In this document: piece after piece, positions 1 to 64,000 of the stretch | Position numbering within the stretch: the stretch's first letter is position 1 | How the letters are laid out: each line of letters opens with the position of its first letter | Origin: Nitrospira lenta | GTDB lineage: Bacteria > Nitrospirota > Nitrospiria > Nitrospirales > Nitrospiraceae | Direction of reading: 5' to 3' | Length of the DNA stretch: 64,000 bases | Assembly (NCBI RefSeq): GCF_900403705.1 | Contig: NZ_OUNR01000001.1 | Coordinates: 310,001 to 374,000 of the forward strand | Notes under the pieces: model-generated | Seen by the model: the letters and a program-made list of their open reading frames with translations, nothing else | Database searches by the model: none | What the model was told of the DNA's origin: nothing | Program-made: the position numbers and the translations under genes

Positions 1-5
1 CACAG

Positions 6-452
6 ATGACGAGGCATATGACCCTACCGACCACAACCTCTGGCAACTCCACTGAACCGCGGACCGCCATGCGCTCGTCAATGCTCCTCCTCCTGACCTT
101 TGGCCTCATCATAGGGCTCATCGCCATGATGGCGACGGGAGGACCGGCCGTATCATGCCCTGAGGAATTGATCGGCACATGGCATACGGTTGCGCAAGGA
201 TATGCGGACAGCATGCTGGTGATGACCAAACACGCCGTCATATTCAGTGCAGGGTGGGATCATCTCGATGCTCAAGCGGTGCGTCGGCTAGAAGCCGTCC
301 CCGATGGACATCGCATCCTTTATACACTCGTCTATGGCAACTCTCACAAAGAGGAGCAGACGCTCGTGTTCTTCTACGATTCTCATGACCGGACCATCAC
401 CTTCAAAAATCAATCGCATCTCATCTGGACCAGAACCATGGTGGAGTCGTGA
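6..452 (+). CDS. Small membrane-anchored protein of unknown function, first gene of the pseudopilin/kinase operon
   Basis: A 148-residue protein that I do not recognise. The visible plan is one hydrophobic segment at about residues 26-43 (LLLLTFGLIIGLIAMMATG) and then a roughly 100-residue soluble domain that begins at Cys51. That domain alternates short beta-like stretches, starting GTWHTVAQGYADS and ending with a conserved-looking NQSHLIWTR. The pattern suggests a small lipocalin-like or other beta-barrel domain exported to the periplasm, but this is only an impression. The start is uncertain: ATG at 6, 18 or 69 are all possible, and the gene may continue a cluster that begins left of the window. 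Its TGA stop overlaps the GTG start of the next gene (449-452), which implies translational coupling with the HAMP-only protein downstream. Confidence 0.6.
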   Translation: MTRHMTLPTTTSGNSTEPRTAMRSSMLLLLTFGLIIGLIAMMATGGPAVSCPEELIGTWHTVAQGYADSMLVMTKHAVIFSAGWDHLDAQAVRRLEAVPDGHRILYTLVYGNSHKEEQTLVFFYDSHDRTITFKNQSHLIWTRTMVES

Positions 453-1117
453 TCCCCTCCTTCACACGAAGACAGCTGTTCGTGCATCCTATTCAGTATT
501 GGTGCGTCGCCATGACGCTGGTGTATTTCTCGTGCCTCTTGATCGTGCTCTATGGCGTGATCTTCCTCCCGATGGCGCAACCGCTTGATGCTCCCACGGT
601 CTCCTGGGAAGAACGTGCCCAGATCGCGACCCAGATTCTGGAGTTGAACACGCGGGTGTGGCCCTGGCTGCTTGTGACGTTCCTCGGGTTGCTCCTTCAC
701 TCGCTGTATTTCATGCACCGCATCGCCGGCCCTCTCTATCGATTTGCCACCCTCTTCCGATCCATCGGAGCCGGACACCTTCACCAACGCGCCAGATTGC
801 GGAAGCACGATTATCTCCATCGGGAAGCGCAGGACTTCAACGCCATGCTCGACTATCTTGAGCAGAATATCGAACGGCTGCATCGGCAGGGACTGCTCGT
901 TACACAAACCTATGAGGGTATCGTCAGGCCGATCCAGCAACAGTCGTCAGCCGAACTCAACGCCGCTCTCCAAACTCTGGGAACGGACATCGCCCGACTT
1001 CAGCTTTGTGTCGCCGCATTCAAATCGCAGGAGACTCCGCCATTGCCCTCTCAACTACCCCTCGAGTTTGTGAATCCGATCACCGTGGATCCACCGACTA
1101 GGTTGAAGGCGGCGTAA
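449..1117 (+). CDS. HAMP-only two-TM membrane protein (copy 1)
   Basis: A 222-residue inner-membrane protein with no recognisable catalytic domain. TM1 lies at about 17-42, a short periplasmic loop of about 30 residues contains SWEERAQIA, and TM2 lies at about 72-92. A HAMP-like segment follows at about 88-142, starting HRIAGPL and containing IGAGHLHQRARLRKHDYL. The rest is helical and probably coiled-coil. HAMP domains normally relay signals from a sensor to a kinase or chemotaxis output; here both sensor and output are missing, so a partner protein is likely. The next gene is a clear paralogue, sharing loop SWxERA, RIAGPL and RxHDYL. The start is GTG, overlapping the previous stop by four bases, and the next gene starts two bases after the stop. 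The assignment to HAMP is by motif and layout, not by a profile search. Confidence 0.75.
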   Translation: MIPSFTRRQLFVHPIQYWCVAMTLVYFSCLLIVLYGVIFLPMAQPLDAPTVSWEERAQIATQILELNTRVWPWLLVTFLGLLLHSLYFMHRIAGPLYRFATLFRSIGAGHLHQRARLRKHDYLHREAQDFNAMLDYLEQNIERLHRQGLLVTQTYEGIVRPIQQQSSAELNAALQTLGTDIARLQLCVAAFKSQETPPLPSQLPLEFVNPITVDPPTRLKAA

Positions 1118-1119
1118 CC

Positions 1120-1827
1120 ATGAGTCCACTGCTTCCCGCTTCGAGCAACCCGACGCCGTTCACCCAGACGCCACCAGTTTCTTCACTGGCTCATCCGCCC
1201 TCGCGCCATCACCAATCCAAAGCACAGGACCTTCGCGCACAAAAACATCGGCTGACCTTCATGCACCCGCTTCAAGTTCGCATGCTCAGCCTCGTGCTCT
1301 CCTATACGACGATGATCGCACTGCTGTTGGCCGTTCCCGTATTCAGACCCTTCATGCAAGCCCTCGACAACCCTGCGCTCTCCTGGCAAGAACGCGCCGC
1401 CGTCGCAACCGACCTGCTCAATTTGCACGCCCGATATTGGCCATGGGCCCTTGGGGCTGGATCCCTATTGGTCCTCCACTGCCTGCACTCCCTGCGGATG
1501 GTGCATCGCATCGCCGGCCCTCTCGATCGATTCAAGCAGCTCTACCAAGAGATCGGCGAGGGTAACCTGTCCCGCAGAGCGATCCTTCGCCCGCACGACT
1601 ACCTGACGCCTGAAGCCGACCTCTTGAACCGGATGACGGCACAGCTCCAGGCCAGAGTCAGCGCCACCAAACAGGCACAGACAACTCTGGCACTCGACGT
1701 CGAACGGCTTAAAGAAACCGTTGCCCGTGAGCGCAATCCGATTTTCACCACACTCGTTCAACAGACCGAACAGGATCTGGCGAGCCTAAAAGAGTCGCTC
1801 GACTGGTTTAAAACACATACAGGATAG
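1120..1827 (+). CDS. HAMP-only two-TM membrane protein (copy 2)
   Basis: A 235-residue paralogue of the preceding gene. A Pro/Ser/His-rich cytoplasmic leader of about 48 residues may be partly artefactual, because an internal ATG at residue 48 is an alternative start. It is followed by TM1 (about 54-75), a loop with LSWQERAAVATDLL, TM2 (about 108-128), a HAMP-like segment opening VHRIAGPLDRF and containing IGEGNLSRRAILRPHDYL, and a Gln/Lys/Glu-rich coiled coil to the end. The periplasmic loop is too small for a ligand-binding domain. With copy 1 it could form a heteromeric membrane platform for the pseudopilin and kinase encoded just downstream. The gap to the next gene is four bases. No kinase, methyl-accepting or cyclase domain is present. 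Confidence 0.75.
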   Translation: MSPLLPASSNPTPFTQTPPVSSLAHPPSRHHQSKAQDLRAQKHRLTFMHPLQVRMLSLVLSYTTMIALLLAVPVFRPFMQALDNPALSWQERAAVATDLLNLHARYWPWALGAGSLLVLHCLHSLRMVHRIAGPLDRFKQLYQEIGEGNLSRRAILRPHDYLTPEADLLNRMTAQLQARVSATKQAQTTLALDVERLKETVARERNPIFTTLVQQTEQDLASLKESLDWFKTHTG

Positions 1828-1831
1828 GCGA

Positions 1832-2623
1832 GTGGACTACCGTACACACAAGCTCCGTCAACGCACCGATCAGGCAGCCCGACCAACGGGGCCTGACGCC
1901 TGGTGCACCGCCGGCGGCTTCACGCTGATCGAGCTCATGATTGCGGTGGCAATCACCGGCATTCTGGCTTCCCTCGCCGTACCGACCTACACGGACTTTC
2001 TCTATAAAGCCAGAATTGCAAGGACCATCGCCGAACTTCACGGCCTAGCTAAAGAGGTGCAGGGGTTTGCTCTTTCGACGGAGCAGTACCCCAACACCTT
2101 GGCTCAAATTGGCCGGAGCACATTGCTTGATCCATGGGGACATCCCTATCAGTACTACCGAATCAATTGCGGCTCCGTCACCATTAGCCACTTCCACCAG
2201 CCCGATCTTCCAGACCATGGACCTGACAGACAAATTATTCCGGCCACCACCCCTTCCTCTCCCCATGAAGGACTCGTGCTCCTCACGGTCGGAACGACCC
2301 ACACCCAGGCGTTAGTCCAGCTCGTTGCGAAGGGCGGAAGCGGAAGCAGTGCGAGCGGAGGTGGCAGCAGCGGGAGTGGCGCAAGCGGAGCTGGAAGCGG
2401 TGGGCCTGGAGGCGGTGGGGCCGGAGGTGGCGGCGGCCCACCCTGCGGCGGAGTCGGAGGAGCGCGCAAGGATCGCTTTCTGGTTCCGATCAACTCCGAT
2501 TTCGATATTTACAGCATGGGACGGGATGGACAAACCGTCGCCCCTCTCACCGCGCTGAAGAGTCACGATGACATTATTCGCGCCAGCGATGGCGGATTCT
2601 ACGGCCTCGCGACCTACTTCTAA
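1832..2623 (+). CDS. GspG-like type II pseudopilin with a Gly/Ser-rich insert
   Basis: A 263-residue prepilin-like protein. A 29-residue leader ends GG and is followed by FTLIELMIAVAITGIL. That is the class III prepilin peptidase site with Glu at mature position 5, the start of a long hydrophobic N-terminal helix. The fold resembles the major pseudopilin of type II secretion: a DPWGHPYQYYR motif at about 100-110 and a C-terminal FDIYSMGRDG stretch at about 224-233. Between them sits a segment made almost only of Gly, Ser and Ala (about 168-210), with a single Cys at 205, which is unusual for GspG. The start is GTG at 1832; no ATG lies upstream of the cleavage site. No GspE/F or secretin genes lie nearby, so assembly would depend on machinery encoded elsewhere. 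Confidence 0.85.
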   Translation: MDYRTHKLRQRTDQAARPTGPDAWCTAGGFTLIELMIAVAITGILASLAVPTYTDFLYKARIARTIAELHGLAKEVQGFALSTEQYPNTLAQIGRSTLLDPWGHPYQYYRINCGSVTISHFHQPDLPDHGPDRQIIPATTPSSPHEGLVLLTVGTTHTQALVQLVAKGGSGSSASGGGSSGSGASGAGSGGPGGGGAGGGGGPPCGGVGGARKDRFLVPINSDFDIYSMGRDGQTVAPLTALKSHDDIIRASDGGFYGLATYF

Positions 2624-2635
2624 TTCGTCGGAATC

Positions 2636-5600
2636 ATGAAGACATTGTTCTCCACGTCCCTGCTCCAGAGTCGCATCGCCCGCCGCATGGTGGGGCTCTT
2701 CGTACTCTGCGCTCTGGTTCCGACATCGATCCTTGGCTGGGTGTCCTACCGGCAAGTCACCGACCAGTTGATGGCACAATCCTCGATCCGGCTTCAACAG
2801 GAAAGCAAGTCTCAGGGGATGGTGCTCTACAATCATCTCCTGACACTCAAGGCGGATCTCGACCGCCTCGCCGGCGGACTGCCGCAGGACGAACCCGTCA
2901 CAGAGGACTCGATACTCACCGCCTCGGTACAGGAGCTGGGGCCTCGGTTCCGCGAACTCCGCCTGCTGAGACCTGATAGCCCGTCGCACCACCAGCTGAA
3001 CGAGAAGCAGGTGAGCCATCTCAAGGCAGGAAAAACGCTGCTCCTGTTTCAACCTGCCGCCAACAACCTTCGAGACATTGTTCTGGCTCGCGCCGTCAAT
3101 CCGGATCGATGGGAGGCAGGGCTCCTCTCGGCCTCGATCAATGAAACTCTGCTCTGGGACATGCAGTCGAGAGACATGCTGCCGGCAGAAACCGACCTGG
3201 TCGTTGAAGACCATGACCAACGAATCCTCTACTCAACCTTTCAGGAACGGATCGAGCTTCCGGCTCTCCAACGACAGGACCTGACCACCCCCATGACGGA
3301 AGCGTTCGTCTGGCACTCAGGTGAACGCGACTACGTCGCAGGCGCCTGGACGGTGCCCCTGCGATACATCTTTCTTGCAGACCCCTGGATCATTGCACTG
3401 AGCCAAACGAGAGCGTCTGCCCTGGCCCCGGTCGATCAGTTCCGGCACACCTTCCTCATGGTCATCGCCTCCGCGTTGAGTGTCGTGGTGCTGCTCAGCC
3501 TCTCGCACATTCGCCGAAGCCTGCAGCCGGTGACGCTCCTGCAAGAAGGCACGACGCGCCTCGCCGGCGGGGACTTTACCACGCATGTCACCGTCAACAG
3601 CGGAGACGAATTCGAAGACCTGGCCGCGTCCTTCAATCGCATGACTGGCCAATTGAGCCGACAGTTTCATGTGCTGGAAACCCTCTCAGCCATCAGCCAC
3701 GCCATCCTCTCCAGTCATGAGCCCACCGCGATGACGCGGCTCGTGCAGTCCCGAATCTCCGAAACCGTTGCCTGTGACGCCATCGGGATGGCCTTGATGG
3801 AATCCGGCCAGCCCGGACCAACGATGATGTCCGTGCGGCATCTGCACTCCCGATCCAAGAGTGAATTCACCGAGTCGCTCTGTCAGTTTTCACAGACAGA
3901 GCTCGACCAGCTCCAGCGACACCCGCACCATGTATTGCTGTCGTCGTCCGCCCCACTACCCGGGTACGTGACAGCGATGGTCCCGCTTCAGCTCGCCAGC
4001 TTTGCGGCCTTTCCCATCATCGTGAACCATCTCGTGAGTGGCGCACTGGTGCTGGCCTATCGCTTGGGGAAATCCCCGTCCCCCGATGATATCGCCGCTG
4101 CCCGCAGGCTGGCCGACCAAGTGGCGGTGGCCCTCGCCAATAACCGCGCGATCGAAGCGCGCGTGCGCGCACAGATGGAGCTCGTCGGAGCCGTCGAGGC
4201 GCAACACGAAGCCGAGGAGCGGGCCACCGTGTTACAAGCCGAGAACCTGTCACTGGAGACGAAAGAAGAACGGCTGCGGCATCAGCAGAGTGCCACGCTG
4301 AATCTCGTCAAAGACCGGACGGTCTTTGACGGTTCTCTGGCCGACGCGGCCCGACTGGTCACGACGACGGCAGCCCAGGCCCTCGGAGTAGAACGGACCA
4401 GGGTGTGGATCTTTGAAGAAGGCCACCGCCGACTCTACTGCCTTGACAGTTATCAACGGTCCACGGACCGTCATGGGCCGGAACACACACTGTCCCTTTC
4501 GCGATATCCTGACTATTTCGAGAAACTCCAGCGCGGGCAGGTCCTCACGGCTCCGCCTGCGAGCCAGGATGCATCTTTTCGCGAGCTGTCGGCCGGGGTG
4601 CGCGCGCCGCGTGGCGTCAGCTCACGGATGGACGCCCCGTTTCATACCAGGACCGGCTTAGCCGGAGTGGTGACGGTCGAACATGTGGGACCGCCAAGAG
4701 AATGGGCCGTTGACGAACAGCAGTTTGCGCAAGCGCTGGGAAACTTCATGACCCTGGTGCTGGAAGCCGCTCGCCGCCGCGAGGCCGAAGAAGCTCTGGC
4801 CATCGCCAAACTCGCAGCCGAAGATGCAACCAAAGCCAAAGCGGAATTCCTCGCCAACATGAGCCATGAGATCCGGACACCGATGAACGGCGTGATCGGC
4901 ATGACGGAAATACTGGCCCGAACATCCCTCTCCGCTACACAGCGCCACTATGTAGAGACCATTCACAACTCCGGCGACACCTTGCTGGCACTCATCAACG
5001 ATATTCTCGATTTTTCGAAGATCGAAGCCGGAAAACTGGAAATCCAGCCGGCTCCCCTTGATCTCCGCGACCTGATTGAACGCACGACGGAACAGTTGGC
5101 CGAGCGCGCGCAGCGAAAAGGGCTCCAGCTGCTGGCGGAGTATGATCCATCGGCCCCTACCGCCGTCATCGGCGACCCCATTCGCATTCGCCAGATCCTG
5201 ACGAATCTCCTTGGGAATGCCATCAAGTTCACCCAGCAGGGCGATGTGCGTGTACACCTCACCGTAGACGCGCCGGCGCCACATGAAGCCGGGCCGGCGA
5301 TCGTTCGCATCGCCGTCACCGACACAGGGACCGGCATCAGCTCCGAAGGCCAGGCGAGGCTCTTCCAATCATTTTCTCAAGTGGATGGGTCCTCGACCAG
5401 GGTCCATGGGGGCACTGGCCTGGGACTCAGCATTTGCAAACAGCTCAGCCAATTGATGGGCGGCGCCATTGATGTCCATAGCCAAATGGGACAAGGCAGC
5501 ACGTTTCGGGTCACGCTTCCCCTGCCGCTACAAACCGAGCCCAGCGCCGCACGCGTGTCTGATCCGGCGCTCGCAGGGGTCCGGATTTGCGCCGCCGTGA

Positions 5601-6832
5601 GTCACCCTGCTACCCGGCAGCTTCTGACGCAATACCTATCCAGCTGGGGCCTCGCACCACGAACAGCGGATACCGGCGCGGAGTTTCTGGAGCAGGTAAT
5701 GGATGGACTGGCAACGGAAGGCGGACAAGTCATTGCGCTCATCGATGAAACGTTCGCGGATATGACCGATCTTCAAGTGATGCAGGATCTTCGGTCTGAT
5801 TCGGCCCTCGCGGATGCCGGCCTGCTTAGGCTCGTGTCCTTTACCCGCCGGGCCGATGTCGAACAAGACCCGGTGTTCGGCGGGATTCCCTTTGTCACCA
5901 AACCGCTCCGATACGACGCGCTCCATGCAGCGCTCCTGGAGCTCCTCGGGAGGAACCCGCTGCCAGCCGCGTTATTGCCACCGGCACCGCCCTCAAAGCC
6001 CCACCTAGCCGGCACGGTCTTGTTGGGCGAGGACAATCCTATCAATCAAGAGATCGCGACGCTGATGCTCGAAAACCTGGGTTGCTCCGTTACCGTCGCG
6101 CAGAACGGCCGAGAGGTGGTCGATTGCGTGAAGACGACTCGCTACGACATCATCTTCATGGATTGTCAGATGCCTGACATGGATGGGTTCGAGGCCACAC
6201 GCCTTATACGGACTTGGGAAAGCGAACTGGACAGCGGCCCGTCGAGACAACCTATTCCTATCATTGCACTGACAGCCCATGCGACACCCGGAGATCGCGC
6301 CCACTGCCTGACATCCGGCATGAGCGACTACTTGTCCAAACCCTTCACCATGGAACAGCTGCAGCAGATGGTGACCGCGTGGCTGGCGCAGAGCACGACT
6401 GCTGAGATCCCTGCCCAAATCCAGTCCACGCAGACAGCAGATGTTCCGCCGGCAGATACCGAACAAGCCGCTCCCCCGACCGTCGACCAGGCAGCATGGA
6501 ACTCAATTACCGCGCTGCAACGCCCCGGCAAGCCGGACATGCTCGCCAAAATCCTCACAATCTATCTGACAGACTCGCAGCAACTCGTCGACCAGGTTCG
6601 TCAGGGGGTCGCCGACGGAGAAGCCCAACGTGTCAACGAAGCCGCGCACAGCTTGAAATCACGCAGTGCCGTGCTCGGAGCAGTCTTGCTGTCAGACCTG
6701 TGCCAGCAGATCGAAGCAATCAGTCGTCAAGGATCGGTCAAGGGTACCGAGCCGTTGCTCGATCCACTCGAAACCGCCTTTACCCACGCCTGTCAGGTGT
6801 TTCAAGCCGAACTCGAAAAGAGAGCGGCATAG
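2636..6832 (+). CDS. Hybrid sensor histidine kinase, HAMP-GAF-GAF-HisKA-HATPase-REC-REC-HPt
   Basis: A 1398-residue membrane phosphorelay kinase. TM1 is at about 18-37, a large periplasmic region follows to about 270, TM2 is at about 272-290, then HAMP (about 291-345), two GAF-like domains (about 343-500 and 558-712) separated by a coiled coil, and HisKA with NMSHEIRTPMNG and phospho-His744. HATPase follows (about 850-965; N-box LLGNAIKFT, G-boxes DTGTGIS and GGTGLGLS). The first receiver (about 979-1105) lacks the N-terminal acidic pair but keeps LIDE. The second receiver (about 1127-1255) is complete, with Asp1176 in FMDCQMPDMDG and SKP. A C-terminal HPt domain carries AAHSLKSRS with His1338. 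This is the BarA/ArcB-type His-Asp-His layout. It lies 12 bases after the pseudopilin gene, suggesting that it senses or controls that structure. No response regulator with an output domain is adjacent. Confidence 0.93.
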   Translation: MKTLFSTSLLQSRIARRMVGLFVLCALVPTSILGWVSYRQVTDQLMAQSSIRLQQESKSQGMVLYNHLLTLKADLDRLAGGLPQDEPVTEDSILTASVQELGPRFRELRLLRPDSPSHHQLNEKQVSHLKAGKTLLLFQPAANNLRDIVLARAVNPDRWEAGLLSASINETLLWDMQSRDMLPAETDLVVEDHDQRILYSTFQERIELPALQRQDLTTPMTEAFVWHSGERDYVAGAWTVPLRYIFLADPWIIALSQTRASALAPVDQFRHTFLMVIASALSVVVLLSLSHIRRSLQPVTLLQEGTTRLAGGDFTTHVTVNSGDEFEDLAASFNRMTGQLSRQFHVLETLSAISHAILSSHEPTAMTRLVQSRISETVACDAIGMALMESGQPGPTMMSVRHLHSRSKSEFTESLCQFSQTELDQLQRHPHHVLLSSSAPLPGYVTAMVPLQLASFAAFPIIVNHLVSGALVLAYRLGKSPSPDDIAAARRLADQVAVALANNRAIEARVRAQMELVGAVEAQHEAEERATVLQAENLSLETKEERLRHQQSATLNLVKDRTVFDGSLADAARLVTTTAAQALGVERTRVWIFEEGHRRLYCLDSYQRSTDRHGPEHTLSLSRYPDYFEKLQRGQVLTAPPASQDASFRELSAGVRAPRGVSSRMDAPFHTRTGLAGVVTVEHVGPPREWAVDEQQFAQALGNFMTLVLEAARRREAEEALAIAKLAAEDATKAKAEFLANMSHEIRTPMNGVIGMTEILARTSLSATQRHYVETIHNSGDTLLALINDILDFSKIEAGKLEIQPAPLDLRDLIERTTEQLAERAQRKGLQLLAEYDPSAPTAVIGDPIRIRQILTNLLGNAIKFTQQGDVRVHLTVDAPAPHEAGPAIVRIAVTDTGTGISSEGQARLFQSFSQVDGSSTRVHGGTGLGLSICKQLSQLMGGAIDVHSQMGQGSTFRVTLPLPLQTEPSAARVSDPALAGVRICAAVSHPATRQLLTQYLSSWGLAPRTADTGAEFLEQVMDGLATEGGQVIALIDETFADMTDLQVMQDLRSDSALADAGLLRLVSFTRRADVEQDPVFGGIPFVTKPLRYDALHAALLELLGRNPLPAALLPPAPPSKPHLAGTVLLGEDNPINQEIATLMLENLGCSVTVAQNGREVVDCVKTTRYDIIFMDCQMPDMDGFEATRLIRTWESELDSGPSRQPIPIIALTAHATPGDRAHCLTSGMSDYLSKPFTMEQLQQMVTAWLAQSTTAEIPAQIQSTQTADVPPADTEQAAPPTVDQAAWNSITALQRPGKPDMLAKILTIYLTDSQQLVDQVRQGVADGEAQRVNEAAHSLKSRSAVLGAVLLSDLCQQIEAISRQGSVKGTEPLLDPLETAFTHACQVFQAELEKRAA

Positions 6833-6928
6833 CCAGGGCTGCAGATCCAACCCTTTGTCGTTACTACCGCACGGCTGCTCGGCCTGCGTCAGGAACTATT
6901 CCGCGATGAGGGGATGAAAGGAAGACAG

Positions 6929-6961
6929 TGGCATGGCGTGAAATCTTACCACCCCATGCCA
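6929..6961. terminator. Weak hairpin between convergent genes
   Basis: TGGCATGG at 6929-6936 pairs with CCATGCCA at 6954-6961 across a 17-base loop, in the gap between the kinase gene and the convergent propeller gene. There is no clear T-run, so this is only a possible terminator. Confidence 0.3.
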
Positions 6962-6986
6962 GGGGACCCTATTGGATTGGCTCACG

Positions 6987-8111
6987 CTACGGCCTCCCAG
7001 GCGTCGCTATTCCAGAGGGAGTCGTACCTGCGCTGAATGGTGACCCGGCGACCACGGCAAGAACGCCAGTTGAACTGTTGATGGTAAATGCGGATACGTT
7101 GCTGGATCCCCCGTTTGCTACATACAGGAACGATCCATTGGGGGAAACCGTCACTCCAGCCGGGCCCGTACCCGCTGAGAAGGGCGACCCAGCGACGGCC
7201 GTTAATGCGCCGGTCGTGTTATTGATCGTAAAGGCTGAGACATTGTTGGATCCCTGGTTAGCCACATACACAAAAGACCCGTTCGGTGACACGACCACGC
7301 CGGTCGGACTCGTCCCTACAGAGAACGGCGATCCGGCCACTGCGGACAGGGCACCCGTCGATCCGTTAATCGAATAGACCGAAATGTCGTTGGATCCCAG
7401 ATTTGTCGCGAGCGCGAATAATCCGTTGGGACTTACGGCAACGGCACTTGAATTGGTTCCTGCCGTAAAGGGAGATCCCGCTACCGCCGAGAGGACTCCC
7501 GTAGTTGAATTGATCGTATAGGCTGAAACACCCCCTCCTCCATTCGCCACGTAAGCGAATGAACTGTTCGGAGAGACTGCTACTGCGGCCGGATTAGTTC
7601 CCGCTGCGAAGGGGGACCCGGCAACCCCGGACAATACCCCGGTTGAACTGTTAATCGAATAGGCCGATACATTGTTGGTCCCTTGGTTTGCGACAAATGC
7701 AAAGGCGTTATTCGGAGACACCGTAACAGCACTGGGAGTAGTTCCGGCGGCGAACGGAGATCCGGCGACAGCTGTGAGTGCCCCTGTTGTGCTATTCACT
7801 GTAAATCCTGAAAGGGTGTTGGCTCCCGAGTTCGCCACATACACAAACGAGCCATTTGAAGACACCGCAACAGCACTGGGACTTGTCCCGGCTGAAAATG
7901 GAGCCCCTGCCACCGCCGTTAATACACCTGTCGTGCTGTTGAACGTGTACGCCGAGACATCGTTGGTCCCTTGATTGGCTACATATGCGATAGCTGAAGC
8001 ACTCGACCCGCCCAGGGTGAAATTGCCTCCTGGGCCGCCGCCGTCGCTTGGACAGCCGGTGAGAAGAGCGAGTCCCGCCAGCGCAGTCACGATCGACAAT
8101 GGTTTCTTCAT
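6987..8111 (-). CDS. Seven-bladed YVTN-type beta-propeller lipoprotein
   Basis: A 374-residue secreted lipoprotein. The signal sequence MKKPLSIVTALAGLALLTGC has lipobox LTGC, and a Gly-rich linker follows. The body is one repeated unit of about 44-45 residues: GSPFxAGTxPxAVxVSPNGSFxYVANxGxNxVSAYxINSTTGxL. Six full units lie between a partial N-terminal unit (YVANQGTNDVSAYTF) and a partial C-terminal one (VAGSPFSAGTTPSG). This is the Velcro closure expected of a seven-bladed propeller of the lactonase/YVTN group. The repeats are close to identical, so the DNA carries tandem repeats of about 132-135 bp at roughly 7000-7960. No catalytic residues are evident; binding or surface scaffolding is more likely than enzyme activity. 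A strong Shine-Dalgarno AAGGAG precedes the ATG at 8111. It is divergent from the SDR gene. Confidence 0.88.
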   Translation of the reverse strand: MKKPLSIVTALAGLALLTGCPSDGGGPGGNFTLGGSSASAIAYVANQGTNDVSAYTFNSTTGVLTAVAGAPFSAGTSPSAVAVSSNGSFVYVANSGANTLSGFTVNSTTGALTAVAGSPFAAGTTPSAVTVSPNNAFAFVANQGTNNVSAYSINSSTGVLSGVAGSPFAAGTNPAAVAVSPNSSFAYVANGGGGVSAYTINSTTGVLSAVAGSPFTAGTNSSAVAVSPNGLFALATNLGSNDISVYSINGSTGALSAVAGSPFSVGTSPTGVVVSPNGSFVYVANQGSNNVSAFTINNTTGALTAVAGSPFSAGTGPAGVTVSPNGSFLYVANGGSSNVSAFTINSSTGVLAVVAGSPFSAGTTPSGIATPGRP

Positions 8112-8273
8112 GGTAAATCTCCTTACGCGCCAATGCCTGTTGATTCAATCAACGGCTCTCCCTACCTATAGCACTATGGAACACTAATGCCAATCGACCT
8201 GCGCATATTTTCAATGGACTTTGCCGGCTGTGCGCTGTCAGATTGTAGGAAAAATCAGACGGAGTGTTTCATC

Positions 8274-9092
8274 GTGCAACAGCAACCTCTTGCCCCCCTC
8301 GTCATACTCGGCTCAGGCTACACCGCCCGTTTTCTGTGGCCGCTCGTTGCCGATCGTGCACCGAACGTCTTTGCCACCAGCCGTGCACCGGAGCAGCATC
8401 TCAGCCATATCCCGACGGCCCAGCGTCTGCGGTTTGATTTGTCCCAGCCGGACACGTGGGCGAATATCCCACGCGAGGCCGATCTCCTCTGGTGCTTTCC
8501 CGCAACGCCACTCAATCTTGTCCAGCAATTCGCCGCGTCACTACGCGGCTTGGACCGTCGGATGGTACTCCTCGGCAGCACCTCCGCCTATACCCAGGGA
8601 GACGCGCAGGAGTATCCGCCGCCCTGGATCGATGAGACCGCTCCGATCGATCTCCGTCAGCCGCGCGTGCAAGGTGAAGAGTACCTCCGCCAGGAACATG
8701 GCGCCGTCGTGCTCCGCGTCGCCGGGATTTATGGGCCAGGGCGGCATCCCCTCGACTGGATCAGAACAGGCCGCGTCGGACCGACACGCAAATACGTCAA
8801 CCTGATTCAGGTCGAAGACCTCGCGGCCATCTGCCTTGCCGCCGTGGAACGAGGAAACCCCGGCGAGGCCTACAATGTCAGCGACGGGCAGCCCCGCACG
8901 TGGAAAGATATCTGCGAGACAATGATGGGTCCTGTAGCTCGAAGCCCCGCTGACACAACCGCACAGACAGAGGCGGGTAAAGAGACGGGAAAGCGAATCG
9001 ACTCCACTAAACTCCTTCGAGACCTCGAACTGCGCTTGACCCACGCCGATCTCTTCCGCTCGCTTCGCGAGCTCGCATCTCCAGACCGATAA
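8274..9092 (+). CDS. NAD(P)-dependent epimerase/dehydratase (extended-SDR, YeeZ-like)
   Basis: About 272 residues. A Rossmann dinucleotide site, VILGSGYTARFL, lies near the N terminus. STSAY (the Ser/Tyr region of SDRs) and a later GIYGPGRHPLDW match the atypical SDR family that includes E. coli YeeZ. The later segment YVNLIQVEDLAAICLAA and NVSDGQP are typical of epimerase-like members. The classical YxxxK is not obvious, so the enzyme may be a non-catalytic or unusual SDR. I place the start at GTG 8274 because GGAG lies nine bases upstream and the Rossmann motif follows almost at once; the longer open frame from ATG 8187 would add 29 residues with no matching features. Its substrate cannot be inferred from the neighbours. 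Confidence 0.75.
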   Translation: MQQQPLAPLVILGSGYTARFLWPLVADRAPNVFATSRAPEQHLSHIPTAQRLRFDLSQPDTWANIPREADLLWCFPATPLNLVQQFAASLRGLDRRMVLLGSTSAYTQGDAQEYPPPWIDETAPIDLRQPRVQGEEYLRQEHGAVVLRVAGIYGPGRHPLDWIRTGRVGPTRKYVNLIQVEDLAAICLAAVERGNPGEAYNVSDGQPRTWKDICETMMGPVARSPADTTAQTEAGKETGKRIDSTKLLRDLELRLTHADLFRSLRELASPDR

Positions 9093-9093
9093 A

Positions 9094-9110
9094 CCCGCCG
9101 GCGCGGCGGG
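9094..9110. terminator. Short GC hairpin after the SDR gene
   Basis: CCCGCCG (9094-9100), a 3-base loop and CGGCGGG (9104-9110) lie just after the SDR stop, between convergent genes. There is no T-run. Confidence 0.35.
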
Positions 9111-9151
9111 GTCGCAGCGGGCGCATTGACCGGTCCGGCGAACGCACACGG

Positions 9152-10903
9152 TTAGACCGGTAACTTCCTGTTGATTTCTACGATCGTGACGGATTGGTCC
9201 TTTGACTCAGCATCTTGCTGAAGCTCCCAGCGACTGAAGACCGTGACTTTCGTCCCGTCGCGGCGCTCATGAACCAGGCGCCCCTCCCAAAACCCTCTTG
9301 CCAAGAGTTCTGTTTCAATCTGCTGCAGCGAAACGGGAAAGACGGTATGGAGAAGCTGGTGGGACACCTTCCCCAGTGCACTCCTCTTATCCCATCCGTA
9401 CAATTCGCTTGCACGATCGCTCCAATAGCGAATCGTCCCGTCCTTATTCCGCACCATCAGGGCACCCTTGGCGATGTCCACGGTGCCGCCGGCCTTCGCC
9501 TGTGTCCCGCGCTCATCACGTGCAGGTGGCTCCTGCCCCGCGTCGGTGAGGGCAGCGTGCAGCGTCTCAGCCACTACTCGATGGCCATCGCTGGTCCAAT
9601 GGGTATCGTCAGGAATAAAGACCAACTGTTTTGTCTTTGCCGCAGCGGACAGTGCGGGCGTAAGGTCGACATATCGGATGTCTGGAGAAATATCTGAGAC
9701 CAGACGATGGAGCCGTTCCGGCAAATCGTTCAGCACCCACCATTTCAGATCCCCCTGAGCGTTTCCGTCAAAACGGGCAATGTCGTGGTACACCCTGAAC
9801 TTGGTCGGAGCAAATGCGACCATAAAGCCTGCGCCCTCGCTCCGAGCCAATTCATAGGCCTCTTTGAGAGAATTCGCGGTTGTTTGTAACGCCTTCAATT
9901 CCTGTCCTGTCGGCACAATGGATGACGTGTGATCTAGGAAATAGACACGTTCTTCGTGACCATCTCCTCCATCAATCAGACCATAATTCCCTGCGATCCG
10001 CTGATTCGGCACACACCCGTGAGTCCATCGCGCAAGTGCCATGAGGCTATTGAGAACGAACGAACGGTCCCAGGCCAAATTCATCGAATTCCACATGCCG
10101 TTCAGAACAGACACCCGCTCTTCGTACCTTTGGGCATCTACAAGATCATTGCCTTCGTAAAAGACCCACACGATCCACTTTGCGCGAAGAGTAAGCGCAT
10201 AGCGCTTCAACACCACCAGTTCCTGCTGAGGGCCGTAGCCGGATTGCCCGAGGTTAGCAACGGTTCCTCCGTACAACTCAGCCAATCGAGTTGTCGCGAG
10301 AACCGGACCAGGCATCATCGGAGACTCGATATACGAATCACCGATCACCACGACCGCAGCCTCTGCCAAATCCTGTTCGTTCCGGAAGCCATTCTTGTCA
10401 TACTTGACGTCGAAGGGTTCGGCCGGCCGGACGGGAAGGCAGATGCTTTCGCCGATGTTGCCCCGGCCGAACACCGTCTTCACGGTTGACCCAGGACGCG
10501 GAAGCGATAACAGCTCCCGATCCGGAACATAATTGGGCCGCTCCCACGGAAGAAAGCTGGTGGACACAAAGGTCTTTCTATAGTCGATGAGATTCAGCCA
10601 GACAGGAACTTCGGCTAAAAGAAGCGCTGCCACGAGAGACAGAGTCATCAATACGAATTGGCTTCTGATTTCATCCCGAGAGACATGCGAGAGCAGCGCG
10701 TAGGCGCCCCATGCGAGGAAGTACGATGTACCCAGAATACTGAACAGATGCCGTGCATCCGGCGCAGCGGTCGATAACCCTGACTTAAATGCAATGACCA
10801 CCCCTCCAACAAAGAGCGCGGCGGTGATGAAGAGGATGGTTCGTTTGATGCGGGATCTTGAAGTAACAGTCATAGGCGTAACGTGTCGTGTCCTTTCACC
10901 CAT
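9152..10903 (-). CDS. Membrane SGNH/AlgX-like hydrolase with a C-terminal PAS domain
   Basis: About 583 residues. Three hydrophobic segments near the N terminus (in the ranges 23-43, 56-74 and 84-102) are followed by a large domain with VVIGDSYIESPMM, whose Ser is a candidate SGNH nucleophile. Much later comes IPDDTHWTSDGHRVVAE, the DxxH catalytic pair of SGNH hydrolases and AlgX/AlgJ-type acetyltransferases. The last ~95 residues form a PAS-like domain: TIRYWSDRASELYGW, then FWEGRLVHERRDG and FSRWELQQD. A PAS sensor fused behind a periplasmic-type SGNH domain is unusual, because PAS is usually cytoplasmic. Start choice is uncertain: TTG 10921, ATG 10903 and ATG 10873 are in frame, and none has an ideal Shine-Dalgarno. 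Family assignment is by motif; the substrate is unknown. Confidence 0.72.
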   Translation of the reverse strand: MGERTRHVTPMTVTSRSRIKRTILFITAALFVGGVVIAFKSGLSTAAPDARHLFSILGTSYFLAWGAYALLSHVSRDEIRSQFVLMTLSLVAALLLAEVPVWLNLIDYRKTFVSTSFLPWERPNYVPDRELLSLPRPGSTVKTVFGRGNIGESICLPVRPAEPFDVKYDKNGFRNEQDLAEAAVVVIGDSYIESPMMPGPVLATTRLAELYGGTVANLGQSGYGPQQELVVLKRYALTLRAKWIVWVFYEGNDLVDAQRYEERVSVLNGMWNSMNLAWDRSFVLNSLMALARWTHGCVPNQRIAGNYGLIDGGDGHEERVYFLDHTSSIVPTGQELKALQTTANSLKEAYELARSEGAGFMVAFAPTKFRVYHDIARFDGNAQGDLKWWVLNDLPERLHRLVSDISPDIRYVDLTPALSAAAKTKQLVFIPDDTHWTSDGHRVVAETLHAALTDAGQEPPARDERGTQAKAGGTVDIAKGALMVRNKDGTIRYWSDRASELYGWDKRSALGKVSHQLLHTVFPVSLQQIETELLARGFWEGRLVHERRDGTKVTVFSRWELQQDAESKDQSVTIVEINRKLPV

Positions 10904-11124
10904 CGAGCCGGAAGCGGTCAACTCTCCGATGCACCACTCCAGAATGAGTACGATAGCAGGCCTATTTCTGTCCTGTCACCCCCCTCTCCGTACTTTGAAA
11001 CAGCTTAGAATTGATACTTAGAAAGAATATTCCCTGCCTTCCCTATCCATACGGCCCGCACGCTTTCCTTCTGAGCTCGCATGGCGGAGATGGCGGTTCA
11101 GCACCGGAAAATACTAACCCGATT

Positions 11125-12621
11125 CTAGCGAAGCAGAGTCATCACGGCCAGACACACCAGCAGATTATTCGTCGCATGCGCGATCATGCCGGGGAGCAAG
11201 CTGCCGGTTCGCTCATACAACCAGGCCCAGAGCACGCCGCTCCACAACACGCTGATAAAACCGATGAGGCCGTACCCATGCGCCAGGGCAAAGATGCCGG
11301 CGCTGATGAGGGCCGCCGGCAACGGATTCAGCCGCCGCCGCAAGATCGCATACAAGATCCCGCGAAATGCCAGCTCTTCGAAAATGGGCGCAAAGACCAC
11401 ATACTCCAGCAAGCTGACGGTCAATACCGAGCCCGAGCCCCAGACGAGATCGGGGTCGAACCATTCCGTCCAGTGGTTCGCCAGATGTAACGACTCCGCC
11501 ACCTGCCCCATCACCCACTCGCCCCACAGGCCGGCCGCGACTACCGCAAGCACCACACTCGCCAGCCGCCCGATCTGCCGCCACTGAATGTGTAAACCGA
11601 ACCCAGTGACGAGATTCAATCCTGACGGCCTGAGCAGGTAGTAATAGGCCATCCCCAACAACGGCAAATTCGCTACCGGAATCGCCACGGCGCGCAGCGA
11701 GACATTCTCTAACGGTGCTATTGAAATAAACGCCAGCGAGAGCACCGCGCCGAGTGCGCCGCCTCGCAAGAGCACCGCCGTGCCGATGCCTCCCGGCCAG
11801 GGTGGCGGCACCCCGGGCTGATGCAAGCGTAGGCCGTCGTCCCGTCGAATCCTCAACCAGACGAATCGCAACAACAGGAGCGATCCGCCGATCCATCCCA
11901 GCAGTTCCAGGCCCGTGAGCAGTTGGGACACCCCTTGAATCCGCGCCGCACGGGCACGCATCTGCTCACGCACCGTCGCACCCAAATCCACATCACCCGC
12001 CCGCTCAGCCAAGGCTGCCGCGAGATGATTGTAAAACCACCCGGACGGAAGGACTTCAGCCAAGGCGGACTGCAACTCCATTTCGCGTTCGCGCGTAAGT
12101 GAACCCTCACCATACGCGGCCTCGATGAACGCGGCATAGAGGGGCAGTGGCGCATCCTCACCCGCCCAGATATTGGCCGCCGCCAGCGCATCCAATGGGC
12201 GCCCGGACTCGGCTTGCAGAATCGCCAATCGCAATTTCGCTGCCGGCGAGGCGGTCGCCGCCACAAGTTCTTGGTACCACTGAATCGCTTGCGCCCGCTC
12301 GACATCATTGCTGCCGGCCGTCCACTCTGTCACTCGCTGTTGCCAGTCCGGCGCAAGCAGCAAGCCGTCCTGCGCTTCCATCGTCCGGCTGACCATCAGA
12401 TCCAGCGCCCGCTCAGGATCCTCAAATCGATCAAGTCTGGATGTATTGGAAGACAGCCAGAGCAGCGTACCCAAGGCCGTGATGAGCAGCATCGCAGCAA
12501 ACAGACTGACCCCGAACGAAAAACGCGGGCGATCGGGCCCATTGAATGGCGACGCCGTCTCGTCTCGTCCCGTCACGGCAAGCCCCACCTGGCCGCCCAC
12601 TTGCCTACGTGCATCAAACAT
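11125..12621 (-). CDS. CPBP-family intramembrane metalloprotease with a helical N-terminal extension
   Basis: A 498-residue membrane protein. The C-terminal ~200 residues form a CPBP (Abi/Rce1-like) domain: EELAFRG gives the EExxxR glutamates, FALAHG the first conserved His, and IAHATNN the second. These residues build the active site of Rce1-type glutamate proteases. Several TM segments surround them. The N-terminal half has one TM (about 37-56, FAAMLLITALGTLLWLSS) followed by a soluble alpha-helical stretch of about 160 residues rich in Ala, Leu, Glu and Arg, which may be a TPR-like solenoid. CPBP proteins process prenylated or bacteriocin-like peptides, or act as immunity factors; the substrate here is unknown. 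The gene stands alone, transcribed toward the SGNH gene with a gap of about 200 bp. Confidence 0.8.
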   Translation of the reverse strand: MFDARRQVGGQVGLAVTGRDETASPFNGPDRPRFSFGVSLFAAMLLITALGTLLWLSSNTSRLDRFEDPERALDLMVSRTMEAQDGLLLAPDWQQRVTEWTAGSNDVERAQAIQWYQELVAATASPAAKLRLAILQAESGRPLDALAAANIWAGEDAPLPLYAAFIEAAYGEGSLTREREMELQSALAEVLPSGWFYNHLAAALAERAGDVDLGATVREQMRARAARIQGVSQLLTGLELLGWIGGSLLLLRFVWLRIRRDDGLRLHQPGVPPPWPGGIGTAVLLRGGALGAVLSLAFISIAPLENVSLRAVAIPVANLPLLGMAYYYLLRPSGLNLVTGFGLHIQWRQIGRLASVVLAVVAAGLWGEWVMGQVAESLHLANHWTEWFDPDLVWGSGSVLTVSLLEYVVFAPIFEELAFRGILYAILRRRLNPLPAALISAGIFALAHGYGLIGFISVLWSGVLWAWLYERTGSLLPGMIAHATNNLLVCLAVMTLLR

Positions 12622-12686
12622 AGGGGTGACTATACCATCGGCCCCTCGCAGGCACCTATCCCTCGAAATGGCTAGATCCTCCCCCC

Positions 12687-12808
12687 CAGGCTGTTGAGAA
12701 AGCCCGCCAGCGGCGTTCTCGCTTCATTCAGAGGCTCGACGTACCGGAACGTACGCCTCGCCTCTTCACTCGCTGCGGCCTGGCTGAACGACCCGTCTGA
12801 ACAGCCTG
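12687..12808. repeat. Imperfect-palindromic intergenic repeat element (about 122 bp)
   Basis: The terminal arms CAGGCTGTTGAG (12687-12698) and CTGAACAGCCTG (12797-12808) are inverted repeats with one mismatch. The centre (CGTAC-CGGAA-CGTACG near 12740) is also palindromic, flanked by GAGGCTCGA on one side and CCTCGCCTC on the other, so the whole element can fold into a long hairpin. The wording of the sequence matches, in my memory, a family of intergenic repeats scattered in Nitrospira genomes. No second copy is visible in this window. It lies between divergent genes, upstream of the aminotransferase. Confidence 0.6.
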
Positions 12809-12900
12809 TCAGCACGAGGCCACAATCCCGCCACTATCACGTGGCCTCTCACTCCGGACTTGGCTATACTAGCCCCGCAAAACCGTTCGGAGACTTCGGC

Positions 12901-14094
12901 ATGATGCGCGACTTTGTTCCTCCCCAGCGCCTGTTGCTCGGCCCCGGTCCCAGCATGGTGCACCCCCGTGTCCTGCAGGCCCTTGCCGCGCCGTTGCTCG
13001 GGCATCTCGATCCCGCCTTCCTCGGGGTCATGACTGATGTGCAGCACTTGCTCCGATTTGTCTTCGCCACCGCGAACCCCTTCACCATCGCCGTGTCTGG
13101 AACCGGATCAGCCGGGATGGAAGCGGCCATCGTCAACATGGTCGAACCAGGCGATGCCGTAGTCGTCGGGGTAAACGGCGTCTTCGGCACGCGCCTCGCC
13201 ACGGTCATCGAACGATGCGGCGGCAAAGCGATCCGGCTGGAGATACCCTGGGGCCAAGTCATTCCCACGGAAATGATTGAGTCGGCCTTGCGCCGGTCAG
13301 GACCGGTGAAGGCCGTCGTACTGGTCCATGCAGAAACATCAACCGGCGCGTGCCAACCGCTTGAAGCCATCGGCTCGCTATGCCGGGATCACAATGCGCT
13401 GCTGATCGTCGATGCCGTCACCTCGCTCGGCGGCATTCCCGTCGATGTCGATCGTCTGGGAATTGATGTGTGTTACAGCGCGACGCAGAAATGCCTGAGC
13501 TGCCCGCCGGGACTGGCGCCGCTCACAATAAGTCCGCGAGCCCTGTCCGCCATCAAAGGCCATCGCACTCCCTGTCAAAGCTGGTATCTGGATATGGCCC
13601 TGGTCGCAGAATACTGGGCCGAAGAATCACGCGCCTATCATCACACCGCGCCGATATCGATGATCTACGCACTGCGCGAAGCGCTGCGACTGGTGGAAGA
13701 GGAAGGACTCCCCGCCCGCGTTGCGCGACATCGGCTCAACAGCGAGGCCCTAGTCGCCGGACTGATGGAACTGGAGTTCTTGCCGCTTCCCCCGGCGGAG
13801 CATCGGCTCCCGATGTTGACCTGCGTGACACTCCCTCCGCATATCGATGAAGCCGCGATTCGCCGACAGCTGCTCCAGATCTACGGCCTTGAAATCGGCG
13901 GGGGGCTGGGCCCGCTCAAAGGCAAAGTGTGGCGTATCGGACTGATGGGAGAGTCCAGCACGGAAGCAAACGTGTTGACGTTCCTCAACGCCCTTGAGGA
14001 AATGTTAATCCAATTCGGCTGGCTCTCCACACCGGGGATCGCACTGCACGCTGCCGCACGAGTCTATAGCCGAACTGGGCAAAAGGAGTACTGA
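12901..14094 (+). CDS. Class V aminotransferase (alanine-glyoxylate / serine-pyruvate type)
   Basis: About 397 residues, PLP-dependent. LLGPGPSMVHPRVLQAL near the N terminus and LGHLDPAF are hallmarks of the AGXT/SPT branch. GTGSAGMEAAIVNMVEPGD follows. HAETSTG, DAVTSLGG (with the PLP-binding Asp) and SATQKCLSCPPG supply the Schiff-base Lys. It probably interconverts glyoxylate/glycine with alanine or serine, or acts on a related amino donor. I place the start at ATG 12901 because GGAGA lies seven bases upstream and the family motif starts ten residues later; the open frame reaching back to 12694 runs through the palindromic repeat and is not coding. It is followed after two bases by a heme protein gene and then by an amidohydrolase gene, an unusual set. 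Confidence 0.88.
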   Translation: MMRDFVPPQRLLLGPGPSMVHPRVLQALAAPLLGHLDPAFLGVMTDVQHLLRFVFATANPFTIAVSGTGSAGMEAAIVNMVEPGDAVVVGVNGVFGTRLATVIERCGGKAIRLEIPWGQVIPTEMIESALRRSGPVKAVVLVHAETSTGACQPLEAIGSLCRDHNALLIVDAVTSLGGIPVDVDRLGIDVCYSATQKCLSCPPGLAPLTISPRALSAIKGHRTPCQSWYLDMALVAEYWAEESRAYHHTAPISMIYALREALRLVEEEGLPARVARHRLNSEALVAGLMELEFLPLPPAEHRLPMLTCVTLPPHIDEAAIRRQLLQIYGLEIGGGLGPLKGKVWRIGLMGESSTEANVLTFLNALEEMLIQFGWLSTPGIALHAAARVYSRTGQKEY

Positions 14095-14096
14095 AC

Positions 14097-14690
14097 ATGA
14101 GCCGTTCTCTCTTAGTGGTGCTAGGAGCCGTCGTCTTCGCGTTGATGAGCGTCACCTTTTTCTGGGTCTTCAAGCTGACCATGGCCAATTCCATGAAGAC
14201 GGACATGGTGTCGGCAGAAAAGGTGGCGGCGTTTATCCAAGCGCTGCTCGAAGCCAACCGCAATAACTATACGGATAACGTCGTGGTGAAACTGCAGAAA
14301 GAAGGGATTCAGGCGCACGAACATTGGAAGGACGAACGCGGCGTCGCGTTGCCCGCCCAGTATCTGATGGAATCCGGCCGGCTGGTGGCGATGAAAGACC
14401 TGAAGTTTTCGTTCCGCCTGGCCAGCCTCACGCCGATCTACGTCTGGAACGGCCCCAACAGCGACTTTGAACGCCTCGGCCTCGCCGCGGTGGACAAGGA
14501 CCCCGATAAACCGCACTACGGCTACATCACCAAAGGCGGCACGCGCTACTTCCAAGCCATTTATGCCGACCGCGCCGGCTCGCAAGCCTGCGTCGATTGC
14601 CACAACCAGCACTCCAACAGCCCACGCCGAGATTTTAAATTGAACGATGTGATGGGCGGCATCGTGATTACCTTCCCCGTCGGAGAATAA
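14097..14690 (+). CDS. Tll0287-like (DUF3365) membrane-anchored c-type heme protein
   Basis: A 197-residue protein with an N-terminal TM anchor (about 5-27, LVVLGAVVFALMSVTFFWVF), then a soluble periplasmic domain of about 165 residues. One heme c site, CVDCH, is near the C terminus, and the protein ends with DVMGGIVITFPV. That ending and the placement of CxxCH match the Tll0287-like family, a PAS-like fold holding one heme, thought to be a redox or gas sensor or electron-transfer module. Within the domain, RLASLTPIYVWNGPNSDFE and YFQAIYADRAGSQAC are typical. The start lies two bases after the aminotransferase stop and the stop is four bases before the amidohydrolase start, so all three are probably cotranslated. 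No kinase partner is adjacent. Confidence 0.85.
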   Translation: MSRSLLVVLGAVVFALMSVTFFWVFKLTMANSMKTDMVSAEKVAAFIQALLEANRNNYTDNVVVKLQKEGIQAHEHWKDERGVALPAQYLMESGRLVAMKDLKFSFRLASLTPIYVWNGPNSDFERLGLAAVDKDPDKPHYGYITKGGTRYFQAIYADRAGSQACVDCHNQHSNSPRRDFKLNDVMGGIVITFPVGE

Positions 14691-14694
14691 TCCC

Positions 14695-15903
14695 ATGGCC
14701 ATTGCCATTCAGCATGTTCGCCTCATTGACGGAACCGGGTACATGATCGAACGCGCCACCGTGCTGATCCGCGGCAGTAAGATCGTCGCCACGGGGTCGA
14801 GCCGCACCATGACGATCCCGAAAGGCGTGACCAAAATCAACGGCCGCGGCCTGACGGTCATGCCCGGCTTGATCGATTGTCACGTGCACCTCTGTCTGGG
14901 AGGAGAGCCGGACGTCGTCGCCACGGTCGAATCGGATGCGCCATCCTTGACACTGTTGAAATCGGCGCGCCACGCACAGCAGACGCTGGAGGCGGGCTTC
15001 ACCACCGTTCGCGATGTCGGCTCTCGCGACCACTCTATCTTTGTCCTGAAGCACGCCATCGACCAGGGAGTCATGCCGGGTCCTCGCATTGTCGGCGCCG
15101 GGCTCGCGATCTGCATGATCGGCGGCCATGCCCGCTTCATCGGTCAGGAAGTCGAAGGGGTCGAACAAGTCCAGCGCGCCGTCGACGCACAACTGGCGGC
15201 CGGAGCCGGCGTGATTAAAGTCATCGCTTCCGGCGGCGTCCTCACTCCCGGCACCTCGCCGGATCAGGCGCAGATGACCCTGGACGAACTCACGGCCGCG
15301 GTCGCGACCGCTCGCCGAGCACAGAAGAAAGTGGCCGCCCACGCACACGGATCCTCCGGCATGAAAAACGCGATTCGCGCCGGCGTCCACTCCATCGAAC
15401 ATGCCACGCTGCTCGATGACGAGGCCGGCGAGCTGATGAAAACGCACGGGGTTTACATGGTTCCGACGCTCTCGGCGCTTTCCACTACTGCGGCGGGACG
15501 CCCAGGCTGCGGCATTCCCGTCAGCGCGCTCGACAAGGCCAAGGCGATGACCAAACGCCATCAAGCGAGCTTCAAGAAAGCCCATCAGAGCGGACTCTGC
15601 ATTGCCATGGGCACCGATGCCGGAACCCCCTTCAATTACCACGGAGACAATGCGCAGGAACTGGAGCGGATGGTGGCGTTCGGCATGAGCCCGATGGAAG
15701 CGATTCTCGCCTCAACCGCGGCTGCCGCGCGCTTGATCGGCATTCATGACACGGTGGGCACCCTGATGCGAGGCCGGCAGGCGGACCTGGTGATTGTGGA
15801 GGGCAACCCGCTCAAGCGGATTGAGTACCTGCGGGACCGCAGCAGAATCATGGGCGTGATGCAGGCGGGAAAATTCGTGGCGGGACCGCTGGCAAAAACG
15901 TAA
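14695..15903 (+). CDS. Metal-dependent amidohydrolase (imidazolonepropionase / Xaa-Pro dipeptidase-like)
   Basis: A 402-residue amidohydrolase-superfamily enzyme. The small beta-sandwich at the N terminus leads to MPGLIDCHVHLCLGG (HxH metal ligands). Next come VIKVIASGGV (with the Lys usually carboxylated or metal-bridging), VAAHAHGSSGMKNAI and GVHSIEHATLLDD (third and fourth His), and IAMGTDAGTP (catalytic Asp). The C-terminal GTLMRGRQADLVIVEGNPL returns to the sandwich. This is the binuclear or mononuclear Zn branch containing prolidase-like Sgx9260 proteins and imidazolonepropionase-like enzymes. No signal peptide is present, so it is cytosolic. The true substrate is unknown. No other histidine-degradation gene is here, so I do not call it hutI. 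Confidence 0.85.
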   Translation: MAIAIQHVRLIDGTGYMIERATVLIRGSKIVATGSSRTMTIPKGVTKINGRGLTVMPGLIDCHVHLCLGGEPDVVATVESDAPSLTLLKSARHAQQTLEAGFTTVRDVGSRDHSIFVLKHAIDQGVMPGPRIVGAGLAICMIGGHARFIGQEVEGVEQVQRAVDAQLAAGAGVIKVIASGGVLTPGTSPDQAQMTLDELTAAVATARRAQKKVAAHAHGSSGMKNAIRAGVHSIEHATLLDDEAGELMKTHGVYMVPTLSALSTTAAGRPGCGIPVSALDKAKAMTKRHQASFKKAHQSGLCIAMGTDAGTPFNYHGDNAQELERMVAFGMSPMEAILASTAAAARLIGIHDTVGTLMRGRQADLVIVEGNPLKRIEYLRDRSRIMGVMQAGKFVAGPLAKT

Positions 15904-15945
15904 GCCGTACGCAGTGACCCGAATGAGGAGTCAGGGCTTGTACGT

Positions 15946-16584
15946 TTACCGTCTTTCGTAGAAGAGCTCCAAGGCCGAAGCATATCCGTGAATGCGGCCT
16001 TTTCGGAAGCTGTCCTCCAGCTGTCCTCGCAATGAGCGAAACCCGCCTTCGTCGCTTTTCTTCACTACTCCTTGCGACACCATCATCTCGGCGGCCACTT
16101 CGACGAGTCTCCCCTTGCGGGCTTCCATCTCTTCGGTGAGAAAATCATCCATCACTTCCGCACCCCGCTCTGCGACCAGATCCTCTTTGAATGTGTCATA
16201 CCCCTGCGCCGCCACGGTCCGCTCGCGCAGAAGAGCCAACTCGGCTTTGACTCTAGCCACATTCTTCACCAGCAGCGCGAACAGTTCTTTTCGTCCCTCA
16301 TCGAACAGCTTCTGCTCCATCTCATGGAGAATGGCCGACAGATCCACATAGTCTGCGCGGGGTTCGTCACCCCAATAGAGCCGGTCATAGCTGCGTCGTT
16401 TCTCCGTATCGCCGACGATCTCATAGGCCGCGTTGATCTCGCGGATTTTCGCCTCGGCATCTTTGGCATCGGGGTTCCGGTCAGGATGATGCTGAAAGAC
16501 CAGCTTGCGGTAGGCCTTCTTGATCTCCTCATCGGACGCCTCACGGGAGACACCCAGCACGCGGTAATAGTCCATTTGCGCCAT
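15946..16584 (-). CDS. J-domain (DnaJ-like) protein
   Basis: A 212-residue protein with an N-terminal J domain at about 5-68: [20 protein letters not shown], then the HPD tripeptide in [13 protein letters not shown] and [18 protein letters not shown]. The remaining ~140 residues are charged and helical, with no Gly/Phe region, zinc fingers or client-binding sandwich, so this is a type III J-protein rather than DnaJ itself. It would stimulate a DnaK ATPase for a specific client. ATG 16584 and ATG 16575 are both possible starts; neither has a clear Shine-Dalgarno. It is convergent with the amidohydrolase gene. Confidence 0.88.
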
Positions 16585-16674
16585 GCGCGAAACTATAGCA
16601 CGCCCCTTCCCCGGGCTTCACCTTACCGCCCCTCCCCCCCTTGACCTTCAAATCATCCGGCTTATCTTCACACC

Positions 16675-17355
16675 ATGACAAACAACACCACTCCAAAAAC
16701 ACTGACGAACGATGAAAAAAAGGCTGCGGACGCCGCCTTCGCCGGGCGCCCGTTTAACGCATCGTGGTCGGCCTCTGCGCGGACCGTCTATGACGGCATT
16801 GTGAATGCCTTGCCGAAAGACGCCGTCCCAGCACTTCCGGAAGTCGATGCCGTGCTCGCTGAGCTAGAGGCGACGCTGCCCGCGGTTTCACACGTTGAGC
16901 ACGCACCGCTCTCCGACACGGACTCGAAGCCGGAGGACGCAGCAGCAGACACCACCGCTGAATCGAATGTTCCGACCATCAGGGATCGGCAGGAAGCGAT
17001 TCAGTCTGGAATATTGATCGATGTCACGCCGACGGCCAAGGAACTCGGGCTCACGTTTCCAGTCACCATCACCAAGCCGTTATGGGATCTCGGAATTGTC
17101 ACGAATCACTCGCTCTCTCAGGAGGAGCAAACCGGACGGCTGCGCGACATCTTGATGGCGTTCAGGCTGCGGCTCGCGAGTCTTGCGACCGTCTCGCCGT
17201 TGATCGATTTCCCGGCGCTCTTGGCCATGCCACCGAGCACGGTACCGCAACCGGTCCCCTTGTTTGCCATCATTCAGCCGGATAGCGGGAACCAAGCCAA
17301 CGTGACCCTGTTGCTGCCGAACGAAGTCTCGCTCACGATTACACCGTCGAACTAA
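16675..17355 (+). CDS. DUF6573-like protein of unknown function
   Basis: A 226-residue soluble protein. The first ~95 residues are Ala/Asp/Glu/Thr-rich and low in complexity. The rest contains RQEAIQSGILIDVTPTAKEL, then FPVTITKPLWDLG, and ends LLLPNEVSLTITP. The pairing of a GxLIDVTxxAKE motif with a PVxxTxxxW motif resembles the DUF6573 family, which is often found on plasmids and integrated elements; the function is unknown. Recognition is from memory. The stop codon lies inside a perfect hairpin shared with the convergent gene on the other strand. Confidence 0.65.
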   Translation: MTNNTTPKTLTNDEKKAADAAFAGRPFNASWSASARTVYDGIVNALPKDAVPALPEVDAVLAELEATLPAVSHVEHAPLSDTDSKPEDAAADTTAESNVPTIRDRQEAIQSGILIDVTPTAKELGLTFPVTITKPLWDLGIVTNHSLSQEEQTGRLRDILMAFRLRLASLATVSPLIDFPALLAMPPSTVPQPVPLFAIIQPDSGNQANVTLLLPNEVSLTITPSN

Positions 17356-17370
17356 ATGCGGTTCGACGGT
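17343..17370. terminator. Perfect 10-bp hairpin spanning the ends of two convergent genes
   Basis: ACCGTCGAAC (17343-17352), loop TAAATGCG, GTTCGACGGT (17361-17370). The loop begins with the TAA stop of the plus-strand gene, and the right arm reaches the last base of the minus-strand stop codon. It is a likely bidirectional terminator, though no T-run follows on either strand. Confidence 0.5.
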
Positions 17371-20018
17371 CACCGGCGGAGGAGTTTCTCGATGAACGCT
17401 CGCTCTTCCGCCTCTGTCTTGACGAGGCCATCCAGGTGCGCGTCACGAAGTTGGGTGAGCACCGTGCCATAGATCGGTCCCGGCTTGATCCCCATGGATT
17501 GAAGATCCTTCCCGGTGAGCCGGGGCACAGCCTGCCGCCAGGCCGTGAGATACGCCGACACCAGCCGCTTCACCCGATCGGACGGACTCTGGGCCATGAT
17601 GGCCACCAGCGCCTCATCCTGCGCTCCCTCTAAAATTCGGCAAACCCCGGACGGCTTCAACGGCGGCTGCTTGCTAAGTTGCCGCAGGAGACGATGGGCT
17701 CCTCCACGCAGGGCCTTCAATGTCGTGGCTTCACGCTCACTGAAGGGAAACCGTTTCAACAAATCCGTCACGCCACGATCGGGCAGGACCGCTGCGATCG
17801 CCATCATATAGACCAACCAGGCCTCCAGCTTCCGATCCAGATAGAGCAGCCGATACCAATCGAGTGTTTCTTCGACGGCAAACAGCAACTTCTCCAGCCG
17901 TGGAGTCCAGCTGAGCTTCGGATGGATGAATCGCAACAGATCGAGTTCCGCCAATCGCTTCAATCCAGACTTCGGCTCCCGCTCCGAACAAAGCGCTTTT
18001 AATTCTTCCAATAGCCGGTGGCCGGATAGCTTCTGGAAGAGCGCCATCTTGACGGCGGCCTTCGCCAGCGCCAGCGTGTCTTTCCCAAGATGAAATCCGA
18101 ATCTGGTCTCAAAGCGGACCGCCCGAAATACGCGAGTGGGATCTTCGACAAAACTGAGGCTGTGGAGAACACGGATAGCCTGATTCTTCAGATCCCGCTG
18201 GCCGCCGTAAAAATCGAGCACCTCCCCGAATCCTCGGCCATTCAGACGAACCGCCAGGGCGTTGATCGTAAAATCACGGCGATACAGATCTTTCTTGATC
18301 GAACTTTGCTCGACGGTGGGAAGTGCAGTCGGATACTCGTAGTACTCGGTTCGAGCCGTGGCCACATCGAGCTTGAGACCATCCGGCAACACGATCACCG
18401 CCGTGCCGAATCGGTCATGCGCCTTGACGCGCCCCAACTGTTCCGCCGCCAGTTTGCGCGCAAACGCGATCCCGTCGCCTTCGACGACTAGATCGAGATC
18501 GAGATTTTCGATCCCCAGCAACAGATCCCGCACGCAGCCACCCACCACATAGAGCGGCAAATCCAGCCGGTCTGCCAACTGTCCGGCTTCTTGAATCAGC
18601 GTAAAGAGGCGCGGCGGTAACTTCTCTTGCAGTTGCCGTTTGAGATCACGATGATGCACCAGCCTCGGCACACCGCTTGGATCCATGACTTTTGGACGAA
18701 TCTTTACGGAAGGCAACACATCGTCGTGCCAGGCCCTGAGCAGATCTGTCCGCGTAATGACTCCGACAACTCTCGTGCCCTCAAGAATCGGCACGAATCG
18801 CTGATTCCGCTCCAGCATCGCTTGTTTGATCGTATGGAAGTCCGTGTCTGAATGAGCCGCGAACTGATCCGATTGGAGAATATCGGCCGTCGGGATCTTG
18901 CCCAATCGATGAAACAGCGCCTTCTGTATCTCCTCCCGACTGACTAACCCGGCATACCGATCTTTGCCGTCCAACACCGGTAGAACATTCACGCCATAGT
19001 GTGTCATTCGCCGTTCCGTCTCGCTGACCGTAGTCTCTCCGCTGATCGTCTTGACCGGCTTGGTCATGACATCTTTCGCTAACAACGTCGGTCGATACCG
19101 CTGCGTCAGCAAGTGTATGAGCCGTTCCTTCACCTCTGTGAGCGTCTGCCCTTTGACGATCGCAGCCGCCGCCACTGCGTGGCCGCCCCCGCCGAACTCC
19201 TGCGCGATCCATCCGACATCGATCTCCGGCGTACGGCTGCGTCCGATCACTTCCACGTGCTCTTCGTTCACCACGGCCACCACGACCGCGTCTACGCCTT
19301 CAAGCTCGGCCAGCTGATGCACAGCCTCGGCCGCTTCCACGCGCCCGCGATCGCAGGTGCTGGTCGCCACGAGCACCTTTCGGCCCTCCAGATAGTGCAC
19401 TTCACTGTGCTGTAGCAAATCGTTCAACAACGCGACAATATTCGGATCAAGCGGCTGATGCAGCGTCTGCTCGATGAGCTTCAGATCGGCTCCGGCATCG
19501 ATGAGAAAGGCCGCAGCCTGCAGATCGCGCGACGTGGTTGAGGAATACGTGAATGACCCGGTTTCATCGTAGAGGCCAAGCGCCAATACGGTCGCTTCCT
19601 CCGATGTGAGCGGAACGCCCGCCTCTCGCACCCGCTCAATCAGCATGGTCGCCGTAGCCCCGACCGTCTCAATAACCTGCGCGATGGATTTCCCGATTGC
19701 CGAAGCCCCGCTCCCGCTGGGGTCTGCTCCATGATGATCGAAGACCTGCACCTCGACCTTCGGATCCAGCCAGCACTGTTTGAATGGGCCGATACGATCG
19801 GGGTCGTGGGTATCGACCAGAATCAACTTCGTCACTTGTGCAAGATCGAGATCTTTAAGCTTGGTGAGATTCAGATCGTGCGCCAGGAGAAATGCGTGCA
19901 CGGATTTCTGCGCCCCGCCGGACAGGACCAGCCGTGCATTGGGGTACAACTTGCGCACGGCAACCATTGACGCCAGCCCGTCGAAGTCCGCGTTGTGGTG
20001 AGTCGTCACGACGTCCAT
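17370..20018 (-). CDS. DHH phosphoesterase - CBS pair - tRNA nucleotidyltransferase (CCA/A-adding) fusion
   Basis: An 882-residue multidomain protein. The N-terminal DHH/DHHA1 phosphoesterase occupies about 1-310: THHNADFDGLAS, LVDTHDPDRIG, FDHHGADPSGS and the GGGGHAVAAAA loop. Two CBS domains lie at about 315-430 (starting AKDVMTKPVKTISGETTV). The C-terminal half is a class II nucleotidyltransferase (polyA polymerase/CCA-adding): VVGGCVRDLLLG, NLDLDLVVEGDG with the metal-binding Asp pair, then RRDFTINALAVRL and the RNA- and neck-domain motif EDPTRVFRAVRFETRFGF. It matures or repairs tRNA 3' ends, and the DHH part may degrade oligonucleotides. Such fusions occur in Aquifex-like, delta and Nitrospira-type lineages, where CCA addition can be split between two enzymes. 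Whether it adds A only or full CCA cannot be told from the sequence. CBS domains suggest adenylate sensing. Confidence 0.9.
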   Translation of the reverse strand: MDVVTTHHNADFDGLASMVAVRKLYPNARLVLSGGAQKSVHAFLLAHDLNLTKLKDLDLAQVTKLILVDTHDPDRIGPFKQCWLDPKVEVQVFDHHGADPSGSGASAIGKSIAQVIETVGATATMLIERVREAGVPLTSEEATVLALGLYDETGSFTYSSTTSRDLQAAAFLIDAGADLKLIEQTLHQPLDPNIVALLNDLLQHSEVHYLEGRKVLVATSTCDRGRVEAAEAVHQLAELEGVDAVVVAVVNEEHVEVIGRSRTPEIDVGWIAQEFGGGGHAVAAAAIVKGQTLTEVKERLIHLLTQRYRPTLLAKDVMTKPVKTISGETTVSETERRMTHYGVNVLPVLDGKDRYAGLVSREEIQKALFHRLGKIPTADILQSDQFAAHSDTDFHTIKQAMLERNQRFVPILEGTRVVGVITRTDLLRAWHDDVLPSVKIRPKVMDPSGVPRLVHHRDLKRQLQEKLPPRLFTLIQEAGQLADRLDLPLYVVGGCVRDLLLGIENLDLDLVVEGDGIAFARKLAAEQLGRVKAHDRFGTAVIVLPDGLKLDVATARTEYYEYPTALPTVEQSSIKKDLYRRDFTINALAVRLNGRGFGEVLDFYGGQRDLKNQAIRVLHSLSFVEDPTRVFRAVRFETRFGFHLGKDTLALAKAAVKMALFQKLSGHRLLEELKALCSEREPKSGLKRLAELDLLRFIHPKLSWTPRLEKLLFAVEETLDWYRLLYLDRKLEAWLVYMMAIAAVLPDRGVTDLLKRFPFSEREATTLKALRGGAHRLLRQLSKQPPLKPSGVCRILEGAQDEALVAIMAQSPSDRVKRLVSAYLTAWRQAVPRLTGKDLQSMGIKPGPIYGTVLTQLRDAHLDGLVKTEAEERAFIEKLLRR

Positions 20019-20111
20019 CCCCGCATTCTAGCAGGGTCGATGACCTCGTGAAATGCGAGGGCGTACCTTTCCGCGGGTTTGATGCGGTCATTGCGCGCTC
20101 CTTACTCACAT

Positions 20112-20141
20112 ACGGCGCCAGGATGAAACTCCTGGCGCCGT
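20112..20141. terminator. Perfect 12-bp hairpin downstream of a small secreted-protein gene
   Basis: ACGGCGCCAGGA (20112-20123), loop TGAAAC, TCCTGGCGCCGT (20130-20141). It follows the minus-strand gene ending at 20150. The stem is strong but the U-tract is absent. Confidence 0.5.
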
Positions 20142-20149
20142 GCCGCGAA

Positions 20150-20476
20150 TTACTGATGCCGTTTGCCTTGGCGGTCGTGCTTCTCCCGCGCGATATGCCG
20201 TGATGCACGATCCTGCGCGTGATCGATCCTGGCCCGTTCGCCTTTCGTCACAACCCCATCGGCCTTTGCCTTATCTTCCATCTTGTTGATATGTTCCTCT
20301 TGCTTGTTCAATCGATTGGCTTCCCGCTCATTCAATTGGCCGCTGGCAATCCCCCGATCAATCCGCTGTTCCTGATTCGCCTGCCGTTGATCGATGACAG
20401 GCGTCTCCGCCTGCGCAAAGACCATCCCACTCATGCTAAGCATCAACACGCCAACCGCCAATACCATCGTCTTCAT
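20150..20476 (-). CDS. Small secreted, highly charged protein of unknown function
   Basis: 108 residues. A signal peptide MKTMVLAVGVLMLSMSGMVFA is followed by QAETP. The mature part is almost entirely Arg, Lys, Asp, Glu, Gln and His, with recurring motifs such as QRQANQEQRIDRGI, LNEREANRLNKQEEHI and RIDHAQDRASRHI. It resembles a family of short helical periplasmic proteins with Q-E/R heptads often annotated as hypothetical. The start is ATG 20476, with GGGAGG eight bases upstream; a longer frame would add 14 residues without signal features. No enzyme motif is present. A helical coiled structure or metal buffering is possible but unsupported. Confidence 0.75.
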   Translation of the reverse strand: MKTMVLAVGVLMLSMSGMVFAQAETPVIDQRQANQEQRIDRGIASGQLNEREANRLNKQEEHINKMEDKAKADGVVTKGERARIDHAQDRASRHIAREKHDRQGKRHQ

Positions 20477-20978
20477 CGGTACCTCCCTAGGATAAAAAGT
20501 TGAGCTCCTCTGCCCCAATCAACGCGCCGCCATCTAATCCGTTGACGATACCCATATCCGAGGAACGCCAGACCTTGGCTATGTATCAGGAGGCTAGGAA
20601 GCTGTCCAGAAGCTCCACCTAAGCGAAGCGCTGCCCAGCACATAAAAGAAGCCTCGTTTGATCAAGCCCGCGTGGCCGCTTCCACTCCGATCAGGTCGGC
20701 TGTCACGGCCATCATGACCGTCGCAGTCTGTGCTGCCGATTCAGTCTTTACGATCGCCGCGGAAGATGATGGGAAGCCGCGCCGCGTCACCCTGAGCAGA
20801 TTTGCACAGGCTGCCGCCATTTTTCCCCCTCTCGCCATACGGTCTACGTGTCCGACCTTAGACCCGCATCCTAACCTCTCGGTTTTTCAGGAAGTCCTTG
20901 ATGGCCTGGTTTCGGCATGTGCCTTGCTGTACTGGCAAACCAAGAACTATGCACCGTTCAATTCTAAGGAGGTTGTCG
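20477..20978. other. Intergenic region of about 500 bp between divergent small-protein genes
   Basis: I find no convincing gene here. An open plus-strand frame starting at 20672 has no Shine-Dalgarno and an amino-acid composition like a GC-rich random frame, and it runs into the signal-peptide gene in another frame. The region must hold both divergent promoters; I see no close match to -10/-35 consensus boxes. GGAGGCTAGG near 20588 and AAGCCTCG near 20650 are short inverted arms with a long spacer, too weak to name. Confidence 0.5.
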
Positions 20979-21386
20979 ATGAAGAGCCACGTAAAGAACC
21001 CCATGATGACGATCGCTGTTGCCGCCCTCGCCCTGGTGACGCTGGCCGCTGCGCCGGCGTTGGCCAAGGATAAAGAGGCAAAGAAAAAGTCATCCGGCAT
21101 GCACCATTCGTCCGCGGCGGCGGCGGCCTCATCCACCAGCCACATTCCTGAAGTCGGCCAGGCCCCGAAACGCGGGGAGCATGACTCGAAGCCAGGCCCG
21201 GCCTGGAAGACCGTCGGTGGGACGGTCAAACAGATCGATGGCAATGCCTATACCGTGGAAGACTACGAAGGGAATCAGGTGAAACTGTACGTCGGCCAGG
21301 GAACGAAACACATCAAGCAGAAGAAGGTCGGGGACACAGTCCGCGCCGAAATCACACGAGGCGGCTTCGCGAATTCCGTGCAATAA
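20979..21386 (+). CDS. Small periplasmic protein of unknown function
   Basis: 135 residues. A typical signal peptide lies at about 1-26 (TIAVAALALVTLAAAPALA). A Lys/Ser/His/Ala-rich linker follows with DKEAKKKSSGMHHSSAAAAAS. A compact C-terminal domain of about 55 residues carries TVGGTVKQIDGNAYTVEDYEG and KLYVGQGTKHIKQKKVGD and ends RAEITRGGFANSVQ. The C-terminal part looks like a small OB-like or SH3-like beta fold. That appearance comes from the alternating beta pattern and Gly positions; I do not know the family. The start is ATG 20979, with AAGGAGG six bases upstream. A textbook intrinsic terminator follows at 21434. Confidence 0.78.
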   Translation: MKSHVKNPMMTIAVAALALVTLAAAPALAKDKEAKKKSSGMHHSSAAAAASSTSHIPEVGQAPKRGEHDSKPGPAWKTVGGTVKQIDGNAYTVEDYEGNQVKLYVGQGTKHIKQKKVGDTVRAEITRGGFANSVQ

Positions 21387-21433
21387 CAAAGTTTGAATCC
21401 GCGCACCCACCTGGATGCGGAACGGTCCCCGAG

Positions 21434-21470
21434 GGGGGCCGGCCTATAGAGGGCCGGTCCCCTTTGTTTT
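21434..21470 (+). terminator. Rho-independent terminator
   Basis: An 11-bp GC-rich stem (21434-21444 with 21452-21462, one G-U pair), a 7-base loop, then TTTGTTTT at 21463-21470. It follows the small periplasmic protein gene. Confidence 0.85.
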
Positions 21471-21489
21471 GCTCGGAACCGGCTATCGA

Positions 21490-22242
21490 TTACTTCGCCG
21501 CCTTGCTGAATGCAATATCTCCGTAGAATGCGACCGCCCGCTCCTTGGTATTATCCGTATCGCTCATAATCGCGACGCCGTTAATCAACGACGGCTCCTC
21601 ACCAAACGCGTTTTTGTAGTCTTCATAGATATTCCGCTCTTCTTCTACCCACAGTCCGACTCTAGACGGTCCGCTTTCGACCACAATCATCCGTGCAAAG
21701 TCGGTGTAGGCATTCTCAATGATCGTGCCAACCGGCGTCTTTGTCTCCCAGATATAGTTCAACGCACCAATGGGAATGTCGCCGAAGAGAGCCCGGCCCG
21801 CTGTGTACTTCAACTTCCTCCCGAGGCTTACGCGGTCGGAGTCGTAGGCAAATGTAATGTAGAGCCGCGCCGGATAATCGTCTCCGTCTTTCCGGCTCAC
21901 GTCGCTCTGTTTCAGCAGGTTCTCGATTTTCCAGCGCCAATGGATGATGGGATAATCTTTGGGATTGATGGTGACTTCCTTGGTCAGCCCGGAGGCCGAC
22001 GCCTCGCTGACGGCCTTCACAACCACCTGCCCGCCATCTTTCACCAGCACATACTCTGTCTGCTTCGGGATCTTCGGGAACGTCAGAGGCTTCCAGCCGT
22101 TTGGAAGGCCAGACCCAGGCTGATCCGAGGAGAACGTCCCAACCTCGATCACCGGCACAGATTGCCCCCAGGACATCATCTGGCCGCCGAAGCCGCCAGC
22201 AACGAGAACCGTGAACGCGATCATCCTCTGCAGGGCCGTCAT
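21490..22242 (-). CDS. DUF3047 family exported protein
   Basis: 250 residues with an N-terminal signal peptide (about 1-27). The domain matches DUF3047 by its opening VGTFSSDQPGSGLPNGWKPL, the central HWRWKIENLL, the FAYDSD element, and the C-terminal MSDTDNTKERAVAFYGDIAF. These proteins are predicted to be periplasmic beta-sandwich, carbohydrate-binding-like modules of unknown role. The gene begins 14 bases after the flavin disulfide reductase stop and is probably the last gene of a TVP38-reductase-DUF3047 operon. It ends only about 20 bases from a plus-strand terminator on the opposite side. Confidence 0.82.
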   Translation of the reverse strand: MTALQRMIAFTVLVAGGFGGQMMSWGQSVPVIEVGTFSSDQPGSGLPNGWKPLTFPKIPKQTEYVLVKDGGQVVVKAVSEASASGLTKEVTINPKDYPIIHWRWKIENLLKQSDVSRKDGDDYPARLYITFAYDSDRVSLGRKLKYTAGRALFGDIPIGALNYIWETKTPVGTIIENAYTDFARMIVVESGPSRVGLWVEEERNIYEDYKNAFGEEPSLINGVAIMSDTDNTKERAVAFYGDIAFSKAAK

Positions 22243-22256
22243 GCAGCAGCCTCCCT

Positions 22257-23813
22257 CTACCGCCTCATCCAGGCAAAGAGTTTCATAAGCCGATTCTTCG
22301 TCGCCTGCGTGAAGTGCGCCTTGCGCCAGAGATTCACCACCTTCTTATTGACCTCTGCCTGTGTGGGATAAGGATGAATGGTTCCAGCAATCGTCTTTGC
22401 CCCAAGCCCGGCCTTCATCAATACGGAGAATTCGCTGATCATCTCGCCGGCATGCGCTGCCACAATCGTCGCGCCCAGGATCTTATCCGAACCTTTTTGA
22501 ATGTGGACGCGCGCAAATCCTTCGTCTTCACCATCTAAGATGGCACGATCCACTTCGTCCAACTTGAACGTATAGGTTTCAACCTCGAGTCCTTTCTCCT
22601 GCGCATCTTTCTCATACATCCCAACGTGTGCGATCTCCGGTTCCGTAAACGTGCACCAGGGCATAATCAGTGAATCCACGTCTGCATACCCCAGTCCAAA
22701 TGGATGAGGGAACAGGGCGTTCTGGATCACAACCTGCGCCATCGCATCGGCCGCGTGGGTAAACTTGTAGCGAGAGCAGACATCCCCCGCCGCGAAGATG
22801 CGCGGGTTACTGGTCTGCAACCGGCCATTCACTTTCACACCATTCTGTTTGTCGAACTCGACCCCGATTGCTTCCAGCCCCACCCCCTCCACATTCGGAG
22901 TACGACCGACACCCACCAGGATTTCATCTACGGTCACATCATACTGTTGGCCATGGGAATCAACCGTCAGACGTTTCCCGCCAGCGGCCTTGCTGACCGT
23001 CAGATCTTTGCCGCAACAGAGGAGCTTTACCCCCTCATGTACCATCTGCCGCTCCACGACCTGCGCCGCATCGCGGTCTTCATTCGGCATGATGCCATGC
23101 TGGGCCTCGATCAAATACACCTGGCTGCCAAACCGCGCAAATGCCTGGGCCAGCTCACAGCCAATCGGCCCCGCACCGATCACCGCAAGACGCGGAGGCA
23201 ACTCCGTCAACGAGAACACCGTTTCATTGGTAAGATAACCCGCCTCTTGCAATCCGGGAATTTGTGGCGCGGAGGCGCGTGCACCGGTGCAAATCGCCGC
23301 CTTTACAAAGCTGAGCGTGCGATTGCCGGCCGGCCCTTCGACCTGGATCGAATCAGAGCCAGTGAACCGTCCGCTGCCGCTGTAAACATCGACACCTAAC
23401 TGGCTATAGCGCTGCGCCGAGTCATTGTGGCTGATCCGAGCCCGCAGCTTGCGCATCCGGGCCATCGCAGCACCGAAGTCGTACGTCACACCGGGTGGAA
23501 TATGAATACCGAAGTCTTCGGCCTTCCTGAGATCGGCCCAGGCCCGCGCGGCGCGAATCACCCCCTTGGACGGGACGCAGCCCACGTTCAGACAATCTCC
23601 GCCCATCAGATGTTTTTCGATCAGCGCAACCTTCGCACCCAAGCTCGCGGCGACGACTGCTATGATCAGACCGGCTGTCCCGGCCCCGATGACCGCAATA
23701 TTGTAGCGGCCGGATGGCTCCGGATTGATCCAATTGGAAGGGTGGACATTGGCGACAAGCCGCCGATTATACTCATCGTCCGGCAGCATCACGCTCTCAT
23801 CATGCTGACTCAT
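22257..23813 (-). CDS. FAD-dependent pyridine nucleotide-disulfide oxidoreductase (mercuric reductase / lipoamide dehydrogenase-like)
   Basis: 518 residues. A 36-residue extension precedes the FAD site YNIAVIGAGTAGLIIAVVA. The redox-active disulfide is in GGDCLNVGCVPSKG (CxxxxC). The NAD(P) site is LAVIGAGPIGCELAQAFARF, and the second FAD motif is IFAAGDVC. The C-terminal dimer domain contains HPYPTQAE, where lipoamide dehydrogenases have the HxHPT catalytic pair; the first His is absent, as in MerA-like enzymes. No N-terminal HMA domain and no C-terminal vicinal Cys pair are present, so true mercury reduction is unlikely. It overlaps the TVP38 gene by four bases (ATGA). The two are fused in some bacteria, which suggests a joint membrane redox or detoxification role. 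Confidence 0.88.
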   Translation of the reverse strand: MSQHDESVMLPDDEYNRRLVANVHPSNWINPEPSGRYNIAVIGAGTAGLIIAVVAASLGAKVALIEKHLMGGDCLNVGCVPSKGVIRAARAWADLRKAEDFGIHIPPGVTYDFGAAMARMRKLRARISHNDSAQRYSQLGVDVYSGSGRFTGSDSIQVEGPAGNRTLSFVKAAICTGARASAPQIPGLQEAGYLTNETVFSLTELPPRLAVIGAGPIGCELAQAFARFGSQVYLIEAQHGIMPNEDRDAAQVVERQMVHEGVKLLCCGKDLTVSKAAGGKRLTVDSHGQQYDVTVDEILVGVGRTPNVEGVGLEAIGVEFDKQNGVKVNGRLQTSNPRIFAAGDVCSRYKFTHAADAMAQVVIQNALFPHPFGLGYADVDSLIMPWCTFTEPEIAHVGMYEKDAQEKGLEVETYTFKLDEVDRAILDGEDEGFARVHIQKGSDKILGATIVAAHAGEMISEFSVLMKAGLGAKTIAGTIHPYPTQAEVNKKVVNLWRKAHFTQATKNRLMKLFAWMRR

Positions 23814-24526
23814 CGCTGCGCTCCTCTGAATCTCTTATAGACCGTCGGAACGAGGGCCAACAGCCCCAGCAACACAAATGCCCCAATCACGTTCGGCGAG
23901 GCGATTTCTTTCAGCGAATTGATCGTTCCTAACTGCCGACCGGCGTACGCATAGACGAATGAGCCAGGGATGATACCCAGCGCCGTCGCCGCGACATAGG
24001 TCCCCACGTTCATACGGGTCAGACCGGAGACTAAATTCACCACGAAGAACGGGAACAAGGGAATCAGACGCAATGTCATCAGATAACTGAATGCATTATT
24101 GGCAAAGCCCTGTTGAACAGGTCCCAGCCACTTCCCGAATTTCTGCTCCACCCAATCGCGCAACAGATACCGCGCCGTTAAAAAAGCCAGCGTTGCCCCC
24201 GTCGTCGCGCCAAGGTTCACAAAGAGCGGGCCGAAGGCACTGCCGAAGAGAAATCCGCCGGCCAACGTCAGAATCACGGCTCCAGGCAAGGACAAACCCG
24301 CCACGACGATGTACGCCAAGATAAAGAGACCGACCGCTGTCGCGTAGTTCGCCTCCGTGAAGGCCAGCAAGTGATCGCGATTACTTTTCAATACGTCGAG
24401 AGACAGCAACCGGCCCACATCGAAATAGAAAAATAGGCCGATGGCCACGACGATGCCTGCCAGTATGGCGAACTTGCTTCCGTTCGATGGCTGAGATGGG
24501 CTGGTCGTCGGCGCTTGGCTGGTCAT
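23810..24526 (-). CDS. TVP38/TMEM64 (DedA-like) membrane protein
   Basis: About 238 residues with five or six TM segments: AILAGIVVAIGLFFYF, AVGLFILAYIVVAGLSLPG, AVILTLAGGFLFG and others to VIGAFVLLGLLALVP. The VTT signature region includes LAGGFLFGSAFGPLFVNLGA and GLTRMNVGTYVAATALGIIPG. The family is linked to lipid scrambling and membrane homeostasis. ATG 24526 is the best start, because the codon overlaps the TGA of a 7-codon reading frame that has its own strong Shine-Dalgarno; ATG 24589 would add 21 residues lacking features. The ATGA overlap with the downstream reductase gene indicates translational coupling. Confidence 0.83.
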   Translation of the reverse strand: MTSQAPTTSPSQPSNGSKFAILAGIVVAIGLFFYFDVGRLLSLDVLKSNRDHLLAFTEANYATAVGLFILAYIVVAGLSLPGAVILTLAGGFLFGSAFGPLFVNLGATTGATLAFLTARYLLRDWVEQKFGKWLGPVQQGFANNAFSYLMTLRLIPLFPFFVVNLVSGLTRMNVGTYVAATALGIIPGSFVYAYAGRQLGTINSLKEIASPNVIGAFVLLGLLALVPTVYKRFRGAQR

Positions 24527-24546
24527 AGCAGTTTCTTCAATATCAT
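24523..24546 (-). other. Possible 7-codon leader ORF coupled to the TVP38 gene
   Basis: ATG ATA TTG AAG AAA CTG CTA TGA encodes MILKKLL. GGAGAGGAG sits four bases upstream of its ATG, whereas the TVP38 ATG itself has no good Shine-Dalgarno. The leader TGA overlaps the TVP38 ATG as ATGA, so ribosomes could reinitiate. Peptide expression is not shown. Confidence 0.4.
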
Positions 24547-24777
24547 GGGGACTCCTCTCCGGTCTGTCAATGGAGCAGGCGGCCGGCATCGTCCGCGCCG
24601 CCGACTGTTGCTTACCAGCACGGCGCAGCCCAAGCCTACTCTATCGCTATGAAGAGGTACGAAACGGCTTGTTATCTGGATGTGAATGCAGCCACAGAGT
24701 GAGGACACCTGACCGAACGCAGAGGGGCAGGCTCAGGAGAAGGGAGTTACACTGATCAGGAAAATCTGGACACACAT

Positions 24778-25014
24778 CTACTGACGTGGAAACCGAACCG
24801 CCGTGGCCACGCCACTGAGTGCATCACCGACGTCATCCCACCAGACATGTTGAGCACGGCAGGAACGTCCGGGGGTATCGGTACGCTCGGACTGTTGCGA
24901 ACGAGACGCACACGGATCCTGGCGAGAAATCTCTGCCAGATTGCTGGTTGAAGTGGAGGGAGCTCCCGCACACCCGCAACTGATGAGTACCGCCATACAG
25001 AGTCCGATCCGCAC
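24778..25014 (-). CDS. Small lipoprotein of unknown function
   Basis: 78 residues from a GTG start (25014) that has AGGGAGG five bases upstream; an in-frame ATG at 25044 would add ten Arg-rich residues. The signal VRIGLCMAVLISCGC contains a short h-region and a lipobox ending at Cys14 or Cys16, followed by AGAPSTS. The mature part is Ser/Asp/Arg-rich and ends HVWWDDVGDALSGVATAVRF. No family is recognised. It could form a transcription unit with the EF-hand protein upstream (same strand, 80-base gap). Confidence 0.6.
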   Translation of the reverse strand: MRIGLCMAVLISCGCAGAPSTSTSNLAEISRQDPCASRSQQSERTDTPGRSCRAQHVWWDDVGDALSGVATAVRFPRQ

Positions 25015-25095
25015 CCATCCCTCCCTGTCACGCCGACGCCGCATAACTAGTGTCTCTATCGGTGGCCGGAAGATATTTCTGAAGCATCTACAGAT

Positions 25096-25668
25096 TTACT
25101 GCCACTGGCGATCAGCGAGATCGCGATCAAGATCGAGCCGGCCCAAGGCCCTCTCAAACGGATCGATTGAGCCGTCTCGATTCTTGTCGAGTTCTTGAAA
25201 ATGCTCATGGAGCAGCGCGCTGGCATTCGGGTTTGGAACCCCTCCCTTACCCTGTTCATAACGCGGGGTATACCGCTGCGGCTGCTGAAGCATGCCGTGA
25301 TAGGGCTCCGCAGGATTCGGAGTCAGCATAGCCTGAGGGCGGAGCGGTTTGGCTACACCCGCGCGGCGAATGGGCTGTTCCGTTGTCAGCCCCTTGTTCT
25401 TTTTTAGGATGCGACTCTTTCCGACCGGCTGCTTCTTGGAGCTCCCCACCACGTCCTTTTTGACAGGATCAGACAGGCGCGACCGCGACTGACCGCCAGC
25501 CAAACGATTGTCGGCAACTCCCCCCTGTCCCACTGAGGCTTTCCGCTCAGCCCAGGCAACACTCCCATTCCCCACCCAAGGCAACACGAGCACGGCCACA
25601 AACAAAGCCAGTCCAGCAGTAGCACGATATGGCCTCATACGAATTCTGAGCATAAGATATGATCTCAT
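25096..25668 (-). CDS. Exported EF-hand-like protein
   Basis: 190 residues. A signal peptide (about 15-40, TAGLALFVAVLVLPWVGNGSVAWA) precedes a long Lys/Arg/Pro/Gln-rich, probably disordered region. At the C terminus is a canonical EF-hand calcium loop, DKNRDGSIDPFE, preceded by HEHFQEL. A degenerate second acidic stretch, LGRLDLDRDLAD, follows directly. A single good EF-hand with a partial second one is typical of bacterial calcium-binding envelope proteins (calsymin-like). ATG codons at 25668, 25653 and 25638 are all possible starts. The target or ligand is unknown; calcium binding is inferred from the loop. Confidence 0.72.
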   Translation of the reverse strand: MRSYLMLRIRMRPYRATAGLALFVAVLVLPWVGNGSVAWAERKASVGQGGVADNRLAGGQSRSRLSDPVKKDVVGSSKKQPVGKSRILKKNKGLTTEQPIRRAGVAKPLRPQAMLTPNPAEPYHGMLQQPQRYTPRYEQGKGGVPNPNASALLHEHFQELDKNRDGSIDPFERALGRLDLDRDLADRQWQ

Positions 25669-25821
25669 AGGGTCCCCACACGTAGCAGACTCTATTGTGC
25701 TCCTAGGCCTTTGATTCGAGAAGGCAATTCCGTGTCTTGAGATGATCGAACGAAGCGGATCACTCGTGGAGACTTGTCAAAAGAGGCCTGACTCCCGTAC
25801 CCTTCAACTGGAGGCCAAACT

Positions 25822-26466
25822 ATGAGCGATGACTCTCGATTAACAAAATCCAAAGAGCAGTGGGCAAAAGCCAGGCGGGGAGGCGAAGAACGCGAAGTCT
25901 TCTATGAAGGCGACGACCGGCTTCCGCCTGGGCAGCACCTCGTCGAAACCTTCCCTGTGCTGGACCTGGGATTCAAACCAGAGATTCCGCTCTCAGACTG
26001 GACCCTGACCATCGGGGGCTTCGTCACCACGCCGGTGACCTGGACCTGGGAACAATTTCTCCAACAGCCCCACATCCAAGACCGCTCGGACTTTCACTGC
26101 GTCACTTCCTGGAGCCGCTACGACAACGACTGGGAAGGCGTGAGCTTCAAGCAGATCATCTCCGTCGTGAAACCGCTATCGCTCGCCAAATTCGTCCTCT
26201 TCAAATCATACGACGACTACACGACAAACTTGCCCATCGAAGTTTGCGACGACGCCGATGTGTTGCTGACGTATAAATGGAACGAGAAACCGCTGACCAA
26301 GGAACACGGCGGCCCGGTTCGGGTCATTGTCCCGAAGCGCTACGCGTGGAAAGGCGCAAAGTGGATCAAGGAGATCACGTTTTCAGATAAGGATGAAAAG
26401 GGATTCTGGGAAGTGCGCGGCTATTCGAACACCGCGCTCCCGTGGAAGAACGATCGCTACGGGTAG
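25822..26466 (+). CDS. Sulfite-oxidase-like molybdopterin-dependent oxidoreductase
   Basis: 214 residues that match the catalytic domain of the sulfite oxidase / MsrP (YedY) family. PEIPLSDWTLTIGGFV gives the start of the fold. HCVTSWSRYDNDWEGVSF contains Cys93, the expected molybdenum ligand. GGPVRVIVPKRYAWKGAKWI and DKDEKGFWEVRGYSNTA complete the family pattern. No Tat or Sec signal is present, so unlike MsrP it appears cytosolic, and there is no heme or C-terminal dimerisation domain. The substrate could be a sulfoxide, sulfite or another small oxyanion. TGGAGG seven bases before the ATG supports the start. No membrane or cytochrome partner gene is adjacent. Confidence 0.88.
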   Translation: MSDDSRLTKSKEQWAKARRGGEEREVFYEGDDRLPPGQHLVETFPVLDLGFKPEIPLSDWTLTIGGFVTTPVTWTWEQFLQQPHIQDRSDFHCVTSWSRYDNDWEGVSFKQIISVVKPLSLAKFVLFKSYDDYTTNLPIEVCDDADVLLTYKWNEKPLTKEHGGPVRVIVPKRYAWKGAKWIKEITFSDKDEKGFWEVRGYSNTALPWKNDRYG

Positions 26467-26471
26467 ATTGA

Positions 26472-26807
26472 TTACTTTTTCACCCAGCCTCCGGGCCCCT
26501 CGATGATATTCCCGGGCGTCGTATTCTGAATGGCTTTTTCTCCGGCCAGGTGCTCGACGGAGTTCAGACTGGTGCCATTGCGTGTGGCAATCTCCTCATA
26601 CGCCTGCTTCCGTTTCTGATTAACGTCGTTGACCAACGCCTGCACCTCGGCGCGCCCTCCCGTCACCACACCCAGATAGCCGCTGGTCCGTTCTCCTACC
26701 TGGCCCTTGGCTTTCGCCTCATCCAGCGACAACGCCCAGGCAGCAAACCCGGTCCCCAGACAGAGCGCCACGAGAACCGCACCAACCGTCATGTGTATGC
26801 GGGCCAT
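26472..26807 (-). CDS. ydbL: YdbL-like (DUF1318) periplasmic protein
   Basis: 111 residues. Signal peptide MARIHMTVGAVLVALCLGTGFAA, then LSLDEAKAKGQVGERTSGYLGV, the signature start of YdbL proteins, with VNQKRKQAYEEIATRNG and AGEKAIQNTTPGNII completing the domain. In E. coli ydbH-ynbE-ydbL encode an intermembrane lipid bridge, with YdbL modulating the YdbH-YnbE interaction; the three are in the same order here. The start is ATG 26807 with AAAGGAGG five bases upstream. The gene is convergent with the sulfite-oxidase-like gene, the two stops only five bases apart. Confidence 0.87.
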   Translation of the reverse strand: MARIHMTVGAVLVALCLGTGFAAWALSLDEAKAKGQVGERTSGYLGVVTGGRAEVQALVNDVNQKRKQAYEEIATRNGTSLNSVEHLAGEKAIQNTTPGNIIEGPGGWVKK

Positions 26808-26828
26808 CCTTACCTCCTTTGCCATTCG

Positions 26829-27047
26829 TTAAAACAGTCCGCTGTTTTTGGAGAGGACCTGATCGAGATCCTTATCGACTTTTACCCGAATCTCATGCTC
26901 GATCTTCACATTCAGGTTGATGGTAATCGGCTTATCCGGCGCGGCCACCTCCACACGGGGCGTACAGCCGGCCATCCCCCACACAAGCCATAACCCCATC
27001 GCCAGTCCTACTCCGCACCGTCCCATGCTATCCCCCTGCCCTGTCAT
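26829..27047 (-). CDS. ynbE: YnbE-like lipoprotein
   Basis: 72 residues. A lipoprotein signal ends at WGMAGC, and the short mature part is PRVEVAAPDKPITINLNVKIEHEIRV followed by KVDKDLDQVLSKN. The beta-strand repeating I-N-L-N-V-K-I pattern is typical of YnbE, which forms an outer-membrane multimer that YdbH beta-augments to make a lipid-conducting groove. ATG 27047 overlaps the ydbH stop by four bases; ATG 27026 is an alternative that gives a more conventional signal length. The small gene sits between ydbH and ydbL, as in Enterobacteria. Confidence 0.85.
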   Translation of the reverse strand: MTGQGDSMGRCGVGLAMGLWLVWGMAGCTPRVEVAAPDKPITINLNVKIEHEIRVKVDKDLDQVLSKNSGLF

Positions 27048-29836
27048 CGTCGTTGCGCCTTGTTTTGAAGCGATTCCTCAATATCCTGTACCAGACGAAG
27101 ACTTTGCAAGAGCGCCAGAACATTTTCCTGAACATTCACATTGAAATGAATGGGCGGACTTTTTTTCATGTCAGGATTTCTCCCCTCCAGCTGCGCGGCC
27201 AACTGCAACACCCCGTCTTCCGCATACTGCACTCCGGCTTTCAAGACTGTGTACTGAAAATTGCTGAGTGCCTGCGCCACCAGCTTCATGCCCGAATCGG
27301 CGTCGGCTAAAAGGGCGGCGGACTCCGATGAAGGTTGGTAACGAATCACCCCGCCGGGCGCTTCGGCTTCCACCGTCCCATCCTTGACACTCACCCCGTT
27401 CGCCGTCACCGCGAGCGGAATCGTCCCGTTCAACAGGCCCGTCCCCTGCAACCCCTTTTGCTGTTCAAGGCTCAAGAGCTTCGCCAGATCCAACCGCCGC
27501 AGCGACAATACCAGCCGGTGAGGCGGCGCAGCCGGGTCAAGATGAAGGCCGGAACTCGTCACGGATCCTCCAAAGAGACTAGCCTGAAAATCCTTGAGAT
27601 CCAGTACCGGCCAGAGATCTGACAACGACCACTGCAGGTCGGCTGTCACGGACACATTACTCAGCATCACCCCTGTCTGGATGACCGCCACATTCACCAC
27701 CGCCGGCTGACTCGATCGCACCTGTTCAAAACCCTGGAGATCAAAATCCAACGTCGTGTTGATTCCCTGAATCGCCATCCCCGGAACAGCTGCGGACACC
27801 TGTTCCGCCTGAATCGTGATTCTGCCAGGCTGAGGCGCAACCGTTGTCGAGTCCTTCAGTCGACCGGATGGCCACACAAGATCCGTACTGGCCGTTATTC
27901 GACCGGCCGTGAGATCGAACGACGCGGGCAACCCAGGCAGCCACTTTTGCAAACGATTCGCCTCGGCATCGAACTGGAGTGGCCCGAGCACCACTCGCGC
28001 CGATCCTTCCCCCCCTCCAAACGAGTGCGCAACCTTTGCCGTGACGACGCCCTCGCGCCCAGGGAGGTCTCCCCGCGCGTCGGCCTTGAACCCGGCTTGG
28101 TTCGCAGCAAACTTGACCTGCCACGCAGACGGCGGGATCGTCACCACCGGCAGCTGTCCGACTCGCACTCCGGCGAGATCGATACCCCCGTGGGCCGTCC
28201 AGGAACTCCCGACGGATTCGGCGCTTTGAAGCGTCACAGTGCCTTCTGCCAGCGTGACGTCGTATCCGGCCGAACGAATCCCCTGCGCGCCGATCCTGAG
28301 CGTGCCCGGACCGGCCGCGCATTGGCCAGATTCCAGCGTACACCGGACCGGAATCGGCGCGGCCACCTCGACGATCGCGGACGACATCGTCACACGCCCT
28401 TGTTCAAACTGCTTCACCGTCATCATCGAGGGAACATGCACGGTACCGTTCACCACGTGCTGCTTCAGGACCACGCGGCCCCAAAGTTCCCCCCGGACTT
28501 CTCGCACAGAAACCCCGGCGGCCAAACTGGGCGGCACCAGCCCGCGCAGATGGAACTCCCCTTCGCCCGACACGAGGTCTTGGCCGACCAGATCTGCCCG
28601 AGCGACATCCACCTCGACCACCAACGGTCCCGTCGCTGCCCCATACCCCACATGGACCGGACCATCCACGGTCAGGCGAATCGGCGATTCTGACCAATAG
28701 AGTGTCCCCTGAAGCGGCTGACGCTGTTCGACGCGAATCGGCTGATCGCCGCTCGGCAACAACGACTTGACCACACCCGGCACAAAGCGTGGCTGCATAT
28801 TCACCGTCGCCGTTCCCAACACCCCGGGATCGATCGTCCAGCCCAGCCGCGCCGGGGACCCCGAGAAACTCCCGGATGACGCTATGGCAATCTGCTTGGC
28901 CACACCTTTCAACGCCGGCAACGTTACGGTGGCCTGAAACGATCCTTGAAGCAGTGATTCCGGACTTTCGCGAAGCGCACTCAGAGCCGCGCTGGACGAC
29001 GCTGTGGCCGTCCATACGACGGCGACACGCCCCGATACAGTGCTCAGCTCCGGTCCGATCGGAACCGCCAACGCAATGAACGGAGCCAGCTCGCGAACAT
29101 TGACCTCCAATTTTCCCTCAACCTGCACCTGTCCGTCACGCGCCTGCGCCGTCGACTGCCAGGTGAGAATCGGGGCGGCCTGCGGCCGTTGCGACACCAG
29201 CGTCGCCGCCCAGGTCGTCGCGGAATGACCGGTCAGAGAAAGGGTATACGACGCCGTCTCACGCCCTTGAAATGACAGCCGCCCGCCGAGTTCTCCGTCT
29301 CGTTGTTCGACCACACCCTGAATCGCCACTTTGCGAAGCGGGCCGGTCGCCTGCTCACGAAATACCGTCACCTGGTTCAGGTGGACTTCTTCAAATGGCA
29401 ACACCGGAATCCGTCGCAGCAAATCACCAGCCGTGAGCACATTCCACGGAGATCCGCTCCCCTCGTCCGACATAGTCTCGACGGCGGATTCGCCAGCGAA
29501 AGACCGGTCATGATTGTTCAACATCTGAATGGCCAGATACGGCAGCACTACCCGCGAAACCCGGCCGTACAGGAGATCGGGCAGCCGGTACTCCACCTGA
29601 ACGTTCGTCACGGATACCATCAATACTTCGTCCCCCAGATCCAACTGAAACGACGCGACAGGAATCGAGAGTTCCCGCCATCCGGGATAGCCGAACTGCA
29701 CGATGACATTCCGATACCCTTGGCGACTCAGCCACTGCGTCACTCCGTACGACACCATCAATGGAACCAGGAGATAGACGCTCATGAGGCCCGTGAGAGC
29801 CAGTAACACAATGCGTTGATATCGATAGCGCAGCAT
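27044..29836 (-). CDS. ydbH: YdbH-like AsmA-family intermembrane lipid-transport protein
   Basis: 930 residues. One N-terminal TM (about 8-30, VLLALTGLMSVYLLVPLMVSYG) is followed by an almost uninterrupted beta-rich periplasmic region, the bridge-like groove characteristic of AsmA/TamB/YdbH proteins. The C-terminal part contains the YdbH family sequence LDLAKLLSLEQQKGLQGTG, GTIPLAVTANGVSVKDGTVEA and APGGVIRYQP, and ends IHFNVNVQENVLALLQSLRLV. That last segment is expected to pair with YnbE. YdbH-type proteins move phospholipids between inner and outer membrane. The gene starts the three-gene operon and is divergent from a dipeptide-epimerase-like gene, with about 180 bp between starts. Confidence 0.88.
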   Translation of the reverse strand: MLRYRYQRIVLLALTGLMSVYLLVPLMVSYGVTQWLSRQGYRNVIVQFGYPGWRELSIPVASFQLDLGDEVLMVSVTNVQVEYRLPDLLYGRVSRVVLPYLAIQMLNNHDRSFAGESAVETMSDEGSGSPWNVLTAGDLLRRIPVLPFEEVHLNQVTVFREQATGPLRKVAIQGVVEQRDGELGGRLSFQGRETASYTLSLTGHSATTWAATLVSQRPQAAPILTWQSTAQARDGQVQVEGKLEVNVRELAPFIALAVPIGPELSTVSGRVAVVWTATASSSAALSALRESPESLLQGSFQATVTLPALKGVAKQIAIASSGSFSGSPARLGWTIDPGVLGTATVNMQPRFVPGVVKSLLPSGDQPIRVEQRQPLQGTLYWSESPIRLTVDGPVHVGYGAATGPLVVEVDVARADLVGQDLVSGEGEFHLRGLVPPSLAAGVSVREVRGELWGRVVLKQHVVNGTVHVPSMMTVKQFEQGRVTMSSAIVEVAAPIPVRCTLESGQCAAGPGTLRIGAQGIRSAGYDVTLAEGTVTLQSAESVGSSWTAHGGIDLAGVRVGQLPVVTIPPSAWQVKFAANQAGFKADARGDLPGREGVVTAKVAHSFGGGEGSARVVLGPLQFDAEANRLQKWLPGLPASFDLTAGRITASTDLVWPSGRLKDSTTVAPQPGRITIQAEQVSAAVPGMAIQGINTTLDFDLQGFEQVRSSQPAVVNVAVIQTGVMLSNVSVTADLQWSLSDLWPVLDLKDFQASLFGGSVTSSGLHLDPAAPPHRLVLSLRRLDLAKLLSLEQQKGLQGTGLLNGTIPLAVTANGVSVKDGTVEAEAPGGVIRYQPSSESAALLADADSGMKLVAQALSNFQYTVLKAGVQYAEDGVLQLAAQLEGRNPDMKKSPPIHFNVNVQENVLALLQSLRLVQDIEESLQNKAQRR

Positions 29837-30019
29837 GCCGATTCGACCTACCCTCTCTCTACAATCCCTTCAGGGTTGTCGACCACTGGCCACTACCCTG
29901 TCAAGGGCCAGACCACCAAGGGGTCCTCGTGCCCCGCAGACCGCGCATTTTCTGATGACAGCAGGATCTCCCGCTCGGTACTATCCCGACCCATGACCGC
30001 AATAGGAAGCTCGCCGCAC

Positions 30020-31138
30020 ATGCCCCAGTCGTCCCGCGGCCAGATCGTCACGATCGAATTCTGGCCTATCGATATCCCGATTACCGACCCATTTGTCGTC
30101 GCAACCGGTGCCCGCGTCGTCGCTGAAAATATCTTTGTCCGCCTCACCCTGCACGACGGGACACAGGGCTATGGAGAATCCGCCCCCTTCCCGGAGGTCG
30201 GCGGCGAAACTCGCGACTCCTGTCTGGCCACTCTCCGCCAGCTCGCCCCACTATTGATCGGCGCATCGCCCGGGCACTATGCCCGGCTCGCCGCTGAGAT
30301 GGCACAGACCGCGCCGGCTCATCCGGCCGCCCGATGCGGGCTTGAGACGGCGATGATCGATGCGTACTGTCAATCGACGCAGGTTTCCATGTGGCAACTC
30401 TGGGGCGGGCACGATGTCCGCCCGCGAGAGACCGACATCACCATTCCCATCTCCACCCTTAAAAAGTCTGTGGCCTTAGCCCGCGGCTGGTATGCCCAAG
30501 GCTTTCGCCTCTTCAAAATGAAAGTGGGCAACGATGTGGACCAGGATATCCGGCGACTGGAAGCCGTGCATCGCGCGCTGCCCGGCATTGCGTTTATCGG
30601 CGATGGAAATCAGGGGTTCTCTCGCGAGGAATGCCTGGCATTTGCCAGAGGCGTGCAACGATTCGGCGGAACGATGGTCCTCCTCGAACAGCCGGTCGTG
30701 CGGGACGATCTCGACAGTATGACGGCCATTCGTCGGGACACCGGCATCCCCGTGGCCGCCGATGAGTCGGTTCGCTCACTGGCGGACGCCCGCGACGTGA
30801 TCGCGCGGAATGCGGCGGACTACATCAATATCAAAATCATGAAGACCGGCGTGGTCGAAGCGGTCGCCATTGCAGAAACGACGCTCGCCGCCGGATTGAA
30901 ACTGATGGTGGGAGGAATGGTTGAAACCCGCCTCGCGATGGGCTGCTCGTTCAGCCTCGTCCTGGGGATGAAAGGGTTTGATATCCTGGACCTCGATACG
31001 CCGTTACTCTTAGCCACTGACCCTGTCCAAGGGGGCTATGGCTATCGGGGTGCTCACCTTGAGCCCTGGGTAGGTCCAGGACTCGCCCTTACGACTCAAC
31101 CAAACCGCGCAAACCACGAACTCGAAACCGTCCAGTAA
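30020..31138 (+). CDS. Enolase-superfamily enzyme, L-Ala-D/L-Glu (dipeptide) epimerase-like
   Basis: About 372 residues of the mandelate racemase/muconate lactonising subgroup. The capping domain starts IDIPITDPFVVATG and includes YGESAPFPEVGGETRD. The barrel carries the KxK pair in FRLFKMKVG, a metal ligand in FIGDGNQGFS, another in LLEQPV, VAADESV, and the opposing Lys in INIKIMKTG. A late GFDILDLDTP follows. Two Lys acid/bases across the barrel fit 1,1-proton transfer by dipeptide epimerases, which act in murein peptide recycling. Substrate specificity is inferred. ATG 29993 is an alternative; I favour 30020, which has AGGAAG ten bases upstream and is close to the first barrel strand. Confidence 0.82.
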   Translation: MPQSSRGQIVTIEFWPIDIPITDPFVVATGARVVAENIFVRLTLHDGTQGYGESAPFPEVGGETRDSCLATLRQLAPLLIGASPGHYARLAAEMAQTAPAHPAARCGLETAMIDAYCQSTQVSMWQLWGGHDVRPRETDITIPISTLKKSVALARGWYAQGFRLFKMKVGNDVDQDIRRLEAVHRALPGIAFIGDGNQGFSREECLAFARGVQRFGGTMVLLEQPVVRDDLDSMTAIRRDTGIPVAADESVRSLADARDVIARNAADYINIKIMKTGVVEAVAIAETTLAAGLKLMVGGMVETRLAMGCSFSLVLGMKGFDILDLDTPLLLATDPVQGGYGYRGAHLEPWVGPGLALTTQPNRANHELETVQ

Positions 31139-31144
31139 TCACCT

Positions 31145-31750
31145 CTATTGCGAACTCATCCCTACCGACTGATTCATATGGGTCACCGTTCGCTGCCCGC
31201 CACCGGAAGATGAAGAGCTCGAGGTGGATCCCGCCGACGAGTCCCCTCCCGCCCCTCCCCCGTCACCACTCTGCGACCCCGCAGAACTTCCCGTCCCCGG
31301 CAAGGATCCCGCACCGCTCCCGCCTGCCCCGGAGGACGCTGCCGGTGCCGACACAAGAGATTTGTCCACCGTCATGTGTCCATCCTGATACTGCGTCAAC
31401 ACAAGCGACGTCGATCCATCCACCTGCTCCTTCGCATAGGCATAGGCCTGATAGGCGATCCCATCGGTTCCTCCAAGAAATCGCATTTCGACTGAATAGA
31501 ATTTCAACGGAGGAATGGGATTGAAGCCGATCGCCCGCAGATCGCCGGCGAAGGATCCGCTCTGAGCCTGGTGAAGCTGCTGCAACCGATGGATCTCAGC
31601 GATCGCGACTTCCGCTTCCACCGATTGCGCTTTCTTGGTGAAATGTCGGTAGGACAGGAGCGCCACCGACGCAAGGATCCCCACGATGGTGACGACCAGC
31701 ATCAACTCGATGAGCGTGAAACCCTTCCGGGATAAGTGCGTCGCCTTCAT
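31145..31750 (-). CDS. Pseudopilin with a Gly/Ser-rich C-terminal region
   Basis: 201 residues. A short leader MKATHLSRKG is cut before FTLIELMLVVTIVGILASVALLSY, a standard prepilin cleavage site with Glu at +5. A helical stretch (HFTKKAQSVEAEVAIAEIHRL) and a small globular part follow. The last ~60 residues are mostly Gly, Ser and Ala (e.g. SGAGGSGAGSLPGTGS). No DPWG motif is visible, so it is not GspG; a minor pseudopilin or PilA/PilE-like type is possible. It parallels the pseudopilin at 1832 in combining a Gly/Ser-rich segment with a HAMP-protein neighbour. It starts three bases after the HAMP-only gene stop. Confidence 0.85.
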   Translation of the reverse strand: MKATHLSRKGFTLIELMLVVTIVGILASVALLSYRHFTKKAQSVEAEVAIAEIHRLQQLHQAQSGSFAGDLRAIGFNPIPPLKFYSVEMRFLGGTDGIAYQAYAYAKEQVDGSTSLVLTQYQDGHMTVDKSLVSAPAASSGAGGSGAGSLPGTGSSAGSQSGDGGGAGGDSSAGSTSSSSSSGGGQRTVTHMNQSVGMSSQ

Positions 31751-31753
31751 CGA

Positions 31754-32356
31754 TCAGCGGGCCCGCGTAAACGAGAACTCGCCAAGAACCTTTTCAAGGG
31801 ACGCAGCCGCCTGCTGCGCCGTTTGAAGGGACTCCGGATTCTCCAGTTGGTTCGATGCCAGCGCCGCGCGAATCACTGCCGTCTGGCGATGCATATCTCC
31901 AAATGCCTGGTCGATCTTGGCCATCGCCTGGTTGGCCGTCGATGCCAGCTCATCCAAACGATCGGACGGCCTGAACTGTACGCGCCAACTCAGATTCCCC
32001 TTCGCCCATTCCTGCATGCTCCGATCTAGCTGAACCAGTGGGCCGGCCACCCGCCGGGTCAGGATCAGACTGAAAATGACCGCCCCAAGAAACAGAACCG
32101 GTACGGCCACCGACACGGTTTCGCTAAGCAGCAGCATCTCGCTGGCGGCGGCCTGACGCTCTGCGAGTGAACCACCGCTATAGAGGGTCATCATCGGACC
32201 AAGATGCGGTCCATAAAAGGCCAGCGTAAAAAACAAGGCGGAATACAAGAAAAGAATGACGCCAATCCAGGCGGCATATCCCTTTTGCACGCGATGCAGA
32301 AAAAAACCTTTCCGACGCTCCGGCGGGGACGATACGATCAATGTCGTGGCAGGCAT
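31754..32356 (-). CDS. HAMP-only two-TM membrane protein (copy 3)
   Basis: 200 residues. TM1 lies at about 28-48, a loop of about 30 residues has LAERQAAASEMLL, TM2 lies at about 80-100, and a HAMP-like segment (about 100-152) contains RRVAGPLVQL, WAKGNLSWRV and RPSDRLDEL. A terminal helical stretch completes the protein. It shares with copies 1 and 2 the R(I/V)AGPL and GNLSxR motifs and the total lack of an output domain. With the pseudopilin three bases downstream it forms a reduced version of the cluster at 449-2623. It follows a strong hairpin at 32381 that separates it from the upstream gene. Confidence 0.75.
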   Translation of the reverse strand: MPATTLIVSSPPERRKGFFLHRVQKGYAAWIGVILFLYSALFFTLAFYGPHLGPMMTLYSGGSLAERQAAASEMLLLSETVSVAVPVLFLGAVIFSLILTRRVAGPLVQLDRSMQEWAKGNLSWRVQFRPSDRLDELASTANQAMAKIDQAFGDMHRQTAVIRAALASNQLENPESLQTAQQAAASLEKVLGEFSFTRAR

Positions 32357-32380
32357 AGCCCCTCCTTCAAACGGCGACAG

Positions 32381-32411
32381 CGATACGCGCCTGGAGTCCA
32401 GGCGCGTATCG
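32381..32411. terminator. Perfect 14-bp hairpin
   Basis: CGATACGCGCCTGG (32381-32394), a 3-base loop and CCAGGCGCGTATCG (32398-32411). It lies on the minus strand after the DUF3565 gene and before the HAMP-only gene. There is no T-run, so its role as terminator is only likely. Confidence 0.5.
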
Positions 32412-32495
32412 GAAGGCTATCACCAGTATGCAGCCTCACCAAGTAAATCAGCTGTTTGAGTGGAGGGAAGACAACCCTGATATCGGCCCGAAGGA

Positions 32496-32705
32496 TCACG
32501 CGCCCGGGGGAGAGAGGTCCGGCTCATGACAGCGTTTACAAAAGAGCAGCTGGCCGATCTGGCGCGTCCGTCCCTCCTGCGTGAGCACCCAGGGACGAGA
32601 GAAGAACGGCGGGTGATGGCGCACGTGCTGTCCATGGCCACAGGCCAGGTCAGCAACCCAGTCGCTATACTCGTCCAGGTGATACCCGACGATCGGTTGG
32701 TTCAT
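32496..32705 (-). CDS. DUF3565 family small protein
   Basis: 69 residues. The family is recognised by MNQPIVGYHLDEYSDWV, then LACGHGQHVRHHPPF, RPWVLTQEGR and a C-terminal LFCKRCHEPD. The Cys/His set (CGHxQHxRH and CxxC) suggests a small zinc-binding fold. DUF3565 proteins are widespread in Proteobacteria and have no assigned role. Longer overlapping frames on both strands are shadows. No clear operon partner: the next minus-strand gene upstream ends at 32765, about 60 bases away. Confidence 0.85.
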   Translation of the reverse strand: MNQPIVGYHLDEYSDWVADLACGHGQHVRHHPPFFSRPWVLTQEGRTRQIGQLLFCKRCHEPDLSPPGA

Positions 32706-32764
32706 GGTCCTACATCCTGCAGCACGTTCGTCACCAGCTATTCCAATTCGCCCGTGAGTGTCGG

Positions 32765-33217
32765 TTATCGCTTCTCAAACGGACGCTCCGGACGTACAGC
32801 GGCCGATACAAACCCCCAATGCTCTTCAGCATCTTCGTCAAAACTTCCGACGAAAATGACGTCTCTATCGAGGTGCCTGAACTCCGCGAGTGTCAGGCTG
32901 CACTGGCGAATATCGATCACACGGGCATCGAATTGTCCGACAACATAGATCTGGGCCTTGGCCGTGACATACACATTGCGGCGGCTCGTGTATCCGGTAT
33001 CGGGGAAGAGGTCTACCGTTTGCGCACAGCCACCCGCACGCTCAATCGACATGGCCAGGTTATGCCGTGACAGAAACGGATCCGTGGCCACCCGCACGAT
33101 GGTCAGCCGAAGCCCAGTCCCCGGAATCTCGGTCGAGGCCGGCTCAGGCACACCGCTGTTACATCCGCTCAACACACCAATCGCAGCGACGAGCAGACAC
33201 CGTCGCAGGAGCCTCAT
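32765..33217 (-). CDS. Lipoprotein of unknown function, coupled to a GlcG/HbpS-like gene
   Basis: 150 residues. MRLLRRCLLVAAIGVLSGC has the lipobox LSGC. The mature domain contains GLRLTIVRVATDPFLSRHNL, a central GGCAQTVDLFPD and a C-terminal RDVIFVGSFDEDAEEHWGF. I do not recognise the family. Two Cys residues in the mature domain (about 64 and 104) could form a disulfide. The ATG overlaps the preceding gene stop as TAATG, so it is translationally coupled to the HbpS-like gene. A longer frame to 33277 lacks a signal sequence. Confidence 0.78.
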   Translation of the reverse strand: MRLLRRCLLVAAIGVLSGCNSGVPEPASTEIPGTGLRLTIVRVATDPFLSRHNLAMSIERAGGCAQTVDLFPDTGYTSRRNVYVTAKAQIYVVGQFDARVIDIRQCSLTLAEFRHLDRDVIFVGSFDEDAEEHWGFVSAAVRPERPFEKR

Positions 33218-33735
33218 TACTTCGCCGCCGGAATCTTTGGAGCAGCGCCAATGGCATCCAAGCCCGCTTCGGCGCACGCATCGTCAAGGTGGGCACCGGG
33301 CGCACCGCCGACACCGATCGCACCAATTACTTCTCCGCTGATCTCAATCGGCAACCCTCCGCCCAGCATCAAAATCTGCTCATTCATATCCCGCAATCCT
33401 TGCAGCGTCGGGGTCCGGCTCATGAGTTCGGCTAATTCACTCGTCGCACGACGCAAACTCGCCGCAGTGTACGCCTTCTTTCGACTGCTATCGATGGTAT
33501 GCGGGCCAGCGCCATCCGCCCGTCCCATCGTCCGCAATAGACCCGCGCGATCAACGACCGACACGCTGACGCGATAGCCGTCTTTCTTACAGGCATCGAT
33601 CGCCGCTTGTGCCGCCCGTTGAGCGAGGCTCAAGGATAAGACCGATTCCTTCGGCAACTCCTGAGCGACTGCACTCGCGGCGCCGAACATCAAACTCCCA
33701 ACCAGAACAGCGCGCTGCAGCAACACTTTATCCAT
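33217..33735 (-). CDS. Exported GlcG/HbpS-like (heme-binding) protein
   Basis: 172 residues. Signal peptide VLVGSLMFGAASAVAQ, then a GlcG/HbpS domain: LSLAQRAAQAAIDACKKDGY, VSVVDRAGLLRTMGR, KKAYTAASLRR and a Gly-rich LMLGGGLPIEISGEVIGAIGVGG, then DDACAEAGLDAI. The last two match the family very well. HbpS binds heme and iron outside the cell in Streptomyces; in other bacteria the domain is of unknown role. The start is ATG 33735 with AAAGGAG seven bases upstream; the longer frame to 33780 adds 15 residues and no signal. Coupled by TAATG to the lipoprotein gene. Confidence 0.87.
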   Translation of the reverse strand: MDKVLLQRAVLVGSLMFGAASAVAQELPKESVLSLSLAQRAAQAAIDACKKDGYRVSVSVVDRAGLLRTMGRADGAGPHTIDSSRKKAYTAASLRRATSELAELMSRTPTLQGLRDMNEQILMLGGGLPIEISGEVIGAIGVGGAPGAHLDDACAEAGLDAIGAAPKIPAAK

Positions 33736-33926
33736 TAGGCACTCCTTTATGTGCAGGCAATGAACGCAAGCGAGAGTCAACCCGGAGAGTAGTAAGGCGA
33801 CCGAAGACTGTCAAGTCCGCATCACAAGACAGGAGGGCCTCGAACCTTCAACGGAGATCTCTCACGAAAGCGATTGGAAGAAGATACTGCCGAGGACGAA
33901 AAAAGAAGAGCGGAGAACGCGCACGC

Positions 33927-34112
33927 CTACATCCAGACTACGCGTTCCTGGTTGAGAAGATAGTCGATCACTTCGATACTCTCACGCATCTGGGTTTGCG
34001 CCTTATCAGACATGGGAAGGACGGCACCGACGAGCTTTCCCGACTCCATGTCTTCCAGAGAAGGGATTCCGTCACCGGATCTGGTATCGACGTCTTGTCG
34101 GAAACTGGCCAA
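33927..34112 (-). CDS. 61-residue protein of unknown function, TTG start
   Basis: A small soluble protein starting SFRQDVDTRSGDGIPSLEDM, with VGAVLPMSDKAQTQMRESI, and ending NQERVVWM. AGGAGG is placed six bases before a TTG start at 34112, which is the main support for translation; no ATG with a site is available. The well-shaped amino-acid composition and the site make it more likely real than chance. Family unknown. Confidence 0.55.
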   Translation of the reverse strand: MASFRQDVDTRSGDGIPSLEDMESGKLVGAVLPMSDKAQTQMRESIEVIDYLLNQERVVWM

Positions 34113-34257
34113 TGAAAACCTCCTGGTGCATCCTTATCGGCCCCGCCCCCGGTTTCCTTGAGAGGAGTGCACGCCGGAAAGCAAAACCGTAGAGAAAGCA
34201 TACCACACGGTTTCGATCTGTCATGGCGACGGATCAACGCGTGATGTTTCAACGACT

Positions 34258-35280
34258 TTAGCGAGTAGAAGAGAGTTTCTGCACTGGAGGAAGAGCACCG
34301 AGAAACGGAAACTGCCCTTTATTGAGCGCCCCACTATCTGCGCGAAGCCTGAAATCGTCTCGCTCGGCATCGACGAAGCGAGGATCCCCCACCACATCCG
34401 AGGCCTGCCTCAAATCAGGCGCGGGGGTATTCGGAGATCCCGCTCGCATATAGTCGCCTTCACTGTTAAACAGGGCATTAAACGAGGTCGTGACCCGGCT
34501 GGACGGGGCAACCAGAAAACCGATCTTATTCAGGCCAATGATATTCCCTGACGCATCGCTCTGGGACGCACCGAGAAAGGCCACTCCGCCACCGTTCTTC
34601 ACAAGAGTGTTGCCGACCAGCGAGGCCTTCGCCTTGTCATTCACCACAACGGCTTCAAATAAACTGCGCAGGATGAGGTTCCGTTCCAACCGTACATCCG
34701 ACTTGCCGGCAACATTGACCCCGTGATCGTTATCATGGATCACATTGCCGACTAACAGAGCCTGTGAATCGGAAAACTGCACCCCCGTCGTCTCGCTGCC
34801 GCCGATCACACAATCTTCGATACGCACGGCCTCCACTTGCTGCCCAAAGAGCATCCCCTTCACATGAAGGTTGCGCAATGTGATGCCCTTGCCGTTAAAA
34901 ATACCGAGTGCGTGACCGCCATGTTCATTGATCGTCAACCCGCTGATTTCAATATCCGTAGCTCCGTACGGCCACTTTCCCACGTGCAATACACCCACAA
35001 GATCTTCGCGGCCCAACATCGTGACCTTGTCCACGCCGGCCCCGATCAGCTTAATTTTTTCCTTGCTATGGATCGTGAGATCTTGAGGATAGGCGCCGGG
35101 TTTCAAAAAGACCGTGTCGCCTTTCCTGGCCGCATCCACGGCCTCTTGAATCGACGTGAAGTCGCCCGTGCCATCGAGGGCGACCGTAATGGTCCGAGGA
35201 GCCACCACCGAAGGCTCCTCCGCCCAGGACATCCCGCTCAGCCCTACCAGACAGGCCATGACAAACAACCAATTACGCAT
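34258..35280 (-). CDS. Exported right-handed beta-helix (NosD/pectin-lyase-like) protein
   Basis: 340 residues. Signal peptide NWLFVMACLVGLSGMSWA. Motifs for the beta-helix start with ITVALDGTGDFTSIQEAVDAA, KGDTVFLKPGAYPQDLTIHS, and proceed through repeats of about 22 residues with G-N and I/V positions (for example GNVIHDNDHGVNVAGKSD, LVGNTLVKNGGGVAF, ASGNIIGLNKIGFLV). These are the stacked coils of the pectin lyase fold found in NosD-like and pectinesterase-like proteins. The C-terminal part (ASDVVGDPRFVDAERDDFRL) is the common end-cap of such surface proteins. The enzyme residues of pectinesterase are not evident, so the role is binding or an unknown polysaccharide activity. It stands alone. 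Confidence 0.85.
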   Translation of the reverse strand: MRNWLFVMACLVGLSGMSWAEEPSVVAPRTITVALDGTGDFTSIQEAVDAARKGDTVFLKPGAYPQDLTIHSKEKIKLIGAGVDKVTMLGREDLVGVLHVGKWPYGATDIEISGLTINEHGGHALGIFNGKGITLRNLHVKGMLFGQQVEAVRIEDCVIGGSETTGVQFSDSQALLVGNVIHDNDHGVNVAGKSDVRLERNLILRSLFEAVVVNDKAKASLVGNTLVKNGGGVAFLGASQSDASGNIIGLNKIGFLVAPSSRVTTSFNALFNSEGDYMRAGSPNTPAPDLRQASDVVGDPRFVDAERDDFRLRADSGALNKGQFPFLGALPPVQKLSSTR

Positions 35281-35363
35281 GTGCTAGGTATTACAGGCGG
35301 GCAAGGCAGCCTGTCAACCGACTTTCTTGTGAGCCCGGCACCCCCGTGATAAGCTCCATCGGC

Positions 35364-35966
35364 ATGATCCTGGTCGGACTCACAGGCGGTATCGCCACAG
35401 GCAAAAGCACGGTCGCCGGTATGTTCAAGGAATGCGGCGCCACGGTGATCGATGCCGACGCACTGGCGCGGGAGGTCGTCCAACCAGGCAAACCGGCCTG
35501 GCGGGAAATCGTGAGCATCTTCGGCAAGACTGCACTGAACCCTGATCGCACCCTGAATCGCCCGGTCTTGGGCGCGAAAGTCTTTGGACATCCCGCCAAG
35601 CTGCGTCGGCTTGAACGAATCATCCATCCCCGGGTCGCGCGCGAGCAAATCAGGCTAACGAAACAAGCGGCCAGAAACGATCCCAAGGCCGTGGTGATCT
35701 ATGACGTCCCCCTGCTCTTCGAAGCCGGTATCGACACGCGCGTCGACACAACCATCGTCGTGACCGCCGATCGTGAAACCCAGGTCGTCCGCCTCAAGCA
35801 GCGCAACGGGCTCTCCCGCGCCGAAGCCCTCCGCCGAATCACCAGTCAAATGCCGCTTGCAGAGAAACGCCGCCGCGCAGACCACACGGTCGACGGCAGA
35901 CTCCCGCGTCTTCAGCTCAAGCAACAGATCCGGTCACTGTACCAATCACTGCGTGCATCGACTTGA
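35364..35966 (+). CDS. coaE: Dephospho-CoA kinase
   Basis: About 200 residues. P-loop GLTGGIATGKSTV at the N terminus; DADALAREVVQPG and HPRVAREQI are typical of CoaE; YDVPLLFEAG and DTTIVVTADRETQVVRL are the lid and base regions; LPLAEKRRRADHTV-like terminal motif QMPLAEKRRRADHTVDG completes the fold. It catalyses the last step of CoA biosynthesis, phosphorylation of the 3' hydroxyl of dephospho-CoA. ATG 35364 fits the family N terminus; GTG 35346 would add six residues. It is followed by trxB after about 50 bases; the two may share a transcript. Confidence 0.93.
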   Translation: MILVGLTGGIATGKSTVAGMFKECGATVIDADALAREVVQPGKPAWREIVSIFGKTALNPDRTLNRPVLGAKVFGHPAKLRRLERIIHPRVAREQIRLTKQAARNDPKAVVIYDVPLLFEAGIDTRVDTTIVVTADRETQVVRLKQRNGLSRAEALRRITSQMPLAEKRRRADHTVDGRLPRLQLKQQIRSLYQSLRAST

Positions 35967-36016
35967 TGTCCGCTCCCCATGCATTCCCTTTTCCCACTGT
36001 GTTAGATTCCCCCTCC

Positions 36017-36934
36017 ATGCGTGACGTCGTCATCATCGGCTCGGGACCTGCTGGCTTGACCGCCGCGATTTATGCAGCCCGAGCCAATCTGGCACCGCTC
36101 CTTATCGAAGGGTGGCAATCCGGCGGTCAGCTCATAACCACGACCGAGGTTGAAAACTATCCCGGCTTTGCCAAAGGCATCATGGGCCCGGAGCTGATGA
36201 AGGACATGCGGACACAGGCCGGACGGTTCGGCACCGAATTTCTCACCGCCGATGTCACCGCCGTGAATTTCGCACAGCGGCCGTTCACCCTGACCGTCGA
36301 TGGGGAGCAAACCATCTACACTCAGACAGTCATCATTGCGACCGGCGCCTCGGCCATTCCGATCGGGCTCAAGAACGAGTCACGGCTCACCGGCCACGGC
36401 GTCTCCACCTGCGCGACCTGCGACGGCTTCTTCTCCAAAGGAAAAGAACTCCTCGTCGTCGGCGGGGGCGACAGCGCACTGGAAGAAGCGATCTTCCTCA
36501 CAAAATTTGCCACGAAAGTCTCCCTCGTCCATCGGCGGGACACGCTGCGCGCCTCAAAGATCATGCAAGACCGGGCGCTGCACAATGAGAAGATCAGTTT
36601 TATCTGGAACACCGTTGTCGAAGACATCCTGGGTTCAGAGGTTGTCACCGGCGCACGGCTTAAGAATGTCGTAACCGGGAAAATATCTGAGGTCCCCTGC
36701 GCCGGCATCTTTGTCGCCATCGGCCACCGGCCCAACACCTCGCTCTTCGCCGGACAGGTCGACATGGACGAGAAGGGCTATATCCGGACATACCGCGGCA
36801 CAACGACCAATGTCCCCGGAGTCTTCGCCGCTGGCGACGTGCAGGACTCGACCTATCGCCAAGCCGTCACCGCAGCCGGATCCGGCTGCATGGCCGCCAT
36901 CGACGCAGAACGATTCCTAGAAAGCCAACACTGA
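36017..36934 (+). CDS. trxB: Thioredoxin-disulfide reductase
   Basis: About 305 residues. FAD site RDVVIIGSGPAGLTAAIYAARA at the N terminus, the redox pair in STCATCDGFF (CxxC), the NADPH site LLVVGGGDSALEEAIFLT, and the second FAD motif PGVFAAGDVQD. All are arranged as in bacterial TrxB. It reduces thioredoxin with NADPH. The start at ATG 36017 immediately precedes the FAD motif; the open frame from 35963 overlaps the coaE end and is unlikely. No thioredoxin gene is adjacent. Confidence 0.94.
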   Translation: MRDVVIIGSGPAGLTAAIYAARANLAPLLIEGWQSGGQLITTTEVENYPGFAKGIMGPELMKDMRTQAGRFGTEFLTADVTAVNFAQRPFTLTVDGEQTIYTQTVIIATGASAIPIGLKNESRLTGHGVSTCATCDGFFSKGKELLVVGGGDSALEEAIFLTKFATKVSLVHRRDTLRASKIMQDRALHNEKISFIWNTVVEDILGSEVVTGARLKNVVTGKISEVPCAGIFVAIGHRPNTSLFAGQVDMDEKGYIRTYRGTTTNVPGVFAAGDVQDSTYRQAVTAAGSGCMAAIDAERFLESQH

Positions 36935-36999
36935 TACGGAATCAGCCTACAGTAATCGACCAATATCGACGGCTGAAAGCTGAAGACAGAAAGCTACGA

Positions 37000-38178
37000 A
37001 TGCGCTGCGCCATCGTCCATTACCACGAACTTGCCCTCAAAGGCCGTAATCGCGACTACTTTGAAGATCGCTTGGTTCACAATATCCAGTTAGCCCTCAG
37101 TGATCTTGGAGTCAGACAGGTTGAAAATCTCCGCAGCCGCATTCGGGTCATCCTTCCGTCAGAAGCCAACTACGAGATCATTCGTCAGCGGCTCTCCCGC
37201 GTCTGCGGCATTGCAAACTTCTCACTGGCCGACTCCGTGCCGCTTGATCTGGCCAACCCCAACTTCGAGGCACTCAGCGCCGCGATCATCGAAGAGCTTC
37301 GCACGAAGTCCTATTCAACCTTCCGCGTGACGGCGAAACGCGCCGACAAGCGCCTCCCGTTGACATCGACGGACGCGGAACGCATCGTCGGCGCGGCCAT
37401 CCACGAGCAGACGGGCAAAGCCGTCAGGCTCAAAGATCCCGACATCACCGTCTATTTGGAAATGCTTTCCCGAGACGTCTATTTCTCAGTCGAAAAGATT
37501 CCAGGCCCCGGAGGCATGCCGGTCGGCGTCAGCGGCAAGGTCGCCTGCCTCATCTCCGGCGGGATTGATTCGCCCGTAGCCAGCTACCGCATGATCAAGC
37601 GCGGCTGCCGCGCCTTGTTCGTCCACTTCTCGGGCCGGCCGCTCGTCAGCCGCGACTCGGAGGATAAGGTTCGCGATCTCGTACAGACGCTCACGGCGTA
37701 CCTGCACAAATCCCGGCTCTACGTCATTCCCTTCGGAGAAATTCAACGCGAGATCGTCCTGAACACCCCGGCGCCGTTTCGTGTGGTGCTCTATCGCCGC
37801 ATGATGCTCAGGATTACGGAAGAGCTCGCGAGGAGAGAGCAATGTTGGGGGCTGGTCACCGGAGACAGCTTAGGCCAAGTGGCCTCTCAGACTCCGGAGA
37901 ATTTGTCGGTCGTCGAAGAAGCAGCAGGTCTGCCGATCCTCCGGCCGCTCATTGGGATGGATAAGTTGGAGATTACGGACGACGCCAAACGCATCGGCAC
38001 GTACGAGACCTCCATCGAACCGGACCAGGACTGCTGTAAATTATTCACTCCGCCACACCCCAGCACCAAAACACGCCTTGAAGAACTCCTCCACGTCGAA
38101 CGCGCACTGGATATCCCCCGCTTGGTGAAACAGGGCGTCGAGAAAGCCGAACTGTCGGAATTCATCTTCCCGGCGTAG
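37000..38178 (+). CDS. thiI: tRNA 4-thiouridine synthase ThiI
   Basis: 392 residues. N-terminal ferredoxin-like and THUMP domains (about 1-165, with HYHELALKGRNRDYFEDRL and the THUMP element VTAKRADKRLPLTS), then the PP-loop ATPase domain with the SGGIDSPVASY motif. A Cys345-like residue in QDCCKLFTPPHPST is the expected sulfur-handling position. The C-terminal rhodanese domain of E. coli ThiI is missing, as in many bacteria, so sulfur would come directly from a cysteine desulfurase. Role: s4U8 in tRNA, and possibly thiazole synthesis. The gene ends 17 bases inside the convergent START-like gene. Confidence 0.92.
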   Translation: MRCAIVHYHELALKGRNRDYFEDRLVHNIQLALSDLGVRQVENLRSRIRVILPSEANYEIIRQRLSRVCGIANFSLADSVPLDLANPNFEALSAAIIEELRTKSYSTFRVTAKRADKRLPLTSTDAERIVGAAIHEQTGKAVRLKDPDITVYLEMLSRDVYFSVEKIPGPGGMPVGVSGKVACLISGGIDSPVASYRMIKRGCRALFVHFSGRPLVSRDSEDKVRDLVQTLTAYLHKSRLYVIPFGEIQREIVLNTPAPFRVVLYRRMMLRITEELARREQCWGLVTGDSLGQVASQTPENLSVVEEAAGLPILRPLIGMDKLEITDDAKRIGTYETSIEPDQDCCKLFTPPHPSTKTRLEELLHVERALDIPRLVKQGVEKAELSEFIFPA

Positions 38179-38719
38179 TCCGTGCCACGATCTTGTCTTT
38201 GACGATCCGAAAGTGCGCTTCCAATTCCTGCCGCATAGCTACGGCAATCACCCAATCCGGCACGATCGTCTCAATTTCAACCAGCAACTCAAATTCGGCG
38301 CTCGTCTGCCTCCCCCCCTCCGTGGGAATCAAGGTCCAGAGCCGGCGATATTGCTTGAAGTCCCCGCCTTTGAGCTCCGTAAGCAAGCCGCTGCCGGTAA
38401 GAACGCGAGACTCGCAGATCAACCGCCGCTCGCCAGGCAGCAAGGAATGTGCGATTCGGATATCCGTATAGGCGGTGCCGTTCTGCTCTCGAAGCTCGGC
38501 AATCCGCATGCGGACATCGAACAGGTCCGGCCAGTGAGCGTAGTCCGTCAATACCTGCTGAACGATGCGTGGCTCGGCTGGAAAGTGCACCGTGGCCGTA
38601 GCCTTTACCCCGCCCGTCGCCTGCACCGTGACCTCAAGCGAGCCAGCATCACCGGCCCAGCACCACATCGGGCTCGCCACACAGAGGGCGGCAATACAGA
38701 AAGCCAGTCGTTGTACCAT
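38162..38719 (-). CDS. Exported START/SRPBCC-domain protein
   Basis: 185 residues. Signal peptide RLAFCIAALCVASPMWCWA. The domain starts VTVQATGGVKATATVHFPAEPR, which is typical of SRPBCC/START-like polyketide-cyclase proteins, with LTDYAHWPDLFDVRMRIAELRE in the characteristic position (YxxwPxf). It probably binds a hydrophobic ligand in the periplasm. Two Cys residues in the signal and one in RLICESRVL are visible. Its 3' end overlaps thiI on the opposite strand by 17 bp, so the two genes' ends interfere if both are transcribed. Confidence 0.8.
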   Translation of the reverse strand: MVQRLAFCIAALCVASPMWCWAGDAGSLEVTVQATGGVKATATVHFPAEPRIVQQVLTDYAHWPDLFDVRMRIAELREQNGTAYTDIRIAHSLLPGERRLICESRVLTGSGLLTELKGGDFKQYRRLWTLIPTEGGRQTSAEFELLVEIETIVPDWVIAVAMRQELEAHFRIVKDKIVARTTPGR

Positions 38720-38803
38720 GGCGCGATTATACCGGCCGACCCCACCGCCCGCGAGCAGGAATCACAATTGACCGGGGTAAATCACTCTATGCTAGGATGC
38801 GGC

Positions 38804-39178
38804 ATGTCACGCGCCCACTCACTCCTGATACTTCTATTCCTGCTGGTCGGATTCCAGCTTGTCGAAGCGGAAACCGTCTCCGCGCAGCTGATGCAGGAAT
38901 CAACCGCCACCACCGAACAGTCCTGTAGTTTCGGCATGGGCAAAGGGGAGCCTGCCCACAGTTGCGCCGTTCCCTTCCCGCCGGGCTGCCGTGTCGCTCA
39001 GGCGCCGGGCTCATCCAAACCCTGGACGACCATCTCGACCGGCGGCCGGCTCTTGTGCCGGTTCGACGACAAGCAAACCGACTGGAAGACCAAGATCACC
39101 GGCGCGTGCAATCGTTGCCAGTCCGGACAATGCTCCGCCCAGTTCAGCGTCCGCTACGATTGTTCGCCCCAGCAGTGA
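38804..39178 (+). CDS. Small secreted Cys-rich protein of unknown function
   Basis: 124 residues. Signal MSRAHSLLILLFLLVGFQLVEA; mature part with seven Cys (CSFGMGKGEPAHSC, PGCRV, LLCRF, CNRCQSGQC, YDC). One or more disulfides or a metal site (CNRCQSGQC) are likely. I do not know the family. The start is ATG 38804 (38789 in frame adds five residues). It directly precedes queG, with a 5-base gap between its stop and the queG ATG, but the functional link is unclear. Confidence 0.72.
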   Translation: MSRAHSLLILLFLLVGFQLVEAETVSAQLMQESTATTEQSCSFGMGKGEPAHSCAVPFPPGCRVAQAPGSSKPWTTISTGGRLLCRFDDKQTDWKTKITGACNRCQSGQCSAQFSVRYDCSPQQ

Positions 39179-39183
39179 CGGCT

Positions 39184-40143
39184 ATGCCCCTCTCTCGGGC
39201 GATCAAACAAGAAGCCCTCGCGCTCGGATTCGACGCCGTCGGGATCACCCGCGTAGACACCCCAGCCTCCCCGCAACCAACGCTTGCCACACGACTGAAT
39301 CAGTGGCTCCAGCGCGGTTACCACGCCACCATGGCCTGGATAGAGCGGACGCCGGAGAAACGAGCCGATCCGCGTATTGTCTTACCCGGCTGTCATGCCA
39401 TCATCTGCGTTGGCATGAACTATCTGACGGATGAGCGTGCCGATGAACGGCCCGGCCACGGCCGCATCGCCCGCTATGCCTGGGGACAGGACTATCACGA
39501 CGTGCTCGGCAAGAAGCTCAAACAGCTGGAAGAAAGAATCGCCGCATTGGCCCCTCAGGCGATCACGAGATCCTATGTTGATACCGGGCCGATCATGGAA
39601 AAGGCCTGGGCAGAACAGGCAGGGCTGGGCTGGATCGGGAAGCACTCCAATCTCGTGTCCTCGGACCATGGATCCTGGCTCCTGTTGGGGGAAATTCTCA
39701 CGACGCTAGAATTGGAGCCGGATGAACCGGCAACGGATCTTTGCGGAAGTTGCACCCTCTGCATTCAGGCCTGTCCCACGCAGGCCATCACCGAACCCTA
39801 CGTCGTGGATGCCAACCGCTGCCTCTCCTATCTGACGATCGAACATCGCGGGGAAGCCGCCACGATCCCGAACGACCTGCAGCGGCAATTCGGCAATCAT
39901 ATTTTTGGCTGCGACGATTGTCTCGATGTCTGTCCGTTCAATTTACAGGCAGGCTTCACCCGCGAACCAGCCTTTTACCCTTCTCCTCTCACACAAGCCC
40001 CTTCCCTGGAGCACCTGGCCCACATGGATGACGCGACGTTCAAATCATCCTTTCAACGCAGTCCGATCCGCAGAGCGAAGCTTGTCGGGCTCCAACGGAA
40101 TGTGGCGATTGCCCGATCAAACCAGCCGCTCCACGCGCCGTAG
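39184..40143 (+). CDS. queG: Epoxyqueuosine reductase QueG
   Basis: About 319 residues. The N-terminal cobalamin-binding domain holds GFDAVGITRVD and YHATMAWIERTPEKRADPR; DTGPIMEKAWAEQAGLGWIGKHSNL is the QueG signature. Two [4Fe-4S] clusters are provided by CGSCTLCIQACPTQAI and CDDCLDVCPFN (with CLSYLTIEHRG in between). It reduces epoxyqueuosine to queuosine in tRNA using B12 and Fe-S clusters. I use ATG 39184; the open frame back to 38962 lies in another gene. The HEAT-repeat tail of long QueG forms is absent. Confidence 0.94.
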   Translation: MPLSRAIKQEALALGFDAVGITRVDTPASPQPTLATRLNQWLQRGYHATMAWIERTPEKRADPRIVLPGCHAIICVGMNYLTDERADERPGHGRIARYAWGQDYHDVLGKKLKQLEERIAALAPQAITRSYVDTGPIMEKAWAEQAGLGWIGKHSNLVSSDHGSWLLLGEILTTLELEPDEPATDLCGSCTLCIQACPTQAITEPYVVDANRCLSYLTIEHRGEAATIPNDLQRQFGNHIFGCDDCLDVCPFNLQAGFTREPAFYPSPLTQAPSLEHLAHMDDATFKSSFQRSPIRRAKLVGLQRNVAIARSNQPLHAP

Positions 40144-40250
40144 GCACAACAGAAGGATCATTCACCCCCCTTTTATTCCGCCAGGTGCAGGAGTAGGCTA
40201 TCACTAGTCGATCGGTGGTTCGCCAGGAGTCCGACTAAGGAGCTCTCCGA

Positions 40251-41594
40251 ATGAACCCTACGACAATTCTTCTGATTTCACGTGACCCGCAGATACGGCA
40301 TGCTCTTGAGCAAGTCGTTCCTTCCCATACCACCATACTCGCCGTACCCGATGTGGCCGCAGGGATCAAGGAACTCTCCCGCGAAAACCTCGCACTCGTT
40401 TTGTGCGAAGGCAGCCCGGAAGCCAGCCGCCCCCTATTGCACCACACCAACCTGCATCCAAGCTCCCCCTCCGTCATTCTGATTGGATCGCGCGACTCGG
40501 CGCGGGATGCCGTCGAAGCCCTGCGGGCCGGCGCGACCGACTATCTAAGCGCACCCATCGCCGTGCCTGAGCTTGATACCGTCGTTCGCCGCGCCTTGTC
40601 TGCGCAGAACCCGCCGGCCGCCTCCAAACGGCCGGCGGATCGCTTCGATCTCATCGTCAGCCTGTCCCCGCAAATGCAGCTCATTAAACAACTCGCGCGT
40701 GAAGTCGCTGCGACTGACGCGACGGTGCTGATCACGGGAGAAAGCGGCACCGGCAAAGAGCTCGTTGCCCAGGCCATTCACGACGCCAGTCCGCGAGCCC
40801 TCGGCCCGCTCATTGCGCTGAATTGCGCCGGCATTCCCGAACAGTTGCTTGAATCGGAACTCTTCGGCTATCACCAAGGCGCCTTCACCGACGCGAAACA
40901 CACGAAGGCCGGACGCTTCCAACTCGCCGAAGGCGGCACGCTGTTTCTCGACGAAATCGGTGAGATGAGCGCGTCGGCACAAGCCAAGTTACTGCGAGTC
41001 CTCGAAGATCATCGCGTCGATCCGCTCGGCGATACGCACAGCCACACGGTCAATATCCGAATTATCGCCGCGACGAACGAAGATCTCCCGGCGCAGATCA
41101 AGACCGGGCGCTTCCGCCTCGATCTCTACTACCGGCTGAATGTGTATCAGCTGCGTATCCCACCGCTGCGTGAACGCCTGGAAGACATTGCGCCAATCCT
41201 TCAGCACTTCCTGGCGCAGGCGCGCCGCGACCGCGGATGCCGCATCGCCGACATCAGCCCGGAAGCCTTAGCCGTACTCCAGCGGCATCATTGGCCAGGC
41301 AACGTGCGAGAACTTCACAATGTGGTCGAATGGCTTACGATTACCTGCAAGGCGCAACACATCGAACCGCAGCACCTCCCGTCCTCGGTCAAGACCGGAA
41401 AAGCTCCCGATCTGCCAGGCGGTGAACTCAAGCCGTCGCTGCTCGCCTTCGGCCTGTCGTTTCAAGACATGGAAAAAAAGATGCTGGAGGAAGCCCTCCG
41501 CAAATCAGGCGGGAACGTGTCCGAAGCCAGCCGGCTCCTTAAAATCACCCGGAACACCCTGCGTTACCGTATGGCCAAGCACCGCATCCAGTAA
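40251..41594 (+). CDS. Sigma-54-dependent activator with a degenerate receiver domain
   Basis: 447 residues. The N-terminal receiver-like domain (about 1-115; TTILLISRDPQIRHAL) lacks the phosphoacceptor Asp: the usual LLD position reads LVLCEGSP. It also lacks the conserved Lys (YLSAPI instead of KP). The AAA+ domain has Walker A GESGTGKE, the GAFTDA loop for sigma-54 contact, Walker B in TLFLDEIGEM, and the arginine finger region LRVLEDHRVD. A C-terminal Fis-type HTH follows (LEEALRKSGGNVSEASRLLKI). It would activate sigma-54 promoters independently of normal phosphorylation. No sensor kinase is adjacent. Targets are unknown. Confidence 0.92.
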   Translation: MNPTTILLISRDPQIRHALEQVVPSHTTILAVPDVAAGIKELSRENLALVLCEGSPEASRPLLHHTNLHPSSPSVILIGSRDSARDAVEALRAGATDYLSAPIAVPELDTVVRRALSAQNPPAASKRPADRFDLIVSLSPQMQLIKQLAREVAATDATVLITGESGTGKELVAQAIHDASPRALGPLIALNCAGIPEQLLESELFGYHQGAFTDAKHTKAGRFQLAEGGTLFLDEIGEMSASAQAKLLRVLEDHRVDPLGDTHSHTVNIRIIAATNEDLPAQIKTGRFRLDLYYRLNVYQLRIPPLRERLEDIAPILQHFLAQARRDRGCRIADISPEALAVLQRHHWPGNVRELHNVVEWLTITCKAQHIEPQHLPSSVKTGKAPDLPGGELKPSLLAFGLSFQDMEKKMLEEALRKSGGNVSEASRLLKITRNTLRYRMAKHRIQ

Positions 41595-41649
41595 CCGTCG
41601 CTCAACATACCCGCACGGAGCATTTCCCCTTCGCCCGTCCGGACAGAAT

Positions 41650-44064
41650 TTAGCGCACCGATACAATCGTCACGCCGTCGCCCCCTTCGGCTCGATCGCC
41701 GGGGCGCGTGGCGGCAACATAGGGAGACTCTTTAAAATAGGCCCGGAGAGAGGCTTTGAGCTTGCCGGTTCCATGTCCATGAATGATGCGCAGAAACGGC
41801 GCGCCGTCCAACGTCGCCCGATCCAAGGCGGCAATGACATGATCCAGCGCCTCATCGGCCGCCTGCCCGCGCACATCAACCACTGTCTGCTCGTCAAGAC
41901 CCAGCCCGCCGCCGGTTGAAAACTTGCGCGGAGTTGCTGCGGATGCGGGCGACCCCGGTGTTGGCACCGCCGCGCCGGAAGCGACGCCAATGAGATTCGC
42001 CACCGTGGCCAGCACTTCACCTTCACCCACTTTCACGCGAACACGTTTCTTTCCCTGCGGATCTTCGAGCAGACTGCCGGTCATGCCCAATCCGGCGATT
42101 TCCACGAGGGCTCCAATCCGCAGCCGCTCGACGGGAATCGGCTCGCCGGCGGGGATCAATTCCTGTTTCGCCTGAATCTCCAATTCGCTGAGGCGTTGAG
42201 ACGTCTCCTTGGCCTTGATCAGTTTCTGTTCGCGCTTGAGGGCATCGACCGTGGCCTGCACCTCAGCCCGCGCCCGCTGAAATTGCTCGCCCAGTTTTTT
42301 CTTCAATCCCTTGCGCGCATCCAATTCCGCCTCTTCCAAGCGGGCCTGCAACGCCTTCGCTTCAACAGCGGCACATTCGGCTTCGGCCCGCGCCTGTGCC
42401 GCCCGCTCCAGATCGTCGGCCAACTGCCGCTGTTTCTGTTGAAGATCGACCATGAGGTCTTCCAACCGCCGGTCATCCTTGGGTAGGCGCTGCCGCGCAT
42501 CGTCCAAAATTTTTTCATTCATTCCTAAACGACCGGCGATCTCCAACGCCGACGAGCCTCCCGGCACACCGAGAAACAAGCGATAGGTCGGCGCCAAGCG
42601 CGTCACATCAAACTCAACGCTGGCATTGGCAAACCCCGGCATCGTCTGGGCCAATTCTTTCAACGGTCCGTAGTGGGTCGTCACCACGACTTTCATGTTC
42701 AGCGATGCCAAGTGACACAAGAGCGCTTCGGCCAGCGCCGCCCCCTCCTGCGGATCCGTCGACGTCACCGGTTCGTCGAGCAAGACCAGCGACTGACCGA
42801 TATCCGCCCCGCTGCTCACCGAGCGAGCCGACTCTGCGAGTAATTGCACCATCTGCGACATGTGGGCCGAAAAACTGGAGAGGTCGCGGCTCAGATCCTG
42901 CGCATCCCCGATGTCGGCATAGAGTTCAGGAAAAATCGCCATCTCCGACTCAGGCGCACAGGGGAGATGCAACCCCGCTCGGACCATCAGCGAAAATAAT
43001 CCGACAATCTTCAGCGTGACGGTCTTGCCGCCGGTATTGGGACCGGAAATGACTAGGACGCGGATGGACTCATCAAGCAGAATATCGTTCGCCACGACGT
43101 CATCCTTTGCCAAAACCAACAGCGGATGACGCGCCTGTTTCAGCATGACACGCCCCTGGTCATTCAACATCACGGGATTAGCCATGAGCCGCCGACTGAG
43201 GGCCGCCTTCGCCTGTACCGAATCCAGCTCCGCCAACACCTCGACTCCGGCTTGCAATGCGTCCGCCTGTCCGGCAACCAGGAGCGTCAGCTCACGCAAG
43301 ATTCGCCGCACTTCCCGCTCGATTTCAAGATCGGCAACCTTGATCGAATTATTCAATTCCACCAGTTCGCGCGGTTCGAGAAATACCGTCGCGCCGCTGG
43401 CCGACACATCGTGCACAATCCCCGGCATACGCCCGCGCATGTCCGCCTTCACCGGCAACACATAGCGGCCCTCCCGCTGCGCGAAATACGATTCTTGAAG
43501 AATGTCCTCATATCGACTGGAGTGCAGAATTCGATCGAGCTGCTCGCGCATACGCTGCTTCAGCTCCTGCGCCGCATGCGTGAGACGGCGCAACTCCGGC
43601 GTCGCCGACTCTTTGATCGCACCATCAGGTTGAATCGCGGCATCAAGCGCCTGCGTAATGCGCTGAAGCTCACGCGTCGACTGCAAGCCGGCTGCCAGGG
43701 CCACCACCGTCGGAGCCTCGTCGGCATGCCGGACGCAAAAGCGCGCGACCTCGTCCATCCGTGTCAAAACAAGTCCGCAGTCCCGCAGCTCCAGCGCCTC
43801 CAGCACACCACCTTTGCTGGCCCGTTGGACGACCTCGCGCGTATCCGGAAACGACAACACCGGGGCCGGATCGCTCCCATCGCTCAACCGCAACCACTCC
43901 GTCGTCTCCTGCTGACGCCTCGCCAAGATCTCGAGATCGTTGTCCAGCGCCAGGCCTCGGCAACGGGCAGCCCCCAGCACGGACTGAGCGCCTTCCGCCA
44001 AGCGCTCAAGGACCTTGGGCCACTCCAGCGCCTGCGCGGCTTTTTCTGACAGCGAATCCACCAT
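41650..44064 (-). CDS. mutS2: MutS2 (endonuclease / ribosome-rescue family)
   Basis: About 804 residues. The N-terminal core and clamp contain RYVLPVKADMRGRMPGIVH and VFLEPRELVELNN, then the MutS ATPase with ISGPNTGGKTVTLKIVG (Walker A), ELYADIGDAQDLSRDLSSFS, LVLLDEPVTSTDPQEGAAL (Walker B) and VVTTHYGPLKELA. A KOW-like segment (GALVEIAGLGMTGSLLE) and a C-terminal Smr nuclease domain follow, with VDVRGQAADEALDHV and IIHGHGTGKLKASLR. MutS2 suppresses recombination or splits collided ribosomes. I choose ATG 44064, preceded by GGTGAGG at five bases, rather than 44082. It is divergent from gap, about 260 bp between the starts. Confidence 0.93.
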   Translation of the reverse strand: MVDSLSEKAAQALEWPKVLERLAEGAQSVLGAARCRGLALDNDLEILARRQQETTEWLRLSDGSDPAPVLSFPDTREVVQRASKGGVLEALELRDCGLVLTRMDEVARFCVRHADEAPTVVALAAGLQSTRELQRITQALDAAIQPDGAIKESATPELRRLTHAAQELKQRMREQLDRILHSSRYEDILQESYFAQREGRYVLPVKADMRGRMPGIVHDVSASGATVFLEPRELVELNNSIKVADLEIEREVRRILRELTLLVAGQADALQAGVEVLAELDSVQAKAALSRRLMANPVMLNDQGRVMLKQARHPLLVLAKDDVVANDILLDESIRVLVISGPNTGGKTVTLKIVGLFSLMVRAGLHLPCAPESEMAIFPELYADIGDAQDLSRDLSSFSAHMSQMVQLLAESARSVSSGADIGQSLVLLDEPVTSTDPQEGAALAEALLCHLASLNMKVVVTTHYGPLKELAQTMPGFANASVEFDVTRLAPTYRLFLGVPGGSSALEIAGRLGMNEKILDDARQRLPKDDRRLEDLMVDLQQKQRQLADDLERAAQARAEAECAAVEAKALQARLEEAELDARKGLKKKLGEQFQRARAEVQATVDALKREQKLIKAKETSQRLSELEIQAKQELIPAGEPIPVERLRIGALVEIAGLGMTGSLLEDPQGKKRVRVKVGEGEVLATVANLIGVASGAAVPTPGSPASAATPRKFSTGGGLGLDEQTVVDVRGQAADEALDHVIAALDRATLDGAPFLRIIHGHGTGKLKASLRAYFKESPYVAATRPGDRAEGGDGVTIVSVR

Positions 44065-44235
44065 CCCGACCTCACCTTCCAAACAGCAATCGTTCCTGTC
44101 GGAACTCTAGCGAAGAGAGATCCGGAGAAGCAACCCGACTTGCCCTGCGCGGCCCCCTTATTTCTACTGAGACTGCGTTTCGAAAAAGCGCCTCAATCAC
44201 TGGGGTTTCATCACGTATTCCCACCTTCGTATAGC

Positions 44236-44264
44236 TTGACAAGGGTTCAGACCGCCGATACTAT
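44236..44264 (+). promoter_or_regulatory. Candidate sigma-70 promoter for the gap-pgk-tpiA-secG run
   Basis: TTGACA at 44236-44241, a 17-base spacer and TACTAT at 44259-44264, about 60 bases before the gap start codon. The -35 is a perfect consensus match; the -10 matches four of six positions. Confidence 0.6.
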
Positions 44265-44285
44265 CGCGAACACGATTGCCGGTGA

Positions 44286-45338
<1,053 letters not shown>

Positions 45339-45414
45339 CGGACGGTCGATTCGGCGGTCGCGCAGGATGTCCGCCTGAGCGCGACCTGCCGCGGAGGCCT
45401 GTAAAGGAGCTCTC

Positions 45415-46614
45415 ATGAATTTGCGAAAGCAAACCATCGACGACGTAAAGCTTCGCGGGAAGCGCGTCATCATTCGCGCGGACTTTAACGTCCCCCTCGA
45501 CGAGTCGCTCCAAATCACCGATGACACCCGCATCCGCTCCACGCTGCCGACGATCAACCGCGTCGTCGATGAAGGCGCCAAAGTTATTCTCTGCTCTCAT
45601 CTGGGTCGCCCCAAGGGAGCCTTTGACCCTAAGTACAGCTTGGCTCCTGTCGCGAAACGGCTGAGCCGGTTGCTCGGCAAAGACGTGATTTTTGCACCGG
45701 ACTGTATCGGTCCCGCCGTCGAAAAGCTGGTCGCCAAAATGAATCCCGGCGACGTGATGCTGCTGGAAAACCTTCGTTTCCACCCCGGTGAAGAACAAAA
45801 CGATGACGCCTTCGCAAAAGCGTTGGCGGCACTGGGCGATGTCTTCGTGAACGACGCCTTCGGTGCTGCCCACCGGGCCCATGCCTCGACCGTCGGCATT
45901 ACCAAGTTCATCAAAGCTTCGGCGGCCGGTGCGCTCCTGAAGAAAGAAATCGAGTATCTGGAAGGCGCCGTGGCAAACCCCGTACGCCCGTTCGTTGCCA
46001 TCCTGGGTGGCGCCAAGGTGTCCGGGAAAATCGGCGTCATCGAAAACCTGGGAAAGCGCGTCGACAAGGTCATCATCGGCGGCGGCATGGCCTTTACCTT
46101 CTTGAAAGCCAAGGGCCTGGAAATCGGCAACTCCCTCGTTGAAAAAGACATGCTCGATTTTGCGCGCGGCATTGAAGAGCACGCCCTCTCCCGCGGAGTG
46201 AAGTTCTATCTTCCCGTTGATTGCGTCGTCGCTGCCAGCCGTGAGCCCGGCGCAGAAACGAAGATTGTTCCCGTGCAGGAAATCCCCAAAGGCTGGTATG
46301 GCCTGGATATCGGACCGGCGTCCGTCAAGTTATTCAGCGAAGCCCTGCAGGATGCCAAAACGATTCTCTGGAATGGTCCCATGGGAATGTTTGAAATCGA
46401 CGCCTTTGCGCGCGGAACGCTGTCGGTAGCCCATGCCGTCGGCAACGCCTATGCGCTGACCATCGTCGGTGGCGGTGAAACCGCCATGGCCGTTCACCGT
46501 GCAGGAGAATCGGACAGCATCTCCTTCATTTCAACCGGCGGTGGCGCGGCCCTCGAACTCCTGGAAGGCAAACAACTCCCCGGCCTGGTTGCGCTGCCGG
46601 ATCGAGCAGTCTAG
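45415..46614 (+). CDS. pgk: Phosphoglycerate kinase
   Basis: 399 residues, the normal bacterial length. N-terminal VIIRADFNVPLDES and RSTLPTINRVVDEGAKVILCSHLGRPKG bind the 3-phosphoglycerate; LLENLRFHPGEEQND and FVNDAFGAAHRAHASTVG follow; the nucleotide side is FVAILGGAKVSGKI, KVIIGGGMAFTFLKA, NGPMGMFEIDAFARGT and GGGETAMAV, with STGGGAALELLEGK near the end. It catalyses ATP formation from 1,3-bisphosphoglycerate. AAAGGAG lies seven bases before the ATG. Gap with gap is 76 bases; tpiA follows after about 43. Confidence 0.97.
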   Translation: MNLRKQTIDDVKLRGKRVIIRADFNVPLDESLQITDDTRIRSTLPTINRVVDEGAKVILCSHLGRPKGAFDPKYSLAPVAKRLSRLLGKDVIFAPDCIGPAVEKLVAKMNPGDVMLLENLRFHPGEEQNDDAFAKALAALGDVFVNDAFGAAHRAHASTVGITKFIKASAAGALLKKEIEYLEGAVANPVRPFVAILGGAKVSGKIGVIENLGKRVDKVIIGGGMAFTFLKAKGLEIGNSLVEKDMLDFARGIEEHALSRGVKFYLPVDCVVAASREPGAETKIVPVQEIPKGWYGLDIGPASVKLFSEALQDAKTILWNGPMGMFEIDAFARGTLSVAHAVGNAYALTIVGGGETAMAVHRAGESDSISFISTGGGAALELLEGKQLPGLVALPDRAV

Positions 46615-46657
46615 ACCGCTGGATCCGCTCCCAGAGTACGCCAGACTAAAGGACACC

Positions 46658-47431
46658 GTGCGTATACCCCTGATCGCCGGCAATTGGAAAATGAACAAGA
46701 CCGCCTCAGAAGCGGCAACCTTCGTTCGTGAGTTAGCTCAAAAAGCGATTCCCTCACCGGCCGTCGAAACCGTCATCGCCCCGCCCTTTACCGCATTGGA
46801 CTCCGTTCACCGCACGCTTGGTCTAGGCTCCTCCATTGGCCTGGCCGGCCAGAATCTGCATTGGGAGGATCACGGCGCCTATACCGGTGAAATCTCGGCA
46901 CCGATGCTGAAAGATCTTGGCTGTCAGTATGTCATTCTCGGGCACTCCGAGCGTCGCGCCATCTTCGGTGAACGGGATGCCGTGATTCAAAAGAAACTGG
47001 CTGCCGCCTTCCGGCATGGGCTCAAGCCGATCCTCTGCGTAGGTGAATCATTGGGTGAACGTGAAGCGGGACGCACGGCCGAGATCATCACCGGACAACT
47101 CAAGGGAAGTCTGGCAGGATTTACGGCAACGCACCTGGCGACGCTGACAGTCGCCTACGAACCGGTCTGGGCAATCGGAACGGGCAAAGCCGCATCGCCT
47201 GAACAGGCGGTTCCTGTGCATCAAACGATCAGACAGTTGTTGCAGCAGGAATGGTCTTCTACCATTGCACAGGGGACCAGAATTCTTTATGGCGGAAGCG
47301 TCACCCCGCAAAACGTGGCCAGTTTTCTCGCATCGGATGAAATCGACGGAGCATTAGTCGGTGGGGCTTGCCTCCAGGTGGAGTCCTTTGCTAGTATCAT
47401 CGCTCTCGCACAAAAACGAACGGGGCATTAA
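46658..47431 (+). CDS. tpiA: Triosephosphate isomerase (GTG start)
   Basis: About 257 residues. RIPLIAGNWKMNKTASEA at the N terminus gives the substrate Asn and Lys. GHSERRAIFGE contains the catalytic His; AYEPVWAIGTGKAA gives the catalytic Glu; ILYGGSVTPQN and GALVGGACL bind the phosphate. The start is GTG 46658 with AAAGGA before it; a longer open frame from 46469 lies in a different reading frame of pgk. It interconverts dihydroxyacetone phosphate and glyceraldehyde-3-phosphate, completing the gap-pgk-tpiA unit. Confidence 0.96.
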   Translation: MRIPLIAGNWKMNKTASEAATFVRELAQKAIPSPAVETVIAPPFTALDSVHRTLGLGSSIGLAGQNLHWEDHGAYTGEISAPMLKDLGCQYVILGHSERRAIFGERDAVIQKKLAAAFRHGLKPILCVGESLGEREAGRTAEIITGQLKGSLAGFTATHLATLTVAYEPVWAIGTGKAASPEQAVPVHQTIRQLLQQEWSSTIAQGTRILYGGSVTPQNVASFLASDEIDGALVGGACLQVESFASIIALAQKRTGH

Positions 47432-47433
47432 GC

Positions 47434-47784
47434 ATGTTGTATACGCTGGTGGTGATTCTTCATGTGTTTGTTTGCTTCCTGATGATCGGCGCAATTTTGC
47501 TGCAATCAGGAAAGGGAGCGGAAATCGGTGCGTCCTTCGGCGGATCGAGTCAGACCGTCTTCGGAAGCCGTGGCCCTGCAAACTTCTTGAGCAAATTGAC
47601 CGTCGGCGTAGCGGCCGTGTTTATGCTGACATCCTTCAGCCTGGCCATTCTCGCCAAGCAACGGAACTTCGCGTCAACCGTCATCGATCTCAAGCCCAAA
47701 GAAACGTCGTCCGCTCCTGCCGCTCCTCCGACGCCTGCCGCCGAGTCGCACCCGGCGGGAGATGCTCCGGCAGCTGCGCACTAA
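47434..47784 (+). CDS. secG: Preprotein translocase subunit SecG
   Basis: 116 residues. TM1 (about 3-22), the conserved VCFLMIGAILLQSGKGAEIGASFGG, GSSQTVFGSRGPANFLSK, TM2 (about 53-72) and a C-terminal Ala/Pro/Ser-rich tail, which is common but not conserved. SecG associates with SecYE to help protein export. It begins two bases after tpiA, the familiar tpiA-secG link. A perfect hairpin follows at 47825. Confidence 0.94.
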   Translation: MLYTLVVILHVFVCFLMIGAILLQSGKGAEIGASFGGSSQTVFGSRGPANFLSKLTVGVAAVFMLTSFSLAILAKQRNFASTVIDLKPKETSSAPAAPPTPAAESHPAGDAPAAAH

Positions 47785-47824
47785 TCCACCGTCTTTAGAT
47801 AATTATTACGTTCCGTCGATAGCA

Positions 47825-47860
47825 TGAGGCCCGCCTGCGAAGACTCGCAGGCGGGCCTCA
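47825..47860. terminator. Perfect 16-bp hairpin between secG and convergent ilvE
   Basis: TGAGGCCCGCCTGCGA (47825-47840), loop AGAC, TCGCAGGCGGGCCTCA (47845-47860). It lies 40 bases after secG and 104 before the end of the convergent gene, so it can terminate from both sides. No T-tract follows. Confidence 0.65.
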
Positions 47861-47964
47861 CTACATTACATTGTGCTCCTCGGAAGCTCTGCGGCAAACC
47901 ACCTCTCGGATAAGCCCACCAAGTCAGGCTATCGACTGTACCATTGCAGAGCTCGACACAGTTA

Positions 47965-48879
47965 TCAGATGCGGGTAATCCAGGACTCGTGCGCAGGATC
48001 TTCCCCGCGTACGATGGCAAAGAAAGCTTTCTGCAACGCAAGAGTGATTGGACCGGGCTTGCCCGTTCCGATTCGTCGATTATCGATTTCCCGCACCGGC
48101 GTTAGCTCGGCTGCCGTGCCAGTCACGAACACTTCGTCGGCCAAATACATTTCGTCACGGGTAAACCGCTCTTCCGTCACAGAAATATTACGTTCCCGCG
48201 CCATGTCGATAATTGAGTTTCGCGTAATGCCTTCTAGAATGGACGTCAAAGGCGTGGTTTTGATTTTCCCGCGCCGCACGATGAAAATATTCTCCCCCGT
48301 GCCCTCGGCCACATAGCCCTCAGGATCGAGCATGATGGCTTCATCGTACCCATCCGCTTTGGCCTCGCGCTTGGCAAGAATCGAGTTGACGTAATATCCG
48401 GAGATTTTCCCTCGCGTCATAGACACATTGACATGATGCCGCGTGAATGACGACACCCGCGCGCGCATTCCATTAGCCAACGCCTCGTCACCGAGGTAGG
48501 CCCCCCATCGCCAGGCGGCCACCGCCACTCTGATCGGATTGTCGCCGGGATGCACGCCCATCGCCCCATAACCGATATACACCAGAGGCCGAATGTAGCA
48601 GGCATCCAAACGGTTCGCCCGTACCGTCTCTACAATCGCTTCCGAGATCTGTTTGCGATCGTACGGCATCTCCATCATCCCGATATGAGCCGAATCAAAC
48701 AGACGGTCGACATGCTCCTGAAGCCGAAAGATCGCGGACCCCGACTTGCCTTTGTAGCAACGGATTCCCTCGAATGCGGCCAATCCATAGTGCAGAGAAT
48801 GCGTCAGAATATGGACGTTGGCTTCAGCCCACGGAACCAACTTGCCGTCCATCCAAATCTTGTCAACCGGCTCTAACAT
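47965..48879 (-). CDS. ilvE: Branched-chain amino-acid aminotransferase
   Basis: About 304 residues of fold type IV aminotransferases. KIWMDGKLVPWAEANVHILTHSLHYGLAAFEGIRCYKG at the N terminus shows the family opening (here split by 20-residue reporting limits into IWMDGKLVPW, HYGLAAFEGIRCY). SGYYVNSILAKREAK contains the PLP Lys; GYVAEGTGENIFIVRRG and GITRNSIIDMARE follow. It transfers amino groups to the keto acids of Val, Leu and Ile. ATG 48879 has AGAGGAG nine bases before it; TTG 48885 is an alternative. Start site evidence is good, the role certain at family level. Confidence 0.93.
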   Translation of the reverse strand: MLEPVDKIWMDGKLVPWAEANVHILTHSLHYGLAAFEGIRCYKGKSGSAIFRLQEHVDRLFDSAHIGMMEMPYDRKQISEAIVETVRANRLDACYIRPLVYIGYGAMGVHPGDNPIRVAVAAWRWGAYLGDEALANGMRARVSSFTRHHVNVSMTRGKISGYYVNSILAKREAKADGYDEAIMLDPEGYVAEGTGENIFIVRRGKIKTTPLTSILEGITRNSIIDMARERNISVTEERFTRDEMYLADEVFVTGTAAELTPVREIDNRRIGTGKPGPITLALQKAFFAIVRGEDPAHESWITRI

Positions 48880-49022
48880 CGACAAATACTCCTCTGTAAA
48901 CGAATCACCACTGGCGGCGAGAACGTGCGCAAACTATAGCCTGGGCCTTGAGAGGGGTCAAGCAAGCCCTAGCCTCCTCGGGTACTGTGTTCGCGGGAAT
49001 ACCCGCTCCGTGAGAAGGGATA

Positions 49023-49367
49023 TTAGGATGAGGCGCAATACGAGCGCAGTCTGGCGCTCAGGAAGCTCCCGACCCGCTCCTCGCCATCCGGAGCCAGCGT
49101 CACAATCTTGGCACCGAACAGCAGACCGCGAACCCATCGAACCACCACGCGCTGAATCTCCACGGGTTCGTCTTTATCAGGCAGCGAGAGACGCAGGACC
49201 AATTCCATACCGGGCACCACCTGATGATCACCCAGGACGCGCATCCCGTTCCGCGACATATTCACCACCGTCCCCTTACCGAGAAACTCTCCCCCCATGT
49301 AATAGAGGAGACACCGGACCGGAATACGATGATAGGTTCGAATCACAAATCGCGTCGCTTGGGGCAT
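49023..49367 (-). CDS. PilZ-domain protein
   Basis: About 114 residues. The N-terminal RxxxR-like box is represented by TYHRIPVRCLLYYMGGEF, followed by GKGTVVNMSRNGMRVLG (the [D/N]xSxxG element) and VVRWVRGLLFGAKIV. The first box is RIPVR, so cyclic-di-GMP binding is plausible. The protein has no other domain, so it would work by partner binding. ATG 49367 is supported by GAGGTGAG seven bases upstream; the frame reaching 49403 is less likely. It is divergent from rplU. Confidence 0.83.
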   Translation of the reverse strand: MPQATRFVIRTYHRIPVRCLLYYMGGEFLGKGTVVNMSRNGMRVLGDHQVVPGMELVLRLSLPDKDEPVEIQRVVVRWVRGLLFGAKIVTLAPDGEERVGSFLSARLRSYCASS

Positions 49368-49542
49368 GTCGCTCACCTCGCCAGGTAAAAGTCTGGTATA
49401 CATAGCCGGTCATGCGGCTGGTTGAGAGAGCCTCAGGGTACAGCCAATGACTGACGCCCTCCTAGCCCCCAAAAGGGGGAAGGATGGAGCCTGCACCTGT
49501 CACAACAATGACCAGGGTTTGAGGGAAGTCCCGGTCATTCGC

Positions 49543-49572
49543 TTGACACTCGGATCACCCCTCTGTTATATG
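49543..49572 (+). promoter_or_regulatory. Candidate promoter for rplU-rpmA
   Basis: TTGACA at 49543-49548, an 18-base spacer and TATATG at 49567-49572, about 30 bases before the rplU ATG. The -35 is a perfect match. Confidence 0.55.
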
Positions 49573-49602
49573 AGCCGTTCTGCTTTGGAGGAGACATAGG
49601 AC

Positions 49603-49917
49603 ATGTACGCGATTATCGAAACAGGCGGGAAACAGTATCGAGTCGAGTCTGGGTCACTGTTGCAGGTGGCCACACTTGAAGGCGATGTGGGATCAACGAT
49701 TGAGCTCGACCAAGTCCGTCTCGTGCACGGAGACGGCGGGGTGGTCATCGGACAACCTCTGGTGAAGGGCGCGAAAGTCACAGCGGAAATCGTCCGGCAC
49801 GGACGCACCCGCTCGATCACCGTATTCAAGAAGAAGCGACGCAAAAACTACCGGCGCACACGCGGGCATCGTCAGGGCTTTACGAGCCTGCGCATCACCG
49901 GCATTGCAACGGCATAA
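49603..49917 (+). CDS. rplU: Ribosomal protein bL21
   Basis: 104 residues, typical length. MYAIIETGGKQYRVESG starts the protein; VVIGQPLVKGAKV and the C-terminal KKRRKNYRRTRGHRQGFTSL are family marks that contact 23S rRNA. It is followed by rpmA after 24 bases, the nearly universal rplU-rpmA-obgE order. GGAGGA is well placed upstream of the ATG. Confidence 0.97.
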   Translation: MYAIIETGGKQYRVESGSLLQVATLEGDVGSTIELDQVRLVHGDGGVVIGQPLVKGAKVTAEIVRHGRTRSITVFKKKRRKNYRRTRGHRQGFTSLRITGIATA

Positions 49918-49941
49918 GCACTTTATTGAGAAGGACCTGCC

Positions 49942-50205
49942 ATGGCAACAAACAAAGGCGGCGGATCATCACGGAACGGACGGGACAGTAACCCACAGTA
50001 TTTGGGCGTGAAAGCCTATGGCGGGGAAACCGTCAAGGCGGGCAGCATCATCGTGCGTCAACGCGGGACGAAGTTCTTTCCGGGATTCAATGTTGATCTC
50101 GGACGGGATCATACATTGTTCGCGCGAGTGACCGGCGTTGTGAAGTTCGAAGGTGGAGAAGACCGACGAAAAGTCAGTGTCTACCCCACCCCTGTCAAAG
50201 CCTAA
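49942..50205 (+). CDS. rpmA: Ribosomal protein bL27
   Basis: 87 residues. [20 protein letters not shown] at the N terminus, [21 protein letters not shown] and [18 protein letters not shown] complete the family. The N-terminal Ala after Met suggests no protease-processed extension like that of Firmicutes. It reaches the peptidyl transferase centre. It lies between rplU and obgE. Confidence 0.97.
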
Positions 50206-50246
50206 TTCCCTTTCTCTTTCGCGCTCACTACTCGGCTCAAAACCAC

Positions 50247-50278
50247 CCTGACCCTCCCCTATCGGGGGCAGGGTCAGG
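50247..50278 (+). terminator. Hairpin between rpmA and obgE
   Basis: CCTGACCCT (50247-50255) pairs with AGGGTCAGG (50270-50278), and CCCC (50256-50259) with GGGG (50265-50268), with one bulged C. It is strong but followed by TATACT rather than T's, so it may attenuate or separate the L27 and ObgE transcripts. Confidence 0.45.
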
Positions 50279-50308
50279 TATACTCTCGACCCTGGACGAG
50301 GACATGTC

Positions 50309-51334
50309 ATGTTTGTCGACGAAGTACAGGTTTTGGTAAAAGCCGGGCGAGGCGGAGACGGATCGGGTAGTTTCCGTCGCGAAATGTTTGTCCCACGCGG
50401 CGGGCCGGACGGCGGCGACGGCGGAAACGGCGGCGATGTCATCTTCACCGCCTCGCATCGACTCACGACCCTGCTCGACCTCCGCTATCAGAGACATTAT
50501 GAAGCCGAAGACGGACGGCACGGCGGCGCGTCCCACTGCAGCGGACGCCGCGGCAAGCCCGTCACCGTCGCGCTCCCCGTCGGCACCGTGATTTACGATC
50601 AGGAGACCGGCGAAGTCCTGGCCGATCTGGTTACCAACGGAGAAAGCGTCGTCATTGCCCAGGGCGGACGCGGCGGACGCGGCAATAGCCACTTTGCCAC
50701 CCCCACAAACCGCGTGCCGACCCACTTCGAACATGGTACCGAGGGCGAAGCCAAGCACCTCCGCCTTGAGCTCAAGCTTCTGGCTGACGTCGGGCTCGTC
50801 GGTTTTCCAAACGCCGGTAAATCAACCCTCATCGCCGCCATTTCATCGGCGCGCCCAAAGATCGCGGACTATCCCTTCACGACGCTGATTCCCAACCTCG
50901 GCGTTGTCCGCTGGGGAACAGACCGCAGTTTTGTCGTCGCCGATATTCCCGGGTTGATTGAAGGCGCCTCCGAAGGGAAGGGCCTCGGCTTTCAGTTTCT
51001 CCGGCACATCGAACGCACCGCAATGATTCTCCACCTCGTGGATGTGTCTGAATGGGCGCCGGACGAACCAGTCCAGAGCCTGGAGGTCATGCGTCAGGAA
51101 TTGGATGCCTACGACGAATCACTGAACCACCGCCCCTGTGCGATCGTAGCCACCAAAATTGATATCAGCGGAACATCCGACCGCCTGAGCCAGCTCCAAG
51201 CCTACTGCAAAAAACGCAAGTACAAGTGCTTTCCCGTATCAGCGGCCACTCGGGAAGGACTCACCGAACTCATCGCGTATGTCGGAAAACAAGTCGAGTC
51301 CCTGAGGACGACGCCGTGCGAGACGAACTCCTAA
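50309..51334 (+). CDS. obgE: GTPase ObgE/CgtA
   Basis: 341 residues. The Gly-rich Obg fold (about 1-158) includes VDEVQVLVKAGRGGDGSGSF and GPDGGDGGNGGDV; the G domain has GFPNAGKSTLIAAI (G1), YPFTTLIPNLG (G2), DIPGLIEGASEG (G3), ATKID (G4) and SAATREG (G5). The C-terminal OCT domain of longer members is lacking, which is common. ObgE acts in late 50S assembly and the stringent response. The reading frame overlaps the proB start by 19 bases. Confidence 0.96.
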   Translation: MFVDEVQVLVKAGRGGDGSGSFRREMFVPRGGPDGGDGGNGGDVIFTASHRLTTLLDLRYQRHYEAEDGRHGGASHCSGRRGKPVTVALPVGTVIYDQETGEVLADLVTNGESVVIAQGGRGGRGNSHFATPTNRVPTHFEHGTEGEAKHLRLELKLLADVGLVGFPNAGKSTLIAAISSARPKIADYPFTTLIPNLGVVRWGTDRSFVVADIPGLIEGASEGKGLGFQFLRHIERTAMILHLVDVSEWAPDEPVQSLEVMRQELDAYDESLNHRPCAIVATKIDISGTSDRLSQLQAYCKKRKYKCFPVSAATREGLTELIAYVGKQVESLRTTPCETNS

Positions 51335-52437
51335 AGCAAGCCACACGCATCGTCGTGAAAGTGGGAAGCAGCCTGATCGCGTCCCGCTCGACCGGATTGC
51401 GTCCCGAACAGATCGAACGATTGGCCGGCGAAATCGCCGCGTTACGCGCAGACGGACGAGAGGTCCTCGTCGTCTCGTCCGGCGCCATCATCTCCGGCAT
51501 CAAAAAGCTACAGCTCAAAGAATATCCGAAAAGCCTCCCCATCAAGCAGGCCGCCGCCGCCGTCGGACAGAGCCGGCTGATGTGGGCCTATGAGAAAGCG
51601 TTTGAGCCGCTCGGCATTCAAGTCGCCCAGATTCTACTGACTCACGAGGACCTCGCCGACCGCCGCCGCTTTCTCAACGCCCGCTACACCCTCACGGCCC
51701 TCATCGGCTTCGGCGTGTTGCCGATCATCAACGAAAACGATACCGTCGCTGTCGAAGAAATCCGCGTCGGTGACAACGATACGCTGGCCGCACAAGTCGC
51801 GCAGCTGGTCGATGCCGATTTACTTGTCATCTTGTCGGATGTCGACGGTATGTTCACCGATGATCCGCGCAAGAATCCCGACGCGACACTGATCCCGCTC
51901 ATCCCGGATATCACCGAAGAAGTCGAACGCAAAGCCGGCGCCTCCAGCACCTTCGAGGGGACCGGAGGTATGGCTACGAAAGTACGCGCAGCCAAGAAGG
52001 TCGGTGAATACGGCGTTGCCACGTTGATCGTGAACGGCCAACAGCCCGGCTTGCTTCCGAGAGTCTTGAAAGGAGAGCCCGGCGGGAGCCTCTTCCTCGC
52101 GAAAGAGCGCCGCCTGAATAGCCGCAAACATTGGATCGCCTTTACCCTTCGCCCACGCGGGCACATCCGGGTCGATCAGGGTGCCGTCGAAGCTCTGACC
52201 CTGCGAGGAAAGAGCCTGCTCGCGTCAGGAATTACTGAGGTCACCGGGCAATTCGACTCGGGCGATCCGATCAGCTGTATCAATCAGGACGGAAAAGAAT
52301 TTGCCAGGGGTCTCGTGAATTTCTCCTCAGAACTGTTGGGCCGCATGAAAGGACTGAAGACTCAGGACATCCAGCAACAGATTGGGCCTCAGGAATATGA
52401 TGAAGTGATTCATCGCGACAATCTCGTCATTTTATAA
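51316..52437 (+). CDS. proB: Glutamate 5-kinase (GTG start)
   Basis: About 373 residues. RIVVKVGSSLIA at the N terminus, VLVVSSGAIISGIKKL, PIINENDTVAVEEIRVGDNDTLAAQVA and the nucleotide-binding LVILSDVDGMFTDDPR are amino-acid kinase landmarks, with GTGGMATKVRAAKK. A C-terminal PUA domain follows (about 280-373). It catalyses the first step of proline synthesis. GTG 51316 lies inside the end of obgE (19-base overlap), a coupled arrangement; the open frame back to 51226 is the obgE shadow. proA is not adjacent. Confidence 0.95.
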   Translation: MRDELLKQATRIVVKVGSSLIASRSTGLRPEQIERLAGEIAALRADGREVLVVSSGAIISGIKKLQLKEYPKSLPIKQAAAAVGQSRLMWAYEKAFEPLGIQVAQILLTHEDLADRRRFLNARYTLTALIGFGVLPIINENDTVAVEEIRVGDNDTLAAQVAQLVDADLLVILSDVDGMFTDDPRKNPDATLIPLIPDITEEVERKAGASSTFEGTGGMATKVRAAKKVGEYGVATLIVNGQQPGLLPRVLKGEPGGSLFLAKERRLNSRKHWIAFTLRPRGHIRVDQGAVEALTLRGKSLLASGITEVTGQFDSGDPISCINQDGKEFARGLVNFSSELLGRMKGLKTQDIQQQIGPQEYDEVIHRDNLVIL

Positions 52438-52453
52438 GCACGGATACTGAGCG

Positions 52454-53194
52454 ATGATTCCCCCCGATTCCGCCTCCTCAGTACCCGATACTCAGGACTC
52501 ACATCCACACCGCCTTGGTCTCTTCGGCGGCAGCTTCAACCCCATCCACAACGGCCATCTGGCCATCGCCCGTGAGGCGCATGCGATTCTAGCCCTCGAC
52601 CGGACGCTGTTCATTCCGACGGGAGACCCTCCGCACAAGCAAGATAGAGCCCTCGCTCCGACCCACCATCGATATGAAATGGCGCGTCTCGCCATCGCGG
52701 ACATCCCGGGATTCGAGCTCTCCGACATTGAAATTTTGCGCCAGGGAAAATCCTACTCGATCGATACCGTTCGGGAACTTCAGCGCCGGTACGGATCTGA
52801 AACCCTGCTGTATTCCCTGATCGGCCTGGACGCCTTCCTCGATCTACCCAGTTGGCGAGAGCCCGATGCGCTGCTCGCCGCCTGCTCGTTCGTGGTCATC
52901 TCCAGGCCAGGGCAGTCCTTTCAGGCGTTGGCTACACTGCCCTTTCTTCGACACATCAGCCCCAACCAGCTGGCACCGCTGGATACCGGGACACTCGATC
53001 GGCTTGACCTGCCACTTGCGTCCGGGCAATCGATCATCTGCCTACCACTTCCCCCCTCGCCCATTTCTGCCTCCGACATCAGACACCGCATCCAGCACAG
53101 GACGATGCTGGCAAATTTGTTGCCGCCCCCTGTGGAATCTTATATACTTCGACAGCAGTTATATCGGGGGGATTCGTATCGCACGCACATCTAA
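52454..53194 (+). CDS. nadD: Nicotinate-nucleotide adenylyltransferase
   Basis: 246 residues. An 18-residue extension precedes LGLFGGSFNPIHNGHLAIA, the nucleotidyltransferase GxFxPxHxGH site. FIPTGDPPHKQ binds the nicotinate side; SYSIDTVREL and LIGLDAFLDLPSW follow; ISASDIRHRI (the SSTxIR variant) is near the end. It makes deamido-NAD from nicotinate mononucleotide. It lies in the common obg-proB-nadD-rsfS order, starting 16 bases after proB. Its stop is at 53192-53194, in the region where rsfS translation probably starts. Confidence 0.95.
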   Translation: MIPPDSASSVPDTQDSHPHRLGLFGGSFNPIHNGHLAIAREAHAILALDRTLFIPTGDPPHKQDRALAPTHHRYEMARLAIADIPGFELSDIEILRQGKSYSIDTVRELQRRYGSETLLYSLIGLDAFLDLPSWREPDALLAACSFVVISRPGQSFQALATLPFLRHISPNQLAPLDTGTLDRLDLPLASGQSIICLPLPPSPISASDIRHRIQHRTMLANLLPPPVESYILRQQLYRGDSYRTHI

Positions 53195-53222
53195 GGTCAC
53201 AGCTATTGATATCGGTCGAGCG

Positions 53223-53612
53223 ATGCTCGACAAGAAGGCCCTGGATGTCCAGATCCTCCACGTCGGTCCGTTAACTTCGGTAGCAGACTACCTCGTTATT
53301 GGATCGGCAGAATCTGACCGGCAAACACGCGCCATTGCAGACCATGTCAGCGACGTCCTGACCGACAAGGGCGACCGGCCGATCAGTATCGAAGGCACCA
53401 CGTCAGGCCAATGGGTCCTGATGGATTTCGGCGATGTCGTCGTACATATTTTCAGACAGGATGCCCGCGAACACTACGCGCTGGAACGTCTCTGGAGCGA
53501 TGCGAAACCACTGAGCATTCCCGAAGAGAAGCCGGAAGAGAAACCCGAAAAGCCTGCAGCACCCAAACGCCGCATTATCGTCAGGACCCCCAAAGCACGA
53601 AAATCGGTCTAG
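53223..53612 (+). CDS. rsfS: Ribosomal silencing factor RsfS (true start probably upstream at a non-canonical codon)
   Basis: From ATG 53223 the protein has 129 residues. DKKALDVQILHV, TSVADYLVIGSAESDRQTRAIADHV-like stretches (DYLVIGSAESDRQTRAIA), and DFGDVVVHIFRQDAREHYALE with LERLW identify RsfS (Iojap family). It binds uL14 and blocks subunit joining in starvation. The C-terminal tail is unusual, with repeated EEKPEE and a basic end. Against E. coli RsfS, ATG 53223 would remove about ten residues of the first helix. No ATG, GTG or TTG is in frame upstream within the expected range. ATT 53205 (AAGG eight bases before) and ATC 53178 (GGGGGG six bases before) are the alternatives. The frame is otherwise open upstream. 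Confidence 0.88.
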   Translation: MLDKKALDVQILHVGPLTSVADYLVIGSAESDRQTRAIADHVSDVLTDKGDRPISIEGTTSGQWVLMDFGDVVVHIFRQDAREHYALERLWSDAKPLSIPEEKPEEKPEKPAAPKRRIIVRTPKARKSV

Positions 53613-53615
53613 ACC

Positions 53616-55016
53616 ATGTTCAGACTGCTGCTCACCATTTTCCTCATCAGCGCAGGCATCTTCATTTATAGCTATTTCCGTGAGCTGAATCCCGGCATGG
53701 TGATGGTCCGCACCAGCTCTGCCGTAGAATTTGAACTCAGCCCGGTGACGCTGGTGCTTATTTCCATGGCGCTCGGCGCCGTGGTCGTGACCTTCGTGGT
53801 GGGCTTGCAACAAACCGCGCACGCCATCACCACCTGGCAAAGCAGCCGCCTGGCACGGCGGAAAGAAAAAGTGGACGCCCTGCACCGCGAAGGCACCCAC
53901 GCCTTCATGTCCAAGCGCACGGTCGAGGCCATGAGCCTCTTTGAGAAAGCACTGGCGATGGACCCCAATCGCGTGGACTCCCTGCTGTGGCTCGGCAATA
54001 TCTACCGCTCCGAACTCAACTATGCCGAAGCCATCCGGCTGCACCAGCATGCCCATCGCGTCGACGATCGGAACATCGAAGTCCTGCTGGAACTAGGCAA
54101 AGATCTGGAAGGCGCCAAGCGCTATGAAGATGCGCTGCAGGCCTTGCAGAAGATCCTCAAGATCGAACCGGACAACCTGACGGCACTTATTCGCAAGCGC
54201 GACCTGCTGATCCGTTTGGAAAAGTGGAGCGATGCCCTCGAAATTCAACACCGCCTCTTAAAGGCAAATCTGCCTGAGTCAGAAAAGCAGGCCGAAGCGG
54301 ATCTCCTCGTCGGCTGCATGTACGAAGTCGGTCGCCAGCTCTTGGAGCGTGGTCACCCCGACAAGGCTCGCCGGTACTTCCGCGGCGCCATCAAGAAAGA
54401 TCGCAGCTTCCTGCCGGCCTACATCGGCATCGGCGAGATCCTGATCCATGAAGGCAAGACAAAGGACGCTGTTGAAATTCTGAAGAAGGTCTACAACCGG
54501 ACCAGAAGCGTCATCATCCTCCATCGCTTGGAGGAACTGTTCCTGGAGCAAGGCGAGCCCAGCGAGATTATCCGCGTGTACCAGGAAGCCTTGCAGCAAG
54601 ACCCGCAGAATCCTGTGCTCCAGTTCTATCTGGGCAAGCTCTACTATCGGCTTGAAATGGTCGACGAAGCGTTCGATGTGCTCTCAACCATCGAGGGACC
54701 GCAGGACCATCTCTTGGACTATCACAAGATCATGGCCAATCTATACCTGCGCAAACAACACTTCGAGCAGACTATCGTCGAACTCAAGAAAGCGCTCAGC
54801 TTCAAGAAGCGCGTGGTCGTGCCCTACATCTGTACCCAGTGTCAGCAGGAATCATTGGAATGGTCGGGCCGCTGCCGCCGTTGCGCCCGATGGAACACCC
54901 TCACCGCACTCCCCTGGCTCGAAGCCGGCCAACCGGCCGCAGGCGCAGAGAGCGACCCCTCCTCCGGCCGCGTCGTTCCCTATCAGGGCATTGCTTCTCC
55001 ATTTGAAACCGTGTAG
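53616..55016 (+). CDS. LapA-LapB-like fusion: TPR protein with C-terminal rubredoxin-type zinc site
   Basis: 466 residues. TM1 (about 2-20), then NPGMVMVRTSSAVEFELSP and TM2 (about 47-68, LVLISMALGAVVVTFVVGL), which together resemble the whole LapA domain. A TPR array (about 85-410) follows, with units such as EAMSLFEKALAMDPNRVDSL, YEDALQALQKILKIEPDNL and TEIIRVYQEALQQDPQNP-like. The C-terminal YICTQCQQESLEWSGRCRRC-type double CxxC is the rubredoxin-like site of LapB/YciM. In E. coli LapA and LapB are separate neighbours; LapB presents LpxC to FtsH. Here the two seem joined, which would fix their stoichiometry. It begins three bases after rsfS. I call it LapB-like by motif. Confidence 0.82.
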   Translation: MFRLLLTIFLISAGIFIYSYFRELNPGMVMVRTSSAVEFELSPVTLVLISMALGAVVVTFVVGLQQTAHAITTWQSSRLARRKEKVDALHREGTHAFMSKRTVEAMSLFEKALAMDPNRVDSLLWLGNIYRSELNYAEAIRLHQHAHRVDDRNIEVLLELGKDLEGAKRYEDALQALQKILKIEPDNLTALIRKRDLLIRLEKWSDALEIQHRLLKANLPESEKQAEADLLVGCMYEVGRQLLERGHPDKARRYFRGAIKKDRSFLPAYIGIGEILIHEGKTKDAVEILKKVYNRTRSVIILHRLEELFLEQGEPSEIIRVYQEALQQDPQNPVLQFYLGKLYYRLEMVDEAFDVLSTIEGPQDHLLDYHKIMANLYLRKQHFEQTIVELKKALSFKKRVVVPYICTQCQQESLEWSGRCRRCARWNTLTALPWLEAGQPAAGAESDPSSGRVVPYQGIASPFETV

Positions 55017-55094
55017 GTTTTCTCCCGTCTCGATACTGTACGACTCATATTGATCATAGCCGTTTCCCGCGCGCACGACTGAAAGGTGTCTGTC

Positions 55095-56090
55095 ATGACC
55101 GATTACATGCAACTGGCGAACAAAGCGCTCAACGACGAGCCCCTCACGAGAGCGGAATCGCTGTCCGTCTTGAACAGCCCGGACGACGACCTCCTCGCGC
55201 TGTTGCATGCCGCCTTTCAAGTCCGCTCGAAATACTTCGGCCGTACCGTCCGCCTGCAGATGCTGCAGAACGCCAAGAGCGGCGCCTGCCTGGAAGACTG
55301 CCACTATTGTTCGCAATCGGCCGTCTCGAACGCGCCGATCGAACGCTACAATCTGCTCCCGCAGAAACAGATGATCCAGGGTGCGCGCGAAGCCGCCGCC
55401 TCGAAGGCCCAGCGCTACTGCATCGTCATCAGCGGTCGCAGCCCGTTGGATCGGGAAATCGATGAAATCGCCGGAGCTGTCCGGTCCATCAAGCAGGAAA
55501 TCCCGATTCAGATCTGCTGCTCGCTCGGCTTGATGAGCGATGAACAGGCCAAGCGGTTGAAAGCCGCCGGCGTGGATCGCGTGAACCATAATCTGAACAC
55601 CAGCGAAGCCTTCCACGAGTCAATTTGTACGACCCATACGTTCCAGGACCGCCTCTCGACCATCAAGAATGCGCGCGCGGCCGGATTGGAAATCTGCTCG
55701 GGCGGGATCGTTGGCATGGGGGAAAGCAACGACGACCTCATCGACCTGGCTACTGCCCTGCGTGACGTGAAACCGGACTCGATTCCCTTGAACATGCTCA
55801 ATCCGGTAGAAGGCACGCCGTTGGAGAACATCGACGCCCTCACACCGCAGCGTTGCCTCAAAGTCCTCTGCCTCTTCCGTTTCCTGCACCCGCGCACGGA
55901 AATCCGCATCGCCGGCGGCCGCGAACACAATCTGCGCAGCCTCCAACCCCTCTCCCTCTACCCCGCTGACTCAGTCTTCGTGAATAACTATCTGACGACA
56001 CCAGGATCCCCAGCCCCCGAAGTCTGGGGCATGATCGAAGACCTGGGTTTCAAAATCGAAGTGGATTACCAGCAGCCAGTGGCAGGGTAG
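55095..56090 (+). CDS. bioB: Biotin synthase
   Basis: About 331 residues. The radical-SAM motif is CLEDCHYCSQS (CxxxCxxC). YCIVISGRSP and ICCSLGLMSDEQAKRLK have Cys ligands in the [2Fe-2S] neighbourhood. The fold then gives VNHNLNTSEAFHESI, CSGGIVGMGES, PLNMLNPVEGTPLE and the terminal RIAGGREHNLRSLQ (with the Arg ligand of the auxiliary cluster). It inserts sulfur into dethiobiotin. ATG 55095 has AAAGG at nine bases; GTG 55086 is less likely. No other bio gene is adjacent. Confidence 0.94.
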   Translation: MTDYMQLANKALNDEPLTRAESLSVLNSPDDDLLALLHAAFQVRSKYFGRTVRLQMLQNAKSGACLEDCHYCSQSAVSNAPIERYNLLPQKQMIQGAREAAASKAQRYCIVISGRSPLDREIDEIAGAVRSIKQEIPIQICCSLGLMSDEQAKRLKAAGVDRVNHNLNTSEAFHESICTTHTFQDRLSTIKNARAAGLEICSGGIVGMGESNDDLIDLATALRDVKPDSIPLNMLNPVEGTPLENIDALTPQRCLKVLCLFRFLHPRTEIRIAGGREHNLRSLQPLSLYPADSVFVNNYLTTPGSPAPEVWGMIEDLGFKIEVDYQQPVAG

Positions 56091-56211
56091 GCACAGCCTA
56101 GACCGCCGTCTTTTCCAAGCGCTTGCTCCTTATTGGACCTATTGCCGATTGGGTGCTCTCCCACGACCACATAGGTCTTGGCTTCGTTCCATCGGCAAAG
56201 AGGAAAGCCAA

Positions 56212-56721
56212 TTGAACCCCATCCCGACTCAGCGCATTGCTAAACTTAAGGAAGCAATCGCCTTGAGCTTTGCCAAGATTAGTCATCCCGCCCCAAACAA
56301 TATTGCCCCTCATCAGTGCGAGGAATGTGCTGAAGCAAGAGAGACTTTCATCCAAAAAGACTGGAGGATGCTGAGTAGCGACGTCATGGAAGGCCACTTT
56401 GACCAGTTATCCTTGCTCTCACCTGAGGCGTTTCAATTCTTTCTGCCCGCATTCATGTGCTTCTCATTGGACCACTTAGACTCCCCGACATGCGAATTTA
56501 CCGTCTACGCGTTGGCATTCAACTACACCAGGAAAACCAAAGAAGAGACAGATCGGCAAATAGAGTGGTGGGATTCTCGATTCAGTCTTTTTGAAAAAGA
56601 TCAGCTTCTTGTTCTCATCAATTTCTTAGACCTCGTGAAAGATAGTGATGACAGGAACTACTTTCAAGACGAAGTTCAAAGAGGGAAGCACCACATCGAA
56701 TTATTAGTATCTAAGTACTAA
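56212..56721 (+). CDS. DUF6714-like protein; AT-richer than its neighbours
   Basis: About 169 residues from a TTG start at 56212 preceded by GAGGAAAG. RIAKLKEAIALSFAKI, CEECAEARETFIQKDWRML, LSPEAFQFFLPAFMCFSL and a late WDSRFSLFEKDQLLVLINFL match a family I know as DUF6714, found near toxin-immunity-type genes in some genomes. The function is unknown. Codon use is clearly more AT-rich than in the flanking genes (many AAA, GAA, TTA, ATT), which points to recent acquisition. An in-frame ATG at 56149 would add 21 residues. It is convergent with the ABC permease, seven bases between the stops. Confidence 0.6.
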   Translation: MNPIPTQRIAKLKEAIALSFAKISHPAPNNIAPHQCEECAEARETFIQKDWRMLSSDVMEGHFDQLSLLSPEAFQFFLPAFMCFSLDHLDSPTCEFTVYALAFNYTRKTKEETDRQIEWWDSRFSLFEKDQLLVLINFLDLVKDSDDRNYFQDEVQRGKHHIELLVSKY

Positions 56722-56728
56722 TTTCCTC

Positions 56729-59341
56729 CTACTCCTCCCTTAACCCCTCCACCACCGGCTGTTGTGCTGCCCAGCGGGCGGGGAAGTAACCGGCGACTAG
56801 CGTTGCGGCTGCCGCTAAGCCGACGGCTTGGGCGAGGGCGCCGAAGGGAAGGATCATCTGAATCGTCCAACCAAATGATTGTTTGTTGATCACTTTAATC
56901 AGCAGCAAGGACAGCAGTCCGCCGCCAACAAGTCCCAGTGCGATGCCCACCAATCCTAGATAAGCCGCTTCCCACAAGACCAACTGTCTTATTTGCCCCT
57001 CGCTGCCGCCGATGGCACGTAGCGTGGCGAACTCCCTGCGCCTTTCGAGCACCGACGTCACCAATGTATTCACGATACCAAGCATGGCGATGATCACAGC
57101 GATCGCTTCGAGCACATAGGTCAGCAGAAAGGTCCGGTCAAAGATGTCGAGAATCTCCTTCCGCAACTCGCCGTTGCTGATGATCAGCGGTGGCAATGTC
57201 CGGTCCTGTGCTTGCTGCAAGACGGCGGCAATCGCCTGCCGGACCCGCTCCCTATCCGCCCCGTCGTTCAGATAGATCGGGAAGACCGTCACGAGTGCAT
57301 CCTGCCAAAGCGATTGATAGAGCCCGCGGTCCATGACCAGCTTTCCACCGTCGGTGGCATAGTCGTAAAACACGGCCACGACCGGAAATGAGCGCGCTCC
57401 TTGCGGCGTCATGATCTCCAGCGACTGCCCTTCACGAATGCCGAGCCGGTTGGCCAGCACTTCAGATACGATAACCCCGCCGCTATCGACGGCCTGGTTC
57501 AATAGGTCGGTGGAATCCCCCTGGCGGACGAGATACTGGCTGCGCCTGGCATGGAGTCGCAAATCACGCGAGACAATCGCCACACGTTGCCCCTTCACCT
57601 CAACCCGCACATCCCGATAGGTATCCACCTCCGCCACACCGGGGATGGCGGCCAGCACTGCTTGCCAGCCTGGGGGCAGACTCTTCGTACCATTCCCGCT
57701 ATTCGCCTCCCGCAGCCAGGTTGAGGGCGCGACGACGATGTCGGCGATCACAGTCTCGTTGATCCAGACTTCGACGGTGTGCCGGAAACTGCGCACCATG
57801 ATGAGCACACCGATCATGATCGCCAGCCCTACCATCAGCGCCGAAACCGTCACGCCGTTCCGGCCTGGATTTCTCGCCGCATGCTCCACGGCGATCTCTC
57901 GCATCGCACCTTGCACGCCGGCGAGTCGTTCGCCCTGTAGCGTCCGCTTTCTCCACCCAGTAATACAGAACGGCGCGAGGCACGACAGTCCGGCCAATAA
58001 ACAGAACGTGGCGAGATAGCCCCAAATCGGCACGCCGCCCAACGGTCCGGCTAGAGCAAGCAGTCCGGCGATCAAGAGCAATCCGAGTCCGCCAGCCGCC
58101 AATCCCCCCACACGCACCTGTCGGCTGCTCTCGTAATCACCGGGAGCTAACGCCCGCACGGTGGCGGTTCGGCTGGCATCGAGGCTCGGTCCGATCGCCC
58201 CGATCATGGAGACGAGACAGCCGATCAGAATCCCTTCACCCGATGCCTGCCAGAGTTCAGCTGAGTCGAACCAGGATGCGGATCCCTGAGCCACCGGGGT
58301 GTAGAGATCAGAAATCGTCTGGCTGACCAGTATGACGAGTTTTTGCGCCAGCAGAATACCGCCCACGCTCCCGACAATCCCACCCAACAGCCCGAACAAA
58401 GCGGCCTCGGTCAGGAAGAGCCATGCCACACGGGACTGGGTCATGCCGATCGCGCGGTAGATGCCGATCTCACGTCGGCGCTGCGCCACGGCGAAGGCCA
58501 TCGTGTTGTAGATGAGAAACATACCGACGAGCAGTCCGACCCAACTCAATACGGTGAGATTCAATCGGAACGCCCGCACCATCTGCTCAACCTGGCGCGT
58601 CCGGCTCGCCGGCCGCTCGACCGTGACATGCGGCGGCACAACGGCGCGCACGGCCTGCGCCGCTACATCAATCTCGACCTCCGGGCTTGTGACCAAATCG
58701 ATTCGGTCCAACTTCCCGATCATGCCAAACAGAACTTGGGCGGCGGCAATGTCCATGATCGCCACATGATCCCAGGATGAGACCCGATCGGATTGGTCCT
58801 GAATCACACCGGCAATCCGCGCTTGCACCTGCCGAGCCCCGACTTGGAGCTGAACGGTACTTCCCTTCACAAGATGCCACTCAGCCGCCAGCTTTCTTCC
58901 AAGATACAGGCTGTCGGCTTTCAGTAAGCCAGCGAGCGGATTGTCATCCTGTCCCTGCATGACTCGAAACCCGCGCGAGTCAAACTCCGCCAGCAGATCC
59001 AGGCCAATCACTTGCAGCGCCCCACTCGGTTGCCCGGCATCGAGCCGCACCGCCGTCTGCACGATGACCGGTGTCGCAGAAGCCAAGCCCGGCACTTCCC
59101 GCACCTTCGCAATCAGCTGCTCATCCAGTCCGAAATCTCCTCCGGAGATCTCCAAGGTGGTCGGACCGGCAACGGTCAGCACCGCCTGCTCAAATGAATG
59201 CAGCACTTCCACATTGGCTGTTCGCACCGCCACGGACGCCGCCACACCCAGCGCCACCCCCACAATCGTGAGGCCGGTCCGAAACGGCCGCTGAGTCATA
59301 TGAGAGAGAAGAAGGAGCGCGACAACTTTCAACCAGGCCAT
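56729..59341 (-). CDS. ABC transporter permease, FtsX/MacB-like, duplicated core
   Basis: 870 residues. N-terminal TM (LTIVGVALGVAASVAV), a periplasmic MacB_PCD region (about 45-240), an FtsX core of three TM (about 250-400, with RRREIGIYRAIGMTQSRVAWL), a central pair of TM helices, a second periplasmic domain, and a second FtsX core at the C terminus (with RRREFATLRAIGGSEGQIRQL). The repeated RRREIxxxRAIG motif marks the two halves. This is the LolCE/YbbP-like plan, probably releasing lipids or lipoproteins or exporting a hydrophobic substrate. Its ATPase partner is probably the gene at 60707-61405, separated by pyrD and a LuxR gene. Confidence 0.88.
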   Translation of the reverse strand: MAWLKVVALLLLSHMTQRPFRTGLTIVGVALGVAASVAVRTANVEVLHSFEQAVLTVAGPTTLEISGGDFGLDEQLIAKVREVPGLASATPVIVQTAVRLDAGQPSGALQVIGLDLLAEFDSRGFRVMQGQDDNPLAGLLKADSLYLGRKLAAEWHLVKGSTVQLQVGARQVQARIAGVIQDQSDRVSSWDHVAIMDIAAAQVLFGMIGKLDRIDLVTSPEVEIDVAAQAVRAVVPPHVTVERPASRTRQVEQMVRAFRLNLTVLSWVGLLVGMFLIYNTMAFAVAQRRREIGIYRAIGMTQSRVAWLFLTEAALFGLLGGIVGSVGGILLAQKLVILVSQTISDLYTPVAQGSASWFDSAELWQASGEGILIGCLVSMIGAIGPSLDASRTATVRALAPGDYESSRQVRVGGLAAGGLGLLLIAGLLALAGPLGGVPIWGYLATFCLLAGLSCLAPFCITGWRKRTLQGERLAGVQGAMREIAVEHAARNPGRNGVTVSALMVGLAIMIGVLIMVRSFRHTVEVWINETVIADIVVAPSTWLREANSGNGTKSLPPGWQAVLAAIPGVAEVDTYRDVRVEVKGQRVAIVSRDLRLHARRSQYLVRQGDSTDLLNQAVDSGGVIVSEVLANRLGIREGQSLEIMTPQGARSFPVVAVFYDYATDGGKLVMDRGLYQSLWQDALVTVFPIYLNDGADRERVRQAIAAVLQQAQDRTLPPLIISNGELRKEILDIFDRTFLLTYVLEAIAVIIAMLGIVNTLVTSVLERRREFATLRAIGGSEGQIRQLVLWEAAYLGLVGIALGLVGGGLLSLLLIKVINKQSFGWTIQMILPFGALAQAVGLAAAATLVAGYFPARWAAQQPVVEGLREE

Positions 59342-59508
59342 TGTGCGGCTCCTAGAGATACGGCTTTTATCTGCACTTACGTAGAACCACGGCGAAGGGA
59401 AACACCTACAGACACGAGGGATTTACGGGCTGCACAGAATGGCCGTTTCGTTTACAGGCCGCCGACCCTTTGCTAGATTGACGAGGAACATTTGATCGGG
59501 AGTTACAC

Positions 59509-59778
59509 ATGGCACGTAGTCGAGGGAACAACGCACTTCAGCTGGACCGAGGCCCGAAGGCCGAGTTCTCCATTACCCCCCGGCAACGGGAAATTCTCAA
59601 GATGGTCGCCCTCGGCCATACGAATCGTGAGATTGCGGAAACACTGGCCATCAGCATCCGCACCGTCGAGGTGCATCGCTTCAATCTGATGCGGCGGCTG
59701 AACGTCCGAAACGTGGCGCAGTTACTTCGCCAAGGCCTTCAGCAGGGATTACTGCCTCGCAACTTCGGCCTCAAGTAG
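59509..59778 (+). CDS. Single-domain LuxR-type HTH regulator
   Basis: 89 residues, almost only a GerE/LuxR DNA-binding domain: FSITPRQREILKMVALG, HTNREIAETLAISIRTVEVH and RLNVRNVAQLLRQGL. A short Arg/Asn-rich N-terminal tail precedes it; there is no receiver, PAS or autoinducer domain. It probably works as a constitutive or partner-controlled transcription factor. It is divergent from the permease gene (167 bases between starts), which suggests it may control that gene. Convergent with pyrD, two bases between the stops. Confidence 0.85.
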   Translation: MARSRGNNALQLDRGPKAEFSITPRQREILKMVALGHTNREIAETLAISIRTVEVHRFNLMRRLNVRNVAQLLRQGLQQGLLPRNFGLK

Positions 59779-59780
59779 CG

Positions 59781-60710
59781 TCAGAGCTCTTTGACCTTCC
59801 CCCGACATTCTGTCACCGATCCGTAGCCCTTCTTCTTGAGCTGTGCCGCGAGTTCGGCCTCCAGCCGTCCGAAGGCTCCCAGCCCCTCTTCAACCAAAAC
59901 AGTGCCGACCTGCACAGCCGAGGCTCCACAGAGGAAATGCTCGAAGGCATCGACACCGTTCATGACGCCGCCGGTGCCGATGATGGGAATCTTTCCCTGA
60001 AAGATTTTGTAGAAGGCGCGGACATTCGCCAGCGCCACGGCCTTGATGATCGTGCCGCCCAACCCGCCGAATCCACCCTTCGGCTTGATCACAACTTCTT
60101 CACGGTCCGGATCCACCACCAACCCGTTGCCGACCGAATTAATCATATTGAGGAAATCGACTTCGCAACGGCCAATGACTTTTCCCATGACCTCGTGATG
60201 CGCCGGATCGAAATACGGCGGCAACTTCACGCCCATCGGAACGGTGATGACTTTGCGCACGCGCTTGAGCAACCGCTCGGACGCTTCCGGGTCGTACCCG
60301 ATCTGCGGCTTGCCGGGAATATTCGGGCAGGAGAGATTCACTTCGATCAAGTCGGGCTTCGCCGCGTTGATCACGGCCGCGATCGTCGGAAAATCGTCTT
60401 CACACAGTCCCGCCACGCTCGCGATCACCGGCTTACCGAACTGTTTCAATTCGGGAATGAGTTCGGCATAGGCGCGATAGCCGAGGTTGGGCAATCCCAT
60501 CGAATTGATCGAGCCGCCGGGGAATCCATAGTAGCGGGGCTCCGGATTCCCCTGGCGCGCCTCGACGGTCATCGACTTGGTGACTATGGCTCCCGCGCGC
60601 GACTTGCCCAGCGCCACCAGTTCGTCACGCGTGACACAGAGCGCGCCGGCTGCGTTCATCACGCAGCTGGGAAACTTCACCCCTGCAATCGTCGTGGAAA
60701 GATCGGTCAT
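59781..60710 (-). CDS. pyrD: Dihydroorotate dehydrogenase, class 1A-like
   Basis: About 309 residues. LSTTIAGVKFPSCVMNAAG starts the family; the substrate/FMN motifs are GFPGGSINSMGLPN and EVNLSCPNIPGKPQIGYD, where the Cys is the class 1 catalytic base. VPMGVKLPPYFD, MINSVGNGLVVD, VVIKPKGGFGGLGG and ALANVRAFY follow, and IIGTGGVMNGVDAFEHFLCGA closes the barrel. This series matches class 1A (fumarate-using) enzymes such as Lactococcus PyrDA, not the 1B (PyrK-coupled) or class 2 (quinone) types. The ATG overlaps the ATPase gene stop (ATGA), with GGGGGT before it. The family call is strong; the electron acceptor is inferred. Confidence 0.9.
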   Translation of the reverse strand: MTDLSTTIAGVKFPSCVMNAAGALCVTRDELVALGKSRAGAIVTKSMTVEARQGNPEPRYYGFPGGSINSMGLPNLGYRAYAELIPELKQFGKPVIASVAGLCEDDFPTIAAVINAAKPDLIEVNLSCPNIPGKPQIGYDPEASERLLKRVRKVITVPMGVKLPPYFDPAHHEVMGKVIGRCEVDFLNMINSVGNGLVVDPDREEVVIKPKGGFGGLGGTIIKAVALANVRAFYKIFQGKIPIIGTGGVMNGVDAFEHFLCGASAVQVGTVLVEEGLGAFGRLEAELAAQLKKKGYGSVTECRGKVKEL

Positions 60711-61405
60711 GCTACCCCCGTTAAAGCCGGCGATGGCGTGCGCGCAACCAGCCGCCCGTCCTGCATCGTCCAGATATAGTCGGCACATTCCGCGGCAGTC
60801 TGGCTATGCGTCACCAGTAAGACGGTGACGCTGTCTGCTTTCGCCAGAGATCGAATCAACGTCATGATTTCCGCCCCCTGATGCGAATCGAGATTTCCTG
60901 TCGGTTCATCGGCCAGCAGCAATTTCGGCCGGTGCGCAAGCGCACGGGCAATCGCCACCCGCTGTTGCTCACCACCCGACAACTCTCCGGGGCGGTGATG
61001 CTTCCGATGCCCCATATGGACCAACTCCAATACGCTCTCCGCCCGCTGTGCAACCGACCGACCGCCGTCTCCGCGCAACATCAATGGCAGCGCCACATTC
61101 TCCAGGGCCGTCAGCCCTGGGACTAAGTGAAAGGCTTGAAACACAATACCGATCAATTCCCTCCGCGCCAAGGTCCACTCGTGACTGGTAAATGTGGTGG
61201 TCGCGCGCCCGTCGAGATAGAGTTCTCCGGATGAAGGCCGATCAAGACCGCCCACCAGATTCAGCAATGTACTCTTCCCGCATCCGCTGGGTCCGACGAA
61301 CGCGCAGAATTCGCCGCGTGCGACATCAAGACTGACACCATGCAACGCCGCGACCGTGGCCTCGCCACGCGCATACGTTTTGGACAACTGGGCCAGCTTC
61401 ACCAT
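60707..61405 (-). CDS. ABC transporter ATP-binding protein, LolD-like
   Basis: About 232 residues. Walker [18 protein letters not shown]-loop [16 protein letters not shown], signature [16 protein letters not shown], Walker [13 protein letters not shown] and the H-loop THSQ. The [13 protein letters not shown] pattern is that of LolD/MacB-type ATPases which power FtsX-like permeases, so the partner is probably the permease at 56729-59341. ATG 61405 begins the typical N terminus; a longer frame to 61465 is possible. The stop overlaps the pyrD start, so pyrD is cotranslated with this gene. Confidence 0.9.
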
Positions 61406-61547
61406 GCCTGCGGCACACCTTAGATTCTGCCATGTCTGTAGAATGATCATCCTCGTATAACACAACCATTTAGAGCCTCACAACCTTGACAGTCGAGGGC
61501 TCCTCGCCCTACAACCAGCCGCATCACTCCCTGTCTGAGGGTGACGC

Positions 61548-62366
61548 ATGATGGAATCGTGGCCGCGGAAATTGCCAGGCTTGATACGGCACGCCGTCCG
61601 ATTTTTTCTGCCGGCTGACTGTGCCACCTGCGGAGTACCGCTTACGACCGATCCCGTCCCGCTGTTTTGCACGACCTGCTGGGAGACCATCGCTCCGCTC
61701 AGGCTGGCCCGCTGCTCGCAATGCGATCGTCCGTTGCCCTCGCCCATCGCACTCACCTACAGTCCCACCCATCGCTGCCACCACTGCGTGGTTCGCCCGC
61801 CCGCCTATGCAAAGGCCTGGACCCTGTATCCCTATCTGCCTCCCCTACAAGACGCGATCTGTCTGTTCAAGTACCGTGGGAAAGTCTCGCTGGCCAAGCC
61901 GCTTGGACAATTGCTGATCAACGCCCTCCCGGCTGCGCTGGATGCAGACCTCGTCATTCCCGTGCCGTTGCATCCAACCCGTTTGAGAGAGCGTGAGTTC
62001 AATCAATCGCTGCTACTTGCCGATCAAGTGGCCACACACCTCCATCTCCCTCTTTCGTTTACGAATCTCGTTCGGAGCGTCCCGTCAGAACCCCAAAGCA
62101 CGTTGTCACGAAAAGAGCGGATGAAGAACCTTCGCCGGGCGTTTATCATTCGTCGCCCTGAATTGGTTGCTCAGAAACGCATCCTTCTTATCGATGACGT
62201 CTTTACGACTGGCACAACCGTGAATGAATGTGCCAAGGTGCTCCGGAAGGCCGGAGCGGATGCCATCTTCGTCCTGACACTGGCGCGAACGATCGAGTCG
62301 AACGTCGTGCCGGATCGAATCCTGGCCCAACGCGCCAACGGTCTACTCGAAGTCTTGAAGGGCTAG
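61548..62366 (+). CDS. comF: ComF family protein (phosphoribosyltransferase-like)
   Basis: 272 residues. Two to three N-terminal Cys pairs (CATCGVPL, CTTCWE, CSQCDRP, CHHC) form a zinc site typical of ComF. The C-terminal phosphoribosyltransferase domain carries LHPTRLREREFNQSLLLA and the PRPP loop ILLIDDVFTTGTTVNECAKV. ComF is needed for DNA uptake in competent bacteria, at the cytoplasmic side of the ComEC channel with ComFA; its precise role is unclear. Both ATG 61548 and 61551 are usable. No comFA or comE gene is near, and the downstream gene begins two bases after the stop. Confidence 0.88.
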   Translation: MMESWPRKLPGLIRHAVRFFLPADCATCGVPLTTDPVPLFCTTCWETIAPLRLARCSQCDRPLPSPIALTYSPTHRCHHCVVRPPAYAKAWTLYPYLPPLQDAICLFKYRGKVSLAKPLGQLLINALPAALDADLVIPVPLHPTRLREREFNQSLLLADQVATHLHLPLSFTNLVRSVPSEPQSTLSRKERMKNLRRAFIIRRPELVAQKRILLIDDVFTTGTTVNECAKVLRKAGADAIFVLTLARTIESNVVPDRILAQRANGLLEVLKG

Positions 62367-62368
62367 CC

Positions 62369-62713
62369 ATGCCGATCTATGAATACTTCTGCCGCGATTG
62401 CCGCAAGCGAAGCACCTTGCTCATACTCAGCCTATCCAGTCCGACTCCACCTGCATGCAAACACTGCGGGAGCCTGGCCGTCGACCGCCTCCTGTCAGGA
62501 TTCTCCTCTCCAAAGTCCGAAGAGGCTCGGCTTGCATCCCTTTCAGACTCCGACAACCTCGACGGGCTGGATGAAAACGATCCGGAGTCCATGTCTCGCT
62601 TTATGAAGCACATGGGGGACGAGATGGGTGAGGACGTCGAACAAGATGTCGAAGCTATGATGGATTCAGCCGACAATGGGGCCTCCCATGACGGGAGCAC
62701 TGACAGTCTATGA
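62369..62713 (+). CDS. FmdB-type zinc ribbon protein with an acidic tail
   Basis: 114 residues. MPIYEYFCRDCRKRSTLL and PACKHCGSLAVDRLLSGFS form the FmdB/CxxC_CxxC_SSSS zinc ribbon (two CxxC knuckles). The C-terminal ~60 residues are Asp, Glu, Ser and Met-rich (DENDPESMSRFMKHMGDEM), unlike the minimal FmdB. The family is named for a putative regulator of formamidase but the function is uncertain. The stop overlaps a palindrome described below. It is translated two bases after comF. Confidence 0.85.
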   Translation: MPIYEYFCRDCRKRSTLLILSLSSPTPPACKHCGSLAVDRLLSGFSSPKSEEARLASLSDSDNLDGLDENDPESMSRFMKHMGDEMGEDVEQDVEAMMDSADNGASHDGSTDSL

Positions 62714-62726
62714 CAGGCATTGTCAT
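62710..62726. promoter_or_regulatory. Palindrome upstream of the HTH/mraZ promoter
   Basis: ATGACA (62710-62715), GGCAT and TGTCAT (62721-62726) form an inverted repeat with 6-bp arms, 11 bases before the -35 box. It may be an operator. Confidence 0.4.
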
Positions 62727-62736
62727 GTATTTTTAC

Positions 62737-62764
62737 TTGACAATCCTCCCTCACTCTCTAAAAT
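62737..62764 (+). promoter_or_regulatory. Strong candidate sigma-70 promoter for the HTH gene and mraZ
   Basis: TTGACA (62737-62742), a 16-base spacer and TAAAAT (62759-62764), which match the consensus at six and five of six positions. It lies about 57 bases before the HTH gene start. Confidence 0.7.
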
Positions 62765-62820
62765 GGCCCTTACCTTCTGGAGTTTTATGAGAAACAGACC
62801 CTCTCAGAACAGGTGGGACG

Positions 62821-63018
62821 ATGGGGACAGCCCCGAAGAGCGAATTGATGACGGTGTCGGAGACGTGTCTGTACCTGAAGATTACGACCCGCACCCTCTA
62901 TCGCTATATACAGAACAGACAGATTCCAGCCTTCAAGCTTGGGAAAGAATGGCGATTCGTACGTTCGGATCTGGAACAGTGGATCCGCGACCGGACCAGA
63001 ACCGCCCTCCCGTCATAA
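62821..63018 (+). CDS. Excisionase-like helix-turn-helix protein
   Basis: 65 residues that are only a winged-HTH of the excisionase/BldC (MerR-like HTH_17) group: LMTVSETCLYLKITTRTLYRYIQNRQIPAFKLGKEWRF (motif read in two parts, MTVSETCLYLKITTRTL and IPAFKLGKEWRF). The end RTRTALPS is basic. In the BldC/Xis group these small proteins bend DNA or regulate transcription. The AGGTGGG upstream supports ATG 62821. It is 14 bases before mraZ and shares the strong promoter; no integrase is adjacent, so it is more likely a regulator than an excisionase. Confidence 0.83.
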   Translation: MGTAPKSELMTVSETCLYLKITTRTLYRYIQNRQIPAFKLGKEWRFVRSDLEQWIRDRTRTALPS

Positions 63019-63032
63019 ACTAGGATCGACCT

Positions 63033-63473
63033 ATGTTCGCTGGCGAATATCTGTGCAAAGTGGATGAGAAGGGACGTTTTATCGTCCCCTCCCCGATCCG
63101 CGAGCAGATTGAAGCCGACGGCCAGGCCGTCACGTTCCTCAAGGGCCCGGAACAATCCCTCCTCATCTATTCCTTGAAGGAATGGGAAAAGGTGTTAGAC
63201 CGAACCAAGACGACGCTCGACGAAGACCAGAGCCGTCTCTTTATGCACTTTGTCGTGTCCGAGGCAGGCACGTCGGAAATCGACAAGACCGGACGCATCC
63301 TCATTCCAGGCCGTTTACGCAAACAGATCCCCCTGGATGAAGATCTCGAAATCATTCTGGTCGGGATGTATCATCGGATGGAAGTCTGGAACCCCAGTGA
63401 GTGGCGCCGCTACATTGCCCGCACCGAAGATCGCTACGAACAGAACATGTCGAAGATCCAGAACCTCCTGTAA
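63033..63473 (+). CDS. mraZ: Transcriptional regulator MraZ
   Basis: 146 residues. Two AbrB-like repeats: GEYLCKVDEKGRFIVPSPIREQ and SEIDKTGRILIPGRLRKQ, each with the DxxGRxxxP motif. The first half also has the usual LIYSLKEWEKVLDR and the second MEVWNPSEWRRYI. MraZ usually is the first gene of the dcw cell-division cluster, repressing it. Here the next gene on the same strand is RusA-like, not rsmH, so the division cluster is not directly attached within this window. It is close (14 bases) to the HTH gene. Confidence 0.93.
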   Translation: MFAGEYLCKVDEKGRFIVPSPIREQIEADGQAVTFLKGPEQSLLIYSLKEWEKVLDRTKTTLDEDQSRLFMHFVVSEAGTSEIDKTGRILIPGRLRKQIPLDEDLEIILVGMYHRMEVWNPSEWRRYIARTEDRYEQNMSKIQNLL

Positions 63474-63482
63474 GTTCACTCC

Positions 63483-64000
63483 ATGCCTGCCGGACGACGT
63501 CGCACAGGCTCCCACCGCTCACAAGTCTCCGTTCGCGTCGTCTCCTATCGACCGGCAGCCAAATCTGAGCCCGTGTCGAAGCAACCGTCCGCCTCCGATC
63601 TACGCCCAACGGTTCGACAAACCCATCCACGAGTGCCCCTTCACATCCCTGAGTCATCCGCCGTCGTGACAGGCGAATCCCTCGACATCACGCTGCCGGT
63701 TCCCCCCAGCATCAATCACCAATACGCCACGGTCCAAGGCCGTCGGGTTCTCTCTTCAGCGGGTCGAACGTACAAGGAGCATGTCGGGCAACAGATCTGG
63801 CTGGCTCTGTCTCGATCGCCCCATAAGCGAGCGTTGCTGCATCGGCTTCAATCGGAATCCTTGGCCCTCTCTATCCGCTTTTATTTCACCTCGCCGCTCC
63901 GCCGCGATGTCGATGGCGGGCTCAAAATCGCCCAGGACGCCCTCTGTGAAGGCATCGGCCTCAATGACAATCGTATTGTGGAAACCCATCTCTACAAAGA
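63483..64000 (+). CDS. RusA-type Holliday junction resolvase, truncated by the window end
   Basis: An open frame from ATG 63483 runs off the end with 172 codons read. The first ~60 residues are Ser/Arg/Pro-rich with no features. The RusA domain starts at about residue 71: VPPSINHQYATVQGRR, later RRDVDGGLKIAQDALCEGIG and LNDNRIVE. The DxD-x3-K pattern, followed by a downstream Asp, matches RusA active-site residues. RusA resolves Holliday junctions and usually comes from prophages. GTG 63666, near the domain start, could be the true start; there is no good Shine-Dalgarno at either codon. The position ten bases after mraZ, with the strong promoter upstream, suggests cotranscription. Confidence 0.78.
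   Translation, partial: MPAGRRRTGSHRSQVSVRVVSYRPAAKSEPVSKQPSASDLRPTVRQTHPRVPLHIPESSAVVTGESLDITLPVPPSINHQYATVQGRRVLSSAGRTYKEHVGQQIWLALSRSPHKRALLHRLQSESLALSIRFYFTSPLRRDVDGGLKIAQDALCEGIGLNDNRIVETHLYK

Follow-up and report, generated by a model that had tools for sequence, protein, structure and literature searches.

In the sensory rhodopsin II/HtrII system, a HAMP transducer with two transmembrane (TM) segments takes its switching input from a different membrane protein at its side. PilS and PilA form a sensor-pilin pair reportedly described by Kilmury and Burrows in 2016. According to the available portions of the papers on these and related proteins of Pseudomonas, a membrane sensor reads inner-membrane pilins by direct contact, with PilS monitoring PilA in the inner membrane and FimS reading minor pilins, an interaction that was seen in two-hybrid tests (PMC6058289, PMC5979040, PMC11841053). 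Another membrane partner of pilins is TfpY, which, in the part of the source at hand, is described as a likely interaction partner of the major pilin and of some minor ones and as built of three N-terminal TM helices followed by a periplasmic alpha/beta C-terminal domain (PMC11841053).

We analyzed a window of 64,000 nucleotides, the whole stretch of DNA considered here, from the genome of Nitrospira lenta (3,756,190 bases, or 3.76 Mb). Near its middle, a stand-alone membrane HAMP protein with no recognizable output domain is encoded directly upstream of a pilin, and we regard it as almost certain that the two proteins form a functional pair.

A stand-alone HAMP protein encoded next to a pilin

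The two genes lie on the minus strand, where B-HAMP (31754-32356; 200 aa, ATG start) is upstream and its stop is separated from the start of the B pilin (31145-31750; 201 aa, ATG start) by three bases (31751-31753), which is the arrangement of a two-TM HAMP-only protein and a pilin that the initial annotation of the window had described. By eye, B-HAMP has two hydrophobic segments (residues ~28-50 and ~81-100), and the unit that they form with the periplasmic loop of only ~30 residues between them (residues ~28-100; 32057-32275, minus strand) leads into a HAMP domain (residues ~101-153; 31898-32056, minus strand) assigned from the family alignment and NCBIfam models. The motifs RRVAGPL, KGNLSWR, and RPSDRLDEL follow the second hydrophobic segment; the initial annotation had listed RxAGPL, GNLSxR, and RxxDxL as common to B-HAMP and the two copies in cluster A, discussed below. 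Only ~45 residues remain after the HAMP domain, and searches of Pfam and NCBIfam found no output domain of the kinase, MCP, or cyclase kind.

The Pfam HAMP model (PF00672) does not match B-HAMP at E<=0.01, nor up to E 1, and at the former threshold it matches 6 of 28 members of the HAMP family, the best at 1.1e-9. HAMP-bearing NCBIfam models do match, with the MtrB kinase model covering residues 58-150 at E 4e-6, and the HAMP parts of B-HAMP and of A1, a homolog from cluster A, match in a profile-profile comparison at E 1.7e-14. When the family profile was compared with the PDB, a designed coiled coil ranked first, and the next best matches were HAMP-bearing chemoreceptors and the sensory rhodopsin transducer (2f95, E 1.7e-4). 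No dedicated Pfam or NCBIfam model for the stand-alone family was matched. The structural model of B-HAMP is of low confidence (pLDDT 67, pTM 0.38), with helices at residues 14-60 and 64-99 and an all-helical remainder; Foldseek with this model returned no match at E<=0.001, and the Z of 7.2-7.4 between residues 101-198 and solved HAMP fusions is a value that chance similarity between helical bundles can produce.

The B pilin begins with a prepilin motif in which a predicted leader (31721-31750, minus strand), cleaved after MKATHLSRKG, is followed by FTLIE, so that both a cleavable G/F junction and Glu5 are present, and its match to PF07963 (N_methyl; E 1.6e-7) scores 31 bits against a cut-off of 21.2. 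The model (pLDDT 63) comprises a long helix at H13-64, four strands within residues 85-132, and an unstructured tail. This tail (31148-31351, minus strand) is the Gly/Ser-rich C terminus already recognized in the initial annotation, with 59% Gly+Ser over the last 68 residues and pLDDT mostly <50, and no tandem repeats were found behind it at score 30. In the fold ranking, Pseudomonas aeruginosa PilE came first (Z 9.3, rmsd 2.7, 92 aligned residues), PAK pilin reached Z 8.0, and all of the best 19 rows were pilins or a pseudopilin. Because these type IV pilins rank above EpsH (Z 5.4) and EpsG (Z 5.0), the protein is not best called a pseudopilin of a type II system, the label it was first given; the ranking suggests a type IVa-like pilin instead. 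Foldseek alone gave nothing at E<=0.001 (best 0.53, PilX), and the GspH model matched the N terminus at E 4.1e-10 with 39.9 bits against a cut-off of 80.

At the position of the Gly/Ser tail, many other Nitrospiraceae have pilin tails that contain Cys. Across 35 B loci, the tail takes the form C..GG..DGLLD..FC.K in 14, CQECGRVVI in eight, and other forms in 13, two of which are cut by contig ends and five of which are of the Gly/Ser kind found in the clade of the window. The pilin of cluster A (1832-2623, plus strand) is of another type, GspG-like by its N_methyl and T2SSG matches and carrying a Gly-rich insert. If the B pilin is type IVa-like, then a single HAMP family works with pilins of two types. 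Resolution is poor in the deep branches of the pilin tree.

Farther upstream on the same strand are a small lipoprotein predicted by eye (32765-33277; no Pfam match) and an HbpS-like protein (33217-33780; PF03928, E 1.9e-34). A YdbH-like intermembrane lipid transport protein (PF11739, E 1e-76) is encoded at 27044-29836. We found no sigma-70-like promoter in positions 31000-33300, where 0.6 would be expected. A defense system was considered and set aside, PADLOC having given no match at E<=0.01.

Homology of the HAMP proteins and the enzyme of cluster A

The window starts with cluster A, on the plus strand, which opens with A0, a small envelope protein without a Pfam match (6-452; present in 24 of 24 A loci), followed by the stand-alone HAMP proteins A1 (449-1117) and A2 (1120-1827), the GspG-like pilin, and a hybrid histidine kinase to which Pfam assigns the domains HAMP-GAF-HisKA-HATPase-REC-Hpt (2636-6832). 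The B locus has neither A0, nor a second HAMP copy, nor a downstream signaling enzyme, and to call it a minimal version of the first cluster, as had been done, is fair as a description of architecture.

In a whole-genome search, B-HAMP matches A1 with 27% identity (E 1.6e-9) and A2 with 30% (E 3.2e-6), and the similarity on which the initial annotation had staked its proposal is thus significant. The motifs RxAGPL, GNLxxR, and RxxDxL are by themselves close to the general HAMP signature, and the part before the HAMP domain (TM1, loop, and TM2) is therefore the stronger test. Profile-profile comparison of these parts gave E 1.8e-9 for B-HAMP with A1, 2.7e-24 for A1 with A2, and a weak 5e-4 for B-HAMP with A2; among the corresponding parts of eight long HAMP proteins of the same genome, used as a control, none matched (best E 0.017). 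Judged by their sequences, the three proteins are homologs, also outside the HAMP domain, if weakly so for B-HAMP and A2. A profile of the three recovered only B-HAMP, A1, and A2 from the genome as short full-length members, and its other nine matches at E<=1 are all in long frames. No third locus was found in this profile search, and recurrence inside the genome therefore amounts to two loci and three genes; the further pairs that had been anticipated occur in relatives and in other Nitrospirota families rather than in this genome.

Of the 24 A loci, 19 have a relative of the window kinase after the A pilin, and the remaining five stop at a contig end. Pfam was run on the enzymes of four of these 19 loci (L117, L119, L131, and L132), and the rest were assigned by BLAST to the window kinase. 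The enzyme is a hybrid kinase in the window, in L131 (Nitrospira), and in L117, L132, and L214 (genus g18), and its output is an HD domain in L119 (genus g10) and L170 (another family), where the same sensor-HAMP-GAF half is retained with ~32-35% identity to the window kinase. A constant sensor part with a swapped output is what a signaling role would predict, and the HD type suggests cyclic-di-GMP as a possible end point. The HD motif of L170 is the canonical HHERMDGKGYP; an exact motif of the HHExxDGxGYP type was found in L170 only, and not in L119 or in the response regulator of L117, where a REC-HD protein is encoded after the kinase.

Of 11 A loci examined, eight (L112, L113, L116, L122, L124, L131, L133, and L134) have, after the kinase, what looks by eye like a response-regulator gene, and in this window the kinase is instead followed by a gene on the opposite strand. 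Adjacent to cluster A, also on the opposite strand, a predicted lipoprotein (6987-8111) consists of repeats of the form SPFxAGTxPxxVxVSPNGxFxYVANxG, which look beta-propeller-like by eye.

Conservation of the pairing

The 80 Nitrospiraceae loci compared contain 106 stand-alone HAMP proteins. A downstream pilin accompanies 104 of them, and the two exceptions are one broken copy and one contig end. The pilin gene is directly next in 75 of these 104 cases, comes after one more HAMP gene in 26, and is fused in three. That recurrence pointed to a functional module had been proposed from the window alone, and the distribution bears this out: a close B-HAMP (E 1.4e-35 or better) is present in 36 of 147 Nitrospiraceae genomes, all of which are among the 39 Nitrospiraceae genomes with a match to the B pilin (E<=1e-18). 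The loci analyzed were drawn from the matches listed, apart from at least those of G089, G092, G118, and G145, and the named relatives (14 loci) are mostly Nitrospira metagenome genomes.

The three B-pilin genomes without a close B-HAMP are G016, G040, and G049. In G016 (L246:4541-6131), the lipoprotein and pilin genes are conserved with no HAMP gene between them, and the pilin reads AFTLVG, with Gly in place of Glu5, in a frame that is open and scores 23.3 bits against the N_methyl cut-off of 21.2. The pilin of G040 is at a contig start and not in one clear frame, and that of G049 adjoins other genes; G010 has a second pilin at a contig end.

When five neighbors of B-HAMP were compared over 35 loci, the pilin alone was kept in all 35, followed by the lipoprotein (31), the HbpS-like protein (30), YdbH (23), and the epimerase (18), with some of these losses being contig ends. 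The HAMP and pilin genes are separated by -4, -1, or +3 bases in 28 of the 45 loci listed, so that stop and start overlap or lie three bases apart, and three B gaps computed as -164 to -208 arose because the longest ORF was taken.

The congruence of HAMP and pilin trees that the initial annotation proposed to examine is present but unspecific. Distances among the HAMP proteins correlate with those among the pilins (r 0.823 over 32 pairs, with 0 of 2000 permutations as high), both within A (0.957, 10) and within B (0.862, 14). In a separate comparison of B alone the value is 0.878 (36 taxa), and it remains at 0.755 when the distances of the lipoprotein and HbpS-like proteins are removed (30 taxa, 0 of 2000 permutations). 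The distances of B-HAMP correlate still more strongly with those of YdbH (r 0.976, 24 taxa) than with those of the pilin, and because of this we attribute the congruence mainly to common descent and reject it as proof of partnership.

In three genomes, the reading frame of A2 continues into the pilin with no intervening stop (L115 in G068, L123 in G091, and L120 in G042). In L115 and L123, the end of A2 meets the pilin directly at the junction SLDTFRTDRG/FTLIELM, and these two fusions, identical at this point, are probably one event; the L120 fusion, with a linker of ~60 residues, looks like a separate one. The free A2 C termini listed read F[KR]TxxG in 16 of 16 cases, and cleavage of a fusion at the prepilin site would therefore leave an almost normal A2 end. 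The topology would fit as well, with the HAMP domain and the prepilin leader both on the cytoplasmic side.

Relatives in other Nitrospirota

A profile search of 295 Nitrospirota genomes, with scoring limited in most of them to 10 candidates each, yielded further stand-alone HAMP proteins of ~200 residues among the matches listed. From these we picked loci by score and a short open frame, ignoring neighbors, and examined 52 of them (L163-L214, with L215 repeating L163) holding 66 such proteins; L214 is from Nitrospiraceae, and the others are from outside this family. Three main contexts emerged, assigned by pattern with Pfam checks on examples: a pilin, a multihaem cytochrome c, and a SurA-like protein and/or a protein of 177 residues. 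Relatives linked to pilins occur in other Nitrospirota families too, with different neighbors. A search of 72,556 plasmid records with A1 gave no match at E<=1e-5.

We placed 89 rows in a HAMP tree (14 of 35 B-HAMP, 8 of 25 A1, 7 of 19 A2, and 60 of the 66 further proteins, six truncated, merged, or broken ones being omitted), which was built by a quick method with SH-aLRT support and no bootstrap and is unrooted. A branch with 100% SH-aLRT support has on one side 38 pilin-linked rows, comprising all sampled B-HAMP, A1, and A2 and nine further proteins, together with L200, where the pilin is upstream. The 50 rows on the other side are 29 of the cytochrome type, 14 of the SurA type, six others, and one pilin-linked protein (L203). 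The two sides also differ at residues of the TM1 exit and the loop, in a comparison that omitted L203 and rows without clear context: on the pilin side, F47 is found in 30 of 30 rows and A71, L75, and L77 in 87-90%, and in the cytochrome and SurA groups other residues are commonest at these positions, except for Leu77, which 38% of the cytochrome group have. The B-HAMP of the window carries all four residues (F47, A71, L75, and L77). Position 82, where the window has Ser, is often Trp among the pilin-linked rows, and often Trp in the SurA group as well.

At L203:6297-8056, two tandem stand-alone HAMP proteins precede a typical major-type pilin and sit on long branches off the pilin clade, which suggests either a separate origin or strong divergence. 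A multihaem cytochrome c gene has a stand-alone HAMP gene on each side in several Nitrospirota, often with overlapping ends (L183:4035-6113, L195:2231-4169, L182, L178, L196, and others). Elsewhere, a stand-alone HAMP protein lies between the SurA-like protein and the 177-residue protein (L173:6045-7977, L171, L175, L179, L180, and L202), and Pfam gave no match for the latter in L173.

What the pair may do

By these comparisons, B-HAMP belongs to a pilin-associated HAMP family whose members descend together with the pilin and in some cases are fused to it. We give about an even chance to a signaling mechanism in which the HAMP protein is a dedicated membrane partner that reads the membrane state of its pilin and relays it onward. 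The two TM helices and short periplasmic loop of the partner would hold the hydrophobic first helix of the pilin, the change between a bound pilin and one pulled into a filament would switch the HAMP four-helix bundle, and the switched HAMP dimer would pass this state to another protein. In cluster A, the receiver could be the co-encoded HAMP-GAF kinase (or, in relatives, the HD-domain protein), and in cluster B it would act in trans. If this is how the pair works, then it would resemble the reading of PilA by PilS within the membrane, except that the sensor and the enzyme would be two proteins. We infer the contact in the membrane from genetics and sequence; the HAMP domain may switch, and information may flow, in the way proposed.

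Pilin sensing is favored by the pairing, the co-occurrence, the coupling of the genes, the fusions, and the partner-specific clade and residues. The A enzyme, in which the sensor-HAMP-GAF half is constant and the output is either a kinase or an HD domain, points the same way, as does the genome without a B-HAMP gene whose pilin lacks Glu5, although that pilin still passes the N_methyl cut-off in an open frame. The PilS-PilA and FimS-pilin contacts, as far as the available portions of the papers describe them, are precedents. On the other side, the B locus lacks a gene for a receiver, the congruence of the trees is unspecific, the B-HAMP model is of low confidence, and fusion to the pilin would be compatible with a role in assembly too. 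Stand-alone HAMP proteins are also found beside cytochromes and SurA-like proteins, and the presence of a HAMP protein by itself therefore implies no pilin sensing.

The main rival, possible but in our view somewhat unlikely, holds that the HAMP protein does no signaling and instead aids assembly as an adapter or chaperone for its pilin, in the manner of TfpY or FimB; it would hold the pilin in the inner membrane and hand it over to a minor-pilin tip or to the assembly platform. One-to-one pairing, translational coupling, and fusion all fit this role, as does a B locus without an enzyme, and T2SSE-family (PilB/PilT-type) ATPases and PilM are encoded elsewhere in the genome; TfpY-like inner-membrane proteins that are co-expressed with pilins promote assembly, according to the part of the source at hand (PMC11841053). 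However, a HAMP domain is a signal relay, the word HAMP is absent from that part of the TfpY paper, and TfpY as described there differs in having three TM helices and a periplasmic domain (PMC11841053). The signaling enzyme that comes after the A pilin wherever the contig extends beyond it is likewise not what an adapter would call for.

PilJ-PilA is the model for a third explanation, which we consider improbable, namely a device resembling a chemoreceptor that would sense filament tension or contact on the periplasmic side, with the HAMP protein forming mixed bundles with MCPs or kinases. The HAMP chemoreceptors and rhodopsin transducer that come after the designed coiled coil in the PDB comparison agree with such a device, but the periplasmic loop is short, and no MCP signaling domain follows the HAMP domain. 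Finally, an old neighborhood kept by common descent without any partnership would be in keeping with the frequent retention of the HbpS-like protein and the lipoprotein and with a YdbH correlation above that of the pilin, but it is highly unlikely given that only the pilin is kept in every locus, that the pair is found again at a second locus and, among other neighbors, in other families, that three fusions exist, and that the HAMP clade is split by partner.

If pilin sensing is correct, it might be one case of a wider class. We entertain, tentatively, a split transmembrane receptor with the pilin as input, the HAMP protein as a transducer without output, and an enzyme that is separate and exchangeable, be it a phosphorelay kinase or an HD-type cyclic-di-GMP phosphodiesterase, with the same plan applying to the cytochromes and SurA-like proteins. 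Were this so, Nitrospirota would use detachable HAMP transducers generally to read proteins of the envelope.

Comparison with known pilin sensors and accessory proteins

Stand-alone HAMP proteins, pilin sensors, and pilin accessory proteins are all already known, and what appears to be new here, judged by the literature searched, is a stand-alone HAMP family dedicated to pilins. We found no published description of a pilin paired with a stand-alone HAMP protein in the literature searched, which consisted mostly of titles and the beginnings of abstracts. If the sensing mechanism holds, then the reading of pilins within the membrane also exists as a separable module, with one protein per pilin and an exchangeable output, and it would offer a clean handle on how a cell tells pilin in the membrane from pilin in the filament, because the sensor has 200 residues, has no enzyme, and is naturally fused to its presumed ligand. 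A HAMP family for which the Pfam and NCBIfam searches matched no dedicated model would also gain a partner, and would do so in Nitrospira, an important nitrifier.

Af1503 of Archaeoglobus is a stand-alone HAMP protein too, and the portion of its description available mentions no pilin partner. HtrII differs from the family described here in that its input partner is a rhodopsin and the transducer bears its own signaling domain. Like TfpY, TfpZ, and FimB, B-HAMP would be an inner-membrane protein co-expressed with a pilin and not itself a pilin; unlike TfpY, from which it is set apart by description, it has two TM segments and a cytoplasmic HAMP domain. In PilS and FimS the sensor is the kinase itself, whereas here a HAMP membrane sensor without an enzyme would be made together with one pilin, the enzyme being a separate protein in cluster A and absent from the locus in B.
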